A stretch of 64,000 bases of DNA from Leptolyngbya sp. SIO1E4 (lineage in GTDB: Bacteria; Cyanobacteriota; Cyanobacteriia; Phormidesmidales; Phormidesmidaceae), in the NCBI GenBank assembly GCA_010672825.2, contig JAAHFU020000002.1, positions 260,001-324,000 of the forward strand, in the 5' to 3' direction. The notes under the pieces were generated by a model. That model was not told the origin of the DNA. It was given only the letters and a program-made list of their open reading frames with translations, and did no database searches. Shown here in pieces: positions 1 through 64,000 of the stretch. Within the stretch, counting starts at the first letter, position 1. Each line of letters starts with the position of its first letter. The translations under genes and the position numbers were made by a program.

Positions 1-1428
1 GTCAGGAAGAGATTGGGTAAATCCTTCGATTCCCCCTGAGCGCGGAATAATTGTCACCTTATTGAGTGCATCTGCATGTTCTAGAAGCGTTGTCAGTAGA
101 GCATGTCCTACCTCGTGATAGGCGGTCATTCGTTTTCGATTGCTATCTAGTAAGGGGGTGAGGCTTAGCCCTATGGTGAGGCGATCGATCGCGTCTTCGA
201 TATCTTGCATGGTGACGGCTTCTTTCCGGCGCCGGGCAGTTAAGATGGCAGCTTCATTAAGTAAGTTAGCCAGTTCAGCCCCTGAAAACCCAGGCGTCCG
301 CCGGGCAATTGCTTCCAGGGCAACTTCGGGGTCCATTTTTTTGTTGCGTGCATGAACCTTGAGGATTTCGAGACGACCATTGTAGGTGGGTAAATCGACG
401 ATGACTTGCCGGTCAAATCGACCTGGGCGCAAGAGAGCTGTATCTAGTACGTCCACACGATTAGTTGCGGCAATCACAATCACACCGCTGTTACCTTCAA
501 ACCCATCCATTTCGGTTAGGAGCTGGTTGAGGGTTTGCTCCCGTTCATCATTACCGCCGCCAATGCCCGCCCCCCGTTGGCGACCAACTGCATCAATTTC
601 ATCGATAAAGACAATGCAAGGGGCGTTCTCCTTGGATTTTTTAAACAGATCACGCACCCGCGAAGCCCCTACCCCGACGAACATTTCAACAAATTCGGAG
701 CCTGAGATACTAAAGAAAGGAACGCCAGCTTCCCCTGCGATCGCTTTTGCTAACAGCGTTTTACCTGTTCCGGGAGGCCCAACCAATAGAACCCCTCTAG
801 GAATTTTGGCTCCAATTGCTGTGAACTTTTCGGGATTCTTCAAAAAGGACACGACTTCTTGAAGTTCTTCTTTAGCCTCTTCGATACCTGCGACATCTTC
901 GAACTGAACGCCAGTTTTAGCCTCCATCTGAAAGCGTGCTCGCGATCGCCCAAAATTCATGGCACCACCCGCACCGCTGGCCGTGCGCCGCAAAATCAGC
1001 AGTAATCCAAATATCAGCACTAACACCAGAAGCGTATTAGTGGCAATCCAGGCATAGGCTCCTCCATTCCCTTCAGGTCTAATCTCAACATCAACGCCCT
1101 GTTGGCGAAGTTGTTGAATCAGGTCAGGATTACGGCTATCCCCGGCAAATAGAAGAACCTCGCGGGGTTCATCTTCTTCTGTATCACCTTTCAGGGTGAC
1201 TTCAGCGATGCCTCGATTGGGATCAATATCGACTTGCTCAACTTCTCCCGCATCGACTTGTTCAAGAAATTCACCGTAGGTTAGTTGGTTTTCATCTTCA
1301 GCTTGGGCTAACAGAGGTGGAGGGGCCACTAAGCTTTGCAGGAGAAACCAGCTAGTCGTCAACAGGCCAGAGGCTGCTACCTGGGCAGTCTTGCGAAGGG
1401 AACCCTGTTGACGCAAACGGTGTGTCAT
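1..1428 (-). CDS. ftsH: ATP-dependent zinc metalloprotease FtsH (C-terminus outside window)
   Basis: Membrane-anchored AAA+ protease that pulls damaged membrane proteins (in cyanobacteria notably photosystem II D1) out of the thylakoid and degrades them. The 476 residues present show a hydrophobic N-terminal segment (about 14-42), a lumenal/periplasmic domain, a second membrane segment (about 123-147), Walker A GPPGTGKT near 217-224, Walker B with DEIDA, the second region of homology, and the zinc site HEVGH at about 438-442. Around 150 C-terminal residues lie left of the window. The start is ATG at 1428. Which of the several cyanobacterial FtsH paralogues this is cannot be decided here. Family assignment is certain. 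Confidence 0.97.
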
Positions 1429-1708
1429 AAATCGTGCCTTTAACGCTTCTCTACAGTAGCTATCGACCATTCTGCAAAGCGAGAATGCAATTTCTGTCAT
1501 AGCCATGACTAGTCTAATCCTTCCCACAAAAGCTGTGGAACTTCTCTCGACCTGTATTCAAGAGGAGGGAGTCACCTGAAGTCATTTTCTAGCAAGGGTT
1601 ACAAGGTATCTGAGGGCACAAAAAGCGCTGAGATAGATTGTGATGCTAGAATTTAGGCGTACTCGTTATGAGTTTATTTAGCTTAGTTGTAACACATAAG
1701 CGCTGCGG

Positions 1709-2074
1709 TTGTTCGGAGAGTGGTTTTATGGTGCGAGCCCTGAATACCATGGCGGTGTCAGTGGCGCGCTGAAAAATGCGCTGGATTTGATGAGTTTTGA
1801 GGAGCTGTCAGGCAAGGTGGTCGGCGCAATGAGTGTTTTGGGTGGGCAGGCAAACAGTAACGCCCTCAACGAGTTGGCAAACAGTAACGCCCTCAACGAG
1901 TTACGGACGATTGCCCGCTGGGTTCATGCTTGGGTGATTCCAGAGCAGATAGCGATTGGTCAGGCGTGGAAGGCGTTTAATGAAGACGGTCAGCTCCTCG
2001 ACAAAAAACTAGATCAACGCCTGGAGCAGTTTGTGCAAAGCCTGATCGAAAAGACCCAAAAATTACGCCAATAA
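1709..2074 (+). pseudogene. Truncated NADPH-dependent FMN reductase (N-terminus lost)
   Basis: About 115 residues match the C-terminal half of flavodoxin-fold NAD(P)H:FMN reductases: the flavin-contact motif SPEYHGGVSGALKNALD, then the SGKVVGAMSVLGG strand and a C-terminal helix. Family members are about 180-210 residues, and the N-terminal strand with the phosphate-binding loop is absent. No homologous codons precede the SPEYHGG motif in any frame, and the only in-frame start is a TTG at 1709. A 27-bp tandem duplication adds nine residues. I read it as a decaying remnant. Expression as a short peptide is possible but unlikely to be functional. Confidence 0.75.
1849..1902 (+). repeat. Exact 27-bp tandem duplication
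   Basis: Two identical, abutting 27-bp copies (1849-1875 and 1876-1902) inside the flavin reductase remnant. The unit is in frame and repeats the peptide ANSNALNEL. Absence of any mismatch implies a recent slippage event. Confidence 0.95.
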
Positions 2075-2135
2075 GCAGTCTGTGAGACATCATCAGGAGA
2101 CGTACCTTTGTTGTTGAGTTGGGGGTAATCACCAT

Positions 2136-2801
2136 ATGGTGACTTTTTTGGTAACCGGAGCTAATCGGGGCATTGGCTATGAATATTGCAGGCAACTCCA
2201 GCAGCGGGGGGATGAGGTGATTGCGGTTTGTCGCTCTCCTTCAGAAGACTTACAGGCATTGGGGGTGCGGGTTGAAGCGGGTGTAGACATCACGTCAGAT
2301 CGTGCCGTGGCGGAGTTGGCTGCCAAACTTGAGGGGGTTTCGATAGGGGTTCTTATCAACAATTCTGGGATTCTGGAGCGTGTGAGTTTAGAGACCCTAG
2401 ATTTCGACAGTATTCGCAGACAGTTTGAGGTGAACGCGATCGGGCCATTGCGCTTGACCAAAGCTCTGCTGCCCAATTTAAAGGCAGGCAGCAAGGTGAT
2501 TATGATGACGAGCCGCATGGGATCTATTGAAGACAATACATCTGGGAATTCCTATGGGTATCGCATGTCTAAGGTGGCGTTGTCTATGGCAGGTAAGTCT
2601 TTATCCCACGATCTCAGGCCTCGTGAAATCGCCGTCGCGATTTTGCATCCAGGATTAGTCAGCACTCGCATGACTGGGTTTACGCCCAATGGCATCACCC
2701 CGGAGGTATCCGTTAAAGGACTATTAGCCAGAATTGATGCTCTGAATTTAGAAAATAGTGGAACCTTTTGGCACAGCAATGGTGAAGTGCTGCCTTGGTA
2801 G
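2136..2801 (+). CDS. SDR-family NAD(P)-dependent oxidoreductase (CsgA/C-factor-like)
   Basis: Short-chain dehydrogenase/reductase of 221 residues. It has the classical cofactor motif TGANRGIGYE at the N-terminus, NNSGI after the fourth strand, a catalytic Ser in MTSRMGSIED and the YGYRMSK catalytic Tyr-Lys pair. Short C-factor-like members of this family lack a large substrate loop; the substrate is unknown. The start is ATG at 2136. It lies 61 bp downstream of the flavin reductase remnant on the same strand, so the two may once have been cotranscribed. A second SDR of the same subgroup, also with GSIEDN before YGYR, is encoded at 48250-49011. Confidence 0.9.
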   Translation: MVTFLVTGANRGIGYEYCRQLQQRGDEVIAVCRSPSEDLQALGVRVEAGVDITSDRAVAELAAKLEGVSIGVLINNSGILERVSLETLDFDSIRRQFEVNAIGPLRLTKALLPNLKAGSKVIMMTSRMGSIEDNTSGNSYGYRMSKVALSMAGKSLSHDLRPREIAVAILHPGLVSTRMTGFTPNGITPEVSVKGLLARIDALNLENSGTFWHSNGEVLPW

Positions 2802-2897
2802 GAATTCGCGAGAGGTTATCTGTGATGAGCTGTAGGCAAATGGCCGTGACTTATAGGCGGTAAGCGCTGAATGCTCGACCCCATATCAGCGCTGTTC

Positions 2898-3776
2898 TCA
2901 TAATGCCTTCTCTATCTTTGGGGGCTGTGCCAGTAAATACGAATTGTAGAGGTTCTGGAACACGATATAAAACATGGGACCTAGGGCGATCACGGGATTC
3001 AAAAAAGTCAGGCAGATCCAAATGCTGAACAGCGTATTTTTCTGTCCGAGAGATTGCCCCATTTCCTGACCCCAATCAGTGCCTCCCAGCCAGCGTCCTA
3101 GAGCAAAGTTGAGGGTGCACAGCACAAGTGCGACCAAAGCGATGGGGATGATCTTTGTCCACGGGATGGTTGATTCTTTCTCAATGAAGTGGGTTGCTTT
3201 AGCGGTGGCCAGATAAATTGCAGCCATCCATAAATAAAAGCCTGCTCCCTTGACAGGAAGTAAAGCTAAAGCCATCTTCGGGGCAAAGATTTGCAGGCAT
3301 TGTGTGATGCCCAAAGGCAGCAGCACGATAGTCAATGTAGAAAGCAGGGCCCCTCCATTAATGCCTGCGCGCTCGCCTGGACTCAGTAATGGCAAGACTA
3401 AGGGTAAAGCAATGGCAGAAAAGCTGTTGGTGACGACGACTGAAGACATCACATACTCTACTCGACCGTTTAGAAACTGAGTCATCACCGGCGCAGCCGC
3501 CGCAGTGGGGGCCATGGCAATGATGAAAGCAACAATTGCCAGGTCTGGATTGAACCAGTTTCCTACCCAGGCGGTGAGTCCTCCGATGGCCATCATCATG
3601 GCAACGATGATGCTTAACCGTGGATTCCAGACTGCTTTGGGATTGATCTTGAGATCCAGGAGGGAACAGAAGAGGATCAGCATAATGAGATAGCGGATCA
3701 AAAAGGCATAACCGTATCCCTGAGGACAAAGGATGCCAACTGCGATCGCGCTAAACAGGAATAATGACTTCTTCAT
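2898..3776 (-). CDS. BASS-family (bile acid:sodium symporter-like) transporter
   Basis: Integral membrane protein of 292 residues, hydrophobic from residue 4 on, with about nine or ten predicted membrane segments. The AMAPTAAAAPVMTQFLNG stretch and the following VVTNSFSAIALPLVLP are characteristic of the SBF/BASS fold, in which paired discontinuous helices bind sodium. Cyanobacterial and plastid members carry organic anions such as bicarbonate or pyruvate, but the substrate cannot be inferred from sequence alone. The start is ATG at 3776. It is convergent with the SDR gene (97 bp gap). Confidence 0.82.
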   Translation of the reverse strand: MKKSLFLFSAIAVGILCPQGYGYAFLIRYLIMLILFCSLLDLKINPKAVWNPRLSIIVAMMMAIGGLTAWVGNWFNPDLAIVAFIIAMAPTAAAAPVMTQFLNGRVEYVMSSVVVTNSFSAIALPLVLPLLSPGERAGINGGALLSTLTIVLLPLGITQCLQIFAPKMALALLPVKGAGFYLWMAAIYLATAKATHFIEKESTIPWTKIIPIALVALVLCTLNFALGRWLGGTDWGQEMGQSLGQKNTLFSIWICLTFLNPVIALGPMFYIVFQNLYNSYLLAQPPKIEKAL

Positions 3777-3894
3777 TATTTTGAAGGGGCGTCCCTCTTT
3801 GGTCTGAGGCTATCCGCCTGAGTGGGGCAAGGACTCACGGTGAATTTTAGAGAACATCAGGCCGATGAAGTCGTGGGCGAAAAGATCACCCGAT

Positions 3895-5334
3895 TTAATC
3901 CTTGTCGTTTTCCTTGTCCACTTCCATGGCCCCTGAGTTCAGGTTGAGCTGGGTTGTGTAATCGATCCCGATAATATCTGAGTACATTCGTACGTACTCC
4001 ACTGCGGACTTGTCCCAACTGAAATTCTGGCTCATGGCTCGCTGTTGGAGAGCTTGCCAATTTTCCTTATAGCGATACCCTTCTGAAGCTCGCACCATGC
4101 AAGTATAGAAGTCTAAGGGTTCATAGCGATCGAAGCAATAGCCTGTGCCTGTTTGGGCGACTGGGTCATGGTGCGTCACGGTATCTACTAAACCCCCTGT
4201 CCGGCGCACGATGGGAATGCACCCATATCGCATGGCAATCATTTGGCTAATGCCACAAGGTTCAAACCGAGAAGGCATCAAGAAGGCGTCTGCGCCTGCG
4301 TAGATGCGTCGACCAATCCCGTCGCTGTACATCAAATACACGGCCATGCGCCCCCGATAGCGGGAAGCCATCTCCCACAATTGATTTTCGTAGTAGCGAT
4401 TGCCGGTGCCCAACAACACGAACTGAGCGTCAGTATAGGATAGGAATTGGTCCATGGTCTGCAGCAGCAAATCAATGCCCTTTTGCTCGACCAGACGACT
4501 GATCAACCCCACCAGGAAAGCCTCGGAGTTGACCTCTAGCCCCATTTCTTCTTGGACTGTAATCTTGTTAATGCGGCGTCGTTCTAAGGTTTCTACGGTA
4601 AAAGGTTTGGGCAGTTGAGTGTCGGTTTCTGGATCAAATAACTCTGGATCGATGCCGTTGATAATGCCGCCAAGCTTGCCACTAATAAAAGATAAGAGCC
4701 CTTCTAATTCTTCTCCATATTCCGGGGTCTGAATTTGCTGAGCATAGGTGGGAGATACGGTATTGACGCGATCGGCATACTGCACCGCCGCCGCCATTGT
4801 GTTGTGGCCCTGCATATACCAAGGGCACCAGGTCATTTTCTCTAGTTTCCAGCGCCACGGCCCTTGGTAGGCCAAGTTGTGGATGGTAAACACAGTGCCA
4901 ATGTCAGAGGTCTGGTGCATCCACACTGGAATCATGCCTGTGTGCCAATCGTGGCAATGAATTACCTGAGGTTTCCAAAAATTCCAGGCAAATTCTGCAG
5001 CGCCGTTGGCAAAGAAGGTGAACCGCCAATCTTCATCATCACCGCCGTAAACATTGCGCCCATCAAAGGCAGGATGGCCGAAGAGGTAGAGGGGGACATC
5101 CGTGCCGGGCAATACTGTTTCGTAAACGGCGAAGTCGTTAAACATTGCATAGCCTGACCAAACAGGCTCTTTAGGAATGTCGACTTTGTCCGGTAAAAAG
5201 CCGTAATAGGGCATAAAAATGCGGACATCGTGCCCCATTTTGCGGAGGACTTTGGGCAGGGCCCCAACAACGTCTCCCATGCCGCCTACTTTCGCCAGTG
5301 GTGCTGCTTCCGCCGCCACAAACAGAATCCGCAT
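3895..5334 (-). CDS. glgA: Glycogen synthase (ADP-glucose type, GT5)
   Basis: Transfers glucose from ADP-glucose to the non-reducing end of alpha-1,4-glucan, making the glycogen that cyanobacteria store in the light. At 479 residues it has the usual family length. The GT5 signature [16 protein letters not shown] is at the N-terminus, [11 protein letters not shown] and the [10 protein letters not shown] motif sit in the first Rossmann domain, and [14 protein letters not shown] with [10 protein letters not shown] lies in the nucleotide-sugar domain. Cyanobacteria usually carry two GlgA paralogues; sequence style resembles the GlgA1 branch, but I am not certain. ATG start at 5334. The gene stands alone. 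Confidence 0.96.
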
Positions 5335-5472
5335 GTTGCCGCCCTTTAGAAAGTTTTTAACTTCTTCATCAGTCTACGAGGGCTTGGTTGCTCTGCATAG
5401 GGGAGTGGCTGGATTCATCCTCGAAAGATACAGGCTGGTCATTGGCTGCCTTTTTCAGGATCTAGCCGTCCT

Positions 5473-6396
5473 TTACCAGAACAGCTGGTTTAGCCAGGTT
5501 TGTAGGGGTTTCATGCCTTGGGGTTCCTGATAGTCAGGATTGAGGAGGGTGCTGAGGGCTTGCTCTAGCTGGATCAAGATTGGGTCAATGTCGGAGCGTT
5601 TAGGGCGAGATTGCTGGGGGCAGGGAATGGGGGACCCGAAGCGTACGGTTAGCGTTTTTCGGAAAAACAGGGTATGGGTGCCGGTAATGGTGACGGGCAC
5701 AATAGGAACACCGGAGCGCATGGCGTAAATAACGGTACCCCGTTTCAGGGGGAGATGCAGGTGCCCTTCCTGGCGGCCCAACCGGCCCTCGGGGAAGAGC
5801 AGAATGCTATCTCCTTGCTTGAGAATAGACTGTACAGCCTGATCGATTTGGCGCAGCTGTTGGATAGAGCTGCCGTTAGGTACTTCCTGCTGAATGATTT
5901 GGGCTAATTCTGCTAAGTCGGGACGATCTTGGCGTGCCCTGTCCATGACCGCAATTTCCTCTTTCCACCATCTTTCTAAGGGAATGACGCCCCCAGCATT
6001 GCCCACAATCCAGCGCTTCCAACGCTTGTTATAAAGGGTGCGAGCATCTCCCAGGATGTAGTAGTACGGTCGATGAGGCACCGATGCCAAAATCAAGAAA
6101 GGGTCGAGATGGCTGAGATGATTAGCGACCATCACAACCGGTTCTTGGGGAATATTCTCGGGAAATTCTACCTGAATGTGAAATAGGGTATTCACAAAGC
6201 GCTGCAGTATCCAGCGGCGGAAATGGCCATTAACCCGAGCCTTGGTTTGAGCCTCCGCGATCGCCCCAATGTCGGCTAAGGCTGCCTGAGTGCGGGCCTG
6301 TACCTGTGGGTCGCGGGCTGCTGCCACGCCTTGCCAAACTCGATGAATGACCGCTGGTGTTAGCTCAACAGCCTCGACATCAGGCCGATTGGGCAT
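5473..6396 (-). CDS. 1-acyl-sn-glycerol-3-phosphate acyltransferase family protein (PlsC-like)
   Basis: Membrane-associated acyltransferase of 307 residues that would acylate lysophosphatidic acid or a similar glycerolipid. The catalytic HX4D motif is seen in NHLSHLDPF, and the substrate-phosphate motif in LFPEGRLGR. Cyanobacteria have several PlsC paralogues, and this one is longer than the minimal form, with about 80 extra N-terminal residues. ATG start at 6396. It follows hemC on the same strand with only 20 bp between the hemC stop and this start, so the two are probably cotranscribed. Confidence 0.88.
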   Translation of the reverse strand: MPNRPDVEAVELTPAVIHRVWQGVAAARDPQVQARTQAALADIGAIAEAQTKARVNGHFRRWILQRFVNTLFHIQVEFPENIPQEPVVMVANHLSHLDPFLILASVPHRPYYYILGDARTLYNKRWKRWIVGNAGGVIPLERWWKEEIAVMDRARQDRPDLAELAQIIQQEVPNGSSIQQLRQIDQAVQSILKQGDSILLFPEGRLGRQEGHLHLPLKRGTVIYAMRSGVPIVPVTITGTHTLFFRKTLTVRFGSPIPCPQQSRPKRSDIDPILIQLEQALSTLLNPDYQEPQGMKPLQTWLNQLFW

Positions 6397-6416
6397 ATCC
6401 GTTGTCCAGTGACGTG

Positions 6417-7394
6417 TTAGCTACGGTTGGTGGCGTTAATTTCGTCCAGAATTGTTTGGGCTCCCGCTGCCCGCACCTGCTGTGCAAGCTGAGTTCCCAT
6501 ACTTTCTGCGGCAGCTACAGAGCCCTGAATTTGATTTTTAATCACGGTCTGACCATCTAAGCTGGCAACCAGACCGGTTAAGGTCAGGGTGTCATCCTCT
6601 AGAACCGTATTGACCCCAATGGGCACCTGACATCCCCCTTCTAGTTCCCGCAGAAAAGCGCGCTCGGCGAGGCAACGATAGGCGGTAACTTCATGTTCCA
6701 GCGTCTTCAGGAGGGACAGAATTTCGGTGTCGCCTTCGCGACATTCAATTCCCAAGGCCCCTTGTCCGACAGCGTGTAAAGACACCTCAGGGGCGAGGGT
6801 TTGGTGAATGCGATCGGCCATACCCAAGCGTTCTAGCCCGGCTACTGCCAGAATAATTGCATCGTAGTGACCTTCGTCGAGCTTGCGCAGGCGCGTATTG
6901 AGGTTGCCCCGAATGTCTTTAAAAGTAAAGTGGGGATAGTGGTGACGCAGTTGAGCCAGCCGTCGCAAAGAAGAGGTGCCAATCACGGCCCCTGGTGGCA
7001 GCGTCTCTAACTGTTTATCGGTGTGCTTTGCATGGACGACGAGGGCATCTGCTGGGTTTTCTCGCTCGGTCACGCAGCCCAGCATTAACCCTTCGGGTAG
7101 GCGCGTGGGCAGGTCCTTAAGAGAATGAACGGCAAAGTCGATGTCGCCTTGCAACATGCCATCTTCAAGTTCTTGGGTAAAGAGCCCTTTGTCGCCAATT
7201 TTAGACAAGGAAACATCCAGGACTTTATCGCCTTGGGTATCCATTGTTTTGACTTCAAAGGCTAAATCAGGAAACTGCTTTTGCAGTTCATCCCGAACCC
7301 AATGGGTTTGTACAAGGGCCAGTTGACTCTTGCGGGAACCGATGCGAATCGTGCGAGTCGGGGCAGCAGGTGAGGTGGAGGCCATTGAGGTCAT
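6417..7394 (-). CDS. hemC: Porphobilinogen deaminase (hydroxymethylbilane synthase)
   Basis: Polymerises four porphobilinogen molecules to hydroxymethylbilane, feeding haem, chlorophyll and phycobilin synthesis. The N-terminal [15 protein letters not shown], the [12 protein letters not shown] active-site loop and the dipyrromethane-binding Cys in [10 protein letters not shown] are all present. Length of 325 residues fits the family. Two near starts exist (MTSM and three codons later MAST); the first is used here. It heads an apparent two-gene transcript with the PlsC-like gene. Confidence 0.97.
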
Positions 7395-7534
7395 GGAAAC
7401 AAGGCTGGCTAAATTCGTCTAGTAGTTGAAATCGTGCAGGAAATCTGCAAGATCTTAAGGTTACCGCAATTGCTCCCCCTTTCTGCTTTGGTAAAGGGGG
7501 CTGTTACTGAAACCTTTGCCGATTGAGCCACATC

Positions 7535-8857
7535 ATGCTGAATTTTTCTTCTCGCCAATGGTCGCGATGGTTATGGGGAGTTGGCCTTGCCTTAATCGGG
7601 TGGGCATCGTTTCCTGTGATGGTGTGGGCTCAAGCCGTTGCGCCGGAGATGCGTGATCTCTTTTTAGCCGATCCAGAATTTGCCGAGCCGCGTGACCCGC
7701 TTCTGCCAGAGTTGCCGGTTGATCGCCCCCTGAGCCCTTTAGAAAAGGTTGACTTAGCGACTGCCTTAGATCGCTTAGCAGCGGACTCTGAGGCACTCTA
7801 TTTAGAGGGGCAACTAGAGCCCGCGTTTCAGCAGTGGATGCGAGAAGTGCGTCTGCGGCGGATTTTGGGCTACGCTGACGAGATTGAAGCGATGCAGCGG
7901 GTAGGCCTGCGGGCTTGGGAAAATGCGCGGACTCAAGAAACTCAGCTGTTAACCCTGCGGTTACGGCAAATTCAGGCTGATTTGCTGAGCCAAGATCCTC
8001 TAGATATTCAGCTTTTAGAAGGGGTAGCTGCGACGTTGGAGGTGTTGCGAGACATCGATTCTGCGATCGCGGTTTATGAAACCTTGATTGTGCGAGCTGC
8101 CCAAGCGGGGAATCAAGAGGAACGGCAGCGCCTGCTTGAAAACTTGGCTAGCCTTCAGGAAGGCTGGTTTCGCTTTGAAGTGGCGGGTGAAACCTACCGG
8201 AGTCTTTTAAGCTCTCTTGATAGCGACGGCGAAGATCCGCTCCGACGCGTCCAGTACTTGCAGGGGGCAATTCGCAATTACCAAGATGCCGGACAGCTCA
8301 GTACTGCGATTGGATATCAACGCCGATTGCTTAGGCAATATGAATCGACGGGCCAAATTCAAGGGATCCCGACATTAACGCTAGCGATCGCTCGTAACCA
8401 CCGCGATCTAGAGGACTTGAGCCAAGCGCAAACCTATTATCAAGCAACCTACACCGCTGCCTTAGCTCAAAACCAGAGCAGTCTTGCTCGGGATGCCGTG
8501 CAAGATTTGGCAGAAATCTATCTCAGCTTAGATAGGCCCGATGACGTTCTCTACCTGTATAACCAACAACTTGCAGTAGAACGCTTATCGTATAACGGCT
8601 ATGGTCTGATGCAGGTCTTTGACCAGCTAGGACAACTCCATGAGTCGCAAGACGAACCTGACGCGGCGATTACGGCTTATCAGGAAGGGTTAATCTTGGC
8701 TAACCACCTGGGGTACCGCGAAGCCTACTTCAAAAATCGTTTACAGTGGCTGTTGCTAGAACAAGGCAAACTCACGGTGACGCCTGCTGAACAGCACCAA
8801 ACCAATGTCATGGAGGCCTTACGTTCCCCAGATGTTTGGGAGGGAAATAATCGATGA
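7535..8857 (+). CDS. Exported tetratricopeptide-repeat protein
   Basis: Protein of about 440 residues with a cleavable-looking signal sequence (hydrophobic core GVGLALIGWASFPVMVWAQ) followed by helical repeats. Several TPR-like units are visible, for example the IAVYETLIVRAAQAGNQEE and QAQTYYQATYTAALAQNQ stretches. TPR arrays mediate protein-protein contacts; no enzymatic motif is visible. I start it at the ATG 7535, because the in-frame TTG four codons upstream adds nothing recognisable. It ends 2 bp before the convergent gene 8860-9456. Similar exported TPR proteins are common in cyanobacteria but uncharacterised. Confidence 0.8.
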   Translation: MLNFSSRQWSRWLWGVGLALIGWASFPVMVWAQAVAPEMRDLFLADPEFAEPRDPLLPELPVDRPLSPLEKVDLATALDRLAADSEALYLEGQLEPAFQQWMREVRLRRILGYADEIEAMQRVGLRAWENARTQETQLLTLRLRQIQADLLSQDPLDIQLLEGVAATLEVLRDIDSAIAVYETLIVRAAQAGNQEERQRLLENLASLQEGWFRFEVAGETYRSLLSSLDSDGEDPLRRVQYLQGAIRNYQDAGQLSTAIGYQRRLLRQYESTGQIQGIPTLTLAIARNHRDLEDLSQAQTYYQATYTAALAQNQSSLARDAVQDLAEIYLSLDRPDDVLYLYNQQLAVERLSYNGYGLMQVFDQLGQLHESQDEPDAAITAYQEGLILANHLGYREAYFKNRLQWLLLEQGKLTVTPAEQHQTNVMEALRSPDVWEGNNR

Positions 8858-8859
8858 GA

Positions 8860-9456
8860 TTAAGATTCTGATTGCTGGGAAACTTCGCCTAGGGCATATC
8901 GGGCGATCGCTAAACTCAGACGAGCTTGCTCTACCTCAGACAAGTTGTCCCATTCAGTTTGCTGGATAGAGCGGAGCGTCACTTCCAGGACTTCTCCGTG
9001 GCCATCTCGCATAGCCATTGCTAAGGGCCGAGCCATGACCCGTAAGTCTTCGGGATCCCACCCCTGCACAACATCTTGAACACAATTGACCAGCTGATCC
9101 ATCAAAGTTTGACCACTGTTGGTCGCTGCTTCGACATTGGCTGCCAACTGCCTCAGTAATTGAATGGGCATCCGAGACTCAAACTTTTGAATAAGCGACA
9201 CCGCCAAGGAATTCGTGTGGCTTGACCAGAGTTGCTCGGCCTGCTGGGAGAGACGACGCCATTGGGACTCGAAAATATCCTCAGATAAGTTGCCCGGTTC
9301 GAAGGTCGCTTCCAGCTGATCGAGATAAGCAGTGGTGGCTGGATCTGCGGGATTCCAGGGATAGACGGCTTCATCAACTAGGATCGCATGAAGCATTTCT
9401 TGCTCAATGCGGTTTTTGTGGGACAGGGAAGACACAGGGTTAATCGACTCATTCAT
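8860..9456 (-). CDS. Hypothetical protein, acidic and helical
   Basis: A soluble, Glu/Gln-rich protein of 198 residues without recognisable domain, signal or membrane segment. I chose ATG 9456 (MNESIN...), preceded on the coding strand by an AGATAAG purine stretch, over the in-frame TTG at 9516 whose extra 20 residues look non-conserved. It is convergent with the TPR gene (2 bp gap). Function unknown. Confidence 0.65.
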   Translation of the reverse strand: MNESINPVSSLSHKNRIEQEMLHAILVDEAVYPWNPADPATTAYLDQLEATFEPGNLSEDIFESQWRRLSQQAEQLWSSHTNSLAVSLIQKFESRMPIQLLRQLAANVEAATNSGQTLMDQLVNCVQDVVQGWDPEDLRVMARPLAMAMRDGHGEVLEVTLRSIQQTEWDNLSEVEQARLSLAIARYALGEVSQQSES

Positions 9457-9925
9457 GGTTCTTATCTCATCGGGATGCACTGATGGTACAAAGGGCAAAT
9501 GGCTTGCTCGTGACAAGTTTTATTTGGTTAGCCTTAGCTACAAACTGGGGAATCACAGTTCCGCAAAGTAGCGCGCATAATTTTTTGGTAGCTGTTTTTT
9601 CTGAAATTAAGTGCCCTTTCTAACGCTTGCCTATCAAATCTGGGGCCATGGCCTTGTTCAGTTAAGTTCGAGACATCTGGGTCAAGACAGGGACTGGGGT
9701 TGGGGGCTAAGGTTGACTGTATCCGAATGCAAACCGCTGTAGCGGTTCAGTCCTCTGGGGGGTCTTGTGACCGACGACATCTCTCCTGAGGGTATGTGAG
9801 AGTTTTCAGGATGTAGATAAAAATAGGATTCACCCCAGCGAGGATGATTGTGTCTAGCTGTTATGGGCTGTAACCTAGCGCAATTTGAGAGAGCTTCATA
9901 GATGGTTGCATCCCCTCACGACTGC
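9457..9925. other. Intergenic region, 469 bp
   Basis: No convincing gene. It holds the upstream region of the hypothetical at 8860-9456, one degenerate copy of the dispersed 97-bp repeat (9649-9743), and a small inverted repeat AACCGCT-GT-AGCGGTT (9732-9747) at that copy's right end. Confidence 0.7.
9649..9743 (+). repeat. Dispersed ~97-bp repeat, copy A (degenerate)
   Basis: Begins with GCCTTGTTCAGTTAAGTT, contains ACATCTGGGTCAAGACAGGG and ends near AACCGCTGTAGC, so it aligns over its full length with the copies at 32560, 44070, 47071 and 47213. The terminal ATATAGC is eroded here. Confidence 0.75.
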
Positions 9926-11554
9926 CTACCCTTCAATCACGAATTCCATTAAACGTCCTTGAGGACTCCCAAATCGTAACTGAGTCCCAGACTTTAAGGA
10001 CACTTCCTGGCGGTGAATGTGTCGCCAACCCTTCTCGCTATGGCAAAACGTTCCGTAGCGCGAATCGTCCCTCAGGTAATAGGCTGTTTGCATGGGAGGG
10101 GTGTCTCCTTGTCCAGGAAACTGGCGACCGAAAATCTCTGCGTGATTGCTGGATACCCAAGGTTCGGAAATGACTAAGTCATTTTCTGGTCGCCGACCCA
10201 CGCGCATAACGCCGCCATAGATATGCCAAATCAGGCTAGGGTCTTCGACTGCTCGAATGGCTGCTAGCGGCCTTATCGGCCCGCCCTCTCCTGGAAGGCG
10301 AGTGATATCTGTGTCTAGGGCCGAGAGGAGTTGACTCTCAAAGTCAGGATGGACGTAGAGTACAGGCAGCGTCCAAGCAGGTTGGTTGAATTTATAGAGA
10401 GTCAGCAGATGTTGGCGGGCGATCGCCACTGCCCGATCTACCGGGTTGCGTTCAGCTAAGGCTTGGGAAAAGACTTGGATAAAGCTTAAGGCTTCTTCAT
10501 CTGCAATGGAATCGCGCATGGCGAGGACTGCAGGAACCCCATGATGCAGCAACACCTCTGCCAGGCTGCTACGGGGAATAGGCTGCTGTTGTTGCTGATC
10601 GGGTTGGGCTCCCCAGCAGGTATTAAAGACGGCTAGCTTTACGCGGCAGCGGGTGAGCACCTGGGCCAACTCCGTGCCATTAAGCTGGGCCTGCTCTCGC
10701 AAAAAAAGTAACCCCCCATCAGGAGCGGGTACCCCATGTCCTGCATAAAAAAAGATGCTGTAACGTCCCCGCTCCAGAGCCCTAATTAATTCGGCAGGGG
10801 ATGGACGGAGCAACACATCGACCTGACAGGGCACCATCATGCCCCGGTTGCGGATGCCAGAAGAGACTTCCCCTTGGAGGATACGCTTCAGCATATCGGC
10901 CTCTGCTTCCAGCTGCAGCATGGCTGCTGGGTCTGAAGATGCGCCTGCGGGACTGACGATGTCTTCTTCCCCTAAAACCAATAAAATTTTGAGATTTTGA
11001 TCCAGATCAAAAGCAGGGAGTGGATCTACATCACTGGTGGTGCGACTAAAGCGAATGTTCTCACCGAGAGACAGGGCTTGGCGTCCCGGCTGAGGTTGCA
11101 TAATTTCCCAGGGGATGGCAATCAGGTCGGGATCGCGAATATCTAAATAGAGACACAGTGGGCTGCCCTGTCCCAGGGCCATGCCCAAACTTTGATCAAG
11201 GCTGCTTTGAATGGCCCCGTCGAACAGCCATTGCCAGAGCCGGATGCCCAGGGTTTGCATTAAACGACTGGTGTAACTGCGCTTTGTGGCAGTCGGATCG
11301 TCAATTAAGTCTTCAGTGACAAACTGGGGTACATAGGCTGACGGCACATGGGGAACCTGTGGCAATCCACGCAACGAGAAGAACTGTAGCCAGTTTTGCC
11401 AAAGGTATTTGAGTTCGTCTGTCCAAATACGGTCGTGATGTACATAGCCGCCTGGATAGGGGGCTTCAACCACCCAAATAGCATAGTGATCCGCTGCGGC
11501 AGAAGATAGCCGCTCAATGGCGAGGCGCAGGCGGATAGGCTCAACGGATGGCAT
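9926..11554 (-). CDS. CHAT-domain protease-like protein with C-terminal FHA domain
   Basis: Protein of 542 residues in two parts. Residues about 100-400 form a CHAT domain (caspase-like fold) with the expected His-Cys pair: H273 in FFYAGHGVP and C313 in AVFNTCWGAQ. Residues about 445-540 form a forkhead-associated domain, which binds phosphothreonine, with GVMRVGRRPENDLVIS, VSSNHAEI and DDSRYGTF; the usual Asn of the last motif is Tyr. ATG 11554 is preferred over a TTG three codons earlier. It lies 57 bp behind the PP2C phosphatase gene on the same strand and is probably cotranscribed. Inference: a protease-like effector controlled by Ser/Thr phosphorylation. Substrate unknown. Confidence 0.85.
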   Translation of the reverse strand: MPSVEPIRLRLAIERLSSAAADHYAIWVVEAPYPGGYVHHDRIWTDELKYLWQNWLQFFSLRGLPQVPHVPSAYVPQFVTEDLIDDPTATKRSYTSRLMQTLGIRLWQWLFDGAIQSSLDQSLGMALGQGSPLCLYLDIRDPDLIAIPWEIMQPQPGRQALSLGENIRFSRTTSDVDPLPAFDLDQNLKILLVLGEEDIVSPAGASSDPAAMLQLEAEADMLKRILQGEVSSGIRNRGMMVPCQVDVLLRPSPAELIRALERGRYSIFFYAGHGVPAPDGGLLFLREQAQLNGTELAQVLTRCRVKLAVFNTCWGAQPDQQQQQPIPRSSLAEVLLHHGVPAVLAMRDSIADEEALSFIQVFSQALAERNPVDRAVAIARQHLLTLYKFNQPAWTLPVLYVHPDFESQLLSALDTDITRLPGEGGPIRPLAAIRAVEDPSLIWHIYGGVMRVGRRPENDLVISEPWVSSNHAEIFGRQFPGQGDTPPMQTAYYLRDDSRYGTFCHSEKGWRHIHRQEVSLKSGTQLRFGSPQGRLMEFVIEG

Positions 11555-11611
11555 CAAAAGCAATTATGGGCAAAAAAACATGGACGCGGAAGCAGCGAAT
11601 CAGCGCAGGGA

Positions 11612-13882
11612 TTAGTCAGTACACAATCCCTGTTGATCTGGTGATGTGTCAAGCAATCGATCTGCAAAGTTGGGTAAAGATGTCTCTAGTAGCCACCCTT
11701 GATCGCCAGGCTGGGCCAGAGTAAGGGCGCGATCGCCTTCGATCTCTGGCAAATTTATCGATGTTGTGGGCAACGGAGCTGCCTCTGGGGTAACCCCATT
11801 TTCTGCCACCTCCGTAGAGGTGGAACAGACTTCTAGACGCACCCATAATTGATTGTTAGGGGTTCTTTGTCGGCCAATCACTTGAACAATACTACCAATC
11901 GGTAAAATGCTTTCTGGCAAATCGACAGCGGTGGGAACCTCAGGCACTGGGGGAGCCTCTGTCACAGTCATTGTTGCTGCGGTTTCATTGTCTAGATGCG
12001 ATTGAATCTGCAAATAATCGCCTACGGAAAAATCACCCGTCTGGGAGCCTTGAGTCGTCTCGGGATCAGGCGTGATATCGGGCGTCTGAGTCGAACTTGG
12101 TGGTGCGGCAGAAGGAGAGAGCGTTTCTCCCGTTTCTCCTGTCTCCAGGGGAGCGATGCGTGCCATTTGCTGGATCGTTTCCCAGTAATAAGCGGCTACT
12201 CCGGCCAATGCTGCCAGGATCGCGCCAATCAACAGCCAAGAAAAAACAGGCCAACTCCGATCCCTGGTGGGAAGTGCTGGCGTCAGTTCCTGGGTGGCTA
12301 CCGGAGGGGGGAGGGGGGCTGCAGTGAGCCGACTGGCGAGGTCAACGGGCACAGTCGCCCCTTTGCGTGAAGATTCTGGTACGACTCTTAGGAGACTAAC
12401 CGTGACATTGTCGTGACCATTATGGAGATTAGCGAGCTCGATCAGCCGTTTACTCGCTGCAGCAACATCGAGATCACCGGTTACCACAGGCTGCAATTCT
12501 GTTGTCCACAATTGTTCTACCAGCCCATGATCGCTCAACCCATCTGAACAAAGTAAAAAGACTGATTCCGATGCTAGGGGATAAAGTTCTACGGTAGGTC
12601 GTAAATGACGGGAATCGGCCATGCCCAGGGCCTGTACCAGTGCCCCCGAACCTGGAGCTTGTAAGGCATCTGGATAGAGCCCCAACCCCAAGCGCGTTTC
12701 ACGGGTCGCAACGTCGTCATCAAGGGTGATTTGGCGGCAACTGTATAGGCGTACTCGGTAGGCCCGGCTATCGCCTAAATGGGCAATGTAGAGCCTAGCC
12801 CCGTAGATCAAGGCAATCACAATGGTTGTGCCCATGCGATCGCGATCCTCCCGCTGATCGGCATCATTACGGGTGGTGATCACCTGATTGGCCGCAAAAA
12901 TGGCTTGTTCTAACCCAGACACGATGTCTGCATGGGGCAAATTAGGCATCGAGATGATTGCCTGAAGATGCTGCGTGACCTCATCAATCGCAATTTGAGA
13001 GGCAATATTGCCCCCTTGATGCCCACCAATGCCGTCGCAGACCACGACAAAGGGGGCTGGCGCGGCAGCAGACATTGTGCCTGCTTTCACTGAGACGCTA
13101 CTGACCGAGCCACTGGGAGGGTAGCACGCGTCTTCGTTGCGTTGGCGTGTAGGCCCCTGATCAGAATAGGTGGCAAACCGAACCGATGCCCCTTGGTTCG
13201 CAGCGACAAAGTCTAGGGCATGGGTCAGTGAGTCGACTAACCCCATGGCGGATCCTTGTCCGGAGATGAGAGTATCGATCAGCCGAGTCAAATAGCTCCG
13301 CAATGATTTGGCGGCAGTCTGCACCAGTGGCTGCCACTGATGGCCCAAATCTATTAAGGTGGGTAGCTCATCTGTGATTTGCAAAGACAATAGCCGAATG
13401 TCTTCTGCCTCGACGCGAACGTTCTGCCAGTCTAGTAGGGTTGCCGCGACCTGATTGTCTGTAAAGGGCTGCCACAGCCTGGCTATTTGCCAGAGCCAGG
13501 AAACCTGCTTCAGGGCCGATGCCTGAGCCCATTCAGACGGCAAGGTGGAAAGCAGTGACGGAATTTCGGCTGCCGATCTCCCCTGAGCCCTGACCGGTAC
13601 CTCCTCTAGCAACAAGAGTGACTCCCCAGTGTGGGGGAGCAAAACTTCCGTAAAGGGGCGGGGAACTGCCACTAGAAAGGGGGAAAGGGATAAGTAGGGC
13701 TGGGCTAGGGGCGGCACCGTCTCCAGCGGGACAGGTGGATGTGCAGGGGAGGTGTCTAGCAGAAGGGGAAACTGCAGAACCTGATAGCGCCCAGCGAGCA
13801 GCGTTCCCTTCTCTAAGGGAGTAGACACAGACCCCTGTGCCCACAAATATCGGTGCACAATCGGCATTTGCAAACTTGGCAT
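11612..13882 (-). CDS. PP2C-type Ser/Thr phosphatase, membrane-anchored multidomain
   Basis: Protein of 756 residues. The PP2C domain (about 235-510) shows all metal-binding motifs: TRQRNEDAC, VVVCDGIGGHQGG, the RMGTTIV and HLGDSRAYRVR strands, LLCSDGLSDH and GHDNVTV. About 230 residues precede it, including GTLLAGRYQVL, which resembles the start of a protein-kinase fold but without catalytic motifs. After PP2C comes a Pro-rich linker, one membrane segment (WPVFSWLLIGAILAALAGVA) and a C-terminal part with an SH3-like VIGRQRTPNNQLWVRLEV stretch. It would dephosphorylate pSer/pThr proteins in the cytoplasm. ATG 13882 or 13867. It is upstream of the CHAT-FHA gene. Confidence 0.92.
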   Translation of the reverse strand: MPSLQMPIVHRYLWAQGSVSTPLEKGTLLAGRYQVLQFPLLLDTSPAHPPVPLETVPPLAQPYLSLSPFLVAVPRPFTEVLLPHTGESLLLLEEVPVRAQGRSAAEIPSLLSTLPSEWAQASALKQVSWLWQIARLWQPFTDNQVAATLLDWQNVRVEAEDIRLLSLQITDELPTLIDLGHQWQPLVQTAAKSLRSYLTRLIDTLISGQGSAMGLVDSLTHALDFVAANQGASVRFATYSDQGPTRQRNEDACYPPSGSVSSVSVKAGTMSAAAPAPFVVVCDGIGGHQGGNIASQIAIDEVTQHLQAIISMPNLPHADIVSGLEQAIFAANQVITTRNDADQREDRDRMGTTIVIALIYGARLYIAHLGDSRAYRVRLYSCRQITLDDDVATRETRLGLGLYPDALQAPGSGALVQALGMADSRHLRPTVELYPLASESVFLLCSDGLSDHGLVEQLWTTELQPVVTGDLDVAAASKRLIELANLHNGHDNVTVSLLRVVPESSRKGATVPVDLASRLTAAPLPPPVATQELTPALPTRDRSWPVFSWLLIGAILAALAGVAAYYWETIQQMARIAPLETGETGETLSPSAAPPSSTQTPDITPDPETTQGSQTGDFSVGDYLQIQSHLDNETAATMTVTEAPPVPEVPTAVDLPESILPIGSIVQVIGRQRTPNNQLWVRLEVCSTSTEVAENGVTPEAAPLPTTSINLPEIEGDRALTLAQPGDQGWLLETSLPNFADRLLDTSPDQQGLCTD

Positions 13883-13979
13883 ATTTTGCGATCGCTGGGG
13901 TTAGCAGCCCGACAGCCCGAGAGGGATACAGTAGATCACTTAGCAGCAAACAATATCACGAAGCGTGCAAACAAGCCTC

Positions 13980-14330
13980 CTAAGAGTCACGACTGGTTTC
14001 AGAGACGACTTTCGGTAAGCCCATACTGTAATTCATAACGCGGCTTCTAAGGTTGTAGCTAATCTCTCCGGCTTGCAAAAGCTGTCTGACAAAATGCTCC
14101 AGATCTGAGCCAATTCGGCGCAGGTTATAGTCAGTCAACTCCGCCCCGTTCGCAGCCTCGACTAAACGCTCAAATTCCTGATTCACTTTCTGGAGGGCTT
14201 CGTCCGTCCAGTTGAATTCATCATCGGGATCGACATCCAAAGTCAACACAGACTCACTGGGAATCAGGTCATCATTTTCAATCTCAGCAGCATAGATAAA
14301 AATGTGGCGAGTTGTTGATTTCAGCAGCAT
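13980..14330 (-). CDS. ndhM: NAD(P)H-quinone oxidoreductase subunit M
   Basis: Peripheral stromal/cytoplasmic subunit specific to the photosynthetic NDH-1 complex, which moves electrons from ferredoxin to plastoquinone in cyclic flow and respiration. Diagnostic stretches are MLLKSTTRHIFIYAAE, VLTLDVDPDDEFNW and LTDYNLRRIGSDLEHFVR, ending in YNLRSRVMNYSMGLPKV. I use ATG 14330, giving 116 residues, the family's usual length; an upstream in-frame start at 14390 adds 20 unrelated residues. The gene is monocistronic, and its upstream region faces the histidine phosphatase gene. Confidence 0.95.
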   Translation of the reverse strand: MLLKSTTRHIFIYAAEIENDDLIPSESVLTLDVDPDDEFNWTDEALQKVNQEFERLVEAANGAELTDYNLRRIGSDLEHFVRQLLQAGEISYNLRSRVMNYSMGLPKVVSETSRDS

Positions 14331-14533
14331 TGAACTTAATAAAAATGGACAATTAGCTAGACCTGATAGCCATTGTAAGGGTATGAGCAAGCCTTACTGA
14401 TATTGATAGCTGTCGGAGCTGATTATCGAGACCAATGGGGTTCGGTGTGTACACTGGCCCTGGCCTGGGGCGCACAGCTCCGTTAAAAAGAGAGTCTCTG
14501 TTAAGGAAAAGAGGTCAATTTTACCCAACGCCA

Positions 14534-15301
14534 ATGCTGAAGCTTCTGTTTATTCGTCACGGGGAATCGACGGGCAATCGTGACAAACGAATGGCCAGTC
14601 ATAGAGAGGATGGTTTAACCCCTAAGGGCCAACAACAGTGCCAACATCTGGCTGGCTACCTTTACCGGCAGAGCTGGCAACCCAGTCACCTTTATACTAG
14701 TCCGCTGCGCCGGGGCCTTGAGTCGTTGGCTTACCTGCTAGCGCCTTGGGGATGGTCATTACCGGCAGGCTTAGGCAATGTTGGCAATGTTAAGGAGATC
14801 AATCAGCGCCGCATCACCTCCAATGGGGCCAGACTGCCAGCTTTGCCCTTAAGGCATTTCGAGAACGTTACCGTGTCTGAGCAACTCACGGAATTTCAAG
14901 CCGGGATTTTAACTGGGTTAACGTGGGCAGAGGCCAAGCAGCAATACCCTCTCCTGTGTCATACCTTGGAAACATCTCAGGACTGGGTCGCGATTCCTGG
15001 GGCTGAAACCCCCCTTGACGGGCGGACGCGGGCGCAGCAATTTGTCCAACAGCTGCTGGCTAAGCACCGCGCGGGGGATGCTGTCTGGATTATGTCGCAC
15101 TACTGGATTATGGAACATCTCGTGGCTGCTTTAATGGGGTGCGATCGCACCTGGCAGTTGTCCATCCCTAACACGGCGTTATTCGAGTTTTGGATAGATC
15201 GCGATCGCTGGTGGCAAACAGAAATGACGGTGGGGATCAGAGACTTTTGGCATATAAAGCGATTTGGCGACTGCCCACATCTCAAGACCGCTGACTTGTG
15301 A
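14534..15301 (+). CDS. Histidine phosphatase (phosphoglycerate mutase-like) family protein
   Basis: Soluble enzyme of 255 residues. The RHGES motif near the N-terminus holds the His that becomes phosphorylated, TSPLRRGLES supplies the second Arg, and MSHYWIMEHL carries the second catalytic His. A longer than usual insertion (about residues 75-135) separates the core motifs. Members act on phosphoglycerates, alpha-ribazole phosphate or other small phosphates; the substrate cannot be told. ATG 14534 starts directly before LKLLFIRHG; an upstream in-frame ATG at 14435 adds 33 unlikely residues. Confidence 0.85.
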   Translation: MLKLLFIRHGESTGNRDKRMASHREDGLTPKGQQQCQHLAGYLYRQSWQPSHLYTSPLRRGLESLAYLLAPWGWSLPAGLGNVGNVKEINQRRITSNGARLPALPLRHFENVTVSEQLTEFQAGILTGLTWAEAKQQYPLLCHTLETSQDWVAIPGAETPLDGRTRAQQFVQQLLAKHRAGDAVWIMSHYWIMEHLVAALMGCDRTWQLSIPNTALFEFWIDRDRWWQTEMTVGIRDFWHIKRFGDCPHLKTADL

Positions 15302-15394
15302 GCCCAATTTGGGCGCATAAAAGAGCCCCTTTTGTTACCACATTTACGATTGCAGGTAAACTATTTTTACTCATTCGAGTTTTGCCTGCCCGCA

Positions 15395-16285
15395 ATGCAA
15401 ATGGCTCAGACAAATACAGTTAACGATATCGTCGGACAAGCACGCCAGGGGAGTGTTGCAGCCATTATTCAAGTGCTGAATGAGCGCTTGGTAGACGCTG
15501 GTATTCGAACGCGTGCGATTTTGGCCGATGGTATCTTACAGCTTCTCTGTGAAGCGCCAACGGCTGAACAACTGCCTCAGACCCAAATTGTCCACCGGGT
15601 TCGGAGCATTCTAGAAAGCCTCGCACCTCGCCACATTCGCAAGGTCAACATTAATGGCCGCATCGTGCGCGAAGAACAGCTTTTGTGGCTAGAAGAAATT
15701 ACCCGAGATCCCGAAAACCAACTGCTTTGGTCTGAGCTGATTACCCTGAAGCGTCCCAATCCTATTAAGCGTCTCTGGCAAGACTTACGGCAACCTAAAG
15801 CACAATCCAAGATTGCTGTTTCTGAGTCAACGCGTGATCAGCGCTACCAACGCTATTTTTTGCGGGGGCTGATTGGCGGTGCTAGCCTGTGCCTGCTTCT
15901 GATCTTGGTTGGCTGGGCCTTGAAACATCGGTTAGGGATTACTTGGACTCAAGCGCAACCGGTGACAGAGGCTCCCTCTGAAGAAGAGACTGGCCAAGTG
16001 GCTCTACCCCCAACCCAAGATGCGTTTGCCCAGGCAGTGAATCTGGCAGGGCAGGCTGCCACCGATGGGCAGTCTGCAACGACGCCAGCAGACTGGCTAG
16101 ACCTGGCGGCTCGTTGGCAACGGGCCTCAGACTTAATGGCAGATGTGCCACCTGAGGATACTCGATACGCAACGGCCCAAGACCGGGTCTTAGCGTATCA
16201 GCAAAATAGTGAGCAGGCACTGTTGCGAGCTGAGCAGGTGCAGCAAGCTGAAGAGGCGGCCGCCTCTGAAAATGAGGAAGAATAA
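15395..16285 (+). CDS. Conserved cyanobacterial single-pass membrane protein
   Basis: Protein of about 296 residues. The N-terminal cytoplasmic domain (about 1-130; VNDIVGQARQGSVAAIIQVLNERL, DGILQLLCEA, HIRKVNINGRIVREEQLLWLEEI) is a type seen in many cyanobacteria. One membrane segment follows (FLRGLIGGASLCLLLILVGW), then a Gln/Ala-rich helical domain with a repeat W..A..LM..VP..D.RY..A..RV..Y. That repeat recurs three or more times in the product of 32871-34757, which has the same overall plan. Function unknown. ATG 15395 or 15401. Confidence 0.78.
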   Translation: MQMAQTNTVNDIVGQARQGSVAAIIQVLNERLVDAGIRTRAILADGILQLLCEAPTAEQLPQTQIVHRVRSILESLAPRHIRKVNINGRIVREEQLLWLEEITRDPENQLLWSELITLKRPNPIKRLWQDLRQPKAQSKIAVSESTRDQRYQRYFLRGLIGGASLCLLLILVGWALKHRLGITWTQAQPVTEAPSEEETGQVALPPTQDAFAQAVNLAGQAATDGQSATTPADWLDLAARWQRASDLMADVPPEDTRYATAQDRVLAYQQNSEQALLRAEQVQQAEEAAASENEEE

Positions 16286-16314
16286 CTTGTCAGAAGGGCA
16301 AGAGGGGGTATTCG

Positions 16315-16641
16315 TTAGGGTGAGGATGGGCCAACTTGCTCAGCTAGCCAGCTAAGATAAGGCCGGGATCCTTGCTCAATCGGTAGGGCTAAAATCTCTG
16401 GTATCTCATAGGGATGAATGGTGTTGAGCTTGGCTTCGAGGGTTGCAAACTGAGCTAAATCGGTCTTAATTACTAACTGCCACTCATTATCTCGCTGGAT
16501 TTTGCCTTCCCAAGTGTAAATAGAGTGGATTGGGAACAGGTTCACACAGGCCGCTAAGCGCTCTCTTACCAGGGTTTCCGCGATCGCTTGACCGGCTTCT
16601 TGAGTATCTACTGTGACTAGCACTACACCGTACTCTACCAA
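16315..16641 (-). CDS. cutA: Divalent-ion tolerance protein CutA
   Basis: Small trimeric cytoplasmic protein of 108 residues linked to copper/divalent metal tolerance. YGVVLVTV, RLAACVNLFPIHSIYTWEGKIQ and HPYEIPEILALPI are family signatures. The likely start is the TTG at 16641 (VEYGVVLVTV...), because an AAGGAG ribosome-binding site sits 7 nt upstream of it and the family begins at this point. The GTG two codons earlier would overlap that site, and the TTG at 16674 adds 11 residues. Roles beyond metal tolerance have been proposed for the family without consensus. Confidence 0.92.
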   Translation of the reverse strand: MVEYGVVLVTVDTQEAGQAIAETLVRERLAACVNLFPIHSIYTWEGKIQRDNEWQLVIKTDLAQFATLEAKLNTIHPYEIPEILALPIEQGSRPYLSWLAEQVGPSSP

Positions 16642-16868
16642 GGTCACTCTCCTTATAGAAATCTTGGACTGCAAGTCGCTGCCAGTATTCGTGGCCTAGG
16701 CTCGATAGTCTGTCAGCAGGCGTAGCTGGGTGTTCTAGAACGTCGGTTCAGCCCTACAAGAATCCTGGTTTCTAGTGAGGATCAACAGCGGGAATGGGGG
16801 AATTGAGCAACAAAACCAGGGGTCTGAACCGGTACCCTGGCTGCTGTCATCAACTGTTTAGTTGGGAC

Positions 16869-17858
16869 TTAAAAGGGAACCTGCTCAACGAATTGAGAAT
16901 GATCCAGCGTTTCACGGGTTAACTGATTACTCCAGATTGTGGAGCCAGTCGCTAACTGATATAGCTCTAATCGAGCGCTTTGAGGCAAGATGGCATTGGT
17001 AAATTCTGCGCCCTCTATGGATATTGCCTCTAAGACTGTCCCTGCCAGATTGGCATGGGTCAAATCCGCTCGCGTCAGGTTGACCTCGTTCATCTGAGCA
17101 TGCCAAAAGACTGCCCCTGTTAGGTTGGCGCTGGTGAAATTGGCTTGATATAGACTGGACTCTCTTAAGGTCGCAAAGCTGAGATTAGCGGATGTAAAGT
17201 TGACCTGGTTTAGCTGTGCGCCATTGAGCTTGGCCTCTTTGAGATTAACTCCGCTGAGATCCATCCCTTGGAAGTTCACCCCGTTGAGATAGGCTCCTTG
17301 CAGATCCGCGTCTCCTAACAAGGTATGCCCTAAGGCAGCCCCACTAAGACGAGTGCCGCTGAGATTGGCCCACGCCAGATTCGCATGTCTAAGATCAGCC
17401 CCTCGTAGGTTGGCCCCTTGGAGATTCGCACCGCACAAATTTGCACCTCTCAAGGTAGCCCCCCGAAGATTGGCATGGCCAAGGTTAGCCCCACTGAGCT
17501 TGGCTTCAGAGAGGTCTGATTTGACCATAAACGCTCCCCGCAGGTTTGCTTTGTGCAAATTAGCCCGCTGCAAGTTTGCTTCGCTAAGCTTGGCAAAACT
17601 GCCATCAATACGATGTAGATTAGCGCTGAAAAGATTGGCTTTGGTGAGAAATGCCCGGCGAAACACCGCCCCAATGAGACTCGCCTGTTGTAAATTGACT
17701 TCAACCAGAATGCGCTGACTCAGGTCAACACCACAGAGGTGAATTCCGCCAAAGTCGCGGTAGCCAGATTCATAGAGTTCTAGAAAGTAACTGGCATTCA
17801 TTGCGAAGTGACCTAGCGCTAGACGCCGGCTGCGTCGGTGAAGGTTAGAAATAAACAC
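16869..17858 (-). CDS. Pentapeptide-repeat protein
   Basis: About 329 residues, nearly all consisting of A(D/N)LXX pentapeptides (for example ANLRGADLRHANLAWANL), which fold as a right-handed quadrilateral beta-helix. A short N-terminal segment (MNASYFLELYESGYRDFGGIHL) and a non-repeat C-terminal tail flank the array. The start may be GTG 17858 or ATG 17801, and the latter gives the family-like MNASYFLELY opening. Cyanobacterial genomes carry many such proteins; most have unknown roles and there is no sign of a gyrase-protection type. It stands alone. Confidence 0.9.
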   Translation of the reverse strand: MFISNLHRRSRRLALGHFAMNASYFLELYESGYRDFGGIHLCGVDLSQRILVEVNLQQASLIGAVFRRAFLTKANLFSANLHRIDGSFAKLSEANLQRANLHKANLRGAFMVKSDLSEAKLSGANLGHANLRGATLRGANLCGANLQGANLRGADLRHANLAWANLSGTRLSGAALGHTLLGDADLQGAYLNGVNFQGMDLSGVNLKEAKLNGAQLNQVNFTSANLSFATLRESSLYQANFTSANLTGAVFWHAQMNEVNLTRADLTHANLAGTVLEAISIEGAEFTNAILPQSARLELYQLATGSTIWSNQLTRETLDHSQFVEQVPF

Positions 17859-18100
17859 ATCCGGTGCCCTCTCAAAGAAATGACCGTAATCACGGTGAAA
17901 TAAATGCAGTTACTAAGGAAAGGTCTTTAAAGGGGCATGTCTAAAGATGAATGTGTAGCGAGCATTGCACCTATTCACATTGAATTAATAAAGTGCACAG
18001 ATGCCGCCCTCTATCCATACCCTAGGCTGCCTTGGAATCATTGACCGAGTTCCGTTAAGTTGATTGATAATTCAGATTGAAACTTAGTAGTCGTCAGATA

Positions 18101-18739
18101 ATGCGTCGTTTTCTTTTGCTGCTACTCTGGTTGGGCTTCGTTGTGTACAGTTTTGGCTTTGCTCCCCCTGATCACCCCGATACTCTGGACTTGATCCGGC
18201 GGTTGTCTACAGGTAGTTGGGACGGCATTAACCCTGCAATTGTGGCCCTGTTCAACCTGATGGGTATTTGGCCGATGATCTACGCCTGTTTAGCTTTAAT
18301 TGACGGGCAGGGACAGCCGATTCCAGCCTAGCCCTTTGTTTTCGGGGCTTTTGGGTTAGGGGCTTTTTTACTCTTGCCCTATTTAGTGTTGAGACGCCCT
18401 AATTCTACTTTTTTGCCCCCTAAATCAAAGCTGCTTGCTCTGGTAGACGCCCGCTGGCTAGGAGGCAGTTTGCTGGCTGCGTCATTTGTCTTAATCGGCT
18501 ATGGTCTGTATGCCGGGGACTGGGGAGATTTTGTGCAGCAGTGGCAAACGAGTCGTTTCATTCACGTGATGAGCTTGGATTTCTGTCTGCTGTGGCTGCT
18601 TGTGCCTAGTTTGCTAGGGGATGACATGGCACGTCGTGGTCTCAAAGATGCTCGTCTATTCGGCCTCGTCAGTGCTATTCCTCTGCTGGGGGCGGCTGCC
18701 TACTTGGCCTTTCGCCCCAGCCTACCCGAAGCTGATTGA
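18101..18739 (+). pseudogene. Multi-pass membrane protein interrupted by an in-frame TAG
   Basis: One continuous reading frame from ATG 18101 (MRRFLLLLLWLGFVVYSFGF) to the TGA at 18737-18739, broken only by TAG at 18329-18331. The part before the stop (76 residues, two membrane segments) ends DGQGQPIPA. After the stop the frame continues at once with PFVFGAFGLGAFLLLPYLVL and two further membrane segments. A TGG-to-TAG change would account for it, since a Trp would fit before PFVFG. No frameshift exists. Function unknown; the protein resembles small hydrophobic proteins common in cyanobacteria. Readthrough or a sequencing error remain possible. Confidence 0.78.
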
Positions 18740-19036
18740 ATCAATCTTGATCGTTGCCTCGTCCGTATTTGATCAGGGAGATCATCCAGGATTATCTGAC
18801 ATTCATCGGAGACACTCAGGGAACTCTCATCTAGGCAAGGCAAGGTTTAGCAAGGCGAGGTCTAACATAGTTGAGAAAACAAAGCGATGTTGAAGAAACA
18901 GGGCGATCGCACCCTGGCAGCTGCCCTGTCGTCGTTTAATCAGAAGACTCCCGCTGTTAATAAGATCATTAGATTAATATCTATAGACTGTATATTTGGG
19001 CGCCCTGCTACGACGATTTCTGAGATTTCATGACCT

Positions 19037-21328
19037 ATGGCTACGTCTCCTCCGGTCAAAACGCTTAACTCTAGGACTCAAAGATCCTTGTTATCTAAAG
19101 CAACGACTCGCATTCGCTGGGCAACTGTCGTGATGATTGGCACGGTGCTGCTAGCAGCGGGGATTGTTGCTGCGTGGTTTGCCGGGCAAGACCAAATTGA
19201 GACGATTTTTGCCCAGCTGGCAGTGATTCAGGCAAATCCGCCCTTTTGGGCAGAAGTGCCCATGCTGGCTGGGCATTACTTGCTGGTACCTACGGTTACC
19301 CTTTTTCTGGTGGCGTGGGGCATTACCAAACTATCGCCTCAGCCCCGCACCTGGTCTCGAATCGTGGTTGTGGCGATCTTGTTAGGGCTGCTGGTGCGGT
19401 ATTTGTCGTGGCGGTTGCCCTCTACGTTGAACTTATCTGAACCGTTGACAGGCAGTTTTAGTCTGTTGTTACTGGTGATGGAGCTGTTAGGCATTACCGG
19501 TAGTGTGATTCAACTGGGACTGCTGCTGCGCGTTCGCGATCGCCATTCTCAAGCAGACCAACTCCAGGCCGACGTGATGGCGGGGCGGTATGTGCCGACA
19601 GTCGATGTCTTTATCCCCACATACGATGAGCCTGCTTTCATCCTGCGGCGAACGGTGATCGGCTGCCAGGCGATGGAGTATCCCCACAAAACGGTATACC
19701 TGCTGGATGACACCCGTCGCCCTGATATCAAAGCCCTGGCGGCAGAACTGGGATGTAAATATGTCACCCGACCTGACAACGCCCATGCAAAAGCCGGTAA
19801 TCTGAATCACGCGATCGCCTATACCTCCGGGGAACTCATTGCCTCCTTTGATGCCGACTTTGTTCCGACCCGTAATTTTCTCTGGCGCACCGTTGGGTTC
19901 TTCCAAGATCCCAATGTGGCTTTAGTGCAAACGCCTCAAAGCTTTTATAACCCTGACCCTATTGCCCGAAACCTCGGATTAGAGGGCATTCTCACGCCAG
20001 ATGAAGAGGTTTTTTATCGCCAGATTCAACCCATGCGAGATGGGGCTGGTGGGGTAGTGTGTTCAGGGACATCCTTCGTGGTGCGGCGTCAGGCCTTAGA
20101 GCAAACAGGCGGGTTTGTAACCGAGTCTCTCAGTGAAGACTACTTCACGGCCATTCGACTCGCCGCCCAGGGCAATCAGGTGATTTACCTGGATGAAAAG
20201 CTGAGTGCCGGGCTAGCAGCAGAAACCATTTCGGCTCATGCTACTCAACGCATTCGATGGGCTCAGGGCACCCTCCAAGCCTTTTTTATTGATTCCAATC
20301 CCTTAACGATCCCCGGGTTGACACCGTTGCAGCGGTTGGCTCACTTAGAAGGCTTACTGCACTGGTTTAGCAGCATTCCCCGCATTGTGTTTCTGTTGAT
20401 GCCGCTGGCGTACACGTTCTTTAGAGTCATCCCTATCCAGGCCACGACGGCCGAGGTGCTGTACTTTTTTCTGCCCTACTACATGGTGCAGTTAACCGTC
20501 TTTGGCTGGCTGAATCACCGATCGCGCTCTGCGCTCCTCTCTGACGTTTACTCTCTCGTACTGATCTTTCCCCTGGCGGCGACTGTGCTGCAGGCACTCG
20601 TGAGCCCCTTTTCTAAAGGGTTTAAGGTCACCCCTAAAGGGATCAGCAGCGCTCAGTTTGTTTTTAACTGGAAACTCGCCTGGCCCTTGATCATTATCTT
20701 TGCGGTTACGGCCATTAGCCTGTGGCGTAACCTGGGCTGGTGTTTAGCCATGGGGTGGGGCGGGCAACATGTTGAAGGCATTGCCTTAGGCTGGATGTGG
20801 AGTGCCTATAACTTGCTGATGTTAGCCATTGCCCTGCTCATTCTGTTGGATGTGCCCAGCCCCGATGGTACGGTGTGGTTTGAGCTACGCCGAGTCGTGC
20901 GCCTGGTGATTCACTCCCCAAGAGGGGCTGACGACAGGGGAACACCTTCTTGGTGGGGAATCACCCATCGGATTTCAGAAACGGGGGCAGAAATTGCCCT
21001 GACGCAGCGAGGGCTACCGCCGCTTGCAGAAGGTGAAGCGTGGCCCGTGACGCTGATCATTGCAGAAGCTTCCCTGTCGCTGCCGGGTAGACTGGTTTGC
21101 ACAGATATTCAGGGCGATTTTCCCAGGGCATTGATTCAGTTTGATCCCCTGTCTCTTGCGGAACAGCGGCAACTGATCGAAATGCTCTTTTGTCGGCCTG
21201 GGCAGTGGAAACGGTGGAATTCTCCGGGAGAATTGCGATCGCTCTGGATTCTGATCAGCGTCATCTTCCGACCCCGCATTTTAACGGGGGACGTTCGCGT
21301 TAAACCCCTGCCTACGGCTCAAGTTTAG
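19037..21328 (+). CDS. Cellulose synthase-like glycosyltransferase (BcsA family, GT2) with PilZ-like tail
   Basis: Processive GT2 enzyme of 763 residues in the plasma membrane. N-terminal membrane helices precede the catalytic domain with VDVFIPTYDEP, the UDP-binding DDTRRP (224-229), DAD (272-274), the catalytic-base motif SED (366-368) and QRIRW (404-408). More helices follow, then a PilZ-like region (about 625-720). Its RRVVR element resembles the c-di-GMP-binding RxxxR, but the second motif reads RISETG rather than D/NxSxxG, so ligand binding is doubtful. It probably makes cellulose or another beta-glucan, as in cyanobacterial cell aggregation. No bcsB or bcsZ is adjacent. Confidence 0.9.
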   Translation: MATSPPVKTLNSRTQRSLLSKATTRIRWATVVMIGTVLLAAGIVAAWFAGQDQIETIFAQLAVIQANPPFWAEVPMLAGHYLLVPTVTLFLVAWGITKLSPQPRTWSRIVVVAILLGLLVRYLSWRLPSTLNLSEPLTGSFSLLLLVMELLGITGSVIQLGLLLRVRDRHSQADQLQADVMAGRYVPTVDVFIPTYDEPAFILRRTVIGCQAMEYPHKTVYLLDDTRRPDIKALAAELGCKYVTRPDNAHAKAGNLNHAIAYTSGELIASFDADFVPTRNFLWRTVGFFQDPNVALVQTPQSFYNPDPIARNLGLEGILTPDEEVFYRQIQPMRDGAGGVVCSGTSFVVRRQALEQTGGFVTESLSEDYFTAIRLAAQGNQVIYLDEKLSAGLAAETISAHATQRIRWAQGTLQAFFIDSNPLTIPGLTPLQRLAHLEGLLHWFSSIPRIVFLLMPLAYTFFRVIPIQATTAEVLYFFLPYYMVQLTVFGWLNHRSRSALLSDVYSLVLIFPLAATVLQALVSPFSKGFKVTPKGISSAQFVFNWKLAWPLIIIFAVTAISLWRNLGWCLAMGWGGQHVEGIALGWMWSAYNLLMLAIALLILLDVPSPDGTVWFELRRVVRLVIHSPRGADDRGTPSWWGITHRISETGAEIALTQRGLPPLAEGEAWPVTLIIAEASLSLPGRLVCTDIQGDFPRALIQFDPLSLAEQRQLIEMLFCRPGQWKRWNSPGELRSLWILISVIFRPRILTGDVRVKPLPTAQV

Positions 21329-22866
21329 CGACACGGTATACGCCAAAGTAGCGCCAGTACGCCTGGAAAGGGCTCTGCCGGGCAATCATAGGCGTTGCGC
21401 AGTAGTTCTGAAGGACGAAACAGTAAGAGCGTTTGAGGCTGTTCCCCATTTGGCTCAGGAATGTCAGGGGCCAAGGTCACCTGAAAAGATGTCTGAGCGG
21501 GTAGGTGATAGCTTAAGGAAATCAGATTACCCAGGGTGGTTCCTTCCTTTTGAGTCATGACCACAGGGTTCTGGATGGAGGCGATCGCAGTGGCAATAGC
21601 ATAGTTGAAAGTGCCCTCCCGTTTACTCCACCACGTGGGTGCCTTCGTCATAATCATACTATTGACTAATCCCAGACCTATCAGACCGGTCAGCCCGAGC
21701 AAAACGAGCCGTTGGGTACGATAGTGAGTCCCTAGCCAGCCGGCCACCGCTACCTGAGCTGCCATCAGAACGGGAAGAAAATAGCGAGTTTCTGTGGATA
21801 ATCGGCTCCCGCGCAGCAAATCCCCTCCGATTAGGGCTACGGTAGGAACCACTACTAGGGCTACCACCATCGCACCTGCCTGATGCGGAAATCTTTGCCA
21901 GCAGCGATACAGACTGATCCCGATTAGCAGCACTGCAAGAGGGGGCACCAGATAAGTGTAGGCATGATCCAGGGACAGATTGGGATCTACAAACAGGGCA
22001 GAAAAATGGAGGCCCCAAAGCTTGACCATAATCGATCGCGGAAACTCATCGAGGGTCCAGGCAGTGACCTGTTGCCAGCGATGGGCTTGGGCTATGATGA
22101 CCCCGAGCCACGGCAGAAACAGCAGCAGTGCCAAGAGAAATGAGGCTGCCAGCGTAGGCCAGCGACGCCGGGGAAGCACCCAGATGCCATAGAGCCCATA
22201 GGCGATCGCCACCAGAGCAGACAGGATGGAGGTATAAAACAACAGCGCTAATGCCAGGGCATACAGCCCCCACGCTTTCCGGGTACCAAGCCTGACCGCT
22301 CTGAGCAATGCCCAGCTAGCCAACACTGTGAGTAATACCCACAAACTATATTCTCGGGCTTCTTGGGCGTAGAGTACCTGCACTGGTGAGCAGGCAAATA
22401 ATAGCGGTGCGATGATGACAGCAGGATGGCGACCAAAGAGTTCGCGGGCGAAACCGGCCAGGGCTGGTAACGTGAGCACGCTGAATATGACTGATAAACT
22501 GCGAAACGCAGTCACCGATGTGCCAACAAGGCTGACCCATGCCCAGGCCAGTAGATAATACAGGGGAGGATGCTCGGGATGATCAACGAGCGATCCCAGG
22601 GTGTCCAAAAAGGTACTCTCTGCGGCAAAGGTCTGGTATTGCAAGAGGGTCTCGGCGGTAAAGGGAACCCCAGTGAAAAGGGTTTGCTCAACTACTGAGC
22701 CCATGTGGCCAACAACCCGCAAGGCTGTGTAGACCTCATCATGCCAAAAAACTTTGCCTCCCAGATTGACCCACCGCAGCAGACATCCTGCCATTAGGCT
22801 CACTGCGATCGCCCATCCCCATCGTGATCCTGGCCCTTGCCTTAATTGCCTTGTGCGTATACTCAT
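21325..22866 (-). CDS. GT39-type membrane glycosyltransferase (ArnT/PMT-like)
   Basis: Polytopic protein of 513 residues with about a dozen hydrophobic segments. The first loop has FWHDEVYTAL, matching the DE motif of lipid-linked-sugar transferases, and DHPEHPPLYYLLAWAW matches the PMT_2 domain. Such enzymes move a sugar from a polyprenyl phosphate to a lipid or protein acceptor on the outer membrane face. It is convergent with the cellulose-synthase-like gene, and their stop codons overlap by 4 bp, so both may serve surface polysaccharide assembly. ATG start at 22866. Confidence 0.85.
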   Translation of the reverse strand: MSIRTRQLRQGPGSRWGWAIAVSLMAGCLLRWVNLGGKVFWHDEVYTALRVVGHMGSVVEQTLFTGVPFTAETLLQYQTFAAESTFLDTLGSLVDHPEHPPLYYLLAWAWVSLVGTSVTAFRSLSVIFSVLTLPALAGFARELFGRHPAVIIAPLLFACSPVQVLYAQEAREYSLWVLLTVLASWALLRAVRLGTRKAWGLYALALALLFYTSILSALVAIAYGLYGIWVLPRRRWPTLAASFLLALLLFLPWLGVIIAQAHRWQQVTAWTLDEFPRSIMVKLWGLHFSALFVDPNLSLDHAYTYLVPPLAVLLIGISLYRCWQRFPHQAGAMVVALVVVPTVALIGGDLLRGSRLSTETRYFLPVLMAAQVAVAGWLGTHYRTQRLVLLGLTGLIGLGLVNSMIMTKAPTWWSKREGTFNYAIATAIASIQNPVVMTQKEGTTLGNLISLSYHLPAQTSFQVTLAPDIPEPNGEQPQTLLLFRPSELLRNAYDCPAEPFPGVLALLWRIPCR

Positions 22867-23203
22867 CGTCCTCGGCCTAAAGGCGTTTCGAACTTTTCCA
22901 AAATGAGACTAATCCCTCTGGAAGCTGAACGAAAACGAGCGTTCGTAAAGGGGGAGCAGAGCCCAACGTCTGTCTTATCAATGGTTAGAAAGTCGGTAGT
23001 TAGAAAGTAATGGCTAACAGAGAAGAACCCGTGAAGGGGGTGAGAAATTCTCGATACCTTGATGAAGGTACGGGTTATGGAGGCACGACACACATCGTGT
23101 CTCCATAACCCGTATGTTTAGAGCCCATCTGTGAGGGCAAAGAAGAGGATAAGGGCTAAAGCTGTAGGCTGCCCCTTAGATATCTGACCCGAGTGAGAGA
23201 ACC
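22867..23203. other. Intergenic region, 337 bp
   Basis: No supported gene. It contains the upstream region of the GT39 gene, a short direct repeat (GTTAGAAAGT twice near 22983-23010) and the large hairpin at 23069-23114. Confidence 0.7.
23069..23114. terminator. Long hairpin (20-bp stem, 6-nt loop)
   Basis: Left arm ACGGGTTATGGAGGCACGA (23070-23088), loop CACACA, right arm TCGTGTCTCCATAACCCGT (23095-23113). It is fully paired except for one G-T, and extended by one further T-A pair outside. It lies about 90 bp beyond the stop of the gene 23204-24460. There is no T-run on either side, so it may be a rho-independent-like terminator, an mRNA stabiliser or a REP-type element. Confidence 0.55.
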
Positions 23204-24460
23204 CTAGGGAAAGGGATAGCCCAACTTACCAAAATTGGTGATCAATGCAATATTCGTGTGCTCTAGCGTATCGACTAACCAAGGTACATCTTGGCAGGCA
23301 TAGCGTTCATGGTGGTGAAAAAGCACCGCTAGGCGGTTCTCTAGCCAGGGTTTGACCGCTGAACAAAAGAGCACAATCCGTAATAGTAGCCCCACTGTCA
23401 GGGTATACCCGACCTCATGCAGCAATTGCCAAAACCGCCGAAAAACGGGTTGCGAACGACCTTGGACAACCAAAAAGTTCAATAGCTTTTGACAGGTTGT
23501 AATCACGATGAAGTCTGTCAGCCGCTGCCCGTCAAAATCTCGTAGAGTGTCCCGCAAATATTGCCGTAGCGTTCGTCCGAAGTTGTTATTGACATAGCGA
23601 GGATCAGCATCTGCAAGCGGAGCTAACAAATACTCGAGAAACTCCTCTTTAAAGTCCCGAAAAGACCGCACCGTTTTGCTGTAAGTCCGGAACATCTGAG
23701 CTAAATCTCGATGACTCCGATTTCCCTCTACTTTGCCCGTGTAATAAGCCAATGCCCCTTCAAATTCAGCTTGAGACAAGCGGGTTGGATTGGGAAACTG
23801 AGATCCGACCACTCTGTTGCGGGGGTTGCAATAGCGAATCAAGCGAATACCGAACTTCACTTCAGCCGCTTGGCGCAGTTCTCCCACATGGGTTTTTTGG
23901 TGCTGATCGCTATCTTTTGTTAGCAAACTACTGTCATACAGAAACGGGTACCGCTTAAGTTGCGTTACGATGGGCTGCTCACCAATGCCCTCAACACCCT
24001 CCGCAACATCTTTGTCAAATAAGTTCGCAAACCGTCTCAGGGCTGCGTACTGCTCTGTTTTGGTAAAGCTCTGAGTGAGATGACGAATGCAACGCGTTTC
24101 ATAGCAATTCGTATTATCCGTCGGAACTGTCTCAAAGAGCTGTACTAACGCTGGAATCGCCCAATGCTCTCTGGGCTGGGTATACCAGGGGTTAATCAGG
24201 GTGTAGCTACAGCGGTTGAGCGTGTACTTAAATTCCCGCTCAGCCTGAGGACGATGAACCAACTCTGTCAGCACTGCCCAAACCATCGGATCAGAGTAGC
24301 CCTCTGCTTCGATGAACAACTGCCGAAACCGCTCTAAGGCAGCATCAGCACTTTCTGTTTGACGACACTGCCGTAAATGACGATATAAGTGATTTTCGAG
24401 TTCAGTGGAGGAGGCTTGATTATTGCTCGACCACGACTCGTAAGAATCCATGGAACTCAT
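23204..24460 (-). CDS. Hypothetical protein, 418 residues
   Basis: Mostly soluble and helical, rich in aromatic and Arg residues, with one moderately hydrophobic stretch (VGYTLTVGLLLRIVLFCSAV) near residue 360. No catalytic motif, signal peptide or repeat is apparent. Codon use and HIP1-free but normal composition match the neighbours, and the frame is long and uninterrupted, so it is a real gene. ATG start at 24460. I do not recognise a named family; similar proteins may be restricted to cyanobacteria. Confidence 0.8.
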   Translation of the reverse strand: MSSMDSYESWSSNNQASSTELENHLYRHLRQCRQTESADAALERFRQLFIEAEGYSDPMVWAVLTELVHRPQAEREFKYTLNRCSYTLINPWYTQPREHWAIPALVQLFETVPTDNTNCYETRCIRHLTQSFTKTEQYAALRRFANLFDKDVAEGVEGIGEQPIVTQLKRYPFLYDSSLLTKDSDQHQKTHVGELRQAAEVKFGIRLIRYCNPRNRVVGSQFPNPTRLSQAEFEGALAYYTGKVEGNRSHRDLAQMFRTYSKTVRSFRDFKEEFLEYLLAPLADADPRYVNNNFGRTLRQYLRDTLRDFDGQRLTDFIVITTCQKLLNFLVVQGRSQPVFRRFWQLLHEVGYTLTVGLLLRIVLFCSAVKPWLENRLAVLFHHHERYACQDVPWLVDTLEHTNIALITNFGKLGYPFP

Positions 24461-24761
24461 GTTGGCAGACTACCCAATTCAGTAGACATATATGGCTTAA
24501 ATGCGATTTTTCTGTGGGAGATAGGAATTTTGGTCAAGGTAAATGTCTACACGATACCCTGATCAGAAAACTCAAACAGTCACAGAGGGGACACCTTTAT
24601 AGCTGTCACTCCGCATCATACTGATGAATGCGCTTGTGGGATCCTCCCATGCTCTAATTCTGTAAGTCTCTACACGAGCGGTTGTAGGAATCTATGAAAA
24701 AGGGGCACTGTTAACAGCACCCCGAGATAATGAGTTCCCTTGAAACACAACGGCTGGAGTG
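24461..24761. other. Intergenic region, 301 bp
   Basis: It separates two same-strand genes, cpcG and the hypothetical at 23204-24460. Nothing gene-like is visible. It contains the cpcG terminator hairpin (24701-24723) and presumably the promoter of the hypothetical. Confidence 0.7.
24696..24723 (-). terminator. Rho-independent terminator downstream of cpcG
   Basis: Read on the minus strand: GGGGTGCTG-TTAA-CAGTGCCCC followed at once by five T. The nine-position stem has two internal mismatches. It sits about 40 bp after the cpcG stop. Confidence 0.65.
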
Positions 24762-25523
24762 CTAGGAAGCAACCTTGCGATAAGGAACTTTCGTAGAGAT
24801 GTTGATGTCGGCGGTTGTTACCCGTGCTGGCGCTGCTGACATGGGGCGAATGCTACGGGCCATGTTTAAGAACAGCTGAGGGCTACCAGCGGTTGGCTGC
24901 TTGTCTTGGGGAACAAAGCGGCGAACCTGAGTTTGCCAGACGATCTGCGGGAAGCCCAGGATAGAACGATGATATTCGTCGTAACGAGGCAATCGCAGAT
25001 TGGTGGTCATTTCGCCTGCTTCGCGGTTGGGTAGCACGCGACGGCGCTGATAAGGAACCGTACTATAGCCAAAGTTGCCAAGGTACTCTTCACTATCCAG
25101 CAATTCATCCACAAAGCCCTGAATGCCTTTAGTGGCAACCACAATAGACCACGCGATTTTCTCGCGCTCATTGTAAACCTGGCGGCCTAGAACGCGCTCA
25201 ACACAATGCTCTACAAAGCGGTAGTTGCTGTTTTTCTCATAGAAGCTGTTGTAGAAGGTTTTAGACAACAACAGCCCTCGGATGAAGTCCCGCACAGAAA
25301 TCTGGCCATTGCGTAGCTGAGACTCTAGAAAAGGCTCACGATCCCACTTGAATGCATGGAAGAAGATTTGACGGTAGGCGGCCTCAATCAGAGTGTCCAT
25401 GTCAGTGGCATCAAGTAAGTCATCAGTTCTGAAAATCCGAGGCTTCTCATCTCCAGAAACCTCGAATCCAGCAACACGCTGATTTTGGCTGGATGGGGAA
25501 TAGCTCAACAACGGAAGCGACAC
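24762..25523 (-). CDS. cpcG: Phycobilisome rod-core linker polypeptide CpcG
   Basis: Joins phycocyanin rods to the allophycocyanin core of the phycobilisome. The N-terminal [21 protein letters not shown], the pfam00427 linker domain (about residues 30-180, with [26 protein letters not shown] and [20 protein letters not shown]) and the C-terminal core-attachment tail are typical. I start it at GTG 25523: SLPLLSY is where the family begins, and a GGAG site lies 8 nt upstream. The upstream in-frame ATG (25574) would add 17 unrelated residues. Product 253 residues. A terminator hairpin follows. Confidence 0.95.
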
Positions 25524-25748
25524 GTTTAAATCTCCAGTATCTGAGGATTTTTTACAATCTTTAAAGCCAATCATAGGGGAAGACGGGAAGCGACCTTGGG
25601 AATTCTGAATAAATCCTCACAGAGCTTAATATTCTCTCTGGGCCAAGCAGGATTAGGGTTTCAGTCTGCAAGGTGATAGCAAGAGGAAGAACAGAACGCT
25701 GTTATTGCCCTCCTGCAACGGGTTTCTCTGAAATTCCCCAAGATTTTG

Positions 25749-26351
25749 TTACCAACCTAAAGCAGAATAATAGGCCGCTGGCAATGTTTCCATTTCGGGG
25801 GGGACGCTCACACTCTCTGGCGGCGATGTTGTTCCCTCATCAACTCGGGTTTCGACACAAAAAGAGGCTGTGTTTGAGAGCCCAATGACTGTGCTGGTGC
25901 GTAGCCTTAGGGTTTCATTAGGAAACCAAAACCGTTCTACAGAACTCATCGTGGCATATTCAGTGGTTAGCACGAGACCATCTTGGTCGTCGACAAGGTA
26001 TCGCCCGATGACTGGGGCGATTTCAGCGTACCCCTTCTCTCGCAATAGCTGCCCTTCTTGCGGATTACCGGGTTCCGGCACGATGACTAAGACTGTTTCA
26101 CCGGCTTGGGTTTTACCGTCTTCATCCCACTCCATAGATCCTTGCCAGCTGACTGAGGCTCCTCCAACCGCGCAGGCTGGATCGACCTCATGTAGTTTAC
26201 AGATCTCGATTACTTGGCGGGCATCCGGCGCAAGTACTGAGGCCGTAATTTCGAGTTGTCCTAACTCTGTACGACGCATTGCTAAATGGTGAGTGGTTCG
26301 TTGGGAAACCCAACGCCCCTGACTCATGCGAAAAAAGTCCATTGCTTCCAT
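25749..26351 (-). CDS. cpcS: Phycobiliprotein chromophore lyase, CpcS/CpeS family
   Basis: Attaches phycocyanobilin to the conserved Cys of phycocyanin beta or allophycocyanin subunits. The lipocalin-like fold is recognisable by MDFFRMSQGRWVSQRTTHHLA, CAVGGASVSWQGSMEW, GYAEIAPVIGRY and the C-terminal RTSTVIGLSNTASFCVETR. ATG 26351 gives 200 residues, as usual; a GTG 24 bp upstream is possible. It is upstream of cpcG on the same strand with a 225-bp gap, so the pairing fits shared phycobilisome assembly, but a single transcript is not certain. It is divergent from the mscS gene. Confidence 0.9.
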   Translation of the reverse strand: MEAMDFFRMSQGRWVSQRTTHHLAMRRTELGQLEITASVLAPDARQVIEICKLHEVDPACAVGGASVSWQGSMEWDEDGKTQAGETVLVIVPEPGNPQEGQLLREKGYAEIAPVIGRYLVDDQDGLVLTTEYATMSSVERFWFPNETLRLRTSTVIGLSNTASFCVETRVDEGTTSPPESVSVPPEMETLPAAYYSALGW

Positions 26352-26454
26352 AAACAAATTTGGCGTCGATGACACCTAAGTTAAAGCCTGTGTAGCTATT
26401 GTAATGAGAGTGTGCGCGGGTAGAAACCTCGAAATCGTGGCCAACCAGAGTCGA

Positions 26455-28326
26455 ATGATGGAAAAGCAACGGTGGATTCAGCGGTATGGTCGCTACGCTG
26501 TGATAGGACTAGCGATCGCTCTGCTCTGCATGGGCTTCAATATCTCCGATAGTTGGGCGCAAGAGTCCCCAGGAGACCCCCCGCTGGAGGAGGCTGCTGA
26601 GACAGGGGAGCCAGCCCCGCCAGAAGCGGCTGCGGAGACGGGGGAGAACTTTTCAGATAACCCTATCACTGCCCCCCTGGAACAGCTGGCACCACCGGAG
26701 GTGCGAGCGTTTTGGGAGACACCGGCAGAGACTCAAATTGCTCCGATTCTGCTTGATGGTCGTGTGCTTTTCCATGTCACTGCCGCTGCGGGGGATAGCA
26801 CCTTGACCGCGATTCGTCGGGCCGCAGACATTGAAAAGCGCTTGGTGTACCTCGCGCAAACAATCCTGGATTCAGGCAATATTGATGGCCTCAACGTAGA
26901 TGATACTGAGGATGATTCAACCAACCAGCCCATTATCTATATCAATGATGAAGCGCTGATGACGGTTACGTACCTAGACGCTAGTTTGCATGGGGCAACC
27001 ATGGATGTACGAGCTGATCAGCTGGTTAGCGACCTAGAATACGCTTTAACCCGTTACTACCTTGAAAGGCAACCGGAGTTTCTCTGGCAACGGGTTCGTT
27101 GGGTGGCAGCTATCATTTTATTGACGCTGCTCGGGAGTTTTGCGCTGACGCACTTCTACCGAGGATTTGCGACCCGTCGTCAGCACCTTATCCCTCAGGC
27201 TCACCCCCAAGCTTCCTCTGGTGCTAAGCACGTATCCAATCAGGGAATGGTTCCTGACATCCGCAAAACCCTGCTCAATCAGCAGCGGGCCAACAGCCTG
27301 AGGGCCTTAGAGCAGACGCTGCAGTTTACCCAAGTGGCTTTGTGGGTGGGCAGTGGGTTTGTTATTTTAGGGCTCTTTCCCTATACCCGCTGGCTGCAGC
27401 CTTTGATTGTGAGTAACGTGCGACTCCCGCTGCGGTTGCTGTTGCTGTCGCTGGTGGCCTATGGGCTAATTCGGCTGGCCAATATTTGGATAGACCGAAT
27501 ATTGGTGGCGGTGCAAACCAATGCGACTCCGACGATTGAGCGATCGCAGCGCCTCGCCCTGCGCTTATCTACGTTCTCTCATGTGATTAAAAGCATTGTG
27601 GCAGCGGTCATCGGGGTCATTGCTTTTCTCATTATTCTGAGCCAGTTAGGGGTGCAGGTGGCACCGCTATTAACTGGGGCTGGGTTAGTTGGGGTGGCGA
27701 TTTCTTTAGCGTCTCAGAACTTGATTAAAGACATTATCAATGGCTTATTAATCTTGCTGGAGGATCAATATGGCGTCGGGGATGTCATTATCGTGCGCGA
27801 GGTTTCTGGGTTTGTAGAAACCATGAACCTCAGGATTACCCAGCTGCGGGATACCGGAGGGCAGCTGATTACCATTCCTAATAGTCAGATTGATATTGTG
27901 CAGAACCTCTCTAAGGAGTGGTCACGGGTGGATCTGATGATTCCGGTGGGGCTGGAAGCCAATATTGATCAGGCTTTGCAATTAGTTGAAGAAATTGCGA
28001 CTGAAATGAGTCAAGACGGTATCTGGGGGCCGTTGATTCTAGAGCCTCCGTTGCTCTTAGGGGTCGATAATCTTGACCATGCGGGGGCTACCATTCGTAT
28101 TTGGATCAAGACTCAGCCGCTCAAACAGTGGGATGTGGCTCGGGAATATCGGCGCCGTTTAAAGATTGCTTTTGAGGCGGCCCAAATTCCCTTGGGTGTT
28201 CCTCAGCAAGTCCTGCATGTGATGGGAACACCGCCTGATCCGGTTCTGACTGGCACGACATCGTCTGCTACCAATGGCACCCCTACAGAGGTGTTAGAAA
28301 CCCCGTCGGCAAGCGCTCAATCCTAA
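26455..28326 (+). CDS. MscS-family mechanosensitive ion channel
   Basis: Tension-gated channel protein of about 623 residues. A signal peptide (IGLAIALLCMGFNISDSWAQ) and a roughly 170-residue periplasmic domain precede several membrane helices. The pore helix motif LLTGAGLVGVAISLASQNLIKDIINGLLILLEDQ is classical, followed by the beta domain (YGVGDVIIV...SGFVETMNLRITQLRD) and the C-terminal alpha/beta domain. The start is probably ATG 26455 or the adjacent ATG 26458; an ATG at 26404 adds 17 residues before the signal. The alpha/beta hydrolase follows after 25 bp, so cotranscription is likely. Confidence 0.93.
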   Translation: MMEKQRWIQRYGRYAVIGLAIALLCMGFNISDSWAQESPGDPPLEEAAETGEPAPPEAAAETGENFSDNPITAPLEQLAPPEVRAFWETPAETQIAPILLDGRVLFHVTAAAGDSTLTAIRRAADIEKRLVYLAQTILDSGNIDGLNVDDTEDDSTNQPIIYINDEALMTVTYLDASLHGATMDVRADQLVSDLEYALTRYYLERQPEFLWQRVRWVAAIILLTLLGSFALTHFYRGFATRRQHLIPQAHPQASSGAKHVSNQGMVPDIRKTLLNQQRANSLRALEQTLQFTQVALWVGSGFVILGLFPYTRWLQPLIVSNVRLPLRLLLLSLVAYGLIRLANIWIDRILVAVQTNATPTIERSQRLALRLSTFSHVIKSIVAAVIGVIAFLIILSQLGVQVAPLLTGAGLVGVAISLASQNLIKDIINGLLILLEDQYGVGDVIIVREVSGFVETMNLRITQLRDTGGQLITIPNSQIDIVQNLSKEWSRVDLMIPVGLEANIDQALQLVEEIATEMSQDGIWGPLILEPPLLLGVDNLDHAGATIRIWIKTQPLKQWDVAREYRRRLKIAFEAAQIPLGVPQQVLHVMGTPPDPVLTGTTSSATNGTPTEVLETPSASAQS

Positions 28327-28351
28327 ACTCTCCTCTACACTCCCAGGCTCT

Positions 28352-29254
28352 ATGACCTCTCTGGCTGCTTTTTCCCCAGTTGCTGTCCCGAAAATCCGCT
28401 ATTGGTACTGGCGAGGGTGGAAAATCCGCTATTGGGTGTTGTCAGCGGCTCAGCCTGGTGCCGCTTCTAACCCGCCGATGCTCCTTTTGCATGGGTTTGG
28501 CGCGAGCCTGAATCAGTGGCGTGATAATTTTGCTGCGCTGGCAGAACATCAGACGGTCTATGCTTTAGATTTGCTAGGGTTTGGCGGTTCTCAGAAGGCT
28601 TCCACCCTGTTTAATACAGACTTGTGGAGTGCTCAAATTTATGAGTTTTGGCGGCTGTGGATTGGGCGCCCAGCGGTGCTAGTGGGGCATTCCTTAGGGT
28701 CGTTGGTCTTGCTGAACAGTGCAGTGATGTACCCGGAAATGGTGCATCGGTTAGTGATGTTGACGTTGCCTGCGGCCCGTGAAGAGTTATTGACGGGCTG
28801 GGTGGAGTCAGTGTCTCGAACCCTGGAGCGAGTCTTTTCTACGCCGTTGCTGATCCGCCCGCTATTTAAGTTTGTGCGCCAGCCTTGGGTGATTCGGGGG
28901 GTGTTACGGGGCCTTTATCAAACTAAAGATCGGGTGGATGCGGCGTTGGTTTGGCAGTATGTGCAACCTACCGGCGATCGCGGTGCCGCCAGAACCCTCT
29001 GTTATCTGGTGCGATCGCGAACTGAACTCCAGTTCACCCCAGAAACCCGCAAGCTTATTCCCCAGGTACAAGTACCCACCCTGTTGCTATGGGGAGATGC
29101 CGACAATGTGATTCCCCTAAGCTGGGGGCAACAGATCGCCCCGCTCAACCCCCTGGTGACGCTTATGGTGATGCCAAAAACGGGGCATTTTATGTATGAC
29201 GAAAAATCAGACGAGATTAACCAGCAGATTCTGGATTGGCTAAAGGGCGCTTAG
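28352..29254 (+). CDS. Alpha/beta-fold hydrolase
   Basis: Soluble hydrolase of 300 residues. The oxyanion motif LLLHGFGAS, nucleophile elbow VGHSLGS (Ser114), Asp in LLWGDADNV and His in KTGHFMYDE form a complete catalytic set. A 15-bp sequence encoding KIRYW is repeated near the N-terminus (KIRYWYWRGWKIRYW), probably a lineage feature of this clade. The substrate is unknown; relatives include epoxide hydrolases and haloperoxidase-like esterases. It follows mscS closely. Confidence 0.87.
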   Translation: MTSLAAFSPVAVPKIRYWYWRGWKIRYWVLSAAQPGAASNPPMLLLHGFGASLNQWRDNFAALAEHQTVYALDLLGFGGSQKASTLFNTDLWSAQIYEFWRLWIGRPAVLVGHSLGSLVLLNSAVMYPEMVHRLVMLTLPAAREELLTGWVESVSRTLERVFSTPLLIRPLFKFVRQPWVIRGVLRGLYQTKDRVDAALVWQYVQPTGDRGAARTLCYLVRSRTELQFTPETRKLIPQVQVPTLLLWGDADNVIPLSWGQQIAPLNPLVTLMVMPKTGHFMYDEKSDEINQQILDWLKGA

Positions 29255-29301
29255 CCCCCTGGTTGCTTCTTCTGGCATGGGGGCGGCATTGTGCCTTGGG
29301 G

Positions 29302-30423
29302 TTAAAAATGATGATTGGGTGACGCCGTGCTGGTTGTTGTTGAAAAGCCAGTATGGGCTAAGGGCTGAATCCGGCGCTTATGTCTGCGAGATCGCCAGCG
29401 CCGAATCCCAATGGCTTGTCGCTGTACTGGGGTGAGATAGCCGTCAATAGGGATGACGGTATCTAAGGACTGGGAGATGTCATCGGGGCGAGGTTGATAG
29501 CTTAAGCCAGGAGAGAGCTGATCAATATGATTTTCTAGCAGGAGAACCCGCGTAACCTCATCGACGGTTTGGTAGCGATCAGCCACGTCCGATCGCAGCA
29601 TCTTGTTCAAAATGCCTGAAAAGTGCTCACTGACCTCCACCAGATGCTGCCACAGGATATCGCCAGTCTCCAGATCAGTATCAAACTCGATGGGCGTTTT
29701 GCCAGTCAGCAAAAACAAACAGGTCATCCCCAGAGCATAGAGATCGCTCCCGTAGGTGGGGCGGAGGGCCTGTTGTTCAGGGGGGGCAAATCCAGGGGTG
29801 CCAACAAACTGGGTTAAGGCATTTTGAAAGTTCCCCTCCCCAAGCTCTCCGAGACATTCCCGCACCGCTCCAAAATCAATCAGAACCAGACGACCATCGT
29901 CTGCACACCGGATGATATTAGGGGGTTTAATATCGCGATGAATAATCCGACACCGGTGAATGAACTTCACCACGGGCAAAATTTCCTTCAAAAACTGTTT
30001 GACCTGCTGCTCACTTTGAGCGCCATGACGGCGCACTTCTTTCGTGAGCACTTCTCCAGGAACGTATTCCTGAACCAGGTAAAACTCTTCGTTAATCGTG
30101 AAATAGTCAAGCAGCTTTGGAATCTGAGAATGGCTGCCCACTTTAGCCAGGACTTTGGCCTCTTGGCGAAAGCGACGTTTTGCCCGCTCTAGGGCCATTG
30201 GGCTATTCACCTTGGGGCAAAGCTGCTTGATAACACAGAGTGGACTTCCTGGAATTCTCCCGTCTTGAGTCAGGTAGGTGACCCCAAATCCACCGGATGC
30301 TAAGACTTTAAGGACGCGATAGCGGTCACGAAAAAGCTGCCCTGGTTGATGGAGCGCTCGGCGTCGAGATTGACGCTGGGGGGCATCGCGATAGGCCGAT
30401 AGTTTGGGCGGAGATTCCTGCAT
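29302..30423 (-). CDS. Hanks-type serine/threonine protein kinase
   Basis: Soluble eukaryote-like kinase of 373 residues. The domain spans about residues 25-290 with the Gly loop ASGGFGVTY, catalytic Lys in CVIKQL, catalytic loop HRDIKPPN, metal-binding DFGAVRE in place of DFG-xxx, and the GTPGFAPPEQ activation end. No membrane segment or sensor domain is seen; the 80-residue tail is basic and Ser/Thr-rich. ATG 30423 is preferred to the TTG three codons upstream. It lies downstream of the two-component genes on the same strand (71-bp gap). Confidence 0.94.
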   Translation of the reverse strand: MQESPPKLSAYRDAPQRQSRRRALHQPGQLFRDRYRVLKVLASGGFGVTYLTQDGRIPGSPLCVIKQLCPKVNSPMALERAKRRFRQEAKVLAKVGSHSQIPKLLDYFTINEEFYLVQEYVPGEVLTKEVRRHGAQSEQQVKQFLKEILPVVKFIHRCRIIHRDIKPPNIIRCADDGRLVLIDFGAVRECLGELGEGNFQNALTQFVGTPGFAPPEQQALRPTYGSDLYALGMTCLFLLTGKTPIEFDTDLETGDILWQHLVEVSEHFSGILNKMLRSDVADRYQTVDEVTRVLLLENHIDQLSPGLSYQPRPDDISQSLDTVIPIDGYLTPVQRQAIGIRRWRSRRHKRRIQPLAHTGFSTTTSTASPNHHF

Positions 30424-30494
30424 GGTGGCCAAAGGTGGGAGGTTAAAGCGGTTACGCGTATCACTTAAAGGTTACCTGGTTTTTCGACATGCGG

Positions 30495-31595
30495 TTATGG
30501 GGGTGCCACTGGTAACCAAAATCGAAAAACGCTGCCCTGTCCGAGTTTACTCTCAACCTCAATGTAACCGCCATGCAGCTCGACCAGGCGACGACAAATC
30601 GTCAGGCCAATCCCGGTTCCTCCGGAGGTGCGATCGCGGGAGCGATCGGCCCGCCAAAATCGGTCGAAGAGATGATTAATATGCTCGGGGGCAATACCTG
30701 ATCCAGTGTCCTGTACGGCAACCCAGACCTGGCTATGGGCTGGCCACGCCTTGACTGTGACGCTGCCCTTTGGGGTGTGGCGCAAGGCATTACTTAACAG
30801 ATTGACCATGACTTGCTCAATGCGCTCGGCATCCGCTTGCACCCGGGGCAATTCAGCCGGACATTCCAGCGTCAGCTGCACGGGATCTTCCGGAAGGAGC
30901 TGATCGGCAAAGCGTGCAACGATTGAGGATAAAAGGCTACAGAGGGATATCGGTTGCGCATGGATGGGCAAGTATCCTGACTCTAGCTGCGACAATTCTT
31001 GCAGATCGTTCACCAGTCGCTGAAGTCGAGTTGTTTCACAGGCTAATCGTTCATGAATGCTCGGATCAGCCTCAATCGTGCCATCGGCTAAACCTTCTAA
31101 ATACCCTTTCAGAATGGTGAGGGGCGTTCGCAACTCGTGGGACAAATCACTGACTAAATCGCGGCGGCGCTGTTCAACGTTTTTTAGATCTGCAGCCATG
31201 TGGTTGACGCTATGGGCGAGCTGAGTTAGCTCTAAAATTTCATAGGCAGGCAAGCGGCGCTCTAGGTCTCCAGAGGCAAAGGTGCGGGTAATTTCCTCCA
31301 TCTCTAACAGCGGTTGCACAATCCGCTGAGATAACCAATAGCTCATGCTGCTGGCGGCAATGCCGCCGAGCAACCCAGCCCACACCATACCGCGCCCCCA
31401 GGCAAACTGAAATCCTTCTACCAGCTGGGCCTCAACCTGGCCAATGCGAAAATTGCGGCCTTCAATGCGCCGCAAGTAGAGGATGAACAACCGAGGAGAA
31501 TATAGCCAGCCAACGGTCGTGAGTGTAACTACCCCAATTCCCAGCACTGTGAGATGGGCACGAAACAGACGACTACGCAGGCTGGGTTTGGTCAT
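30495..31595 (-). CDS. Sensor histidine kinase with HAMP domain
   Basis: Membrane sensor of 366 residues. Two membrane helices (about 13-35 and 70-92) enclose a short extracytoplasmic loop. Then come HAMP (about 88-140), the HisKA H-box SHELRTPLT, N-box NLLSNALRHT, DTGSGI, FDRFWRADRS and GTGIGLTIC. It would phosphorylate the OmpR-type regulator encoded immediately upstream: the two genes overlap by 4 bp (ATGA), so they are translationally coupled. The short sensor loop suggests an envelope signal, but none can be named. Confidence 0.93.
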   Translation of the reverse strand: MTKPSLRSRLFRAHLTVLGIGVVTLTTVGWLYSPRLFILYLRRIEGRNFRIGQVEAQLVEGFQFAWGRGMVWAGLLGGIAASSMSYWLSQRIVQPLLEMEEITRTFASGDLERRLPAYEILELTQLAHSVNHMAADLKNVEQRRRDLVSDLSHELRTPLTILKGYLEGLADGTIEADPSIHERLACETTRLQRLVNDLQELSQLESGYLPIHAQPISLCSLLSSIVARFADQLLPEDPVQLTLECPAELPRVQADAERIEQVMVNLLSNALRHTPKGSVTVKAWPAHSQVWVAVQDTGSGIAPEHINHLFDRFWRADRSRDRTSGGTGIGLTICRRLVELHGGYIEVESKLGQGSVFRFWLPVAPP

Positions 31596-32308
31596 GACAC
31601 TTCGGTCTCGTCATCCTCAAATTTGTAGCCCACGCCAATCACAGTTTTGATGAACGTGGGTTGGGCGGGGTCAGGCTCTATCTTTTTACGCAATCGGGCG
31701 ATGTGGGCATCCACAATGCGTTCATCTCCGTAAAAATCTGACCCCCATAGTTTCTCGATGAGTTGAGGACGAGTCCACACCCGACCAGGGTAGCTAATAA
31801 AAGTGGCTAACAGGTCAAACTCCAGCGTGGTTAGAGACAGCGGGTCGGCTTCTCCATTGGGGTGCGATCTCAGGGCTGTCCGCTGAGTCGGATCAACCTG
31901 AAAGTGAGGACTTTGATACTGGGGGGACAACCCACCCTGGCGCAAACTGCGTCGCAGCAGTGCCCGCACCCGGGCCACCAGCTCACGGGGGCTAAAGGGT
32001 TTAACCAAATAGTCATCGGCGCCTGTTGACAGGCCAATGATGCGATCGATTTCCTCGCCTTTGGCGGTGACGATCAAAATATAAGGATCCTTGATACCAG
32101 ACTGTTGTCGGATGCGGGCACAGACTTCCAATCCATCCAACTCCGGCAGCATCAGATCCAACACAATTACATCTGGCTGCAGTGTCTGCGCCAGGGTCAG
32201 CGCTTGTTCTCCATTTCTACATAAGTGAACAGTAAACCCCTCTTTTTCTAGGTAGAGCTTAATGAGATTGGCAATTTCGATTTCATCGTCGACAACCAGA
32301 ATATCCAT
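31592..32308 (-). CDS. OmpR/PhoB-family response regulator
   Basis: DNA-binding regulator of 238 residues. The receiver (1-120) has the acidic pocket VDDE, phosphoacceptor Asp in VLDLMLPELDG, Thr in IVTAKG and Lys in VKPFS. A winged-helix output domain follows with TLEFDLLATFISYPGRVWTRPQLIEKLWG and the recognition region RIVDAHIARLRKKI. It is first in an operon with the overlapping histidine kinase, and possibly the Ser/Thr kinase. Targets unknown; it is not the RpaA, RpaB or NblS-partner type by sequence. Confidence 0.94.
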   Translation of the reverse strand: MDILVVDDEIEIANLIKLYLEKEGFTVHLCRNGEQALTLAQTLQPDVIVLDLMLPELDGLEVCARIRQQSGIKDPYILIVTAKGEEIDRIIGLSTGADDYLVKPFSPRELVARVRALLRRSLRQGGLSPQYQSPHFQVDPTQRTALRSHPNGEADPLSLTTLEFDLLATFISYPGRVWTRPQLIEKLWGSDFYGDERIVDAHIARLRKKIEPDPAQPTFIKTVIGVGYKFEDDETEVS

Positions 32309-32870
32309 AAAGAGTGTTGCCCAGGGCAGCCAGCATCATCCTCAGGTGAAATGAGTAAATCAATAGTGTAATCCGATAGATTTTTCAATTCTCTCGCGTT
32401 AGCGTTGTTTATGGATTTCGGGGTGTACCTCGCAGCGCTTGCCCTAATTGGGGGATATTTTCTCGCTCAAGTAAGAAAAATCCCTGCCCCTGGACGGATG
32501 GCTTTCAACAGGCGTTTTCAGGTCGAATACGGCTCTCTGGGGAAAGCTCAGTAAACTTTTATAGCTTTGTTCAGTTGGGTTGAGTACATCTCGGTCAGAA
32601 CCGGGTCTAAGGGATGGGGGCTAGAGTCTACTTTATCCACATGCAGACCGCTATATAGCTATCTTTTCATAAAGCTGGGGGCTCGTGCGGGGTTCCTCAA
32701 GACCATGCTCAGGTAGCTAGAGGGCTAAGGAAGCATTGGGGTGACTTGTGTAATCTGTGTTTCAGGATGCTTTAAGCTGACAAACCCTTGCTATACTTCG
32801 GTGCCATATCCATCCTCATGAATTAAAGACGATGGTTGCTCGCTAAGGTGTTGCTTAGCCGCTTAAATGT
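32309..32870. other. Intergenic region, 562 bp (divergent)
   Basis: Separates the response regulator from the membrane protein at 32871. It includes copy B of the dispersed repeat (32560-32657). No credible small gene was found in the rest; promoters for both flanking genes must lie here, but no clear -10/-35 pair stands out. Confidence 0.7.
32560..32657 (+). repeat. Dispersed ~97-bp repeat, copy B
   Basis: Opens TATAGCTTTGTTCAGTTGGG and closes GCAGACCGCTATATA, with ACATCTCGGTCAGAACCGGG inside. It aligns end to end with copies C and D; both terminal TATAGC/GCTATA inverted ends are intact. Confidence 0.85.
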
Positions 32871-34757
32871 ATGACTTCTTCTTCTCTTTCATTTGCCGAG
32901 TTAGATCGCTTTGTTGCAGCCCTTGAATATCGCATTCAATCTGCGATCGCCCAAACAGCAGATCAGGCTCCACCGACCATTCGCTGCCGCTTCCAGCAGA
33001 AACGATTACTCGTGCTGTCGGAAGATAGCCAAGCCGCCTCGACGGCGCGAGGGCGTGATGAGCGATTTAAAGCCTTGGCGCTTGCCATTGGTGCCGGACT
33101 GACTGAAACAGAACTGCCTGAAAGTCTTCTCACCTCAGAGGGCAAATTGCCGGTGCGGCTATATCTGAGGCAGCGGGGCACGGCTAGCCCTTATGCTGCT
33201 CGCAATTGGAGTTGGCAGCCAGCGGATGCGGTCTCCGGGTTGTTTGATCACCCGAATGACTCATCACCTCCGGCGCCTAAAGACACCCATGAAGTAGAAG
33301 CCGGATCTCTGGTTCTCCTGCCTTCCCCATCTAAACAAACAGACGATATCTTGCCGGAGGCGGCTGCTCCGATCACGAATCAGCAGATTAATCAGACGGT
33401 GGATTCGTTTCCATTTAGGCAGCGTTGGCAAGCCTTTAGGGAGACTTGGCAAAATTGGCCTTGGCGATCCGTTGCTGGGCTGGTGGCCGTTGGCCTTGCC
33501 ATTGGGGGTATTGGCTATAGTGTGAGTCGTCCGTGTTTGATTGGGGGGTGCGATCGCCGTCAAACCGCTAGTGATTTAAGTCAAACGGCGTTAACTCAGC
33601 TGCAAGGTAACCCCACCCCTGATCAGGTGAACCTTGCCCATGCGGATCTTGTGAAAGCCGTCAGGCTATTGTCTGCGATTCCTCCGTGGTCGTCCCATTA
33701 CGACACAGCCCAGGCAGAACTTTCCCGCTACCGTACCCAGCTAGCTGACCTAGAGTGGATTATGGCTGCCCAGAAAAGTGCGACGATGGCAGCTGAGAAA
33801 AGTCAGAATCCTCCCCATCCTGTGCCCGTTTGGGTAGAAGTGCATTTGCTTTGGCAGAAGGCCGTGACCGATCTGAAACGAGTGCCTGAAGCCAGCCCCT
33901 TAGCGGACTTTGCACGTCAAAAACTCAGAGAATATGAGGCGAACTTTGAGGCTATTAGCCAGCGGCTGACCGTGGAGGAGCGCGCTGAAGCTAACTTAAA
34001 CAATGCACTACAGGCCGGGCAGCTAGCCAGCACTCGCACCAAAGATGCCGCTACCTTGTCGGCTTGGCTACTGGCTCAACAAGAGTGGCAGCGTGCTATC
34101 AATGCCTTGTCGCAGATTCCTCAAGGAACCTTGGCCTATGATGACGCGCGGTCGCTGCTAGAAGATTATCGGACTGAGCTGATTCAAATCCGTACTCGCG
34201 TCAATTTGGAGAAAGCCGGTGAGCGGTCCTACCAGTCAGGCTTGGCCAATGCTGCCGAGGCCCAAGCCGCTGAACGAGCCAATCAATGGACCTTAGCGTT
34301 AGATAAGTGGCGTCGCGCCAATGCCCACCTGAGACAGGTTCCGCAAAATACCTTGAAATATGATGAAGCCCAGCGTCAACTCGATGCCTATCAAGGTGCC
34401 CTGAAGCGGGCGGAAACGAGGCTGCAGCAAGCAGTGGCTTTTCAGACCTTAGACGATGACCTGCTAGAGCTGTGCCCCGTAAATGCAGGTATCTGCACCT
34501 TTTCCTATAACACCCAGCAAATAGAACTGATTCTCAGAGAACCTTATGACAGCGCTATTCGTCAGTCTATTTCACCGCCATCTACCCAGGGTGATCTGAC
34601 TCAAACAACTGCTGTTGTCGAACAAACTCATCAGCTTGTTCAAGACATTATGCGACTTGGAAATCGAGTCCAGCTAGCCATTTCTATCTCCGACACGAAC
34701 CAGCAATTTATTGCTCGTTATGAACCCGACTATGGCGGGTTTGTAAAAGAACCGTGA
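32871..34757 (+). CDS. Single-pass membrane protein with TPR-like helical repeats
   Basis: Protein of 628 residues. The N-terminal soluble domain (1-110) resembles that of the protein at 15395-16285 in style. An acidic linker and one membrane segment (VAGLVAVGLAIGGIGYSV, near 205-225) follow. The C-terminal part has at least three repeats of the form W..A...L..(V/I)P..(T/S)..Y..A...L..Y...L, a TPR-like pattern, and ends with a small domain (ISISDTNQQFIARYEPDYGGF). The gene for the PspA-like protein follows after 78 bp, which suggests a membrane-related role. Function unknown. ATG 32871. Confidence 0.78.
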   Translation: MTSSSLSFAELDRFVAALEYRIQSAIAQTADQAPPTIRCRFQQKRLLVLSEDSQAASTARGRDERFKALALAIGAGLTETELPESLLTSEGKLPVRLYLRQRGTASPYAARNWSWQPADAVSGLFDHPNDSSPPAPKDTHEVEAGSLVLLPSPSKQTDDILPEAAAPITNQQINQTVDSFPFRQRWQAFRETWQNWPWRSVAGLVAVGLAIGGIGYSVSRPCLIGGCDRRQTASDLSQTALTQLQGNPTPDQVNLAHADLVKAVRLLSAIPPWSSHYDTAQAELSRYRTQLADLEWIMAAQKSATMAAEKSQNPPHPVPVWVEVHLLWQKAVTDLKRVPEASPLADFARQKLREYEANFEAISQRLTVEERAEANLNNALQAGQLASTRTKDAATLSAWLLAQQEWQRAINALSQIPQGTLAYDDARSLLEDYRTELIQIRTRVNLEKAGERSYQSGLANAAEAQAAERANQWTLALDKWRRANAHLRQVPQNTLKYDEAQRQLDAYQGALKRAETRLQQAVAFQTLDDDLLELCPVNAGICTFSYNTQQIELILREPYDSAIRQSISPPSTQGDLTQTTAVVEQTHQLVQDIMRLGNRVQLAISISDTNQQFIARYEPDYGGFVKEP

Positions 34758-34835
34758 TGTTCTGAGCTTTCTTCATAACCCTGCTATCTTGCTAACAGGG
34801 ACGTATTCATCCATTTAGATACGATTTGCAAGATT

Positions 34836-35546
34836 ATGAATGTGTTGGGGCGACTGGCTCAAACAATTCGAGCCCAAGTAAATCACTGGGTACAAGAGTC
34901 TGAAGATCCCGAAAAGATCTTGGATCGAATAGTTGCTGATATGCAGTCGGATTTGATTCAGCTGCGTCAATCAGTGGCTCAAGCGATCGCAACCCAGAAG
35001 CGGACTGAGCGCCAATGTGACCAGACGCATAACTTGATTAAAGAATGGTATGGCCGGGCGCAGCTTGCCCTTCAAAAAGGAGATGAACCTAAAGCTCGTG
35101 AAGCTTTGGCGCAAAGGCAAACTTATCTCAAGATGCAATCCCAATTGGATGAGCATATTCGTCAGCAACAGACAATTGTGGCCAAGCTCAAAACCAATAT
35201 GCGGAACCTGGAAGTGAAAATTGCAGATGCCCGTACTCGCCGCGATATGTACATCGCAAGAGCCCGTTCTGCAGAAGCGTCTCAGCGGATTCAAGAAATG
35301 ATTGCTCAAGTCGGCTCGCAGCGGTCAACGGGGGCGCTAGATCGTATGGGGGACAAGGTTTTAGATCTCGAGGCACAGGCTGAAGCCGTGTCAGAGTTAA
35401 ATCGAACTCTCCAGGCTGAGACTCTCGAAAATCGGTTTGCAGCCCTAGAACAAGATGAAACCGGAGCAATTGAAGCTGAGCTCGCGGCCATGAAAGCTAA
35501 TGTAGTGAACCCCTCTCAGCCCTCTGGGCACCCAATTAATTCCTAA
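34836..35546 (+). CDS. PspA/IM30 (Vipp1-like) membrane-remodelling protein
   Basis: ESCRT-III-related coiled-coil protein of 236 residues that oligomerises on membranes. The segments SEDPEKILDRIVADMQSDLIQLRQ and ATQKRTERQ match the family, and helices continue to residue 215. It lacks the long C-terminal extension typical of Vipp1, and its amphipathic N-terminus (MNVLGRLAQTIRAQVNHWV) diverges from the standard MGLFDR opening. It is therefore more likely a second PspA-type paralogue than the essential Vipp1. It probably shares a transcript with the preceding membrane protein. Confidence 0.9.
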   Translation: MNVLGRLAQTIRAQVNHWVQESEDPEKILDRIVADMQSDLIQLRQSVAQAIATQKRTERQCDQTHNLIKEWYGRAQLALQKGDEPKAREALAQRQTYLKMQSQLDEHIRQQQTIVAKLKTNMRNLEVKIADARTRRDMYIARARSAEASQRIQEMIAQVGSQRSTGALDRMGDKVLDLEAQAEAVSELNRTLQAETLENRFAALEQDETGAIEAELAAMKANVVNPSQPSGHPINS

Positions 35547-35962
35547 AAACAACCATGGGGTAATTACACTACTTAAGCTGCTTGTCGCTACTCGATATCC
35601 TTGCTACCATTGTGAGATACATTAAAAAACGTGGAAATTACGCAACTGTACACCCAGGTTAGGAGATAGCATCTCCGCAAATTTCCCGGTGAGTCATAGG
35701 AAAACCCCCAGGCATTGAGTAAATTTACCGTTTGGGGCACTACACCGTTAATGAGTACCTGATGTTCGTTCACTCAATCAATTGAAGCTGTGACAAGCAG
35801 TTCAGGGGCTTATTTCCTAGATGAATAGGCTGAAACTAAGGGGTTCCTGCGAGAGACACATCAGATGTAAGGGTGCATTGAGTGTGGCCGATTAAGTTTG
35901 AGCTGTTGCCCGTAATGAGTCGGAGTCACAAACCTTTTCTAATCATTAATCAGGTCTAAGCA
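35547..35962. other. Intergenic region, 416 bp
   Basis: No gene, repeat or structured element that I can support. The only frames are short and shadow-like. It precedes the ComFB-family gene. Confidence 0.6.
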
Positions 35963-36589
35963 ATGGGTAATGATGCAAGAGTTGCTCATAATAAGGTCTA
36001 CGTTAACGTGATGGAGTTATTGGTTGCCGAAGAGGTTGATCAGCAGCTCCAGCGCTTACCAGAACGAGTCTTGAAATATATCCGGCGTTCTGAAGTCGAG
36101 ACTTTTGCCCTTAACCGTCTACCAGCGCTCTATGCTTCTAGTGAAAAAGGGCTGCAACATCAGTACGATCGCGCGATTCGTGAACTCAATCCGAAAATTG
36201 CGAGTGCGGTGCGCCAGGCGTTTGCTGCTGTGCAAATTGATCCAATCCGACTGTCTCAACCGATTCACCTCGAAGACGACAGCCGTGAGTCAGAAGCGGT
36301 TTTGCAGGCCCTAAGGGAATGGCTGCGATCGCCTGATTTGGATTGGAAGACAGCACTGTACAAGCTTAAAAGACTGCAGTATCGGGGGGCGCGCAAGGGA
36401 TCGCAAGTTGCCCCTTTGTCTTCAGGAGGATCTTCCCCTCAACGCCTGCCCTCGCCGCCACCTCCTTCAACCCCGCCTGAGCACAATACGACTTGGCGAC
36501 CCGGGACTTACGGGAGCCGCGTTAGCTGGAAACCTCGCCGCCATCATTCTGAATCGAGCGGTGGATTTGAGGATAGAAATTACGAATAG
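35963..36589 (+). CDS. ComFB-family protein (cyclic dinucleotide receptor family)
   Basis: Protein of 208 residues. The N-terminal ComFB domain (about 10-100) is clear: YVNVMELLVAEEVDQQLQRLPERVL, then RRSEVETFALNRLPALYASSEKG. Cyanobacterial ComFB-type proteins such as CdgR bind c-di-GMP or c-di-AMP and affect cell size, motility or competence. A C-terminal Ser/Pro-rich basic tail of about 60 residues is unusual. Which nucleotide is bound cannot be read from sequence. Start at ATG 35963. Convergent with the acetyltransferase gene (15 bp). Confidence 0.85.
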   Translation: MGNDARVAHNKVYVNVMELLVAEEVDQQLQRLPERVLKYIRRSEVETFALNRLPALYASSEKGLQHQYDRAIRELNPKIASAVRQAFAAVQIDPIRLSQPIHLEDDSRESEAVLQALREWLRSPDLDWKTALYKLKRLQYRGARKGSQVAPLSSGGSSPQRLPSPPPPSTPPEHNTTWRPGTYGSRVSWKPRRHHSESSGGFEDRNYE

Positions 36590-36604
36590 CGGACTCAAAA
36601 ACCG

Positions 36605-37138
36605 CTAGATTCGTTTAGATTCGTTGGGCTGGGTGGGGGTTTCAAGGAGCAATTCCAGGAATTTGAGATCTAGCCAGCGACCAAATTTATAGCCAACCTG
36701 GTAGAGGTGGGCAACTTCTTGAAAGCCGAACTGTTCATGAAGTCGGCAGCTGACGGTGTTATCGGCGTCTATACCTGCCACAATTGCATGCAACTCCATT
36801 GCCCGCGCTGACTCAATCAGGCCTGCAAGTAGCTGCTTGCCAATACCCTGTCCACGTCTGTGGGGCGCAACATAGATTGAGTTCTCGACGGTGTATCGAT
36901 AGGCTGCCCAGGCTCGAAACCACCCGAGGGAGCCAAACCCAACTACTTCGCGATTGAGTTCAGCCACTAATACCGGGAATCTGTCGGCCTGTTTGGCCTC
37001 AAACCATCCCTGGCGCATGGCTAAGGTATGGGGTTCGTAGTCATAAACGGCTGTTGTATTGAGAATGGCTTCGTTATAAATGCTCAGGATGCTCTTGAGG
37101 TCTTGGACAGTGGCAGAACGAATCGTCGCGTTAGGCAT
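36605..37138 (-). CDS. GNAT N-acetyltransferase (phosphinothricin acetyltransferase-like)
   Basis: Acetyl-CoA-dependent acetyltransferase of 177 residues. The opening IRSATVQDLKSILSIYNEAI, the YVAPHRRGQGIGKQLL pyrophosphate-binding motif A and the LHEQFGFQEVAHLYQVGYKFGRWLD block place it with PAT/Bar-type enzymes. These often acetylate methionine sulfone or sulfoximine in bacteria. The natural substrate here is unknown. ATG start at 37138. Confidence 0.9.
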   Translation of the reverse strand: MPNATIRSATVQDLKSILSIYNEAILNTTAVYDYEPHTLAMRQGWFEAKQADRFPVLVAELNREVVGFGSLGWFRAWAAYRYTVENSIYVAPHRRGQGIGKQLLAGLIESARAMELHAIVAGIDADNTVSCRLHEQFGFQEVAHLYQVGYKFGRWLDLKFLELLLETPTQPNESKRI

Positions 37139-37285
37139 GTTGGATCATGGGAGTGCCGGTAGATCTTCCTCTATATCATGATCGCTGATGTCTTGTAGTA
37201 GACAGTAATCGTCAGAGCCTGGGCAATCTGCCTGGTGCCCTTTAGCTTGGCCTAACAAACCCGAGATATCGCAAATTCGTAGGCT

Positions 37286-38542
37286 TTACTGTAGCTGAGA
37301 CGGTAGGGGCATCGGGCGCACTTTAATCGTTTCAACCTGATCGGCTCGCTTCACCTCAACATCCAGGGAGCTGCCAATTTCACTGGCATCCACTTGAGCC
37401 TGGACATCTGTTGGGGTTTCGACCGGCACGCCATTGACTCGCTGAATAATGTCGCCAGGTTTTAGGCCACTCTCTTCAGCGGGCGTGTTTTCTAGAACAC
37501 GGACGATGATAATGCCATCCTCGTCATTAACTTTTACCTCAAACTCGTCATCTTCGTTGAGGCGATCGCGCATTTCTGCCGTTAGCAGCATCATCTGAAT
37601 GCCTAAGTAAGGATGTTGTACTTCACCCGTTTCGAAGAGTTGACTAGAAATCCGAGTTAGCGTTTCAACCGGAATGGCAAACCCTAACCCTTGAGCATCC
37701 TTACGGATAGCGGTATTCATGCCAATCACTTCCCCCTGATTGTTAAGCAGGGGACCGCCAGAATTGCCTGGATTGATGGCCGCATCCGTTTGAATGAACT
37801 GCACGCGTTTATCAGGGATGCCTACTTCCGTGCTGGTTCGATCTAAAGCGCTGATGATGCCTGCAGTGACGGTGTTATCTAAACCAAGGGGGTTCCCAAT
37901 TGCGATCGCCCACTGCCCTGGAGACAAGGTCTCAGTGCTGCCGAGTACCACAGCAGGCAGATCTTGAGCGTCAATCTTGATGGCTGCTACATCGGTGACA
38001 GAGTCCGTTCCTACCACTTCTCCTTCAAAAGTGCGGCCATCTGTTAATGTAACCGTGACCTGGTTTGCGCCCTCGACAACGTGAGCGTTGGTGATAATGC
38101 GCCCCGTCTCCGTGAGAATAAAGCCCGAACCGGTGCCCTGCTGAAACGGTTCAGGGGGAACCGGCATATCGTCGTCAAAAAATCTGCGGAAGAAAGGATT
38201 TTGGAAAGCTTCTGGCACGTCCCAATCCACATTTTCAGCATCGATGCGGACGACTGCTGCGCCGACTCGACTGACGGCATCAGCAATGAAGTTGGGGTTA
38301 GTCTGAACCGACGGCACCACGGCAACTGCAGGTGCTTCCGATACTTCTGCGGTTCTAAGGGCGGTTTGCACCACAGGGACTTGCTCTGTTACGGGTTCGG
38401 TCTGAACCTGCTGTGTGCTCCAACGTTGATGGCCTGCCCACCCTGCGCCACCCCCTACAATGAGGGTAGCCACAGTCAGCCCAATTTGCTTCAGAGCTAT
38501 GCCCATCGCAATCTCTCCTGGCGATTCGGTGTTATTAGCCAT
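37286..38542 (-). CDS. HhoA/HtrA-type serine protease with PDZ domain
   Basis: Periplasmic or thylakoid-lumen Deg protease of 418 residues for protein quality control. An N-terminal signal anchor (about 17-36) is followed by the trypsin-like domain with catalytic H154 (TNAHVV), D184 (TDVAAIK) and S261 (NPGNSGGPL). One PDZ domain (about 310-410, EESGLKPGDIIQRVNG) completes it. Cyanobacteria have HhoA, HhoB and HtrA; the single PDZ and short anchor fit any of the three, so I do not choose. ATG 38542. Confidence 0.95.
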   Translation of the reverse strand: MANNTESPGEIAMGIALKQIGLTVATLIVGGGAGWAGHQRWSTQQVQTEPVTEQVPVVQTALRTAEVSEAPAVAVVPSVQTNPNFIADAVSRVGAAVVRIDAENVDWDVPEAFQNPFFRRFFDDDMPVPPEPFQQGTGSGFILTETGRIITNAHVVEGANQVTVTLTDGRTFEGEVVGTDSVTDVAAIKIDAQDLPAVVLGSTETLSPGQWAIAIGNPLGLDNTVTAGIISALDRTSTEVGIPDKRVQFIQTDAAINPGNSGGPLLNNQGEVIGMNTAIRKDAQGLGFAIPVETLTRISSQLFETGEVQHPYLGIQMMLLTAEMRDRLNEDDEFEVKVNDEDGIIIVRVLENTPAEESGLKPGDIIQRVNGVPVETPTDVQAQVDASEIGSSLDVEVKRADQVETIKVRPMPLPSQLQ

Positions 38543-38846
38543 GCCTATACTTTAGCGAAGATAGCGAATAGGTTGACAGATCTGCGCATTCAGGAACTTC
38601 GACAGCCTGCTGCGAGTCTGCCTTCGCTGAAGCCTCTGGTTGCAGTCCCTTGAGCAGGCTCACCCTCCATCTGTCCAAGTTTCATGGTGGCTGTAGACAG
38701 CAAAGGGCTCTAGAGGCAGCAAGGAGCTGTTTACCCAGGGGCTGTAGAGGCCATGCTGTAGAAGCACAAAGGGCTGTAGAAGCAGTAAGGGGCTATCTAC
38801 CGCAAGGGCCACTGTTAAGTGTTCATGAAGGCTTATTAGGTTAAGG
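38543..38846. other. Intergenic region, 304 bp, divergent
   Basis: Between the HhoA-type protease and the LysM/M23-like gene. About half is occupied by degenerate direct repeats (38690-38810). No gene is supported. Confidence 0.65.
38690..38810 (+). repeat. Degenerate direct repeats, core GGGCTGTAGAAGCA
   Basis: The core recurs with changes at about 38704 (GGGCTCTAGAGGCAGCAAGG), 38738 (GGGCTGTAGAGGC), 38755 (GCTGTAGAAGCACAAA) and 38771 (GGGCTGTAGAAGCAGTAAGG), then GGGGCTATCTACC. Spacing is irregular, so it is not a CRISPR. Confidence 0.6.
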
Positions 38847-39779
38847 ATGAGGCGTCGACTCAGGAAATTCCATCAAATCGTGTCTGCAATTGCAATCGCC
38901 GTGATCAGTACGGGGGGATCCCCACGACCGATACTGGCGGGGGCGTCGATGCTAGCCCAAGTCCCCACAGATTCAGAGACGACGGATCTCTGCCCTAGCC
39001 CGGCCCTTTCTCGCGTGCAATCCCATTCTGTCGTTGCCGGAGAGACCCTGGAGAGCATCGCCACAGCCTATGGTCTGCTGCCCATTACCCTCCTAGGGAT
39101 GAATTCCGCTGCCCAAGCTGGCCCGATTACGCCAGGCATGGTCTTACGGATACCTCCCTTTAATGGGATTGAAGTGAGTGTCGCTGAAGGACAAACATGG
39201 CAAGATCTCGCTACCGTCTACCAGCTGCGAGCCGATATTTTGTTTGAGGTGAATGGCTGCCCAGCAGCAGTCCCGGCACAAATTTTTGTGCCAGGGGTGA
39301 ATTGGTTTTCTGATATTGCGACAGTGTCAGCTGATGGGGCAACTGGTGGAACGACGGATGCTGATCCGCTAGCGGGTTACCCGCTCTCTGAGGACGCTTC
39401 TATCTTGACAGCCTTTGGTTGGCAGCCTCATCCTGAGCGAGATGAACTGGTCTTTAGCAGTGGCGTCACCCTAGCGGTTAGCCCTGGGGCTACAGCGCTT
39501 GCTGTGGGAGAGGGTACCGTGGCTTACGTTGGTGAAGAAGACGCGCTGGGTACCTTGATCGTAATTAACCATGCCCTAGGATTTCAGACGCGCTATGGGC
39601 GCATTACCAACCCTCAAGTGAGTGCGGGCGATCGCGTTCGTACGGGGCAACCCATTGCCACAACCACCCCTCTGTCCGATGCTGGTGCAACACTTTACTT
39701 TGAAGTGCGCACAAACTCTGAGCTTGGTTGGGTTGCTCGGGATCCAGGCGATTACATTCCGGCGCTGGCAGTGCGTTAA
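38847..39779 (+). CDS. LysM-containing M23 (LytM) family protein without zinc ligands
   Basis: Exported protein of 310 residues with a signal peptide (about 1-38). Two LysM-like peptidoglycan-binding segments follow (HSVVAGETLESIATAYGL... and VSVAEGQTWQDLATVYQL...). The C-terminal M23 fold (about 190-300) is clear from ATALAVGEGTVAYVGEED and DRVRTGQPIATT. All expected zinc ligands are missing: the HxGxD position reads FSSGVT, the HxH position reads RYGRI, and the last His of the LHFEVR-like motif is Tyr (LYFEVR). By analogy with EnvC and NlpD it may activate an amidase rather than cleave peptidoglycan. Confidence 0.87.
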   Translation: MRRRLRKFHQIVSAIAIAVISTGGSPRPILAGASMLAQVPTDSETTDLCPSPALSRVQSHSVVAGETLESIATAYGLLPITLLGMNSAAQAGPITPGMVLRIPPFNGIEVSVAEGQTWQDLATVYQLRADILFEVNGCPAAVPAQIFVPGVNWFSDIATVSADGATGGTTDADPLAGYPLSEDASILTAFGWQPHPERDELVFSSGVTLAVSPGATALAVGEGTVAYVGEEDALGTLIVINHALGFQTRYGRITNPQVSAGDRVRTGQPIATTTPLSDAGATLYFEVRTNSELGWVARDPGDYIPALAVR

Positions 39780-39857
39780 AGCAGCGCGCTAGATTAGGAT
39801 AAATGCTGTCCTGACTGGCGGGTAGCGCAGGGAACTCATAGAATATCTCGTAGTGTT

Positions 39858-40697
39858 ATGCATGCCCCTGATATGGCAGGTCAGTTTTCCAAAAGGCCGA
39901 TGCCTCGTTCTTCTCAGTCTCAAGGGATTTCACCCGCGCTCTTCCAACATCGGCGGTTCTGGATGAGGATGGCTGCATACCGCCCGTTGTTAATACTGGC
40001 GGGCATTTGGGGGGTGCTATTGACCATTGCTGTGGTCGCCTATGATCACCTACTCTACACGGCACAAGATTCCCCTCAGGCCCGTTCTTCGACGTCAGAG
40101 ATTACCGTTTATCCCCACCAGCGTCTGCAGGGCGATCGCGGCAATCCATCTCCTGCCCCTACGGCGGCGGCTCCGGATGCTGCGGCTAATCTGCCTAACA
40201 GTCAAGACCCAGAGGTGCCGACTTCTAGTGCGACCGCCCCTGAAGCTTCTGAGGAAGACACGCCATCTGCCAGTGCGGTGATTTCTCCTGGGTATTTGGC
40301 TGCCCTAGTTTTGGCCTGTGCGTTAGGGTGCTTGATGCTCTCTCGCCAACTGCAGGCCCCCCCGCGTCCTCCACGGCAGCCCCGAAAACGCATGCTGAAG
40401 AGTCGTCAGCCGCTTCCCAAACCACCCGTCTCGGGGCGTTCTGCTAGGGAGGCAGCGGCTAAGTCTTCTCCTCAACGGTTAGCACCCTACAATCCCAACC
40501 AGCCGTTTGTGTCTGTGCCCGCTCAACCAAAAGCGCCTCAGGCTGCGAGGGGGGCAGCGCCCTCGAAGCCCACAACGAGTGTGGCTGAGGTGACGGTGGT
40601 ACCTGACGAAGCGCAACATCCCCTAGACTGGTCGAAAGACAGCCTCATTAACACTGTAGATGTCCGCCAACGTCGGTCTTTATCCTCTTTTCTATAA
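39858..40697 (+). CDS. Conserved cyanobacterial protein with two membrane segments
   Basis: Protein of 279 residues with a membrane helix near 40-60 (PLLILAGIWGVLLTIAVVAY), an Ala/Pro/Ser-rich extracytoplasmic loop and a second helix (GYLAALVLACALGCLML). A basic Pro-rich cytoplasmic tail ends in DVRQRRSLSSFL. The terminal motif looks conserved and may be an interaction site. It begins 78 bp after the LysM/M23-like gene on the same strand, so a joint envelope role is possible. Function unknown. Confidence 0.75.
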   Translation: MHAPDMAGQFSKRPMPRSSQSQGISPALFQHRRFWMRMAAYRPLLILAGIWGVLLTIAVVAYDHLLYTAQDSPQARSSTSEITVYPHQRLQGDRGNPSPAPTAAAPDAAANLPNSQDPEVPTSSATAPEASEEDTPSASAVISPGYLAALVLACALGCLMLSRQLQAPPRPPRQPRKRMLKSRQPLPKPPVSGRSAREAAAKSSPQRLAPYNPNQPFVSVPAQPKAPQAARGAAPSKPTTSVAEVTVVPDEAQHPLDWSKDSLINTVDVRQRRSLSSFL

Positions 40698-40952
40698 AGG
40701 ATTACGATTTCAAGCTTTTCTTGTAGTAAAGAAAAATTTCAGTTTTTGGCGGTTCGAATTCTGCATAGAGTGATCGGGCAGCCCTCTCAATGCCTTGCTG
40801 ATGGGGCGGATTTCTCTGAGGTTTCAGCAGTGCAGCGTGCAGCCCCAGTTCGTGGCTGACCGGTGCCAGCATTTAGAGAAAGATCATCGAAAGATTAAAG
40901 ATAGAGGCGGGCTGCATGGCCACAAGATGAAACCCTAGAATATCGCTGCATT

Positions 40953-41873
40953 TTGACTGGTCTACCTGTTGTTTATCACCCTAACTACGTTGCGCCACTC
41001 CCTGCGGGACATCGATTCCCCATGCCTAAATTTGGGCTGCTGCGGGATTTGTTAGTGCAGGATGGTGTCGTGACAGCGGATCAGATTTATCAACCTGGGG
41101 CACCCCCCCAAGGGTGGATTGAACAGGTGCATGGGACTCGCTATGTCACCGCCTATTGCACGGGCAAGCTTGATGCCAAGGCCCAGCGACGCATTGGCCT
41201 TCCGTGGAGCCCTAATCTGGTAAAACGCACCTGCACTGCTGTGGGGGGAACCATCCTGACAGCAAAACTTGCCCTTAACCACGGGCTTGCCTGCAACACC
41301 GCTGGGGGAACCCATCATGCCTTTCCTGACTATGGGGCAGGATTTTGCATTTTTAACGATTTAGCGATCGCGGCCCGCGTTCTCCTGTCTCAAGGACTTG
41401 TACAGCGTCTATTGATTTTTGACCTGGATGTACATCAAGGGGATGGCACCGCGTGGATTTTTCAACAGGATCCCAGGGTGTTTACCTTTTCGATGCATTG
41501 CGATGTCAATTTTCCCCGGCAAAAGCAGGTCAGCGATTGGGATGTGCCCTTACCTGAAGGCACCGAAGATAGAGCTTACCTGCGCCAGGTGCAGGCCTAT
41601 TTACCTGACCTCTTGAGCCAGGTGCGCCCTGACCTGGTGCTGTACGATGCTGGTGTTGATACTCACATGCGCGATCGCCTGGGCAAGCTAGCACTGACGA
41701 ATACCGGCCTGTACGAGCGCGATCGCAGCGTCCTCTCTACCTGTGTGGCTGCAGGTTACCCCGTCGCCTGCGTGATTGGGGGCGGATATGATGACGACAT
41801 GCCGGCGCTGGTCTATCGTCACTCGCTCCTCTATCGGGCTGCGATTGAGGTCTATCAGCACCATCGTTTGTAA
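40953..41873 (+). CDS. Histone deacetylase/AcuC-family protein
   Basis: Zinc-dependent deacetylase fold of 306 residues. NTAGGTHHAFPDYG holds the paired catalytic His, and IFDLDVHQGDGTA the metal-binding Asp and His. YDAGVDTH and VIGGGYDDD complete the site, so it should be active. Bacterial members deacetylate proteins, acetoin-pathway enzymes or polyamines; the substrate is unknown. The start is a TTG at 40953, because LPVVYHPNYVAPLPAGHRFPM is the normal family opening and no ATG or GTG is available upstream in frame before a stop. Confidence 0.88.
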   Translation: MTGLPVVYHPNYVAPLPAGHRFPMPKFGLLRDLLVQDGVVTADQIYQPGAPPQGWIEQVHGTRYVTAYCTGKLDAKAQRRIGLPWSPNLVKRTCTAVGGTILTAKLALNHGLACNTAGGTHHAFPDYGAGFCIFNDLAIAARVLLSQGLVQRLLIFDLDVHQGDGTAWIFQQDPRVFTFSMHCDVNFPRQKQVSDWDVPLPEGTEDRAYLRQVQAYLPDLLSQVRPDLVLYDAGVDTHMRDRLGKLALTNTGLYERDRSVLSTCVAAGYPVACVIGGGYDDDMPALVYRHSLLYRAAIEVYQHHRL

Positions 41874-41922
41874 GATAGGGAAGGCGAGATTAGCGCTTTG
41901 ACGCCACCTTCTGAGACTGCCC

Positions 41923-42816
41923 ATGACCGTTGTCGTTGCCACCTTCTATAAGTTTGTGCCCATTCAAGATTGTGCTGAACTGCAGCGATCGCTGCAAACG
42001 CTCTGCGTCAGCATAAACCTGCGAGGCACAATTTTGTTGGCTGCAGAAGGCATTAATGCCACGATTGCAGGCAGGGATGACAGTGTGGCTCAACTCATCG
42101 ATTGGCTGCAGTGCGATCGGCGCTTCTCTGACCTCACGGTGAAAATTGCTGCGACTGCCGAGTCCCCTTTTGGGCGCATGAAGGTAAAAATCAAGTCAGA
42201 GATTGTTACCTTAGGCCAACCTGCTGTCAGCCCCAATCAACAGGTTGGTACCTATGTCAGCCCCCGAGAGTGGAACCACTTAATCTCGGATCCGGAGGTG
42301 GTGCTGGTGGATGCTCGGAATGAATATGAAGTCAATATTGGCACCTTTAAAGGGGCGATTAACCCTCATACGCAAGCGTTTCGTCAATTGCCAGATTATG
42401 TGAAGACTCACCTGAACCCCCAGGAACATAAGAAGGTTGCTATGTTTTGCACAGGGGGAATTCGCTGTGAAAAAGCCACGTCTTATCTGTTGCAACGAGG
42501 GTTTGAGGAGGTCTACCATCTCCAGGGCGGTATCTTGAAATATCTAGAAGAGATTCCAGAAACGGAGAGCCTTTGGGAAGGGGAATGCTTTATTTTTGAT
42601 GAGCGGGTGACAGTGCGGCACGGGCTCAGGCCTGGCAGTTACGATCTATGCCGTGCCTGCGGGCAGCCTATTAGTGCCGAAGATAAGATCTCGCCCCATT
42701 ACGAAGCGAGTATTTGTTGTCCTCACTGCTACCCGAATCTGACCCCTGAGAAACGTGCCAAGCAGCAGATGCGCAAGTACCAATACGAACAACAGCATGG
42801 CAAGCCTCTGTCGTGA
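41923..42816 (+). CDS. trhO: tRNA uridine(34) hydroxylase TrhO (rhodanese-domain)
   Basis: Oxygen-dependent enzyme (YceA type) that hydroxylates wobble U34 in several tRNAs, the first step to 5-methoxyuridine derivatives. The N-terminal domain has TFYKFVPI and LRGTILLAAEGINATIAG. The rhodanese domain (about 120-220) has the catalytic loop CTGGIRCEKAT with its Cys. The C-terminal part contains two CxxC pairs (CRACGQ and CCPHC), likely structural. It is 49 bp behind the deacetylase gene, so cotranscription is likely. ATG 41923. Confidence 0.93.
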   Translation: MTVVVATFYKFVPIQDCAELQRSLQTLCVSINLRGTILLAAEGINATIAGRDDSVAQLIDWLQCDRRFSDLTVKIAATAESPFGRMKVKIKSEIVTLGQPAVSPNQQVGTYVSPREWNHLISDPEVVLVDARNEYEVNIGTFKGAINPHTQAFRQLPDYVKTHLNPQEHKKVAMFCTGGIRCEKATSYLLQRGFEEVYHLQGGILKYLEEIPETESLWEGECFIFDERVTVRHGLRPGSYDLCRACGQPISAEDKISPHYEASICCPHCYPNLTPEKRAKQQMRKYQYEQQHGKPLS

Positions 42817-42943
42817 CAGCCCAGGGAATACACGCAAATTCTGCCGCTTGCGGATATTTCGTAAATGAGTCAGTCAGGTCTAGCTAAAGGGTTGATTACC
42901 TGAGCTTTTTGCTCGTCGTCAAATTGTGCTCAAGTTGTGATCA

Positions 42944-44017
42944 ATGCTCAATCGACTCAATCTCGCCCCCAAATTTACCCTTCTTCTTTTGTTGGTATTT
43001 ATCCTGGGCAGTGCCATAGGTGGGCTGGTGCTGTCAAAATCCCTACAGCAGCGGATGGAGGATCGAGTCAGATCTGAAAGCGTTGTTCTGATGGAGTCTA
43101 TGCGAGCGGTACGGCGCTACACCGATCAGCAAGTGAGCCCTCTTTTAGAAGCGGCTATGGGAGCTAATGAGTTTTGGCCAGAGACGATTCCAGCCTATTC
43201 AGCTCGACGCGTGTTTGAGCTGCTATACGAACAAGGCAGCGCTATCGGGGACTTTCATTACACCTATAAAGAGGCCGTCATGAACCCTACTAATCCTGAT
43301 GATCTCGCCGATGAATTTGAAGCTGCCCTCGCCCGCGATTTCATCAGCACCTCGACGCTCACCGATTTATCAGGATTCCGAGAACTTCCTGACCGAGGAT
43401 TGGTGTTTTATAGTGCACGGCCAATTCGTATTCAAAATCAGTCCTGTCTTCGGTGTCACAGTGCTCCAGAAGTGGCTCCCCCGGCCATGCTGCTTCACTA
43501 TGGCCGAGAGAATGGCTTTGGTTGGCAACTCAATGAGATCGTCGGTACCCAAATTGTTTATGTCCCCGCCCAAGAGGTGTTACAAGCGGCAAGACGGGCC
43601 TTCTCTTCTGTTATGGGGATATTTTTTGGGGTGTTTGCGATCGCGCTCCTTTGCCTCAATAGTGTGTTAAACCCTCTCGTAGTGCAGCCTATCCAAAACC
43701 TGGCTCGGATTTCTCAAAAACTTGCTGCAGACGACATTCGCTCAGAAAACGAGCTGCAATCTATAAAAGCCCAAAAGCTATCGGGCGTTGTCAAACGCAA
43801 CGACGAACTTGGAAAACTGGGGCGTGTGTTTCAAACCATGGTTAATGAAGTTGTTGTTCGGCAACAGCGCCTGCAGCAAAAAATTCGCGATCTTAGAATT
43901 GAAATTGATGAAAAACGTAAGATCAGAGAAGTTGAAGAGATTGTCGAAACCGACTATTTTCGGAGTCTTCAAAAAAAGGCCAAAGAAATTCGCGATCGCC
44001 GACAGCCTGAAGACTAA
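42944..44017 (+). CDS. Tll0287-type c-haem sensor (DUF3365) with HAMP
   Basis: Membrane protein of 357 residues. The first membrane helix (about 11-31) is followed by an extracytoplasmic DUF3365 domain with the haem-c motif CLRCH (168-172), the second helix (about 219-245), HAMP and a coiled coil to the end. Known relatives are c-type haem sensor domains, with Tll0287 as prototype. No kinase or cyclase output domain follows, so it must signal through a partner or act as a stand-alone redox sensor. Start at ATG 42944. Confidence 0.9.
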   Translation: MLNRLNLAPKFTLLLLLVFILGSAIGGLVLSKSLQQRMEDRVRSESVVLMESMRAVRRYTDQQVSPLLEAAMGANEFWPETIPAYSARRVFELLYEQGSAIGDFHYTYKEAVMNPTNPDDLADEFEAALARDFISTSTLTDLSGFRELPDRGLVFYSARPIRIQNQSCLRCHSAPEVAPPAMLLHYGRENGFGWQLNEIVGTQIVYVPAQEVLQAARRAFSSVMGIFFGVFAIALLCLNSVLNPLVVQPIQNLARISQKLAADDIRSENELQSIKAQKLSGVVKRNDELGKLGRVFQTMVNEVVVRQQRLQQKIRDLRIEIDEKRKIREVEEIVETDYFRSLQKKAKEIRDRRQPED

Positions 44018-44326
44018 AGACAGACCCTAAAGCATCCATAAAGAATCGTCTTGGCAACGTTCTGTCCAGATATAGCGGTATGCATGCTAATCAAGCACAC
44101 CCTAGACCCCAAACCCTAGACCCTGTCTTGACCCGGATGTACTGGACTCAACTGAACAAGGCTATAACTACACTGCCCTCTATTTAAGCTTTTTATTCGT
44201 CAGGATGATTCAACGGCGAGCAAGATTTTCACGCTCGTTTGAGTGACCTGCCCCAAGCACAGGGTAAGCGTCTCGCTCGCCGTTGTATTTTATTTGCCGA
44301 TGTATTGATTGAGCAACGCTGCTTGT
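44018..44326. other. Intergenic region, 309 bp, convergent
   Basis: It contains copy C of the dispersed repeat (44070-44166). Otherwise no supported feature; short frames run through the repeat but lack gene-like codon use. Confidence 0.65.
44070..44166 (-). repeat. Dispersed ~97-bp repeat, copy C
   Basis: Minus-strand orientation. On that strand it opens TATAGCCTTGTTCAGTTGAG and ends GCATACCGCTATAT. It is the copy closest to copy D (47071-47168), from which it differs at only a handful of positions. Confidence 0.9.
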
Positions 44327-45277
44327 TTAGCTGCCATATTGCTCATTCGCACGTTGTTTGCAGGTCTCCCGCTCTTCTCCCCCTGCCCTACACCGCTCAA
44401 TCGCGATTTGTCGAGTTGTGCCAACAGGCAGTTGGTCAGCATACTCCATGGCTTGTTCAAAATACTCAAGACTTTCTGCATCTCGATCAAGACGACGCAA
44501 GACTTGGGCTTTGAGATAGAGCAAATCAGGGTTGTTTGAGGCCGTTTCGAGGGCAACATTAACCGCCCTTAAAGCCTCTTCGTTTTTATCAAGGTCACGA
44601 TACCCCAGGGCAATGCCTCGATAGGCCACATACTCTGGGTAACCGTAGGTTTCTAACCGCTCGATCGCCCGCTCTGGATTCGCAAACGGTAGATTGACCG
44701 CTAAGAGTAAGTCCATATAGCCTTTCAGGAGGCTTAGCTCTGGATCTTCAGGGTTAATCTCTTCTGCCGTCTCCATCAGATCAAACACCTGCTGCAACAT
44801 CCCCAGGGCCCTAGGGGTGCCTTGAGCAATGCCTTCAATTTGCAGGATATGAGCACCCTCCAAAAAGATGCCCACTGCCTCATAGAGATTACTGCGAAGT
44901 GGATCTGAGCTTGAAAGCGCCGCCGCTGCCCGCTGGGTGAGCATCGCCTTTTCTTGCAACCCGTCCCAATCTTCATCCAAATAATGAAAGGCAGCGCTCA
45001 GGGCATGGAACATAGGATCGTTATTGGCATTGGCATCCGCATTCTCTAAATATTGCCGTGCTGCAACATAGTTGCCATCGCGAAACATCGCGTAAAACAT
45101 CTCTTCAGAGGTGTCGCTGATGTCATGGGGATTATTGGGGCGAAACGGATCGCCTGCAAACGCGGGGTGCCCTAACTGCAACAATACGATCCCCGCACCC
45201 GCCAGCATCAAACCAATCCGTCGATACCTTTTTAGAGAGAAGGCTTTTTGAATGGAACCAATTACTAGATTTGTCAT
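44327..45277 (-). CDS. Sll0314/Alr1548-type TPR-repeat protein
   Basis: Exported protein of 316 residues with a signal peptide (RIGLMLAGAGIVLLQLGHPAFAG) and TPR-like helices. The family-type opening is DTSEEMFYAMFRDGNYVAARQYL. Later repeats (PEYVAYRGIALGYRDLDKNEEALRAVNVAL and NPDLLYLKAQVLRRLDRDAESLEYFEQAM) are textbook TPR units. Two closely spaced Cys occur near the C-terminus. Periplasmic location is inferred, role unknown. Start at ATG 45277. Confidence 0.87.
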   Translation of the reverse strand: MTNLVIGSIQKAFSLKRYRRIGLMLAGAGIVLLQLGHPAFAGDPFRPNNPHDISDTSEEMFYAMFRDGNYVAARQYLENADANANNDPMFHALSAAFHYLDEDWDGLQEKAMLTQRAAAALSSSDPLRSNLYEAVGIFLEGAHILQIEGIAQGTPRALGMLQQVFDLMETAEEINPEDPELSLLKGYMDLLLAVNLPFANPERAIERLETYGYPEYVAYRGIALGYRDLDKNEEALRAVNVALETASNNPDLLYLKAQVLRRLDRDAESLEYFEQAMEYADQLPVGTTRQIAIERCRAGGEERETCKQRANEQYGS

Positions 45278-45538
45278 AGCGTGAGTGAAGAGTAGCGAGT
45301 TGTTGTTACGAAAGCAAGGGGTGCCATTAACTATTCGAGTCTAATATGCTCCCCCAGAACTTGGCAGACGAACAGGGTAAACCTTGTGTTCTGTGATACG
45401 TCATCCTGCACGATAGTGTGCTCAACAGGTTCCAAATACTGATCTGGCACAACTTCCCGCTAGGATTTACTGGGCGATCGCCCACGAATCCCCCCAATTG
45501 CGGGTACCTTAAGAAAAGCTCACACGCCCCTTGATGGC

Positions 45539-46195
45539 ATGCTCAACCTCCGAGACCTGGTTTATCATCCAGCTTCTACTCCCCAACCTATCTTAAAGAC
45601 CATTAACCTGGAGCTGGCACCTCAGGAATTGGGGCTTGTGGTTGGCCCTAGCGGCTCTGGAAAAACAACGCTGCTAGAGATTTTGGCTGGGTTGGCCTAT
45701 CCAACGTCGGGGGAAGTTAGGTGGCGTAATCAGGTACTTTTGCCAGAAGCGCTACAACAACTGGCAGGGCTTGTGTTTCAATTTCCAGAGCGCCATTTTT
45801 GTGGACACAACATTTTAGAAGAACTCCGGTTAGGGCATCCGGAGCTGCCCAAGGAGCGCATTACACAAGCGCTGGCATCAGTGGGCTTAGGGCATTTGTC
45901 CCTGAGAGCTGAACCCCATGCCCTCAGTGGTGGCCAACAACGCCGGTTGGCGTTAGCGGTACAGTTGATTCGGCAACCTTATCTGCTCTTGCTAGATGAA
46001 CCGACTGCTGGGCTTGATTGGTCAATGCGACGGCAGGTCGTGACTTTAGTCAGACAATTAAAAAAAGACTGGAGTTTACTCATCGTTTCCCATGATGCCA
46101 GTGAGTTTATGGAGGTGGCCGATCGCGTCTGGAAATTGAATCAGGGGGTTTTAGAGCCGATGCCTAAACCCGCCACCGTGGAGGCCACATCATGA
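45539..46195 (+). CDS. ABC transporter ATP-binding protein (EcfA/CbiO-like)
   Basis: ATPase of 218 residues. Walker A GPSGSGKTT, signature LSGGQQRRLALA, Walker B LLLLDEPTAGLD and the H-loop IVSHD are intact. The Q-loop region VFQFPERHFCGHN resembles that of energy-coupling-factor ATPases for vitamins or metals. The membrane partner is not next to it. The stop overlaps the start of rsmG by ATGA, so the two are translationally coupled. ATG 45539. Confidence 0.9.
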   Translation: MLNLRDLVYHPASTPQPILKTINLELAPQELGLVVGPSGSGKTTLLEILAGLAYPTSGEVRWRNQVLLPEALQQLAGLVFQFPERHFCGHNILEELRLGHPELPKERITQALASVGLGHLSLRAEPHALSGGQQRRLALAVQLIRQPYLLLLDEPTAGLDWSMRRQVVTLVRQLKKDWSLLIVSHDASEFMEVADRVWKLNQGVLEPMPKPATVEATS

Positions 46196-46968
46196 CCCAG
46201 GCTGATCATGCCCTTGTCCGTTTGCCTGACCAGTTTCAGACCTGGCAAGAGAGTTTACACTGGTGTCCTTCTCCAGAGCAGCAACAGCTATTTCAGACGG
46301 TATACGCTGACATTCTTCGCGGGAATCAGCAAATGAACCTGACCCGTATCACAGAACCCTCCGAGTTTTGGGAGAAGCACCTATGGGACTCCTTAAGTGG
46401 CTTATCTCCTTGGTTACAACCGGTCACATCGCGTCCTGATTGGGCTATCCCCCACGCGATTGAAACCGCGATTGATATTGGGACTGGGGCCGGGTTCCCA
46501 GGATTACCCGCTGCGATCGCCCTGCCAACCTGGCAAGTGACTCTTCTAGACTCGACGCAAAAAAAAATTCGATTTCTGCAGGATCTTATCCAGTCAGCAG
46601 GTCTTGCTAACGTGCAGACAATTGCTGATAGAGCAGAGTTTTTAGCCCATCAGCTTAGCCATCGAGAGCACTACGATCTGGTTCTACTGCGCGCGGTCGG
46701 CTCCGCCGCCACCTGCGCTGAGTATGCTCTCCCCCTTGTGAAACTAGGAGGAATCGCCGTGCTTTATCGCGGTCAATGGTCTGAGGATGATTCCCGGCGT
46801 CTGTCTCAAGCGGCGCATCAGCTCGGTGGCAGCCTTCTTGCTGTACAAGCGTGGCAAACCCCTTTAACTCAAGGGGAACGTCACTGTGTTTACCTGCATA
46901 AGCACACACCCACGAGGGATGCCTTCCCGCGTCCTGTAGGGGTTCCGGCTAAACAACCCTTGACTTGA
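46192..46968 (+). CDS. rsmG: 16S rRNA (guanine(527)-N7)-methyltransferase RsmG
   Basis: SAM-dependent methyltransferase of 258 residues that modifies G527 in the 530 loop of 16S rRNA. NQQMNLTRITEPSEFWEKHLWDSL is the classic N-terminal motif. The SAM-binding IDIGTGAGFPGLPAAI, LLDSTQKKIRFLQ and the RAVG segment of the substrate loop are present. It overlaps the preceding ATPase gene by 4 bp. ATG 46192. Confidence 0.95.
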   Translation: MTQADHALVRLPDQFQTWQESLHWCPSPEQQQLFQTVYADILRGNQQMNLTRITEPSEFWEKHLWDSLSGLSPWLQPVTSRPDWAIPHAIETAIDIGTGAGFPGLPAAIALPTWQVTLLDSTQKKIRFLQDLIQSAGLANVQTIADRAEFLAHQLSHREHYDLVLLRAVGSAATCAEYALPLVKLGGIAVLYRGQWSEDDSRRLSQAAHQLGGSLLAVQAWQTPLTQGERHCVYLHKHTPTRDAFPRPVGVPAKQPLT

Positions 46969-47070
46969 CACCATCCCCCAATCAAGAGGTTTCTCGTGAT
47001 TTGTGATGGCCCGATACACGGTTGGCATCGGAGTCATCACTGTAGCTTTAAGGCGCTAAAACGGTTTGAA

Positions 47071-47168
47071 ATATAGCCTTGTTCAGGTGAGTCCAGTACA
47101 TCTGGGTCAAGGCAGGGGCTAGGGTTTGGGGTTTAGGGTGTGCTTGATTAGCCTGCATACCGCTATAT
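47071..47168 (+). repeat. Dispersed ~97-bp repeat, copy D (best ends)
   Basis: ATATAGCCTTGTTCAGGTGA at the left end and GCATACCGCTATAT at the right, giving a perfect 7-bp terminal inverted repeat ATATAGC/GCTATAT. No target-site duplication is obvious. Confidence 0.9.
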
Positions 47169-47212
47169 ATCGCGCTGGCCAGTCCGATTAGGACACGACT
47201 GCTATAGCCTCG

Positions 47213-47290
47213 TTCAGTTGATTCCAGGACATCTGAGTCTAGGCAAGGTCTTAGGGTGAGGTCTGCTCTATCTGAATACAAGCTGCTAAG
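47213..47290 (+). repeat. Dispersed repeat, copy E (shortened, diverged)
   Basis: Opens TATAGCCTCGTTCAGTTGAT and keeps ACATCTGAGTCTAGGCAAGG, but lacks part of the middle. The right end is AAGCTGCTAAG. It is the most diverged copy. Confidence 0.7.
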
Positions 47291-47507
47291 CACAGCAAGA
47301 TAGAAATAGAAGTTCAATATGAACTTTTATTGACAAAGTAGGCTTGAGCCACCTTTATGGAATCTTGTAAAGTGTAATACCTTGTAATCTGATAATGTAG
47401 TCCTGTGAACATTTAAGAACTCAGCGGGAATCCATAGAGTATCTCTCTGCGATTGGCTCTTGGTTTTTTTCGGATTGTCTGTTCTTTAGAGGAGTGATAG
47501 TGACCCC

Positions 47508-47894
47508 ATGGTTATTGATGAGCATGGCGCCGGATCTTCTACAGGCGCAATGAATCTGCAACATCGCCTAAGGGCTATTTGGCATCGTTTAACCGTTCGG
47601 TTTGTCCTTGTGCTCGGAGTCATTATTTTCTTGACTGCGGTGGGGATTGACTCTTTTCACCATCAAGCCTCTGCAGCAGATATGGGGTTCACAGGGGTAC
47701 CCGTTTCTATCATGCCTGCGCTTAAGGTTACTCAGAATGGGCTATCTGCGGAGCCCTCTGCCACTACAGCAGATACCTATTTGGAATTTGATTCTGAAAC
47801 TGCAGAGAGATTAGGCCACAGCCATCTGACAAGTGCGAGTTTGACCCGTAGCCGCCTCACGAGTGCGCACTTGTTTCCTCAAAAAGCACGGTAG
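47508..47894 (+). CDS. Hypothetical small membrane-anchored or exported protein
   Basis: 128 residues with a basic N-terminus, one hydrophobic segment (RFVLVLGVIIFLTAVGI) and a Ser/Thr-rich soluble part. A short repeated element, HLTSASLTRSRLTSAHL, lies near the end. A GAGGAG purine run is 13 nt before the ATG, a long spacing. No family recognised. It is downstream of a repeat-rich gap and may be lineage-specific. Confidence 0.5.
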   Translation: MVIDEHGAGSSTGAMNLQHRLRAIWHRLTVRFVLVLGVIIFLTAVGIDSFHHQASAADMGFTGVPVSIMPALKVTQNGLSAEPSATTADTYLEFDSETAERLGHSHLTSASLTRSRLTSAHLFPQKAR

Positions 47895-48249
47895 CCTGAT
47901 CTGGCGACATGAAAAAAATTCCTAACAGTTAAACAATTAACTGTTAGGAACTGAGGGTACTGTCTGTTTGCTTGAGGAGAAAACCTGAGGGACGTAATGC
48001 CGAGATGGTGAGGTTAACGCCATCCGACTGACTGGGGTTTCACAGATGCTCTCTTTGTCTCTCGGTGACCTTCTTTGCCTCTCGATACCCTTATGTTCCT
48101 CAATTTCCCCTGGGATGGGGGTGATAGGTATCTTGCAGGGGGCGTGATGTCTCAAGGCTAGATGGGTGATATTGCTCGTACAAATGCGTGTGCATCGCAG
48201 CTGATGGGGGTGATGTAAGTCACAGAAGCTAGGGAAAATGACCGCCTCT
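47895..48249. other. Intergenic region, 355 bp, convergent
   Basis: Contains the perfect hairpin at 47919-47950. A 118-codon minus-strand frame runs through it but overlaps the SDR gene's end and looks non-coding. Nothing else is supported. Confidence 0.6.
47919..47950 (-). terminator. Perfect 14-bp hairpin with T-tract on minus strand
   Basis: Arms TTCCTAACAGTTAA and TTAACTGTTAGGAA around the loop ACAA. On the minus strand the stem is followed by seven T, as in a rho-independent terminator, so it likely ends transcription from the SDR gene 300 bp upstream. It also lies 24 bp after the plus-strand hypothetical and could act on both. Confidence 0.7.
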
Positions 48250-49011
48250 TTACCAGGGGAGTCGGCTCCCATCCCATGAGAAAAACTTTCCACTGTCTGC
48301 CTCAGTCAAACCATGGATGATGGTCAAAAGCTGACTAACCGTGCGATCTACTGAGAACAGTTTTCCCGGCGACACATTGCGCTGAAAAGGTTTAGAAAGG
48401 CGCGTATCTGTTGTGCCTGGGTGCAGCGCCACCACAATAGTGTGAGGATTTTTACGGCGATATTCAATCGCAATTGTCTTCAGAAACATATTCAGGGCGG
48501 CTTTGGAGGCACGATAGCCGTACCACCCTCCCAGATGATTGTCTTCAATGCTGCCGACTTTGGCTGAAATCGTGGTGAATACGCTACCAGTTCGCTTTTT
48601 GAGCAACGGTTGCAGATGCTTGGCCAATAAAACCGTCGGAAGGCTATTGACCTGAAAATAGTGAAGGAGGTTGGCGGAATCGATTTGTCGCAGCCCTTTT
48701 TCGGGTTGCAGATCGCCATCGTGGAGAATGCCAACACAATTAATCATCAGATCAAGAGTGTCGCCTCGGGCCTGGATGTCGGCTGCACATTGGGCGATCG
48801 CACTTTCCTGGGTAGCATCCATCGGTAAGCAGGTGAGCTGGGGGTGATTAAGGGCCAATAGGGCGGCGGCTGTGTTTGGGTTGCGATAAGTGGCATAAAC
48901 CCGAGCGATACGTGCTTCCTCTAGCAGATGTCTTACAAATCCCAATCCAATGCCCTGGCTAGCCCCAACGACTAGGGCAATACCCTGCTGCAACCCTTCA
49001 CCAAATGTCAT
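48250..49011 (-). CDS. SDR-family NAD(P)-dependent oxidoreductase (CsgA-like)
   Basis: Short-chain dehydrogenase of 253 residues. It has the cofactor motif VVGASQGIGLGF, NCVGI after strand 4, TTISAKVGSIEDN with the catalytic Ser, and YGYRASK with the Tyr-Lys pair. It closely resembles the SDR at 2136-2801 around GSIEDN and the YGYR active site. The 53-bp gap to the upstream ArsR regulator gene on the same strand suggests a two-gene operon. Substrate unknown; carbonyl reduction is likely. ATG 49011. Confidence 0.9.
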   Translation of the reverse strand: MTFGEGLQQGIALVVGASQGIGLGFVRHLLEEARIARVYATYRNPNTAAALLALNHPQLTCLPMDATQESAIAQCAADIQARGDTLDLMINCVGILHDGDLQPEKGLRQIDSANLLHYFQVNSLPTVLLAKHLQPLLKKRTGSVFTTISAKVGSIEDNHLGGWYGYRASKAALNMFLKTIAIEYRRKNPHTIVVALHPGTTDTRLSKPFQRNVSPGKLFSVDRTVSQLLTIIHGLTEADSGKFFSWDGSRLPW

Positions 49012-49064
49012 TCCTTGTCACCCGAACGTTCTGATATTCTACGGCGACTGAAAAATTTGAGGGA

Positions 49065-49394
49065 TTATCTCTCCGCTGAAGCGATGGTCTTGGCCTCAGC
49101 AACACTCAAAATTGTTTCTAGTAGTCCCGGAAAGCGATCGCTCAAATCCTCTTGACGCAGAGAATTCATATGCTGGGTTCCCTGCTTGCGACAATAAATA
49201 ACCCCTGCTTCTCGCAAGATCTTAAAGTGGTGAGAAAGGGTAGACTTCGCCACTGGGACTTCTATCGCGGCGCAAGAAAGTTCTTGTTCAATTGCCAAGC
49301 GCTTCACAATGGCTAACCGCACAGGGTCGCCCAGAGCATACAACACACACTCTAGGGAAATATCTTCCTTATCTGGATGGTGAATCGGCCTCAT
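49065..49394 (-). CDS. ArsR-family winged-helix transcription regulator
   Basis: Small dimeric repressor of 109 residues. The wHTH contains LGDPVRLAIVKRLA, CAAIEVPVAKSTLSHHFKILREAGVIYCRKQGTQHMNSLR. The typical ArsR metal site (CVC) is absent; three isolated Cys (about 16, 41 and 70) could sense thiol stress, but that is only inference. It is upstream of the SDR gene and divergent from trxA. The 153-bp gap between them would carry its operator. Start at ATG 49394. Confidence 0.92.
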   Translation of the reverse strand: MRPIHHPDKEDISLECVLYALGDPVRLAIVKRLAIEQELSCAAIEVPVAKSTLSHHFKILREAGVIYCRKQGTQHMNSLRQEDLSDRFPGLLETILSVAEAKTIASAER

Positions 49395-49441
49395 AGTTGC
49401 ATTATCGCATAGAGAACGCTATAGTTTGATTGTTCAGGTTT

Positions 49442-49493
49442 TTCGAACAAATTTGATTTGAAGAGACTTAATTCAAGCAAGCTTGATTCGAAC
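49442..49493. promoter_or_regulatory. Candidate operator cluster between arsR-type gene and trxA
   Basis: Two direct copies of TTCGAAC (49442-49448 and 49487-49493), each a TTCGAA palindrome plus C, enclose an inverted repeat TCAAGC-AA-GCTTGA (49473-49486). The element lies about 50-100 bp from both divergent start codons. It fits an ArsR-type operator, but nothing proves it. Confidence 0.45.
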
Positions 49494-49547
49494 ACCTGTA
49501 TTTTTCGCTTCATTCCACCTTTAGTAAATTGAGCGGAGGTATCTATC

Positions 49548-49874
49548 ATGTCCGCTGTTGCAGAAACTACCCAAGCAACTTTCGCAACGGATGTCCTTCA
49601 GAGTGATTCGCCTGTTCTAGTAGATTTCTGGGCGCCTTGGTGTGGCCCTTGTCGGTTGGTGTCTGGCGTTGTTGATGAAATTGCTCAAGACTACGCAGGC
49701 CGTGTCAAGGTTGTCAAGATTAATACCGATGAGCAGGCGGCGATTGCCTCCCAATACGGCATCCGCAGCATTCCTACGCTCGTGGTGTTTAACCAGGGGC
49801 AGGCGGTTGATCGAGTCGTGGGGGCGGTGCCTAAGACCACGTTGGCGCAGACTTTAGACAAGCATTTGAGCTGA
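49548..49874 (+). CDS. trxA: Thioredoxin (m/x type, TrxA)
   Basis: Disulfide reductant of 108 residues with the WCGPC active site at 31-35 and the cis-Pro in [10 protein letters not shown]. It carries electrons from ferredoxin- or NADPH-thioredoxin reductase to target enzymes. It has the classical length, with no extra domain. ATG 49548 is preceded by a GGAGGT-type site (GCGGAGGTATCTATC). A terminator hairpin follows directly. Confidence 0.96.
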
Positions 49875-49882
49875 TCTGGGTC

Positions 49883-49904
49883 ACTGCAGCAGCAATGCTG
49901 CAGT
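49883..49904 (+). terminator. trxA terminator hairpin
   Basis: ACTGCAGCA-GCAA-TGCTGCAGT, a perfect 9-bp stem with a 4-nt loop, followed by TTTGAGTC. It begins 8 bp after the trxA stop. Confidence 0.7.
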
Positions 49905-50050
49905 TTGAGTCATCTATCTATTCGCGATAACAGAGGATAGGAATCGGCATGTCTGTGGGGTCGGCGATCTCCTGACCCCATTGTCACCCTGAGTAGCTAC
50001 GGCAGTCGCCAGCCCAACTAGGGCTCGGCTGCTGCCATGTTGATTCTGTA

Positions 50051-50089
50051 CTCAGCGTCAGAACTCAGCATCAGAACTCAGCATCAGCG
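50051..50089 (+). repeat. 13-bp tandem repeat, three copies
   Basis: ACTCAGCGTCAGA, ACTCAGCATCAGA and ACTCAGCATCAGC in direct tandem, about 160 bp before the OYE start codon. Two single-base differences only. Confidence 0.9.
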
Positions 50090-50245
50090 CGACACTGGGT
50101 GTCTTAATCAACATGGCCAGTGCTTGCCTGTCAGGATTCAGTCCACCCATCTTGGTGTGGTCATAAATCTGTGTGCTCGTATCATCTTCTGTTTGTCGAA
50201 ATCGTTGTGCAAATTGATATCGCTGATCTTTATGGAGGCAGCATC

Positions 50246-51340
50246 ATGGCTGAGCAAAAAGGTTTATTTAGCCCCGTTCAACTTGGGCGTTACGACTTGC
50301 CGAACCGCATTGTGATGGCTCCGTTGACGCGTAATCGAGCCGGGGCTGGCAATATCCCGTTAGACATACACGTGACCTACTATACTCAGCGGTCATCAGC
50401 GGGGCTGATTATCACGGAAGCAACGCAGGTCTCTCCCCAAGGCGTTGGGTATCCCAATACTCCTGGCATTCATTCCCAGGCTCAAATAGAGGCTTGGCGT
50501 TCTGTTACGGAGAGTGTTCATCGACAAGGCGGGCATATTTTTCTACAGCTTTGGCATGTTGGGCGGGTTTCTCATCCTTCTTTTCATAAGGGTGCGTTGC
50601 CGGTGGCACCCAGTGCGATCGCGCCCAAGGGTGAAGCGATGACCTATGAAGGGATGCAGCCTTTTGTCACGCCTCGGGCGCTGGATTTAGATGAAATTCC
50701 TGGCATCATTGAGCAGTTTCGCCAAGGGGCTGAAAATGCGTTGGCAGCTGGGTTCGATGGTGTTGAAGTCCATGGGGCCAACGGCTACTTGCTGGATCAG
50801 TTTTTGCGAGATGGCAGCAATCAGCGCACAGATGCCTATGGCGGTTCTGTAGAAAACCGAGCCCGACTGTTACTAGAGGTCACCCAGGCTGTTGTGGATG
50901 TCTGGGGGGCCGATCGTGTAGGCGTGCGCCTTTCCCCCAGCAGTACCTTTAACGACATGGGGGATTCTGATCCTCAGGCTACCTTTGGTTATGCCATTGC
51001 AGCCCTGAATCCATTCGACCTGGCCTACCTGCATTTGCTGGAGCCAAGCGAGGCAGACCTCCGCTACGGGGGGACTCTGATTCCTACTAAAACGTTTCGT
51101 CCCCTGTATCGAGGCAACCTCATGGTGAATTGGGACTATGACAAGGCTAAAGGAAGCCAGGCGATCGCCTCGGGTGATGCGGATTTGGTGTCCTATGGCA
51201 AGCTCTTTATTGCTAACCCAGATTTGCCTCAGCGCTTTCGACTGAATGCGCCTCTGAATCAGCCTGATCCCAGCACTTTCTACGGAGGCGATGAGCATGG
51301 CTACACTGATTACCCAACCTTAGAAGAGGTGGCTGCATAG
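50246..51340 (+). CDS. Old Yellow Enzyme family alkene reductase (NADH:flavin oxidoreductase)
   Basis: FMN-dependent ene-reductase of 364 residues that reduces alpha,beta-unsaturated carbonyls and nitro compounds. LFSPVQLGRYDLPNRIVMAPLTRNRA, the catalytic HxxN-like pair in FDGVEVHGANGYLLDQFL, and the C-terminal phosphate-binding YGKLFIANPDLPQRF are present. ATG 50246 is chosen because GGAGG lies 7 nt upstream; the frame is open further upstream but not conserved. Its position after trxA suggests a thiol/electrophile defence role, an inference from proximity only. Confidence 0.95.
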   Translation: MAEQKGLFSPVQLGRYDLPNRIVMAPLTRNRAGAGNIPLDIHVTYYTQRSSAGLIITEATQVSPQGVGYPNTPGIHSQAQIEAWRSVTESVHRQGGHIFLQLWHVGRVSHPSFHKGALPVAPSAIAPKGEAMTYEGMQPFVTPRALDLDEIPGIIEQFRQGAENALAAGFDGVEVHGANGYLLDQFLRDGSNQRTDAYGGSVENRARLLLEVTQAVVDVWGADRVGVRLSPSSTFNDMGDSDPQATFGYAIAALNPFDLAYLHLLEPSEADLRYGGTLIPTKTFRPLYRGNLMVNWDYDKAKGSQAIASGDADLVSYGKLFIANPDLPQRFRLNAPLNQPDPSTFYGGDEHGYTDYPTLEEVAA

Positions 51341-51368
51341 GGTGAATGACAGCCAGGCTCAGATGCAA

Positions 51369-51420
51369 TCAGGATTGGTGTGCTGATGGATCGCGCCAAT
51401 CCTGACTGCTTACTCTCTTT
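51369..51420 (+). terminator. Likely terminator of the OYE gene
   Basis: TCAGGATTGG and CCAATCCTGA form a perfect 10-bp stem (51369-51378 / 51397-51406) followed by a T-rich run CTGCTTACTCTCTTTT. Confidence 0.6.
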
Positions 51421-51444
51421 TCGGAAAAAGATGAAATACCTCTA

Positions 51445-51466
51445 GGGACAGCAAATTTGCTGTCCC
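51445..51466. other. 22-bp perfect palindrome
   Basis: GGGACAGCAAA / TTTGCTGTCCC. It lies between the OYE terminator and the glycosyltransferase gene; it may be a second terminator or an operator for 51609-52592. Confidence 0.6.
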
Positions 51467-51608
51467 GATTCCCGATTTGTCAGTATCTGCAGATTGAGAC
51501 ATCCCATAGCAGCTTTTATCTTTAAACTGGGCAGTCTAAAAGTGGGGTTCTACGTGCCGCCACTCAGGCGTCAACGAAATATTTTTGATAGCATTGGTGG
51601 ATCAAAGC

Positions 51609-52592
51609 ATGACTACTGCTCAAAAGTTTCTTGTCTGTAAGGGCACCTCAGGTATGGGCAATCGAATTCTTGCAGCCTGTACCGCGCTTTTATATGGTGA
51701 ACTTGCTAATCGTAAAGTTGTGATTGATTGGCGAGATGAGAGCTATTCAGAAGGTGGAGAAAATGCTTTTTCGACCTATTTTGACTGCCCGACTGCCTAT
51801 CCAATAGACGCACTACCAGAAACTGATTCTGTCTTTCCTGATTTGTGGGTTGGCAACCTAGATCAATCGTTGGGTAAATATCGCGCTGAACTCAACCTTA
51901 AGGGTTATGCTGACATGTCATTTGACCCTTCTAAAATAGACTTTTCAGAAGATATTATTGTTTTTTGCGCATATACTCATAAAATCAACAGCTTACGCCC
52001 TCTCTTTAAAGGAGAGTTTGCTCCCTTCAGCGAGATGACCGTTTCGGAGATATTAAGGTCGATTCTAGATGCAAAAATGCATCTGGTAAAACAAATTAGT
52101 GATGAAATTTATGGGTATAAGAAAAAGAACTTTACCCCAAATACTATTGGCGTTCATGTGCGCTATACCGATATCAAAGTTCCCCTCGAAAAGATTATTG
52201 GGAAAGTTCAAACACTCGTGAATAAGCACAAAGGTTCAGCCGTCTTCTTGGCAACTGACTCTCAAGATGTGATCACCCAATTTGAACAAAAGTTTTCAGG
52301 ACTGATCACCGTAGATAAATGGTTTCCCCCCCAGGGACAGCGCATGCACCAAAACTGGGATAATTGCCCTGATCGCTACCAGAATGGTGTAGAAGCGCTC
52401 ACCGATCTTTACCTGCTTTCAGAATGCAATAGCCTGGTATTTTCATCAAAGTCTTCCTTTGGCTATGTTGCTTCCCTATTGAGCAAGGCTGATACCCGAA
52501 ACATTTATGATGTAGAGATCGATACTTCTTTGATGGGGCGTTTGCGACGACAGTCTAAAGGGTTACTTAAATCACTGGCAGCTAAGAATTAA
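51609..52592 (+). CDS. NodZ/FUT8-like fucosyltransferase-superfamily protein
   Basis: Probable glycosyltransferase of 327 residues. The N-terminal GTSGMGNRILAACTALLYGEL resembles the donor-site glycine region of alpha-1,6-fucosyltransferases. HVRYTD (183-188) matches the HxRxTD motif, and DLYLLSECNSLVFSSKSSFGY matches the C-terminal SSF motif. The donor is GDP-fucose in known members; here donor and acceptor are unknown. ATG 51609 is the best start, with a TTG eight codons upstream. The gene is visibly more AT-rich than its neighbours, which hints at lateral transfer. Confidence 0.78.
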   Translation: MTTAQKFLVCKGTSGMGNRILAACTALLYGELANRKVVIDWRDESYSEGGENAFSTYFDCPTAYPIDALPETDSVFPDLWVGNLDQSLGKYRAELNLKGYADMSFDPSKIDFSEDIIVFCAYTHKINSLRPLFKGEFAPFSEMTVSEILRSILDAKMHLVKQISDEIYGYKKKNFTPNTIGVHVRYTDIKVPLEKIIGKVQTLVNKHKGSAVFLATDSQDVITQFEQKFSGLITVDKWFPPQGQRMHQNWDNCPDRYQNGVEALTDLYLLSECNSLVFSSKSSFGYVASLLSKADTRNIYDVEIDTSLMGRLRRQSKGLLKSLAAKN

Positions 52593-52662
52593 GCCTCAGC
52601 TATTTTTGTTAAACGCTCCTTTCTCATGCCTTGCCAGATGGAGATTGTAGGAGCGTATTCTG

Positions 52663-52690
52663 GGTTTAACGTGCGATCGCACGTTAAACC
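52663..52690. terminator. 28-bp perfect palindrome centred on HIP1 (bidirectional terminator)
   Basis: GGTTTAACGTGCGA / TCGCACGTTAAACC with GCGATCGC at the centre. It lies between the convergent NodZ-like and ccmP genes, and its right edge directly abuts the ccmP stop codon. Confidence 0.65.
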
Positions 52691-53329
52691 TTATTCATTG
52701 CGGCCCCCCATGGGTTCTCGTCCTGGTAGGGTTTCCATCACGGACAGAACCGCCTGCTGTGCGGCCAGAATATCTCGCTCTTCGCCTCCGAGGTATAGGC
52801 GACCAAAGCTGCCCACAGCAGTGATTTGAAGAATATTAATCAGCGCTGCCTTTTCTGCTTCATTGGCGGCAAGGGCCGCATAGGCCGCCGGTTCTACTTC
52901 AAAAACGTAGAGGGTTTGCCCTGCCACAATCATGTTGCCGCGACGACTGCGGTTAATTAGCTGCACATGATGAGGGTCAAGGTTGCGGATAACCTGACTC
53001 GAAATTACTCGGGGGCGCAGGCAATCCCGACGGTTGACCCCAATTGCATCTAACATTGCTCGCCCGGCAGCGCGAACCTCTGCCTGACTGCTGGAGTGAA
53101 TTTCTAAGTTTCCATACAGCCGTTCAACCATCAAGACGGCAGGGCGCACTACCGCAGCCTTCAGAGCAATGTCCATCAAGCGGTTAATCTCAATGCCGGG
53201 AGAAATCTCAATCCAGAGAGACGTATCTCCTGGTAACGGCAAAAAGCCAACAGAGACGGTGCCCATATAGGCGGCGTGTTGAGGTTGCAAGCTGTCAATG
53301 TATACATAGCTACGCAGGTCTACGCCCAA
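52691..53329 (-). CDS. ccmP: Carboxysome shell protein CcmP (tandem BMC domain)
   Basis: Trimer-forming tandem-BMC protein that stacks into double-layered shell units with a large gated pore, probably for larger metabolites. [43 protein letters not shown] and [19 protein letters not shown] form the first domain. [36 protein letters not shown] and [13 protein letters not shown] form the second. I use a TTG at 53329, since the family begins MG(V)xLRSYV, the product is then 212 residues as usual, and AGGAG lies 11 nt upstream. The open frame extends to 53443 but that part is not conserved. No other ccm gene is close. Confidence 0.92.
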
Positions 53330-53551
53330 AATATTCTCTGCTCCTAAACTCCCTGGCCAGTATACCGGGATGCGGCTCCTAGAACTGTTCGATTTCCTAG
53401 GGGAACTGTAGGAAATAATGTTGTTTGATTCGGTGGCAATCAACAGTCGCGCTAAAGGTATCAGCGGCTACAGTCATATCCGTATTGGGAGAGGTTGGCG
53501 AGCAGGTCAGCGGGTAGAGGATCCCCGATGAGAGTGCTGAGTGAAGGTACT

Positions 53552-54850
53552 TCAACCAGGATTTGCAGGGGCTTTCCGGTCAAGTTGGGTTGCGGCTGCG
53601 ATCGCGGCTTTCTCTCTTGCCCGTTGAGCATAGGGACTGAGTTCAGACACCTCACATCCGGTCAGAATACTTAAATTCTCTAGGCTAATACCGCGCATCA
53701 GCATCTCGATACACCAGGTTTGTCGAGCTTGATTGGGATAAGGGCGCATGCCGCCAACATCAATGCCCTGCCACCAAAGATCCCAGCGCACTTGAATGTT
53801 TGAGACTGTCATCGGTTCCCCTGCTTCATTGATAAACATGGCAGCGGCATTATCTTTGCGGGTTTTCAGCCATTTGGTGAGCGGGTTGCTCGTGTAAGAC
53901 CCATAGCGCTTGCCTAAAATCCATTGGTTTACAGGAACCTGGCGGGGGCTGCTAGGCCCTGTCACTTGCAAAACATGCTGGGATTTGTCGCAAATTTCAT
54001 GGCATCGTTCCAGTCGCACAATTTCCTCAGATAGGAGCCCTGCTCCAAACAGAACATAGGCGAGGGCATAGTCTTGAGGGCTGAGGGTTCGGGCTTGCTT
54101 AATCATCTGATGAACCCAGGCGGTGGGTAGATCAACAATGAGGGCCGCCAATTGTGTGGATTGAGACTGGCCCGTGTCAGCAATTTCTTTTGTGGGGTGC
54201 GAGCGAGGGGCAGGGGTAGCGTCAGAGGTTACTTCACCGACAGCGCGATCGGAGGCGATCGACCCAGTGCCCTCGGTCAGCACCGTGACCAACGCGTCTA
54301 GAAAGTCCTCACGGTTTTCCCACAAGACACAGCCGCTTGTGGCCTCGACCACGGTGTACCCCACCAGCAGCGCGCCCAGAAGGCTCGCGAGATCACCAGC
54401 AGGCAAGCGAGCTGCCTCCGCTCCTACCAGTTGATCGAGATGTTTTGCCATGTCCCGCTTAACCTCACTAAGCTGCTGCTGCAACGCCTGACGGTGCTCG
54501 GGAGGGTACTGGTCGGCTTCGCCAATGACAGAGCGTACAAAGTTGGGAACTCGTTCAAGTCTATGCAAGCAAGCACTTGCATAGGCTCGCAGGGCCTCGG
54601 GGGATTGAGCAGATGGCAGCAGCGCTGGCTCAGCTAGAACAGCAGAAGCTTCTTGCAGCATTGCTAACAACAACCCGTATTTATTGCCAAAGTTGCGAAA
54701 CAGAGTCACTTCGTTGACCCCCGCCTTATCAGCGATTTGACGGGTGGTGGTCTGACTAATTCCTTGAGATAGAAATAGCTCCAGGGCTGCCTGGGTTAGT
54801 CGCTGGCGAGTAGAGAGCGTTGGCATAGAAAATGCAAGTGATACTTGCAT
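53552..54850 (-). CDS. TetR-family regulator fused to a tyrosine-recombinase-like domain
   Basis: Protein of up to 432 residues. Residues 13-60 are a TetR DNA-binding domain (TRQRLTQAALELFLSQG and TTTRQIADKAGVNEVTLFRNFGNKYGLL), followed by a helical TetR core to about 195 and an acidic linker. Residues about 245-415 resemble the catalytic domain of phage-integrase-type recombinases. RQTWCIEMLMRGISLENLSILTG matches the usual R-H-T-F-A..LL..G..L..I...LGH, and SPYAQRA supplies a Tyr (Y407). Key residues differ: the HxxR His is Asn373, the last His is Cys399, and the first Arg is not found. Inactive recombination is likely. Start ATG 54850 or 54826. Divergent from a desaturase gene. Confidence 0.82.
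   Translation of the reverse strand: MQVSLAFSMPTLSTRQRLTQAALELFLSQGISQTTTRQIADKAGVNEVTLFRNFGNKYGLLLAMLQEASAVLAEPALLPSAQSPEALRAYASACLHRLERVPNFVRSVIGEADQYPPEHRQALQQQLSEVKRDMAKHLDQLVGAEAARLPAGDLASLLGALLVGYTVVEATSGCVLWENREDFLDALVTVLTEGTGSIASDRAVGEVTSDATPAPRSHPTKEIADTGQSQSTQLAALIVDLPTAWVHQMIKQARTLSPQDYALAYVLFGAGLLSEEIVRLERCHEICDKSQHVLQVTGPSSPRQVPVNQWILGKRYGSYTSNPLTKWLKTRKDNAAAMFINEAGEPMTVSNIQVRWDLWWQGIDVGGMRPYPNQARQTWCIEMLMRGISLENLSILTGCEVSELSPYAQRAREKAAIAAATQLDRKAPANPG
54832..54850. promoter_or_regulatory. Operator-like palindrome 1
   Basis: ATGCAAGT-GAT-ACTTGCAT, with 8-bp arms. Its right end coincides with one candidate start codon of the TetR gene. It shares TGCAAGYGAYACTTGCA with palindrome 2. 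Confidence 0.7.
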
Positions 54851-54881
54851 AAAAGTGAAAGTACTGTTAGGGTGAATTCGT

Positions 54882-54900
54882 TTGCAAGCGACACTTGCAA
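54882..54900. promoter_or_regulatory. Operator-like palindrome 2
   Basis: TTGCAAG-CGACA-CTTGCAA. Its centre is exactly 50 bp from that of palindrome 1, and both are within the 148-bp TetR-desaturase gap. A looser copy of the arms (6-nt spacer) occurs inside the TetR gene at 54562-54583. Confidence 0.7.
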
Positions 54901-54998
54901 GTTGGGTAGCCTTAGCCTAGCATTCGCATGCCAATCTGGCATCCAGTTGTCGCTGCTAGAGATTCACGTTCGACACTCGGTACACTCATGGAGAACTT

Positions 54999-55868
54999 AT
55001 GGCTTCACAACTGACTTCACCCTCAACGCATAATTCACCCCTGCCAGCGGGTTCAATTGCCCGCCCGCCGTTGAATTGGGTGAGCGTCATTTTCTTTGCA
55101 GTATTTCATGGGCTGGCGCTGCTAGCGCCCTGGTTTTTCTCATGGTCAGCCCTAGGCGTTGCAGTCTTATTGCATTGGCTCTTTGGAGGGGTGGGCATCT
55201 GTTTGGGCTACCACCGTTTATTGAGCCACCGGAGCTTTCGTGTGCCCAAGTGGCTGGAGTACATCATCGCTACGCTGGGGGCGTTAGCGATTGAAGGGGG
55301 GCCAATATTTTGGGTTGGGGGTCATCGGCAGCACCATGCGTTTGCAGAGGATGTGGAGAAAGATCCGTATTCCGCCAAGCGGGGGTTCTGGTGGAGCCAT
55401 ATGCTGTGGATTCTATATCCCCAGCCGACCACGTTTGATCACAAGCGTTATGCCAAATATGCGCCTGACCTGGTGCGTCAACCATTCTATTGCTGGCTAA
55501 ATCGTCATTTTTTGCTACTGCAAGTGCCACTGGCAGGGTTGCTTTATGGGCTAGGGGGCTGGTCGTTTGTCATCTACGGGATTTTTGTCCGTTCTGTAAT
55601 GTTGTGGCATGCGACCTGGCTGGTGAACTCGGCGACCCATCGCTGGGGCTATCGCACCTTTGATGCTGAGGACAACGCCCGCAATCTGTGGTGGGTGTCA
55701 CTACTGACCTATGGGGAAGGCTGGCATAACAATCACCATACCTACCCCCGTGCTGCACAGACCGGCTGGCGCTGGTGGGAGATTGATGTCACTTGGCAGA
55801 CGATTAAGCTGCTGCAAAAACTAGGATTGGCAACCAAGGTCAATCGCATTCCGGCCTCTCGCAGCTAG
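54999..55868 (+). CDS. desC: Acyl-lipid fatty acid desaturase (Delta-9, DesC type)
   Basis: Membrane di-iron desaturase of 289 residues that introduces the first double bond at Delta-9 of acyl chains, tuning membrane fluidity. The three His boxes HRLLSH (72-77), HRQHH (109-113) and HNNHH (243-247) are intact, and the flanking sequence YHRLLSHRSF and EDVEKDPYSA is that of the DesC class. The start ATG is at 54999. Two palindromes upstream (54832-54850, 54882-54900) suggest control by the divergent TetR protein. A terminator hairpin follows. Confidence 0.94.
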   Translation: MASQLTSPSTHNSPLPAGSIARPPLNWVSVIFFAVFHGLALLAPWFFSWSALGVAVLLHWLFGGVGICLGYHRLLSHRSFRVPKWLEYIIATLGALAIEGGPIFWVGGHRQHHAFAEDVEKDPYSAKRGFWWSHMLWILYPQPTTFDHKRYAKYAPDLVRQPFYCWLNRHFLLLQVPLAGLLYGLGGWSFVIYGIFVRSVMLWHATWLVNSATHRWGYRTFDAEDNARNLWWVSLLTYGEGWHNNHHTYPRAAQTGWRWWEIDVTWQTIKLLQKLGLATKVNRIPASRS

Positions 55869-55885
55869 TGATTGAGACCTGCAAA

Positions 55886-55915
55886 TCACCCTATCTGTAA
55901 ATTCAGATAGGGTGA
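55886..55915 (+). terminator. Hairpin downstream of desC
   Basis: TCACCCTATCTG-TAAATT-CAGATAGGGTGA, a perfect 12-bp stem 17 bp after the stop. No T-tract follows, so it may be factor-dependent or also serve the convergent tilS gene. Confidence 0.65.
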
Positions 55916-56004
55916 CTGAAGGGACATTGTGGCCAGAACATCTATCGACTTGAAGGGCTCATGCTGGCTACCCCTGCCCTGACCAGATCTATATTTTTGC
56001 AGGA

Positions 56005-57066
56005 CTACTCTGATGGAGTCTGGGGATCTGTCACTATACCGACTGATGGCACTGAGCTTGGGGAGTGATTGAATTTGATCCAGGGATCCTCTACATAGGC
56101 GATCGCCCCTCCCGGAAACGGATCGGTCTGACTTCGATTAGACGCATGGAGCAGCGCTACTAATTTCTCAATATGTTCGAATTGAGGATGGGTGGGTAAC
56201 CGCTGGCAGAGAACTTGCCGCAGCACCCGACGCTGCAGCGCTAGCGGTGCCTCCTGGAGTAACCGTCGCTGAATAGCATCCCCTTTCACACAACGATCAA
56301 ATAGATGCTGGGCCGCTTGCGATAAATAAGTAACCTCTGCGGTCAAAATCTCTGCAGTTTGGGCCAGGGTTACGTCTACTTGAGGATTAAAGTGGGTGCG
56401 CAGAAGCGGCAACACCTCTAAACGCAGGCGATTGCGGGCGTACGTCAGGTCTGCATTGGTTGCATCTTGCCAGACGGGGATGGCGTAATCTTGGCAGAAC
56501 TGAGCTGTTTGGGCACGGGTCACATCTAATAAAGGACGGACCAGGGAAATATCAGGTGCGTTCTCCCCGAGAGGGCGTTGTCGAGTCAAGGCTTGTAACC
56601 CGTCTGCTCCACTGCCCCGCAATAAGTTATAGAGCAAGGTCTCGGCGCGATCGCTCGCGGTGTGCCCAGTCACCACATGGGTGCAGCCCTGCTTCTGAGC
56701 CACCGATGCAAAGGTTTGATAGCGCCAGCGTCGCGCGTCTGCCTCACTGCCAGGGGGTTGGGTTGCCGTTTTGACGGTGCAAGTAACCCCCCACTCTTTA
56801 GACAGTTGGGCCACAAATTGGGCATTTGCATCGGCATCTGGTCGCCAAAGATGATTGCAGTGCACGCTATGAAGCTGCCACCTCCACTTGTCGCGCAAAT
56901 CGACCAGTAACCGCAGCAGGCATTGAGAGTCTTGGCCACCTGAGATCGCAACCAGCACTCGACTAGCTTTGGGCAACAAGGCTTGAGGAACCTCATGTTC
57001 TGAGCGAATGAAGTGCGATCGTAAGGTTTGATGCAGGTGGGCATGGAGGGCACCCCAAGCAGTCAC
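56005..57066 (-). CDS. tilS: tRNA(Ile)-lysidine synthase
   Basis: Converts C34 of the tRNA-Ile(CAU) wobble base to lysidine, so that it reads AUA. The N-type ATP pyrophosphatase P-loop ISGGQDS is at 41-47, followed by the HCNHLWRPDAD segment. The HVVTGHTASDRAETLLYNLLRGSG and DATNADLTYARNRLR motifs are diagnostic. It has 353 residues, the short form common in cyanobacteria. ATG 57066. Divergent from minC with a 123-bp gap. Confidence 0.95.
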   Translation of the reverse strand: MTAWGALHAHLHQTLRSHFIRSEHEVPQALLPKASRVLVAISGGQDSQCLLRLLVDLRDKWRWQLHSVHCNHLWRPDADANAQFVAQLSKEWGVTCTVKTATQPPGSEADARRWRYQTFASVAQKQGCTHVVTGHTASDRAETLLYNLLRGSGADGLQALTRQRPLGENAPDISLVRPLLDVTRAQTAQFCQDYAIPVWQDATNADLTYARNRLRLEVLPLLRTHFNPQVDVTLAQTAEILTAEVTYLSQAAQHLFDRCVKGDAIQRRLLQEAPLALQRRVLRQVLCQRLPTHPQFEHIEKLVALLHASNRSQTDPFPGGAIAYVEDPWIKFNHSPSSVPSVGIVTDPQTPSE

Positions 57067-57189
57067 GGCCGTCTCCTATTTGTATAGATAGATAAATCAT
57101 GCAAGAAAAGCGCTGTTTGCCGTCACAGTACAGAAATCCTGGTCTAAGATGGCAAGACCATATGACCTATCCATGACTGTTTACGGTTC

Positions 57190-57978
57190 ATGAACTCGGA
57201 ATCCACGTCCTCTCACCTAGTGACGGAACTCCCTACGCCTGAGGCAGATCCTAACCTACAGGTTCGCTTCAAAAGTCAGGGAGGCAAATTGCTATTACTC
57301 TTACCGCCTGCCGTAGAAGGGGAAACTGCACCCACGACCTGGGCTGAGATTTGGGAGCAACTTAAGCATCGCCTATCAGCCGGTGAGCGCTTTTGGCAGC
57401 CTCGCACAGTGGTCTATTTGCTAACGCGCGATCGCCTCTTAGATGCCCGCCAGCTTCAGGAGGTTGCCGATGCTTTAGCAGATGCCGATTTACAACTAAA
57501 GCGAGTCTACACCAGTCGCCGCCAAACGGCTGTGGCCGCTGCAACCGCTGGTTATTCAGTGGAGCAACATACCCCCGTTACCCATCTCAATCAGTCCCCT
57601 GAGACGCCGGGTAAAGCCCTCGATGATCCTTTGTATATGCAGGGCACAGTTCGTTCTGGGGTAGAAATTCGCCATGCGGGAACGGTGGTGATCTTAGGAG
57701 ATGTCAATCCTGGTGGCAGTGTAATTGCAGAGGGCGATATTCTCGTCTGGGGGCGTTTAAAGGGGTTAGCCCATGCTGGCTCTAAAGGGAATGCCGTCAG
57801 CCGAATTATGGCGTTGCGTATGGAACCGACCCAACTCCGAATTGCCGACAAAGTTGCCCGCCCTCCTGAAACTCCCCCAAGTGAGTATTTGCCTGAGGTG
57901 GCCTATGTTGGGAAAGGCGGAATTCGCATTGCTTTAGCGCAGGAGTTTGCCCGGTGGGCAATGGGGGCTAAACCTTAA
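57190..57978 (+). CDS. minC: Septum site-determining protein MinC
   Basis: Inhibitor of FtsZ assembly, with 262 residues. A variable N-terminal domain (to about 120) is followed by the beta-helical C-terminal domain with VRSGVEIRHAGTVVILGDVNPGGSVIAEGDILVWGRLKGLAHAG. It is activated by MinD, encoded next. ATG 57190. First gene of a minCDE cluster. Confidence 0.95.
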   Translation: MNSESTSSHLVTELPTPEADPNLQVRFKSQGGKLLLLLPPAVEGETAPTTWAEIWEQLKHRLSAGERFWQPRTVVYLLTRDRLLDARQLQEVADALADADLQLKRVYTSRRQTAVAAATAGYSVEQHTPVTHLNQSPETPGKALDDPLYMQGTVRSGVEIRHAGTVVILGDVNPGGSVIAEGDILVWGRLKGLAHAGSKGNAVSRIMALRMEPTQLRIADKVARPPETPPSEYLPEVAYVGKGGIRIALAQEFARWAMGAKP

Positions 57979-58146
57979 GATATTGATTGGTTCAGTGATG
58001 TTCTGCCAAAACAGCCAATCGAATGATTCCTCTCAAAGGGGTCACTGTAGGGCATAATCAAGCACAAACATATCCGTTTTGGTCAAGGCCAGCGGGCATC
58101 CTCTAGAAGTTGTCAACTTTTTCGCAGCAGATCACATTAAACCCCT

Positions 58147-58947
58147 ATGACCCGTATTGTTGTTCTTACCTCTGGTAAAGGCGGTGTTGGTAAAACCACT
58201 TGCACAGCCAACTTAGGGATGGCCCTCGCCCAGCGGAATCAGCGTGTTGCTGTATTAGACGCGGACTTTGGGTTACGTAACCTTGATCTGTTACTCGGGC
58301 TAGAAAACCGCATTGTTTACACCGCACTAGATGTGTTGGCTGAAGACTGTCGTCTAGATCAAGCCTTAGTGAAAGATAAGCGGCAGCCCAACCTGGCACT
58401 GCTACCGGCGGCACAGAATCGATCAAAAGAGTCCATCACGCCAGACCAAATGGCTGAGTTAGTCGCCAAAATATCGGGGGCTAAGTTTAACTTCATTCTG
58501 ATTGACAGCCCGGCGGGCATTGAAATGGGCTTTAAAAATGCGATCGTTGCCGCTAAAGAAGCCATCATTGTGACTACGCCAGAAATCTCTGCCGTGCGCG
58601 ATGCTGATCGCGTGATTGGTCTTTTAGAAGCGAACGACATTAAAACAACCCGTCTCATCGTTAACCGTCTCAAACCCGCTATGGTGCAGGAAGAACAAAT
58701 GATGTCGGTGCAAGACGTCCAAGATATTTTGGCGATTCCCCTGTTAGGGGTCATTCCCGATGATGAACGGGTGATTGTTTCTACCAACCGAGGTGAACCC
58801 CTGGTTCTGGAGCAAAAGCTCTCCCTGGCAGGTATTGCCTTCTCAAACGTTGCTAGACGCTTGCTGGGCGAAACTGTCCCGTTTTTAGATCTCAATGCCC
58901 CCCACGATGACCTATTTTCCCGGTTTCGTCGTCTGTTTAGGGGATAA
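58147..58947 (+). CDS. minD: Septum site-determining protein MinD
   Basis: Membrane-associated ATPase of 266 residues that positions MinC and is cycled off the membrane by MinE. The deviant Walker A SGKGGVGKTT (near 9-18), LLDADFGLRNLD-type switch and LIDSPAGIE are typical. A C-terminal amphipathic membrane-targeting helix (FSRFRRLF) ends the protein. The 168-bp gap to minC may hold an internal promoter. ATG 58147. Confidence 0.97.
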   Translation: MTRIVVLTSGKGGVGKTTCTANLGMALAQRNQRVAVLDADFGLRNLDLLLGLENRIVYTALDVLAEDCRLDQALVKDKRQPNLALLPAAQNRSKESITPDQMAELVAKISGAKFNFILIDSPAGIEMGFKNAIVAAKEAIIVTTPEISAVRDADRVIGLLEANDIKTTRLIVNRLKPAMVQEEQMMSVQDVQDILAIPLLGVIPDDERVIVSTNRGEPLVLEQKLSLAGIAFSNVARRLLGETVPFLDLNAPHDDLFSRFRRLFRG

Positions 58948-58995
58948 GCCCTTGAAAACTGCAAGTTTACGTATTCGCCTTTTTCTCCTGTGCCT

Positions 58996-59316
58996 ATGCT
59001 GAGTGAACTGTTAGATCGGCTCTTTAATCGAGGCAAAACAGAGACCAGCCGTTCAGCGGTCAAGCGTCGTCTCCAGTTCGTGCTGGCGCACGATCGCGCT
59101 GATCTGACGCCAGAAACGGTGGAAAAAATGCGTCGGGAAATCCTTGAAGTGGTTTCCCGGTATGTTGAAATCGACACCGAAGGACTTGAGTTCTCTCTCG
59201 AGAATGATGACCGAGTAACCGCTCTGATTGCCAACTTGCCCATCCGGCGCATCCGAACAGTCTCTAGTGAGCCAGCTACAACCCCGCCGACTGTCGATGC
59301 CTCTGTAGAGTCTTGA
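58996..59316 (+). CDS. minE: Cell division topological specificity factor MinE
   Basis: Small protein (106 residues) that stimulates MinD ATPase and confines division to midcell. The N-terminal LSELLDRLF membrane/MinD-contact helix, [37 protein letters not shown] and LEFSLEN match the family. Start at ATG 58996; a GTG two codons earlier is also possible. It is 48 bp after minD; the ferredoxin gene starts 3 bp after its stop. Confidence 0.95.
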
Positions 59317-59319
59317 GAA

Positions 59320-59766
59320 ATGGTGAAGCCGGTAAATCCCGAACCTGTGCCAACGTCACCTTTGCAGAAAACTGTGGCGGCGTTGCATCTAAAAGCGATT
59401 TCCCATCACGTACTGCTATGTGCTGATCAAACGACACCCAAGTGTTGCGATAAAGCTGCCAGCCTAGAAGCCTGGAACTATCTTAAAAGACGCCTGAAAG
59501 AGCTTTGCTTAGATACCCCGACAGAAACCCGCGATACCTGTGTGTTTCGGACTAAGGCAAACTGTCTACAAGTTTGTCAACAAGGCCCTATTCTACTGAT
59601 CTATCCCGAAGGGATTTGGTATCACAGTGCGATGCCAGAGGTTATTGAGCGCATCATTCAAGAGCATCTTATTGGTGGTCAAATTGTTCGAGATTATGCT
59701 TTCAATCGTCATGCATTATCTTCTCAATCTTTGTTGCCAGAGCCGATGAAGACTGAGATTGAGTAG
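59320..59766 (+). CDS. Thioredoxin-fold [2Fe-2S] ferredoxin-like protein
   Basis: Protein of 148 residues with the four-Cys pattern of thioredoxin-like [2Fe-2S] ferredoxins: [10 protein letters not shown] in the first half, and [25 protein letters not shown] in the second. It is close to the minE stop, so likely cotranscribed, although no link with cell division is known. The electron-transfer partner cannot be deduced. ATG 59320. Confidence 0.87.
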
Positions 59767-59939
59767 TCGACAAAAATGATACTGATTACTTTGTCCTAGA
59801 ATAGCCACAGACTCCGCAAACGCGCTAAGCAAATTGAGTAGGCTCAGTTTTTTTAACCATAAACGTACTCTATTGCTTGAGAGCGGGTACCCTGTAGTAG
59901 GTCTAATGACGTTTGGTTGATTGAGGTAAGTAGGTCAGC

Positions 59940-60587
59940 ATGAAAGACGCAAATGCGGGTGATCAGAAGACGCTACTGCTCATTGATGATGACCCAAACT
60001 TGATCTTGCTCGTTAAAGACTATCTAGAGTTTCGAGGATATCAGGTCATTACAGCAGAAAATGGGCGGGAAGCTTTGGATGTTTTAACAGGCAAAACTCC
60101 TGACATGATCATCTGTGATGTGATGATGCCAGAGATGGATGGGTATGCCTTTGTTGAGCATGTCCGCGATAATCCTAGTACAGAATGGATTCCGGTTCTT
60201 TTCCTCTCTGCAAAAGGGCAAAGTCAAGACCGGGTTAAAGGTTTAAATATTGGTGCTGATGTTTACATGGTGAAGCCCTTTGAGCCGGAAGAGCTGGTGG
60301 CTCAGGTCGAATCTTCTCTGAAGCAGGCTTCTCGTCTAATTCGTCAGCAAAGTAAAGGTGGGAGTGCACCCCCCACCATTAATGTTCCGTTTGATGTAGA
60401 ACTGACTCCTACTGAGTTGAAGGTTGTACAGTTTGTTGCACGTGGTATGGCTAACCGAGAAATTGCTGAAGAATTGCAGGTGAGTCAACGTACGATTGAA
60501 AGCCATGTCAGCAATATGCTTGGTAAGACTGGACTTCACAACCGGACGGAGCTTGCCCGCTGGGCAATTGAAAATAATAAAGCGTAG
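59940..60587 (+). CDS. rre1: NarL/LuxR-type response regulator Rre1 (Ycf29)
   Basis: Receiver plus C-terminal LuxR-type helix-turn-helix, 215 residues. The LLLIDDDPNLILLVKDYLEFRGY opening, phosphoacceptor Asp in ICDVMMPEMDG and KPFEPEELVAQVESSLKQ are those of the Rre1/Ycf29 family, conserved from cyanobacteria to red-algal plastids. The output domain has TPTELKVVQFVARGMANREIAEELQVSQRTIESHVSNM. Rre1 works with the histidine kinase Hik2 in heat and salt stress responses, as known from other species. Own promoter likely in the 173-bp gap before it. Confidence 0.9.
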   Translation: MKDANAGDQKTLLLIDDDPNLILLVKDYLEFRGYQVITAENGREALDVLTGKTPDMIICDVMMPEMDGYAFVEHVRDNPSTEWIPVLFLSAKGQSQDRVKGLNIGADVYMVKPFEPEELVAQVESSLKQASRLIRQQSKGGSAPPTINVPFDVELTPTELKVVQFVARGMANREIAEELQVSQRTIESHVSNMLGKTGLHNRTELARWAIENNKA

Positions 60588-60653
60588 TATGGTGAATTGC
60601 TGAGAATCGCTTACTTTTACAGCAGCTAGTTTGATATGCTAGTTGTCTGGTTT

Positions 60654-60726
60654 GCTGGTGTAGCTCAGTTGGTAGAGCAGCTGATTTGTAATCAGCCGGT
60701 CGCAAGTTCGAGTCTTGTCACCAGCT
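60654..60726 (+). tRNA. tRNA-Thr (anticodon UGU)
   Basis: A full cloverleaf: acceptor GCTGGTG pairs with CACCAGC, the D-arm begins AGCTCAGTTGG, and the anticodon stem GCTGA/TCAGC has loop TTTGTAA. GTTCGAGTC forms the T-loop. The discriminator is T and 3' CCA is not encoded. It decodes ACA and related codons. Confidence 0.95.
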
Positions 60727-60892
60727 TTGAATTTTCAAGTGTCAGAACTTAACTGAGGTTGGGTCTTAGAGAGATCGCTTCAGGGCGATGGAAGAGCTTC
60801 GCTCAAAGAACCAGACCACGAACGATAAGATGTTCTGGTAATGGGCTGTCCCTTTAGTTCTGGCCGTGGCGATTGGGGAACTCTGTAAGGCA

Positions 60893-61966
60893 TCATCCAA
60901 ACCCTTTTCCCCGATTGCTTTGTTTCCACACTAGCCACTCCCCTTGCTGCCCGCCTGCAGCGAGCCATTTTCCGTTGGGGCTCCAGCTGAGAACGGAAAA
61001 GCCCTGGGAAGCCCCTTCTAGAATTTGAGTGGCTCGTTGAGCTTTTTGCCAGAGGCAAATCCAGCCGTCTTCGGCAGCGGAGGCGAGGAGCGTGCTGCCG
61101 GGTTGAAAAGCGATCGCGTTCACCCGTTGCTCATGTAAGTCGAGCACCTCGGCATTCCAGCCGTCGTTAGCATCGCTTTGCTTGCGCCAGACAATAACGT
61201 CGGTGCCGCTAGCGGTCGCCAGGAGAGGAGCCTGTCCTACCGTGACGTCAGACCAGGCAAGCTGGCGGACTTTACCCGGAAAGCCGCTCATCTGCCAGGG
61301 ATCAGCACTGTTAAAGGGCCACACCAGCAGAGTTCGATCAAGATTGCCGGAGGCTAGGTATTGACCATCGGGAGAGAGGGCGATCGCCACACTGGCCGCG
61401 GCAATTTCGCGCACCTCCGGATCCGCATCCCAGTTGTCACGGCACCAGATTTTGACACCTTGGTGGCCGCTAACGGCCAAATGGTTGCCCTGAGGATGCC
61501 AGGCCATATCTAAGACCGACGAGTTTTCGAACTGTAAGGTGGTGACAATGTCTTCGGCCTCAGTATCCCAGACTTGGGCATAGCGACCGAGGCTGAAGGC
61601 GAGTTCGTTACGAGTAGGGCTCCAGGTGAGGCTGTCGAGCCAGGTGCGGGGGTGGGGGAGACGGGTGGGGGAGTGGATGGGGAGAGAGGCAGAGGGATGA
61701 ATGGGCCAGATGAGAAGCTGACCGGATTGGCCTCCAGCGGCGAGGTGATGACCGTCGGAGGAGAAGGCCAGGCAGTCGATGGATTGGCCGTTGGCTTCCT
61801 GGAGACTAATTTCTGTCTGGGTTTCAGGATTGATGAGGATAATTTCGCCAGCCGCGGAAGCGATCGCCAGGGTTAGCTGACTCGGGCACCAGGCGATCGC
61901 CGTCACATAGTCGTTCAGATGACCTCGCTGGCAAACATCCAGAAGCGTTTTGGTTACACCAGGCAC
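60893..61966 (-). CDS. WD40-repeat beta-propeller protein
   Basis: Cytoplasmic protein of 357 residues with about seven WD-like repeats (VTAIAWCPSQLTLAIASAAGEIILI, CLAFSSDGHHLAAGGQSGQLLIW, VNAIAFQPGSTLLASAAEDGWICLW and others). A low-complexity Ser/Pro/His insertion lies near residue 95-110. It overlaps the COG0523 GTPase gene by 13 bp on the same strand, so the two are cotranscribed. Inference: it may be a docking partner for the GTPase, or only share its regulation. Start ATG 61966. Confidence 0.88.
   Translation of the reverse strand: MPGVTKTLLDVCQRGHLNDYVTAIAWCPSQLTLAIASAAGEIILINPETQTEISLQEANGQSIDCLAFSSDGHHLAAGGQSGQLLIWPIHPSASLPIHSPTRLPHPRTWLDSLTWSPTRNELAFSLGRYAQVWDTEAEDIVTTLQFENSSVLDMAWHPQGNHLAVSGHQGVKIWCRDNWDADPEVREIAAASVAIALSPDGQYLASGNLDRTLLVWPFNSADPWQMSGFPGKVRQLAWSDVTVGQAPLLATASGTDVIVWRKQSDANDGWNAEVLDLHEQRVNAIAFQPGSTLLASAAEDGWICLWQKAQRATQILEGASQGFSVLSWSPNGKWLAAGGQQGEWLVWKQSNRGKGFG
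61648..61682 (+). other. G-quadruplex-type G-tract cluster
   Basis: Plus strand shows five runs of three to five G separated by 1 to 8 bases in 35 bp, on the strand opposite to the WD40 coding sequence. It encodes the low-complexity Ser/Pro insertion of that protein. A stable G4 is possible. Confidence 0.5.
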
Positions 61967-62922
61967 GCGCGAAAGTCCTCCCGCAGTTGAGCTTCGTTCA
62001 GGTTGCGACCAATAAAGACTAGCTCATTCTTACGAGATTCATTCGATTTCCAGGGGCGATCAGCGCGGCCATCAAACAGCATGTGTACGCCCTGAAACAC
62101 AAATCGCTGGTCTTCCCCGTCAATGTTGAGAATGCCTTTCATCCGAAAGATGTCTGGTCCTTGGGTTTGCAGCAGCTCACTTAACCAAGCATTAAGCTTT
62201 TGTCCATCTAGCGCACCGGCTTCTACCAAGGCAATGGAGCCTACAGTTTCGTCATGTTCGTGGGCATCTTCGGCTAAAAAGTTAGGGTCAACTTTCAGGG
62301 CACGGTTCAGGTCAAAAGCGCTGACTCCGAGAATGGCCTCCATTTCAATCGCGGCATCGCGGGTGCGGTATACCTTTGCCATCGCGTTCATGGCGTGAAT
62401 TCGGGCTTCTAGCGCTTCTAGGTCGGCCTCACTCACTAAATCGGTCTTGTTCAGCAGAATCACATCGGCAAAGGCAATCTGCTCTTGGGCTTCATCGGCA
62501 TCCCAATGGTCATGGATGTGCTTAACATCCACCACTGTTACGACCGCATCCAGGTCAAGTCGGCCTTGCATGTCTTCATCCACGAAGAAAGTTTGGATGA
62601 CGGGGGCTGGGTCGGCCAGTCCCGTGGTTTCAATCACCAGATGGTCAAACTTGTCGCGCCGCTTCATCAGGTTGCCGATGATGCGAATCAGGTCGCCTCG
62701 CACCGTACAGCAGATGCAGCCGTTATTCATTTCAAAGATTTCTTCATCGGCATCAATCACCAGCTGATTATCGATGCCGACTTCCCCAAACTCATTGACA
62801 ATTACTGCCACTTTCTTACCGTGCTCATGGGTAAGGATGCGGTTCAGTAGAGTCGTTTTGCCTGCCCCCAGATAACCTGTAAGGACGGTTACTGGTACTG
62901 TATTGATCGCTGTGTTGACCAT
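61954..62922 (-). CDS. COG0523-family GTPase (CobW-like metal chaperone)
   Basis: P-loop GTPase of 322 residues that delivers metal, usually zinc, to client enzymes. GYLGAGKTTLLN (16-27) is Walker A, GCICC (68-72) is the metal-binding CxCC motif, and LLNKTDLV the guanine motif. His-rich HIHDHWD and EDAHEHDE add metal ligands. A Zur/Fur-like box is 21 bp upstream of the ATG (62922). The gene overlaps the WD40 gene. Other CobW-type roles (cobalt or nitrile hydratase) are less likely given the box. Confidence 0.93.
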   Translation of the reverse strand: MVNTAINTVPVTVLTGYLGAGKTTLLNRILTHEHGKKVAVIVNEFGEVGIDNQLVIDADEEIFEMNNGCICCTVRGDLIRIIGNLMKRRDKFDHLVIETTGLADPAPVIQTFFVDEDMQGRLDLDAVVTVVDVKHIHDHWDADEAQEQIAFADVILLNKTDLVSEADLEALEARIHAMNAMAKVYRTRDAAIEMEAILGVSAFDLNRALKVDPNFLAEDAHEHDETVGSIALVEAGALDGQKLNAWLSELLQTQGPDIFRMKGILNIDGEDQRFVFQGVHMLFDGRADRPWKSNESRKNELVFIGRNLNEAQLREDFRACLV

Positions 62923-62942
62923 GACCGGATTGTGAATAAAAA

Positions 62943-62955
62943 AATGATAATCATT
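62943..62955 (-). promoter_or_regulatory. Zur/Fur-like box
   Basis: AATGATAATCATT, a perfect 13-bp palindrome 21 bp upstream of the GTPase start codon. It matches the core of the cyanobacterial Zur and Fur consensus; the outer bases of a full 19-bp box are not conserved. Confidence 0.7.
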
Positions 62956-63235
62956 CCCAGTCTAATGCAAACAAGACCGGCCAAGGCGAAGCGACTTAGC
63001 CTGGGTTTGATCAGGTTAAGTATCTCGATGCTGTAAAGGATTGCGTTTGCAGGCCCTAAGCGCTGTATGGATGCTATGGACTGAGATTTAGGTTGAAAAG
63101 AGTTGGCAGGTCGCTGGTGATTTTTGGCTGTTGAGATAATATGCGGAAACCTGCTTGCGATCAGACAAATCAGGATGGATATGCAGATACTTTCGGCGTA
63201 TCTACCCTATTCAGGACAATATACGGAAACTATCT

Positions 63236-63255
63236 GTCTAACAACATTGTTAGAC
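63236..63255 (+). other. 20-bp palindrome carrying a GTTAGAC recombination core
   Basis: GTCTAACAA-CA-TTGTTAGAC, perfect 9-bp arms. The right arm contains GTTAGAC, the core found at the left junction of an integron cassette; the left arm equals its complement. It may be a collapsed attC or an attachment-site remnant. Confidence 0.5.
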
Positions 63256-63927
63256 CGCTTAAGGTTATCTGTAAGGTAGTAGTTTATACGCTATCAGTGA
63301 GACGCTCAAGTCATGAGGAAAGTAGAAGTTGTCCCGCATGACCCAAAATGGCAGGAAGCGTTCGAGTTTGAATCGAAACAAGTCACTGCTGCTCTGGGCA
63401 AGAATGTTGTTGCTGCACACCACATTGGCAGCACAGCCATTCTCCGCATACACGCTAAGCCAATTATCGATCTGTTAGTTGAGGTTAAAGACGTTCTTAA
63501 AATTGATGAACAGAATACATTAATGGAGCTATTGGGTTACGAAGTAATGGGTGAGTTTGGAATCTCTGGTCGCCGATTCTTCCGTAAGGACAATAAAGAA
63601 GGCATTAGAACGCATCACATCCACATCTTCACCGTTGGTTCGGATCAAGTAAAACGTCACCTAGCATTTCGAGATTACATGATTGCTCATCCTGAAGATG
63701 CACAGAGCTACAGCGAGTTGAAGCAAAGATTAGCAAGAGAATATCCCACAAATATTGATGGATATATGGATGGAAAAGATGAATTCATTAGAGAAATAGA
63801 TAAGAAGGCGGCACAATGGAAAGCATTACAAACATCTGCAGCCAGCGATCTAACAAGTTGATGAAGCGGACAGTTGAGAGATATAGGTTAGGTTGCCAAA
63901 GTTATCTACTGCCGCTTATCTTGGTCG
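63250..63927 (+). mobile_element. Probable integron gene cassette (grpB-attC)
   Basis: A roughly 678-bp unit starting TTAGAC after the GTTAGAC core and ending with the attC R' G. It holds one gene (GrpB family) whose stop codon lies inside the attC. The attC's own first box TCTAAC pairs perfectly with the cassette's leading (G)TTAGA. No integrase gene is in the window, so this is a solitary cassette or the edge of an attC cluster. Confidence 0.65.
63313..63861 (+). CDS. GrpB-family (UPF0157) protein
   Basis: Protein of 182 residues in the nucleotidyltransferase-like GrpB family. Diagnostic are VEVVPHDPKWQEAFEFE, HHIGSTAILRIHAKPIIDLLVEV and the HIHIFTVGSDQVKRHLAFRDYM block. No enzymatic role is established for the family. 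The gene is AT-rich compared with its surroundings, which supports recent acquisition. Its stop codon lies within the attC site, as usual in integron cassettes. ATG 63313. Confidence 0.9.
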   Translation: MRKVEVVPHDPKWQEAFEFESKQVTAALGKNVVAAHHIGSTAILRIHAKPIIDLLVEVKDVLKIDEQNTLMELLGYEVMGEFGISGRRFFRKDNKEGIRTHHIHIFTVGSDQVKRHLAFRDYMIAHPEDAQSYSELKQRLAREYPTNIDGYMDGKDEFIREIDKKAAQWKALQTSAASDLTS

Positions 63928-63932
63928 TTAGC
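63849..63932 (+). other. attC recombination site of an integron cassette
   Basis: R'' TCTAAC (63849-63854) pairs with R' GTTAG(C) (63927-63932). L'' AAGCGG (63864-63869) pairs with L' CCGCTT (63912-63917), and CAGT (63871-63874) with ACTG (63908-63911), leaving A63870 unpaired as the typical extrahelical base. Between these a 33-nt variable segment remains. The unpaired spacer between R and L boxes is 9 nt on each side. This is the defining architecture of attC; length 84 nt is within the usual range. Confidence 0.8.
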
Positions 63933-64000
63933 TGGCTTACTCCACAGAGTTGCCATGCAGACTGATCGCCCCTGCTAAAAAGTAGCTTGCTGAGCAACGA

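Follow-up and report, generated by a model that had tools for sequence, protein, structure and literature searches.

The window analysed here is a stretch of 64,000 nucleotides (C2:260001-324000) from an assembly of 8.2 Mb in 12 contigs that is estimated to be 99.99% complete. Near its right end, a gene of the GrpB family lies between an attI-like element and a site with the layout of an integron attC (Table 1). A cobW-type GTPase gene is the neighbor on the left, and a hydrolase gene is the other chromosomal flank of the attI and its cassettes. The GrpB open reading frame has a GC content of 42.3%, compared to 51.5% for the window, and only 1 of 252 equal-sized windows is equally low. A first-pass annotation of this DNA had described an AT-rich GrpB gene ending at an attC, and this is what we find. 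It had also taken the cassette to be solitary, but the array has two cassettes, the second of which ends at an attC beyond the window (attC2, in the same orientation as attC1 and 852 nt from it), and there are many more attCs elsewhere in the genome. Only the first 73 nt of cassette 2 lie inside the window, so the description as solitary could not have been corrected from the window itself.

By family, the two genes of cassette 2 are a classical toxin-antitoxin pair. Other MazE-PIN-like DNA in the family is 72-81% identical, and in G421 and G418 an attC is found directly behind it. Between attC1 and the antitoxin gene we noted a 57-nt inverted repeat (L009 9973-10029), 84% self-complementary, that may be a terminator shielding the toxin-antitoxin genes. 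PADLOC found no defence family among the cassette proteins, and sites resembling a cassette promoter Pc were no more frequent than in shuffled sequences.

Table 1. Features of the locus and related elements. Plain numbers are window positions; other coordinates carry their contig (C) or locus (L) label.
Feature	Position	Strand	Description
cobW-type GTPase gene	61954-62922	-	left neighbor, at the place expected for intI; Pfam cobW and CobW_C
Orphan attI (by homology and position)	63130-63255	+	homologous to elements adjoining divergent intI; similarity stops at insertion point
attI repeats (three)	63139, 63179, 63219		ATATGCGGAAAC-like; 40-nt spacing
attI core	63236-63255		inverted boxes GTCTAACAACATTGTTAGAC; insertion point G63249|TTA
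Cassette 1	63250-63927	+	678 nt between two G|TT junctions (G63249, G63927)
GrpB-family gene	63313-63861	+	182 codons; stop codon inside attC1; Pfam PF04229, E 2.2e-54
attC1 (by boxes in sequence, covariance model and fold)	63848-63933	+	86 nt; R'', L'', L' and R' boxes
attC1 R''	63848-63854		ATCTAAC
attC1 L''	63860-63874		GAT-G-AAGCGG-A-CAGT; extrahelical G63863 and A63870
attC1 L'	63908-63920		ACTGCCGCTTATC; variable center between L'' and L'
attC1 R'	63927-63933		GTTAGCT
Cassette 2	63928-64000, on to C2:324866	+	939 nt
MazE/AbrB-like antitoxin and PIN-domain genes	L009 10157-10402, 10365-10778		in cassette 2; PF04014, PF01850
attC2	C2:324786-324872		end of cassette 2, 786 nt past window end; 44.4 bits, E 7.1e-8 (model excludes attC2)
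Glyoxalase-like cassette copies	L009 17407-17922; L319 4081-4596; L089 1006-1523	-; +; 	
attI copies with no intI in the stretch examined	L327 7291-7414; L329 9256-9379; L330 9407-9525; L331 11819-11928		in G410, G388, G397 and G408

Identity of the attC sites

In attC1 the R''/R' and L''/L' boxes are complementary and L'' contains extrahelical bases, so the matched R and L boxes, the extrahelical A and the CAGT/ACTG pairing that had been listed in the first-pass annotation are each present. The unpaired spacers are 5 nt on the left and 6 nt on the right, and the R' box departs from the GTTRRRY pattern. IntI recombines an attC through its bottom strand, which folds up when single-stranded, and folding the bottom strand of attC1 yields the expected cruciform half with two extrahelical bases, which is moderately stable (z -2.7).

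We trained a covariance model on 14 attCs from outside the genome under study: class 1 integrons supplied five, and the other nine came from cyanobacterial relatives that carry intI. The class 1 reference sites (attI1 and attCs) were taken from NZ_CP120882 and NZ_ON081626, and the class 1 attCs in the spacer comparison were those of aadA, catB, and aac(6') from two plasmids. With this model attC1 scores 55.6 bits (E 1.1e-10 in 515 kb, and E 1.8e-9 when its own genome is searched), within the range of 46-58 bits that class 1 attCs reach in the same search. A separate hairpin scanner gave attC1 a score of 21.5, while 400 kb of simulated sequence contained nothing scoring 14 or more. The score of attC1 is far beyond chance. 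Judged from its sequence, attC1 is a genuine attC, and the first-pass description of it as canonical, which was to be checked with an attC covariance model, is upheld by the score, the class 1-like spacers and the fold, with a second attC nearby. An Rfam scan returned no relevant family, and a simple degenerate box pattern did not discriminate, with 22 matches genome-wide compared to 34 for a reversed control pattern.

The same model finds approximately 36 attC sites in the genome at E<1, 27 at E<0.01 and 25 at E<0.001; overall there are some 30 or more, at about 13 loci and in both orientations. They lie directly behind ORF stops, at a median distance of 21 nt compared to 226 nt for random positions. 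Matches were obtained in 55 of the 59 relatives searched, which indicates that attCs occur widely and at scattered positions among filamentous cyanobacteria, and 16 Bacillota control genomes (~78 Mb) gave zero matches at E<=1. An alignment of 74 sites has standard pairs in 91.5% of its paired cells and two-sided changes at 12 of 17 pairs. Covariation scores 0.403, compared to 0.118 for shuffled and 0.02-0.11 for slid controls; all these figures lean towards the attC structure because the alignment was fitted to it. As an imperfect inverted repeat immediately after a gene, with a fold of only moderate stability, attC1 could also be an ordinary terminator, a REP or a MITE-like element. However, the class 1-like boxes with their 5- and 6-nt spacers, the covariation, the model score and the Bacillota genomes without matches make this explanation of attC1 extremely improbable.

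A glyoxalase-like cassette present in three copies (C2:331.4 kb, C2:432 kb, and C3:391 kb) with 91-95% DNA identity is independent evidence of cassette movement in this genome. Their common sequence starts at the (G)TTAGGC junction, each time behind a different attC; in the L319 copy the attC has collapsed to GCCTAACGAGTAGTTAGCC.

Three other observations were made along the way. The region C2:430577-444763 (L319 2578-16764) has about 13 attCs, all on the plus strand, with nucleotidyltransferase-, GNAT-, and hydrolase-like cassettes, and neither intI nor attI was found beside this array. Near an intI in G221 (L047 11028-15150) there are six attC-like sites of a different type, 100-102 nt long and with low model scores, which are possibly a distinct attC subfamily. 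At L010 16742-19643, ~2.9 kb of strongly self-similar sequence with a period of 63 or 126 nt is probably a repeat protein gene.

The attI element and the search for an integrase

The motif GTTAGAC on the left flank of the GrpB gene, seen already in the first-pass annotation, occupies 63249-63255. When we searched with 63100-63262, the matches in other genomes spanned query positions 31-154 and ended at the G of GTTAG. The matching sequence is 70-76% identical over ~120 nt to elements that adjoin intI. A second search with the G388 element, followed by tblastn for intI, placed the element beside intI or a piece of intI at nine loci in six genomes (two each in G415, G405, and G409, and one each in G388, G396, and G215). 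In G388:C841 the order intI-attI-cassette-attC is intact, and the divergent IntI is full-length (312 aa; NCBIfam TIGR02249, 471 bits). Aligned copies have in common three GGAAA..TTTC..GATC blocks and a core TCTAATAACATTGTTAG, are conserved up to GTTA and are unrelated past that point. As described in the literature, an attI comprises an L box and an R box, of which one is degenerate; some also have accessory binding domains, and the R box past the conserved triplet varies with each cassette (PMC4792948).

In the relatives, then, the element adjoins intI, with its end at the point where cassettes are inserted, and by homology and position 63130-63255 is an attI. The three repeats are kept in other copies and are possibly accessory binding sites for IntI; Tandem Repeats Finder did not report them because they are too diverged. 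The element has a single copy in its own genome, and full-length copies with no intI nearby in the stretches examined were seen in four other cases (Table 1). We had considered GTCTAACAACATTGTTAGAC as a collapsed attC, and dropped this since its homologs adjoin intI.

This flank bears directly on how the cassettes arrived. Capture at a secondary site, an option in the first-pass annotation, would mean that an IntI acting elsewhere had put the cassette into a GTT site outside any attI. There is no intI nearby, and off-target insertion is among the published routes to integrase-less attC clusters (PMC8618304), but the flank is a recurring ~120-nt element with three repeats that stops at the insertion point and, in other genomes, stands beside intI. 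Such conservation would not be expected of a secondary site, and we consider off-target capture very unlikely.

No intI was found within the 64-kb window, as had been reported before, and the genome-wide search that the first-pass annotation proposed found no intact copy in the assembly. The only trace is a relic of 46 codons at C2:388814-388951 (-), 65 kb from the cassette in the window, which scores 40 bits and is 59% identical to the IntI of G060. An attC lies 1.6 kb from this relic (C2:390561-390646 (+); L318 4562-4647, the relic being L318 2812-2952) in the canonical divergent arrangement, and the two together are a second decayed integron. A further match to the integrase model, at C3:901139, was rejected as an ordinary tyrosine recombinase: only the C-terminal part of its 285-residue open frame is matched, and all control genomes give matches of this kind. 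An intI match at E<=1e-14 was obtained in 41 of the 59 relatives; 26 are above the family cut-off, and many are broken.

The locus in related genomes

The first-pass annotation had proposed looking for an empty site in related genomes. In three genomes of the same family but another genus (G386, G398, and G416), the hydrolase and cobW genes are adjacent, well under 100 nt apart, and no attC is present. In G421, which belongs to another family, they are also adjacent (~0.5 kb apart) and without an attC. A closer relative, G415, from another genus of the same family, has a cobW gene that is 94% identical and the same outer flanks, orphan attI and array end, with other genes in between, including an ORF of no assigned family with an attC (23.2 bits) and a broken GIY-YIG-like frame. 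Identity between the two genomes is 83% in both the 30 and the 60 nt to the left of the junction, drops to the random level (53-55%) on its right side, and is 97% over 30 nt just outside the array end. The middle junction CGTTAGCTGGCT is also common to both. The cassettes have thus changed precisely at the positions on which IntI acts.

Many cyanobacteria have GrpB homologs, which would suit an ordinary, vertically inherited locus with att-like motifs by chance. In most other cyanobacteria these homologs are not adjoined by a detectable attC (1 of 80 loci has one), and this counts against our reading of the locus. Vertical inheritance would have refuted the first-pass proposal, but relatives do not carry the gene and its flanks as such a locus: the place is empty in four of them and filled with other genes in G415, where a GrpB gene 77% identical in DNA sits at another locus with a weak attC directly behind it. 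We give vertical inheritance almost no credence. That the GrpB gene arrived as a cassette, as proposed, agrees with the empty sites in the more distant relatives and with the contents of G415 differing from G|TTA onward.

The 200-nt spacer between cobW and attI has no trace of intI and is the same in this genome and in G415, which makes it probable that their common ancestor already lacked intI there. If an intI was once here, it would have been lost before the lines parted, and the later change of cassette 1 would need an IntI from elsewhere. The first cassettes of the two genomes diverge right at the insertion point, which calls for later IntI action and suggests cassette turnover by IntI acting in trans after intI was lost. 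The orphan attI may therefore still be in use, as a satellite platform that is loaded and unloaded in trans and not as a dead relic. G415 has intI sequences at three other loci, and the attI copies with no intI nearby in G410, G388, G397, and G408 also fit this idea. However, the G415 intI sequences are interrupted or split, the genome studied here now has only the 46-codon relic, and the pattern would look no different if intI had been lost independently, or if a longer ancestral array had shed different leading cassettes in the two lines. We put the chance that the attI is still used at somewhat below even. More tentative, and on balance doubtful, is the broader proposal of a lineage-wide dispersed integron system, in which scattered orphan attI sites and small arrays would be served in trans by the IntI of other, often short-lived integrons, and capture would outlive the local intI.

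Origin of the array and comparison with known integrons

We believe that this locus is an integron that lost its intI and kept its attI and two cassettes, with a probability of roughly 0.9. The attI between the cobW and hydrolase genes would have taken up two circular cassettes, GrpB and MazE/PIN, with IntI recombining each folded single-stranded attC with attI or a neighboring attC at G|TTRRRY. We infer that intI stood beside the attI and was then lost, in preference to the attI and cassettes having moved here without it. The array would now be fixed unless an IntI from elsewhere acts on it. The attI kept at the head of the array argues for a decayed integron rather than an off-target insertion. 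Of the first-pass proposals, the attC, the arrival of the gene as a cassette and decay have stood, decay now being the best reading given the orphan attI and the lack of an intact intI; the solitary cassette and secondary-site capture have not.

Clusters of attC sites that lack an integrase are common, and their origin is usually not established. Such a cluster without an integron integrase is called a CALIN, a term of Cury et al. 2016 (as used in PMC9024848 and PMC12690207), for which we required at least two clustered attCs within 4 kb spacing and no nearby integrase. Off-target insertion, loss of intI and rearrangement have been proposed as origins (PMC8618304). At this one locus they can be told apart by the attI that was kept, by the relatives with an empty site and by G415, whose cassettes are different. 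Should orphan attI sites indeed be served in trans, the presence of an integrase would be a poor guide to cassette mobility.

Cyanobacteria are already among the integron-bearing phyla (PMC2426708, PMC8618304) and a cyanobacterial attC model exists (PMC8352920), although open-licence integron papers give them barely more than a brief mention. We found no account of a cyanobacterial attI, an orphan attI or a three-repeat attI in the open-licence literature, which is weak evidence of absence. An integron remnant without intI is of a known kind; the recurrent cyanobacterial orphan attI sites are the less expected part.

Compared to known systems, the locus has attCs and is a CALIN, with two attCs within 1 kb in the same orientation and no nearby intI, but differs from other CALINs in having a recognizable attI at its head; it is not a complete integron because intI is absent. 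It resembles sedentary chromosomal integrons in its chromosomal location, its attCs of 86-87 nt and its toxin-antitoxin cassette, as well as in the 13-attC array at C2:430.6-444.8 kb of the same genome. However, this genome has no functional intI, and its attCs are spread over ~13 loci and not in one long array. With class 1 integrons it shares the box layout, the extrahelical bases in L'' and the 5- and 6-nt spacers of attC1, and an attI core in which GTTAG comes after inverted boxes (GCCCTAAAACAAAGTTAGGC in attI1). The sequences are otherwise unrelated, and the cyanobacterial attI has three repeats with a period of ~40 nt instead of the accessory sites of attI1. Cyanobacterial integrons with an intact intI (for example G388:C841, G396:C8, and G060:C25) have the same attC family and, in G388 and G396, a homologous attI, but keep a full-length divergent intI ~100-200 nt from it.
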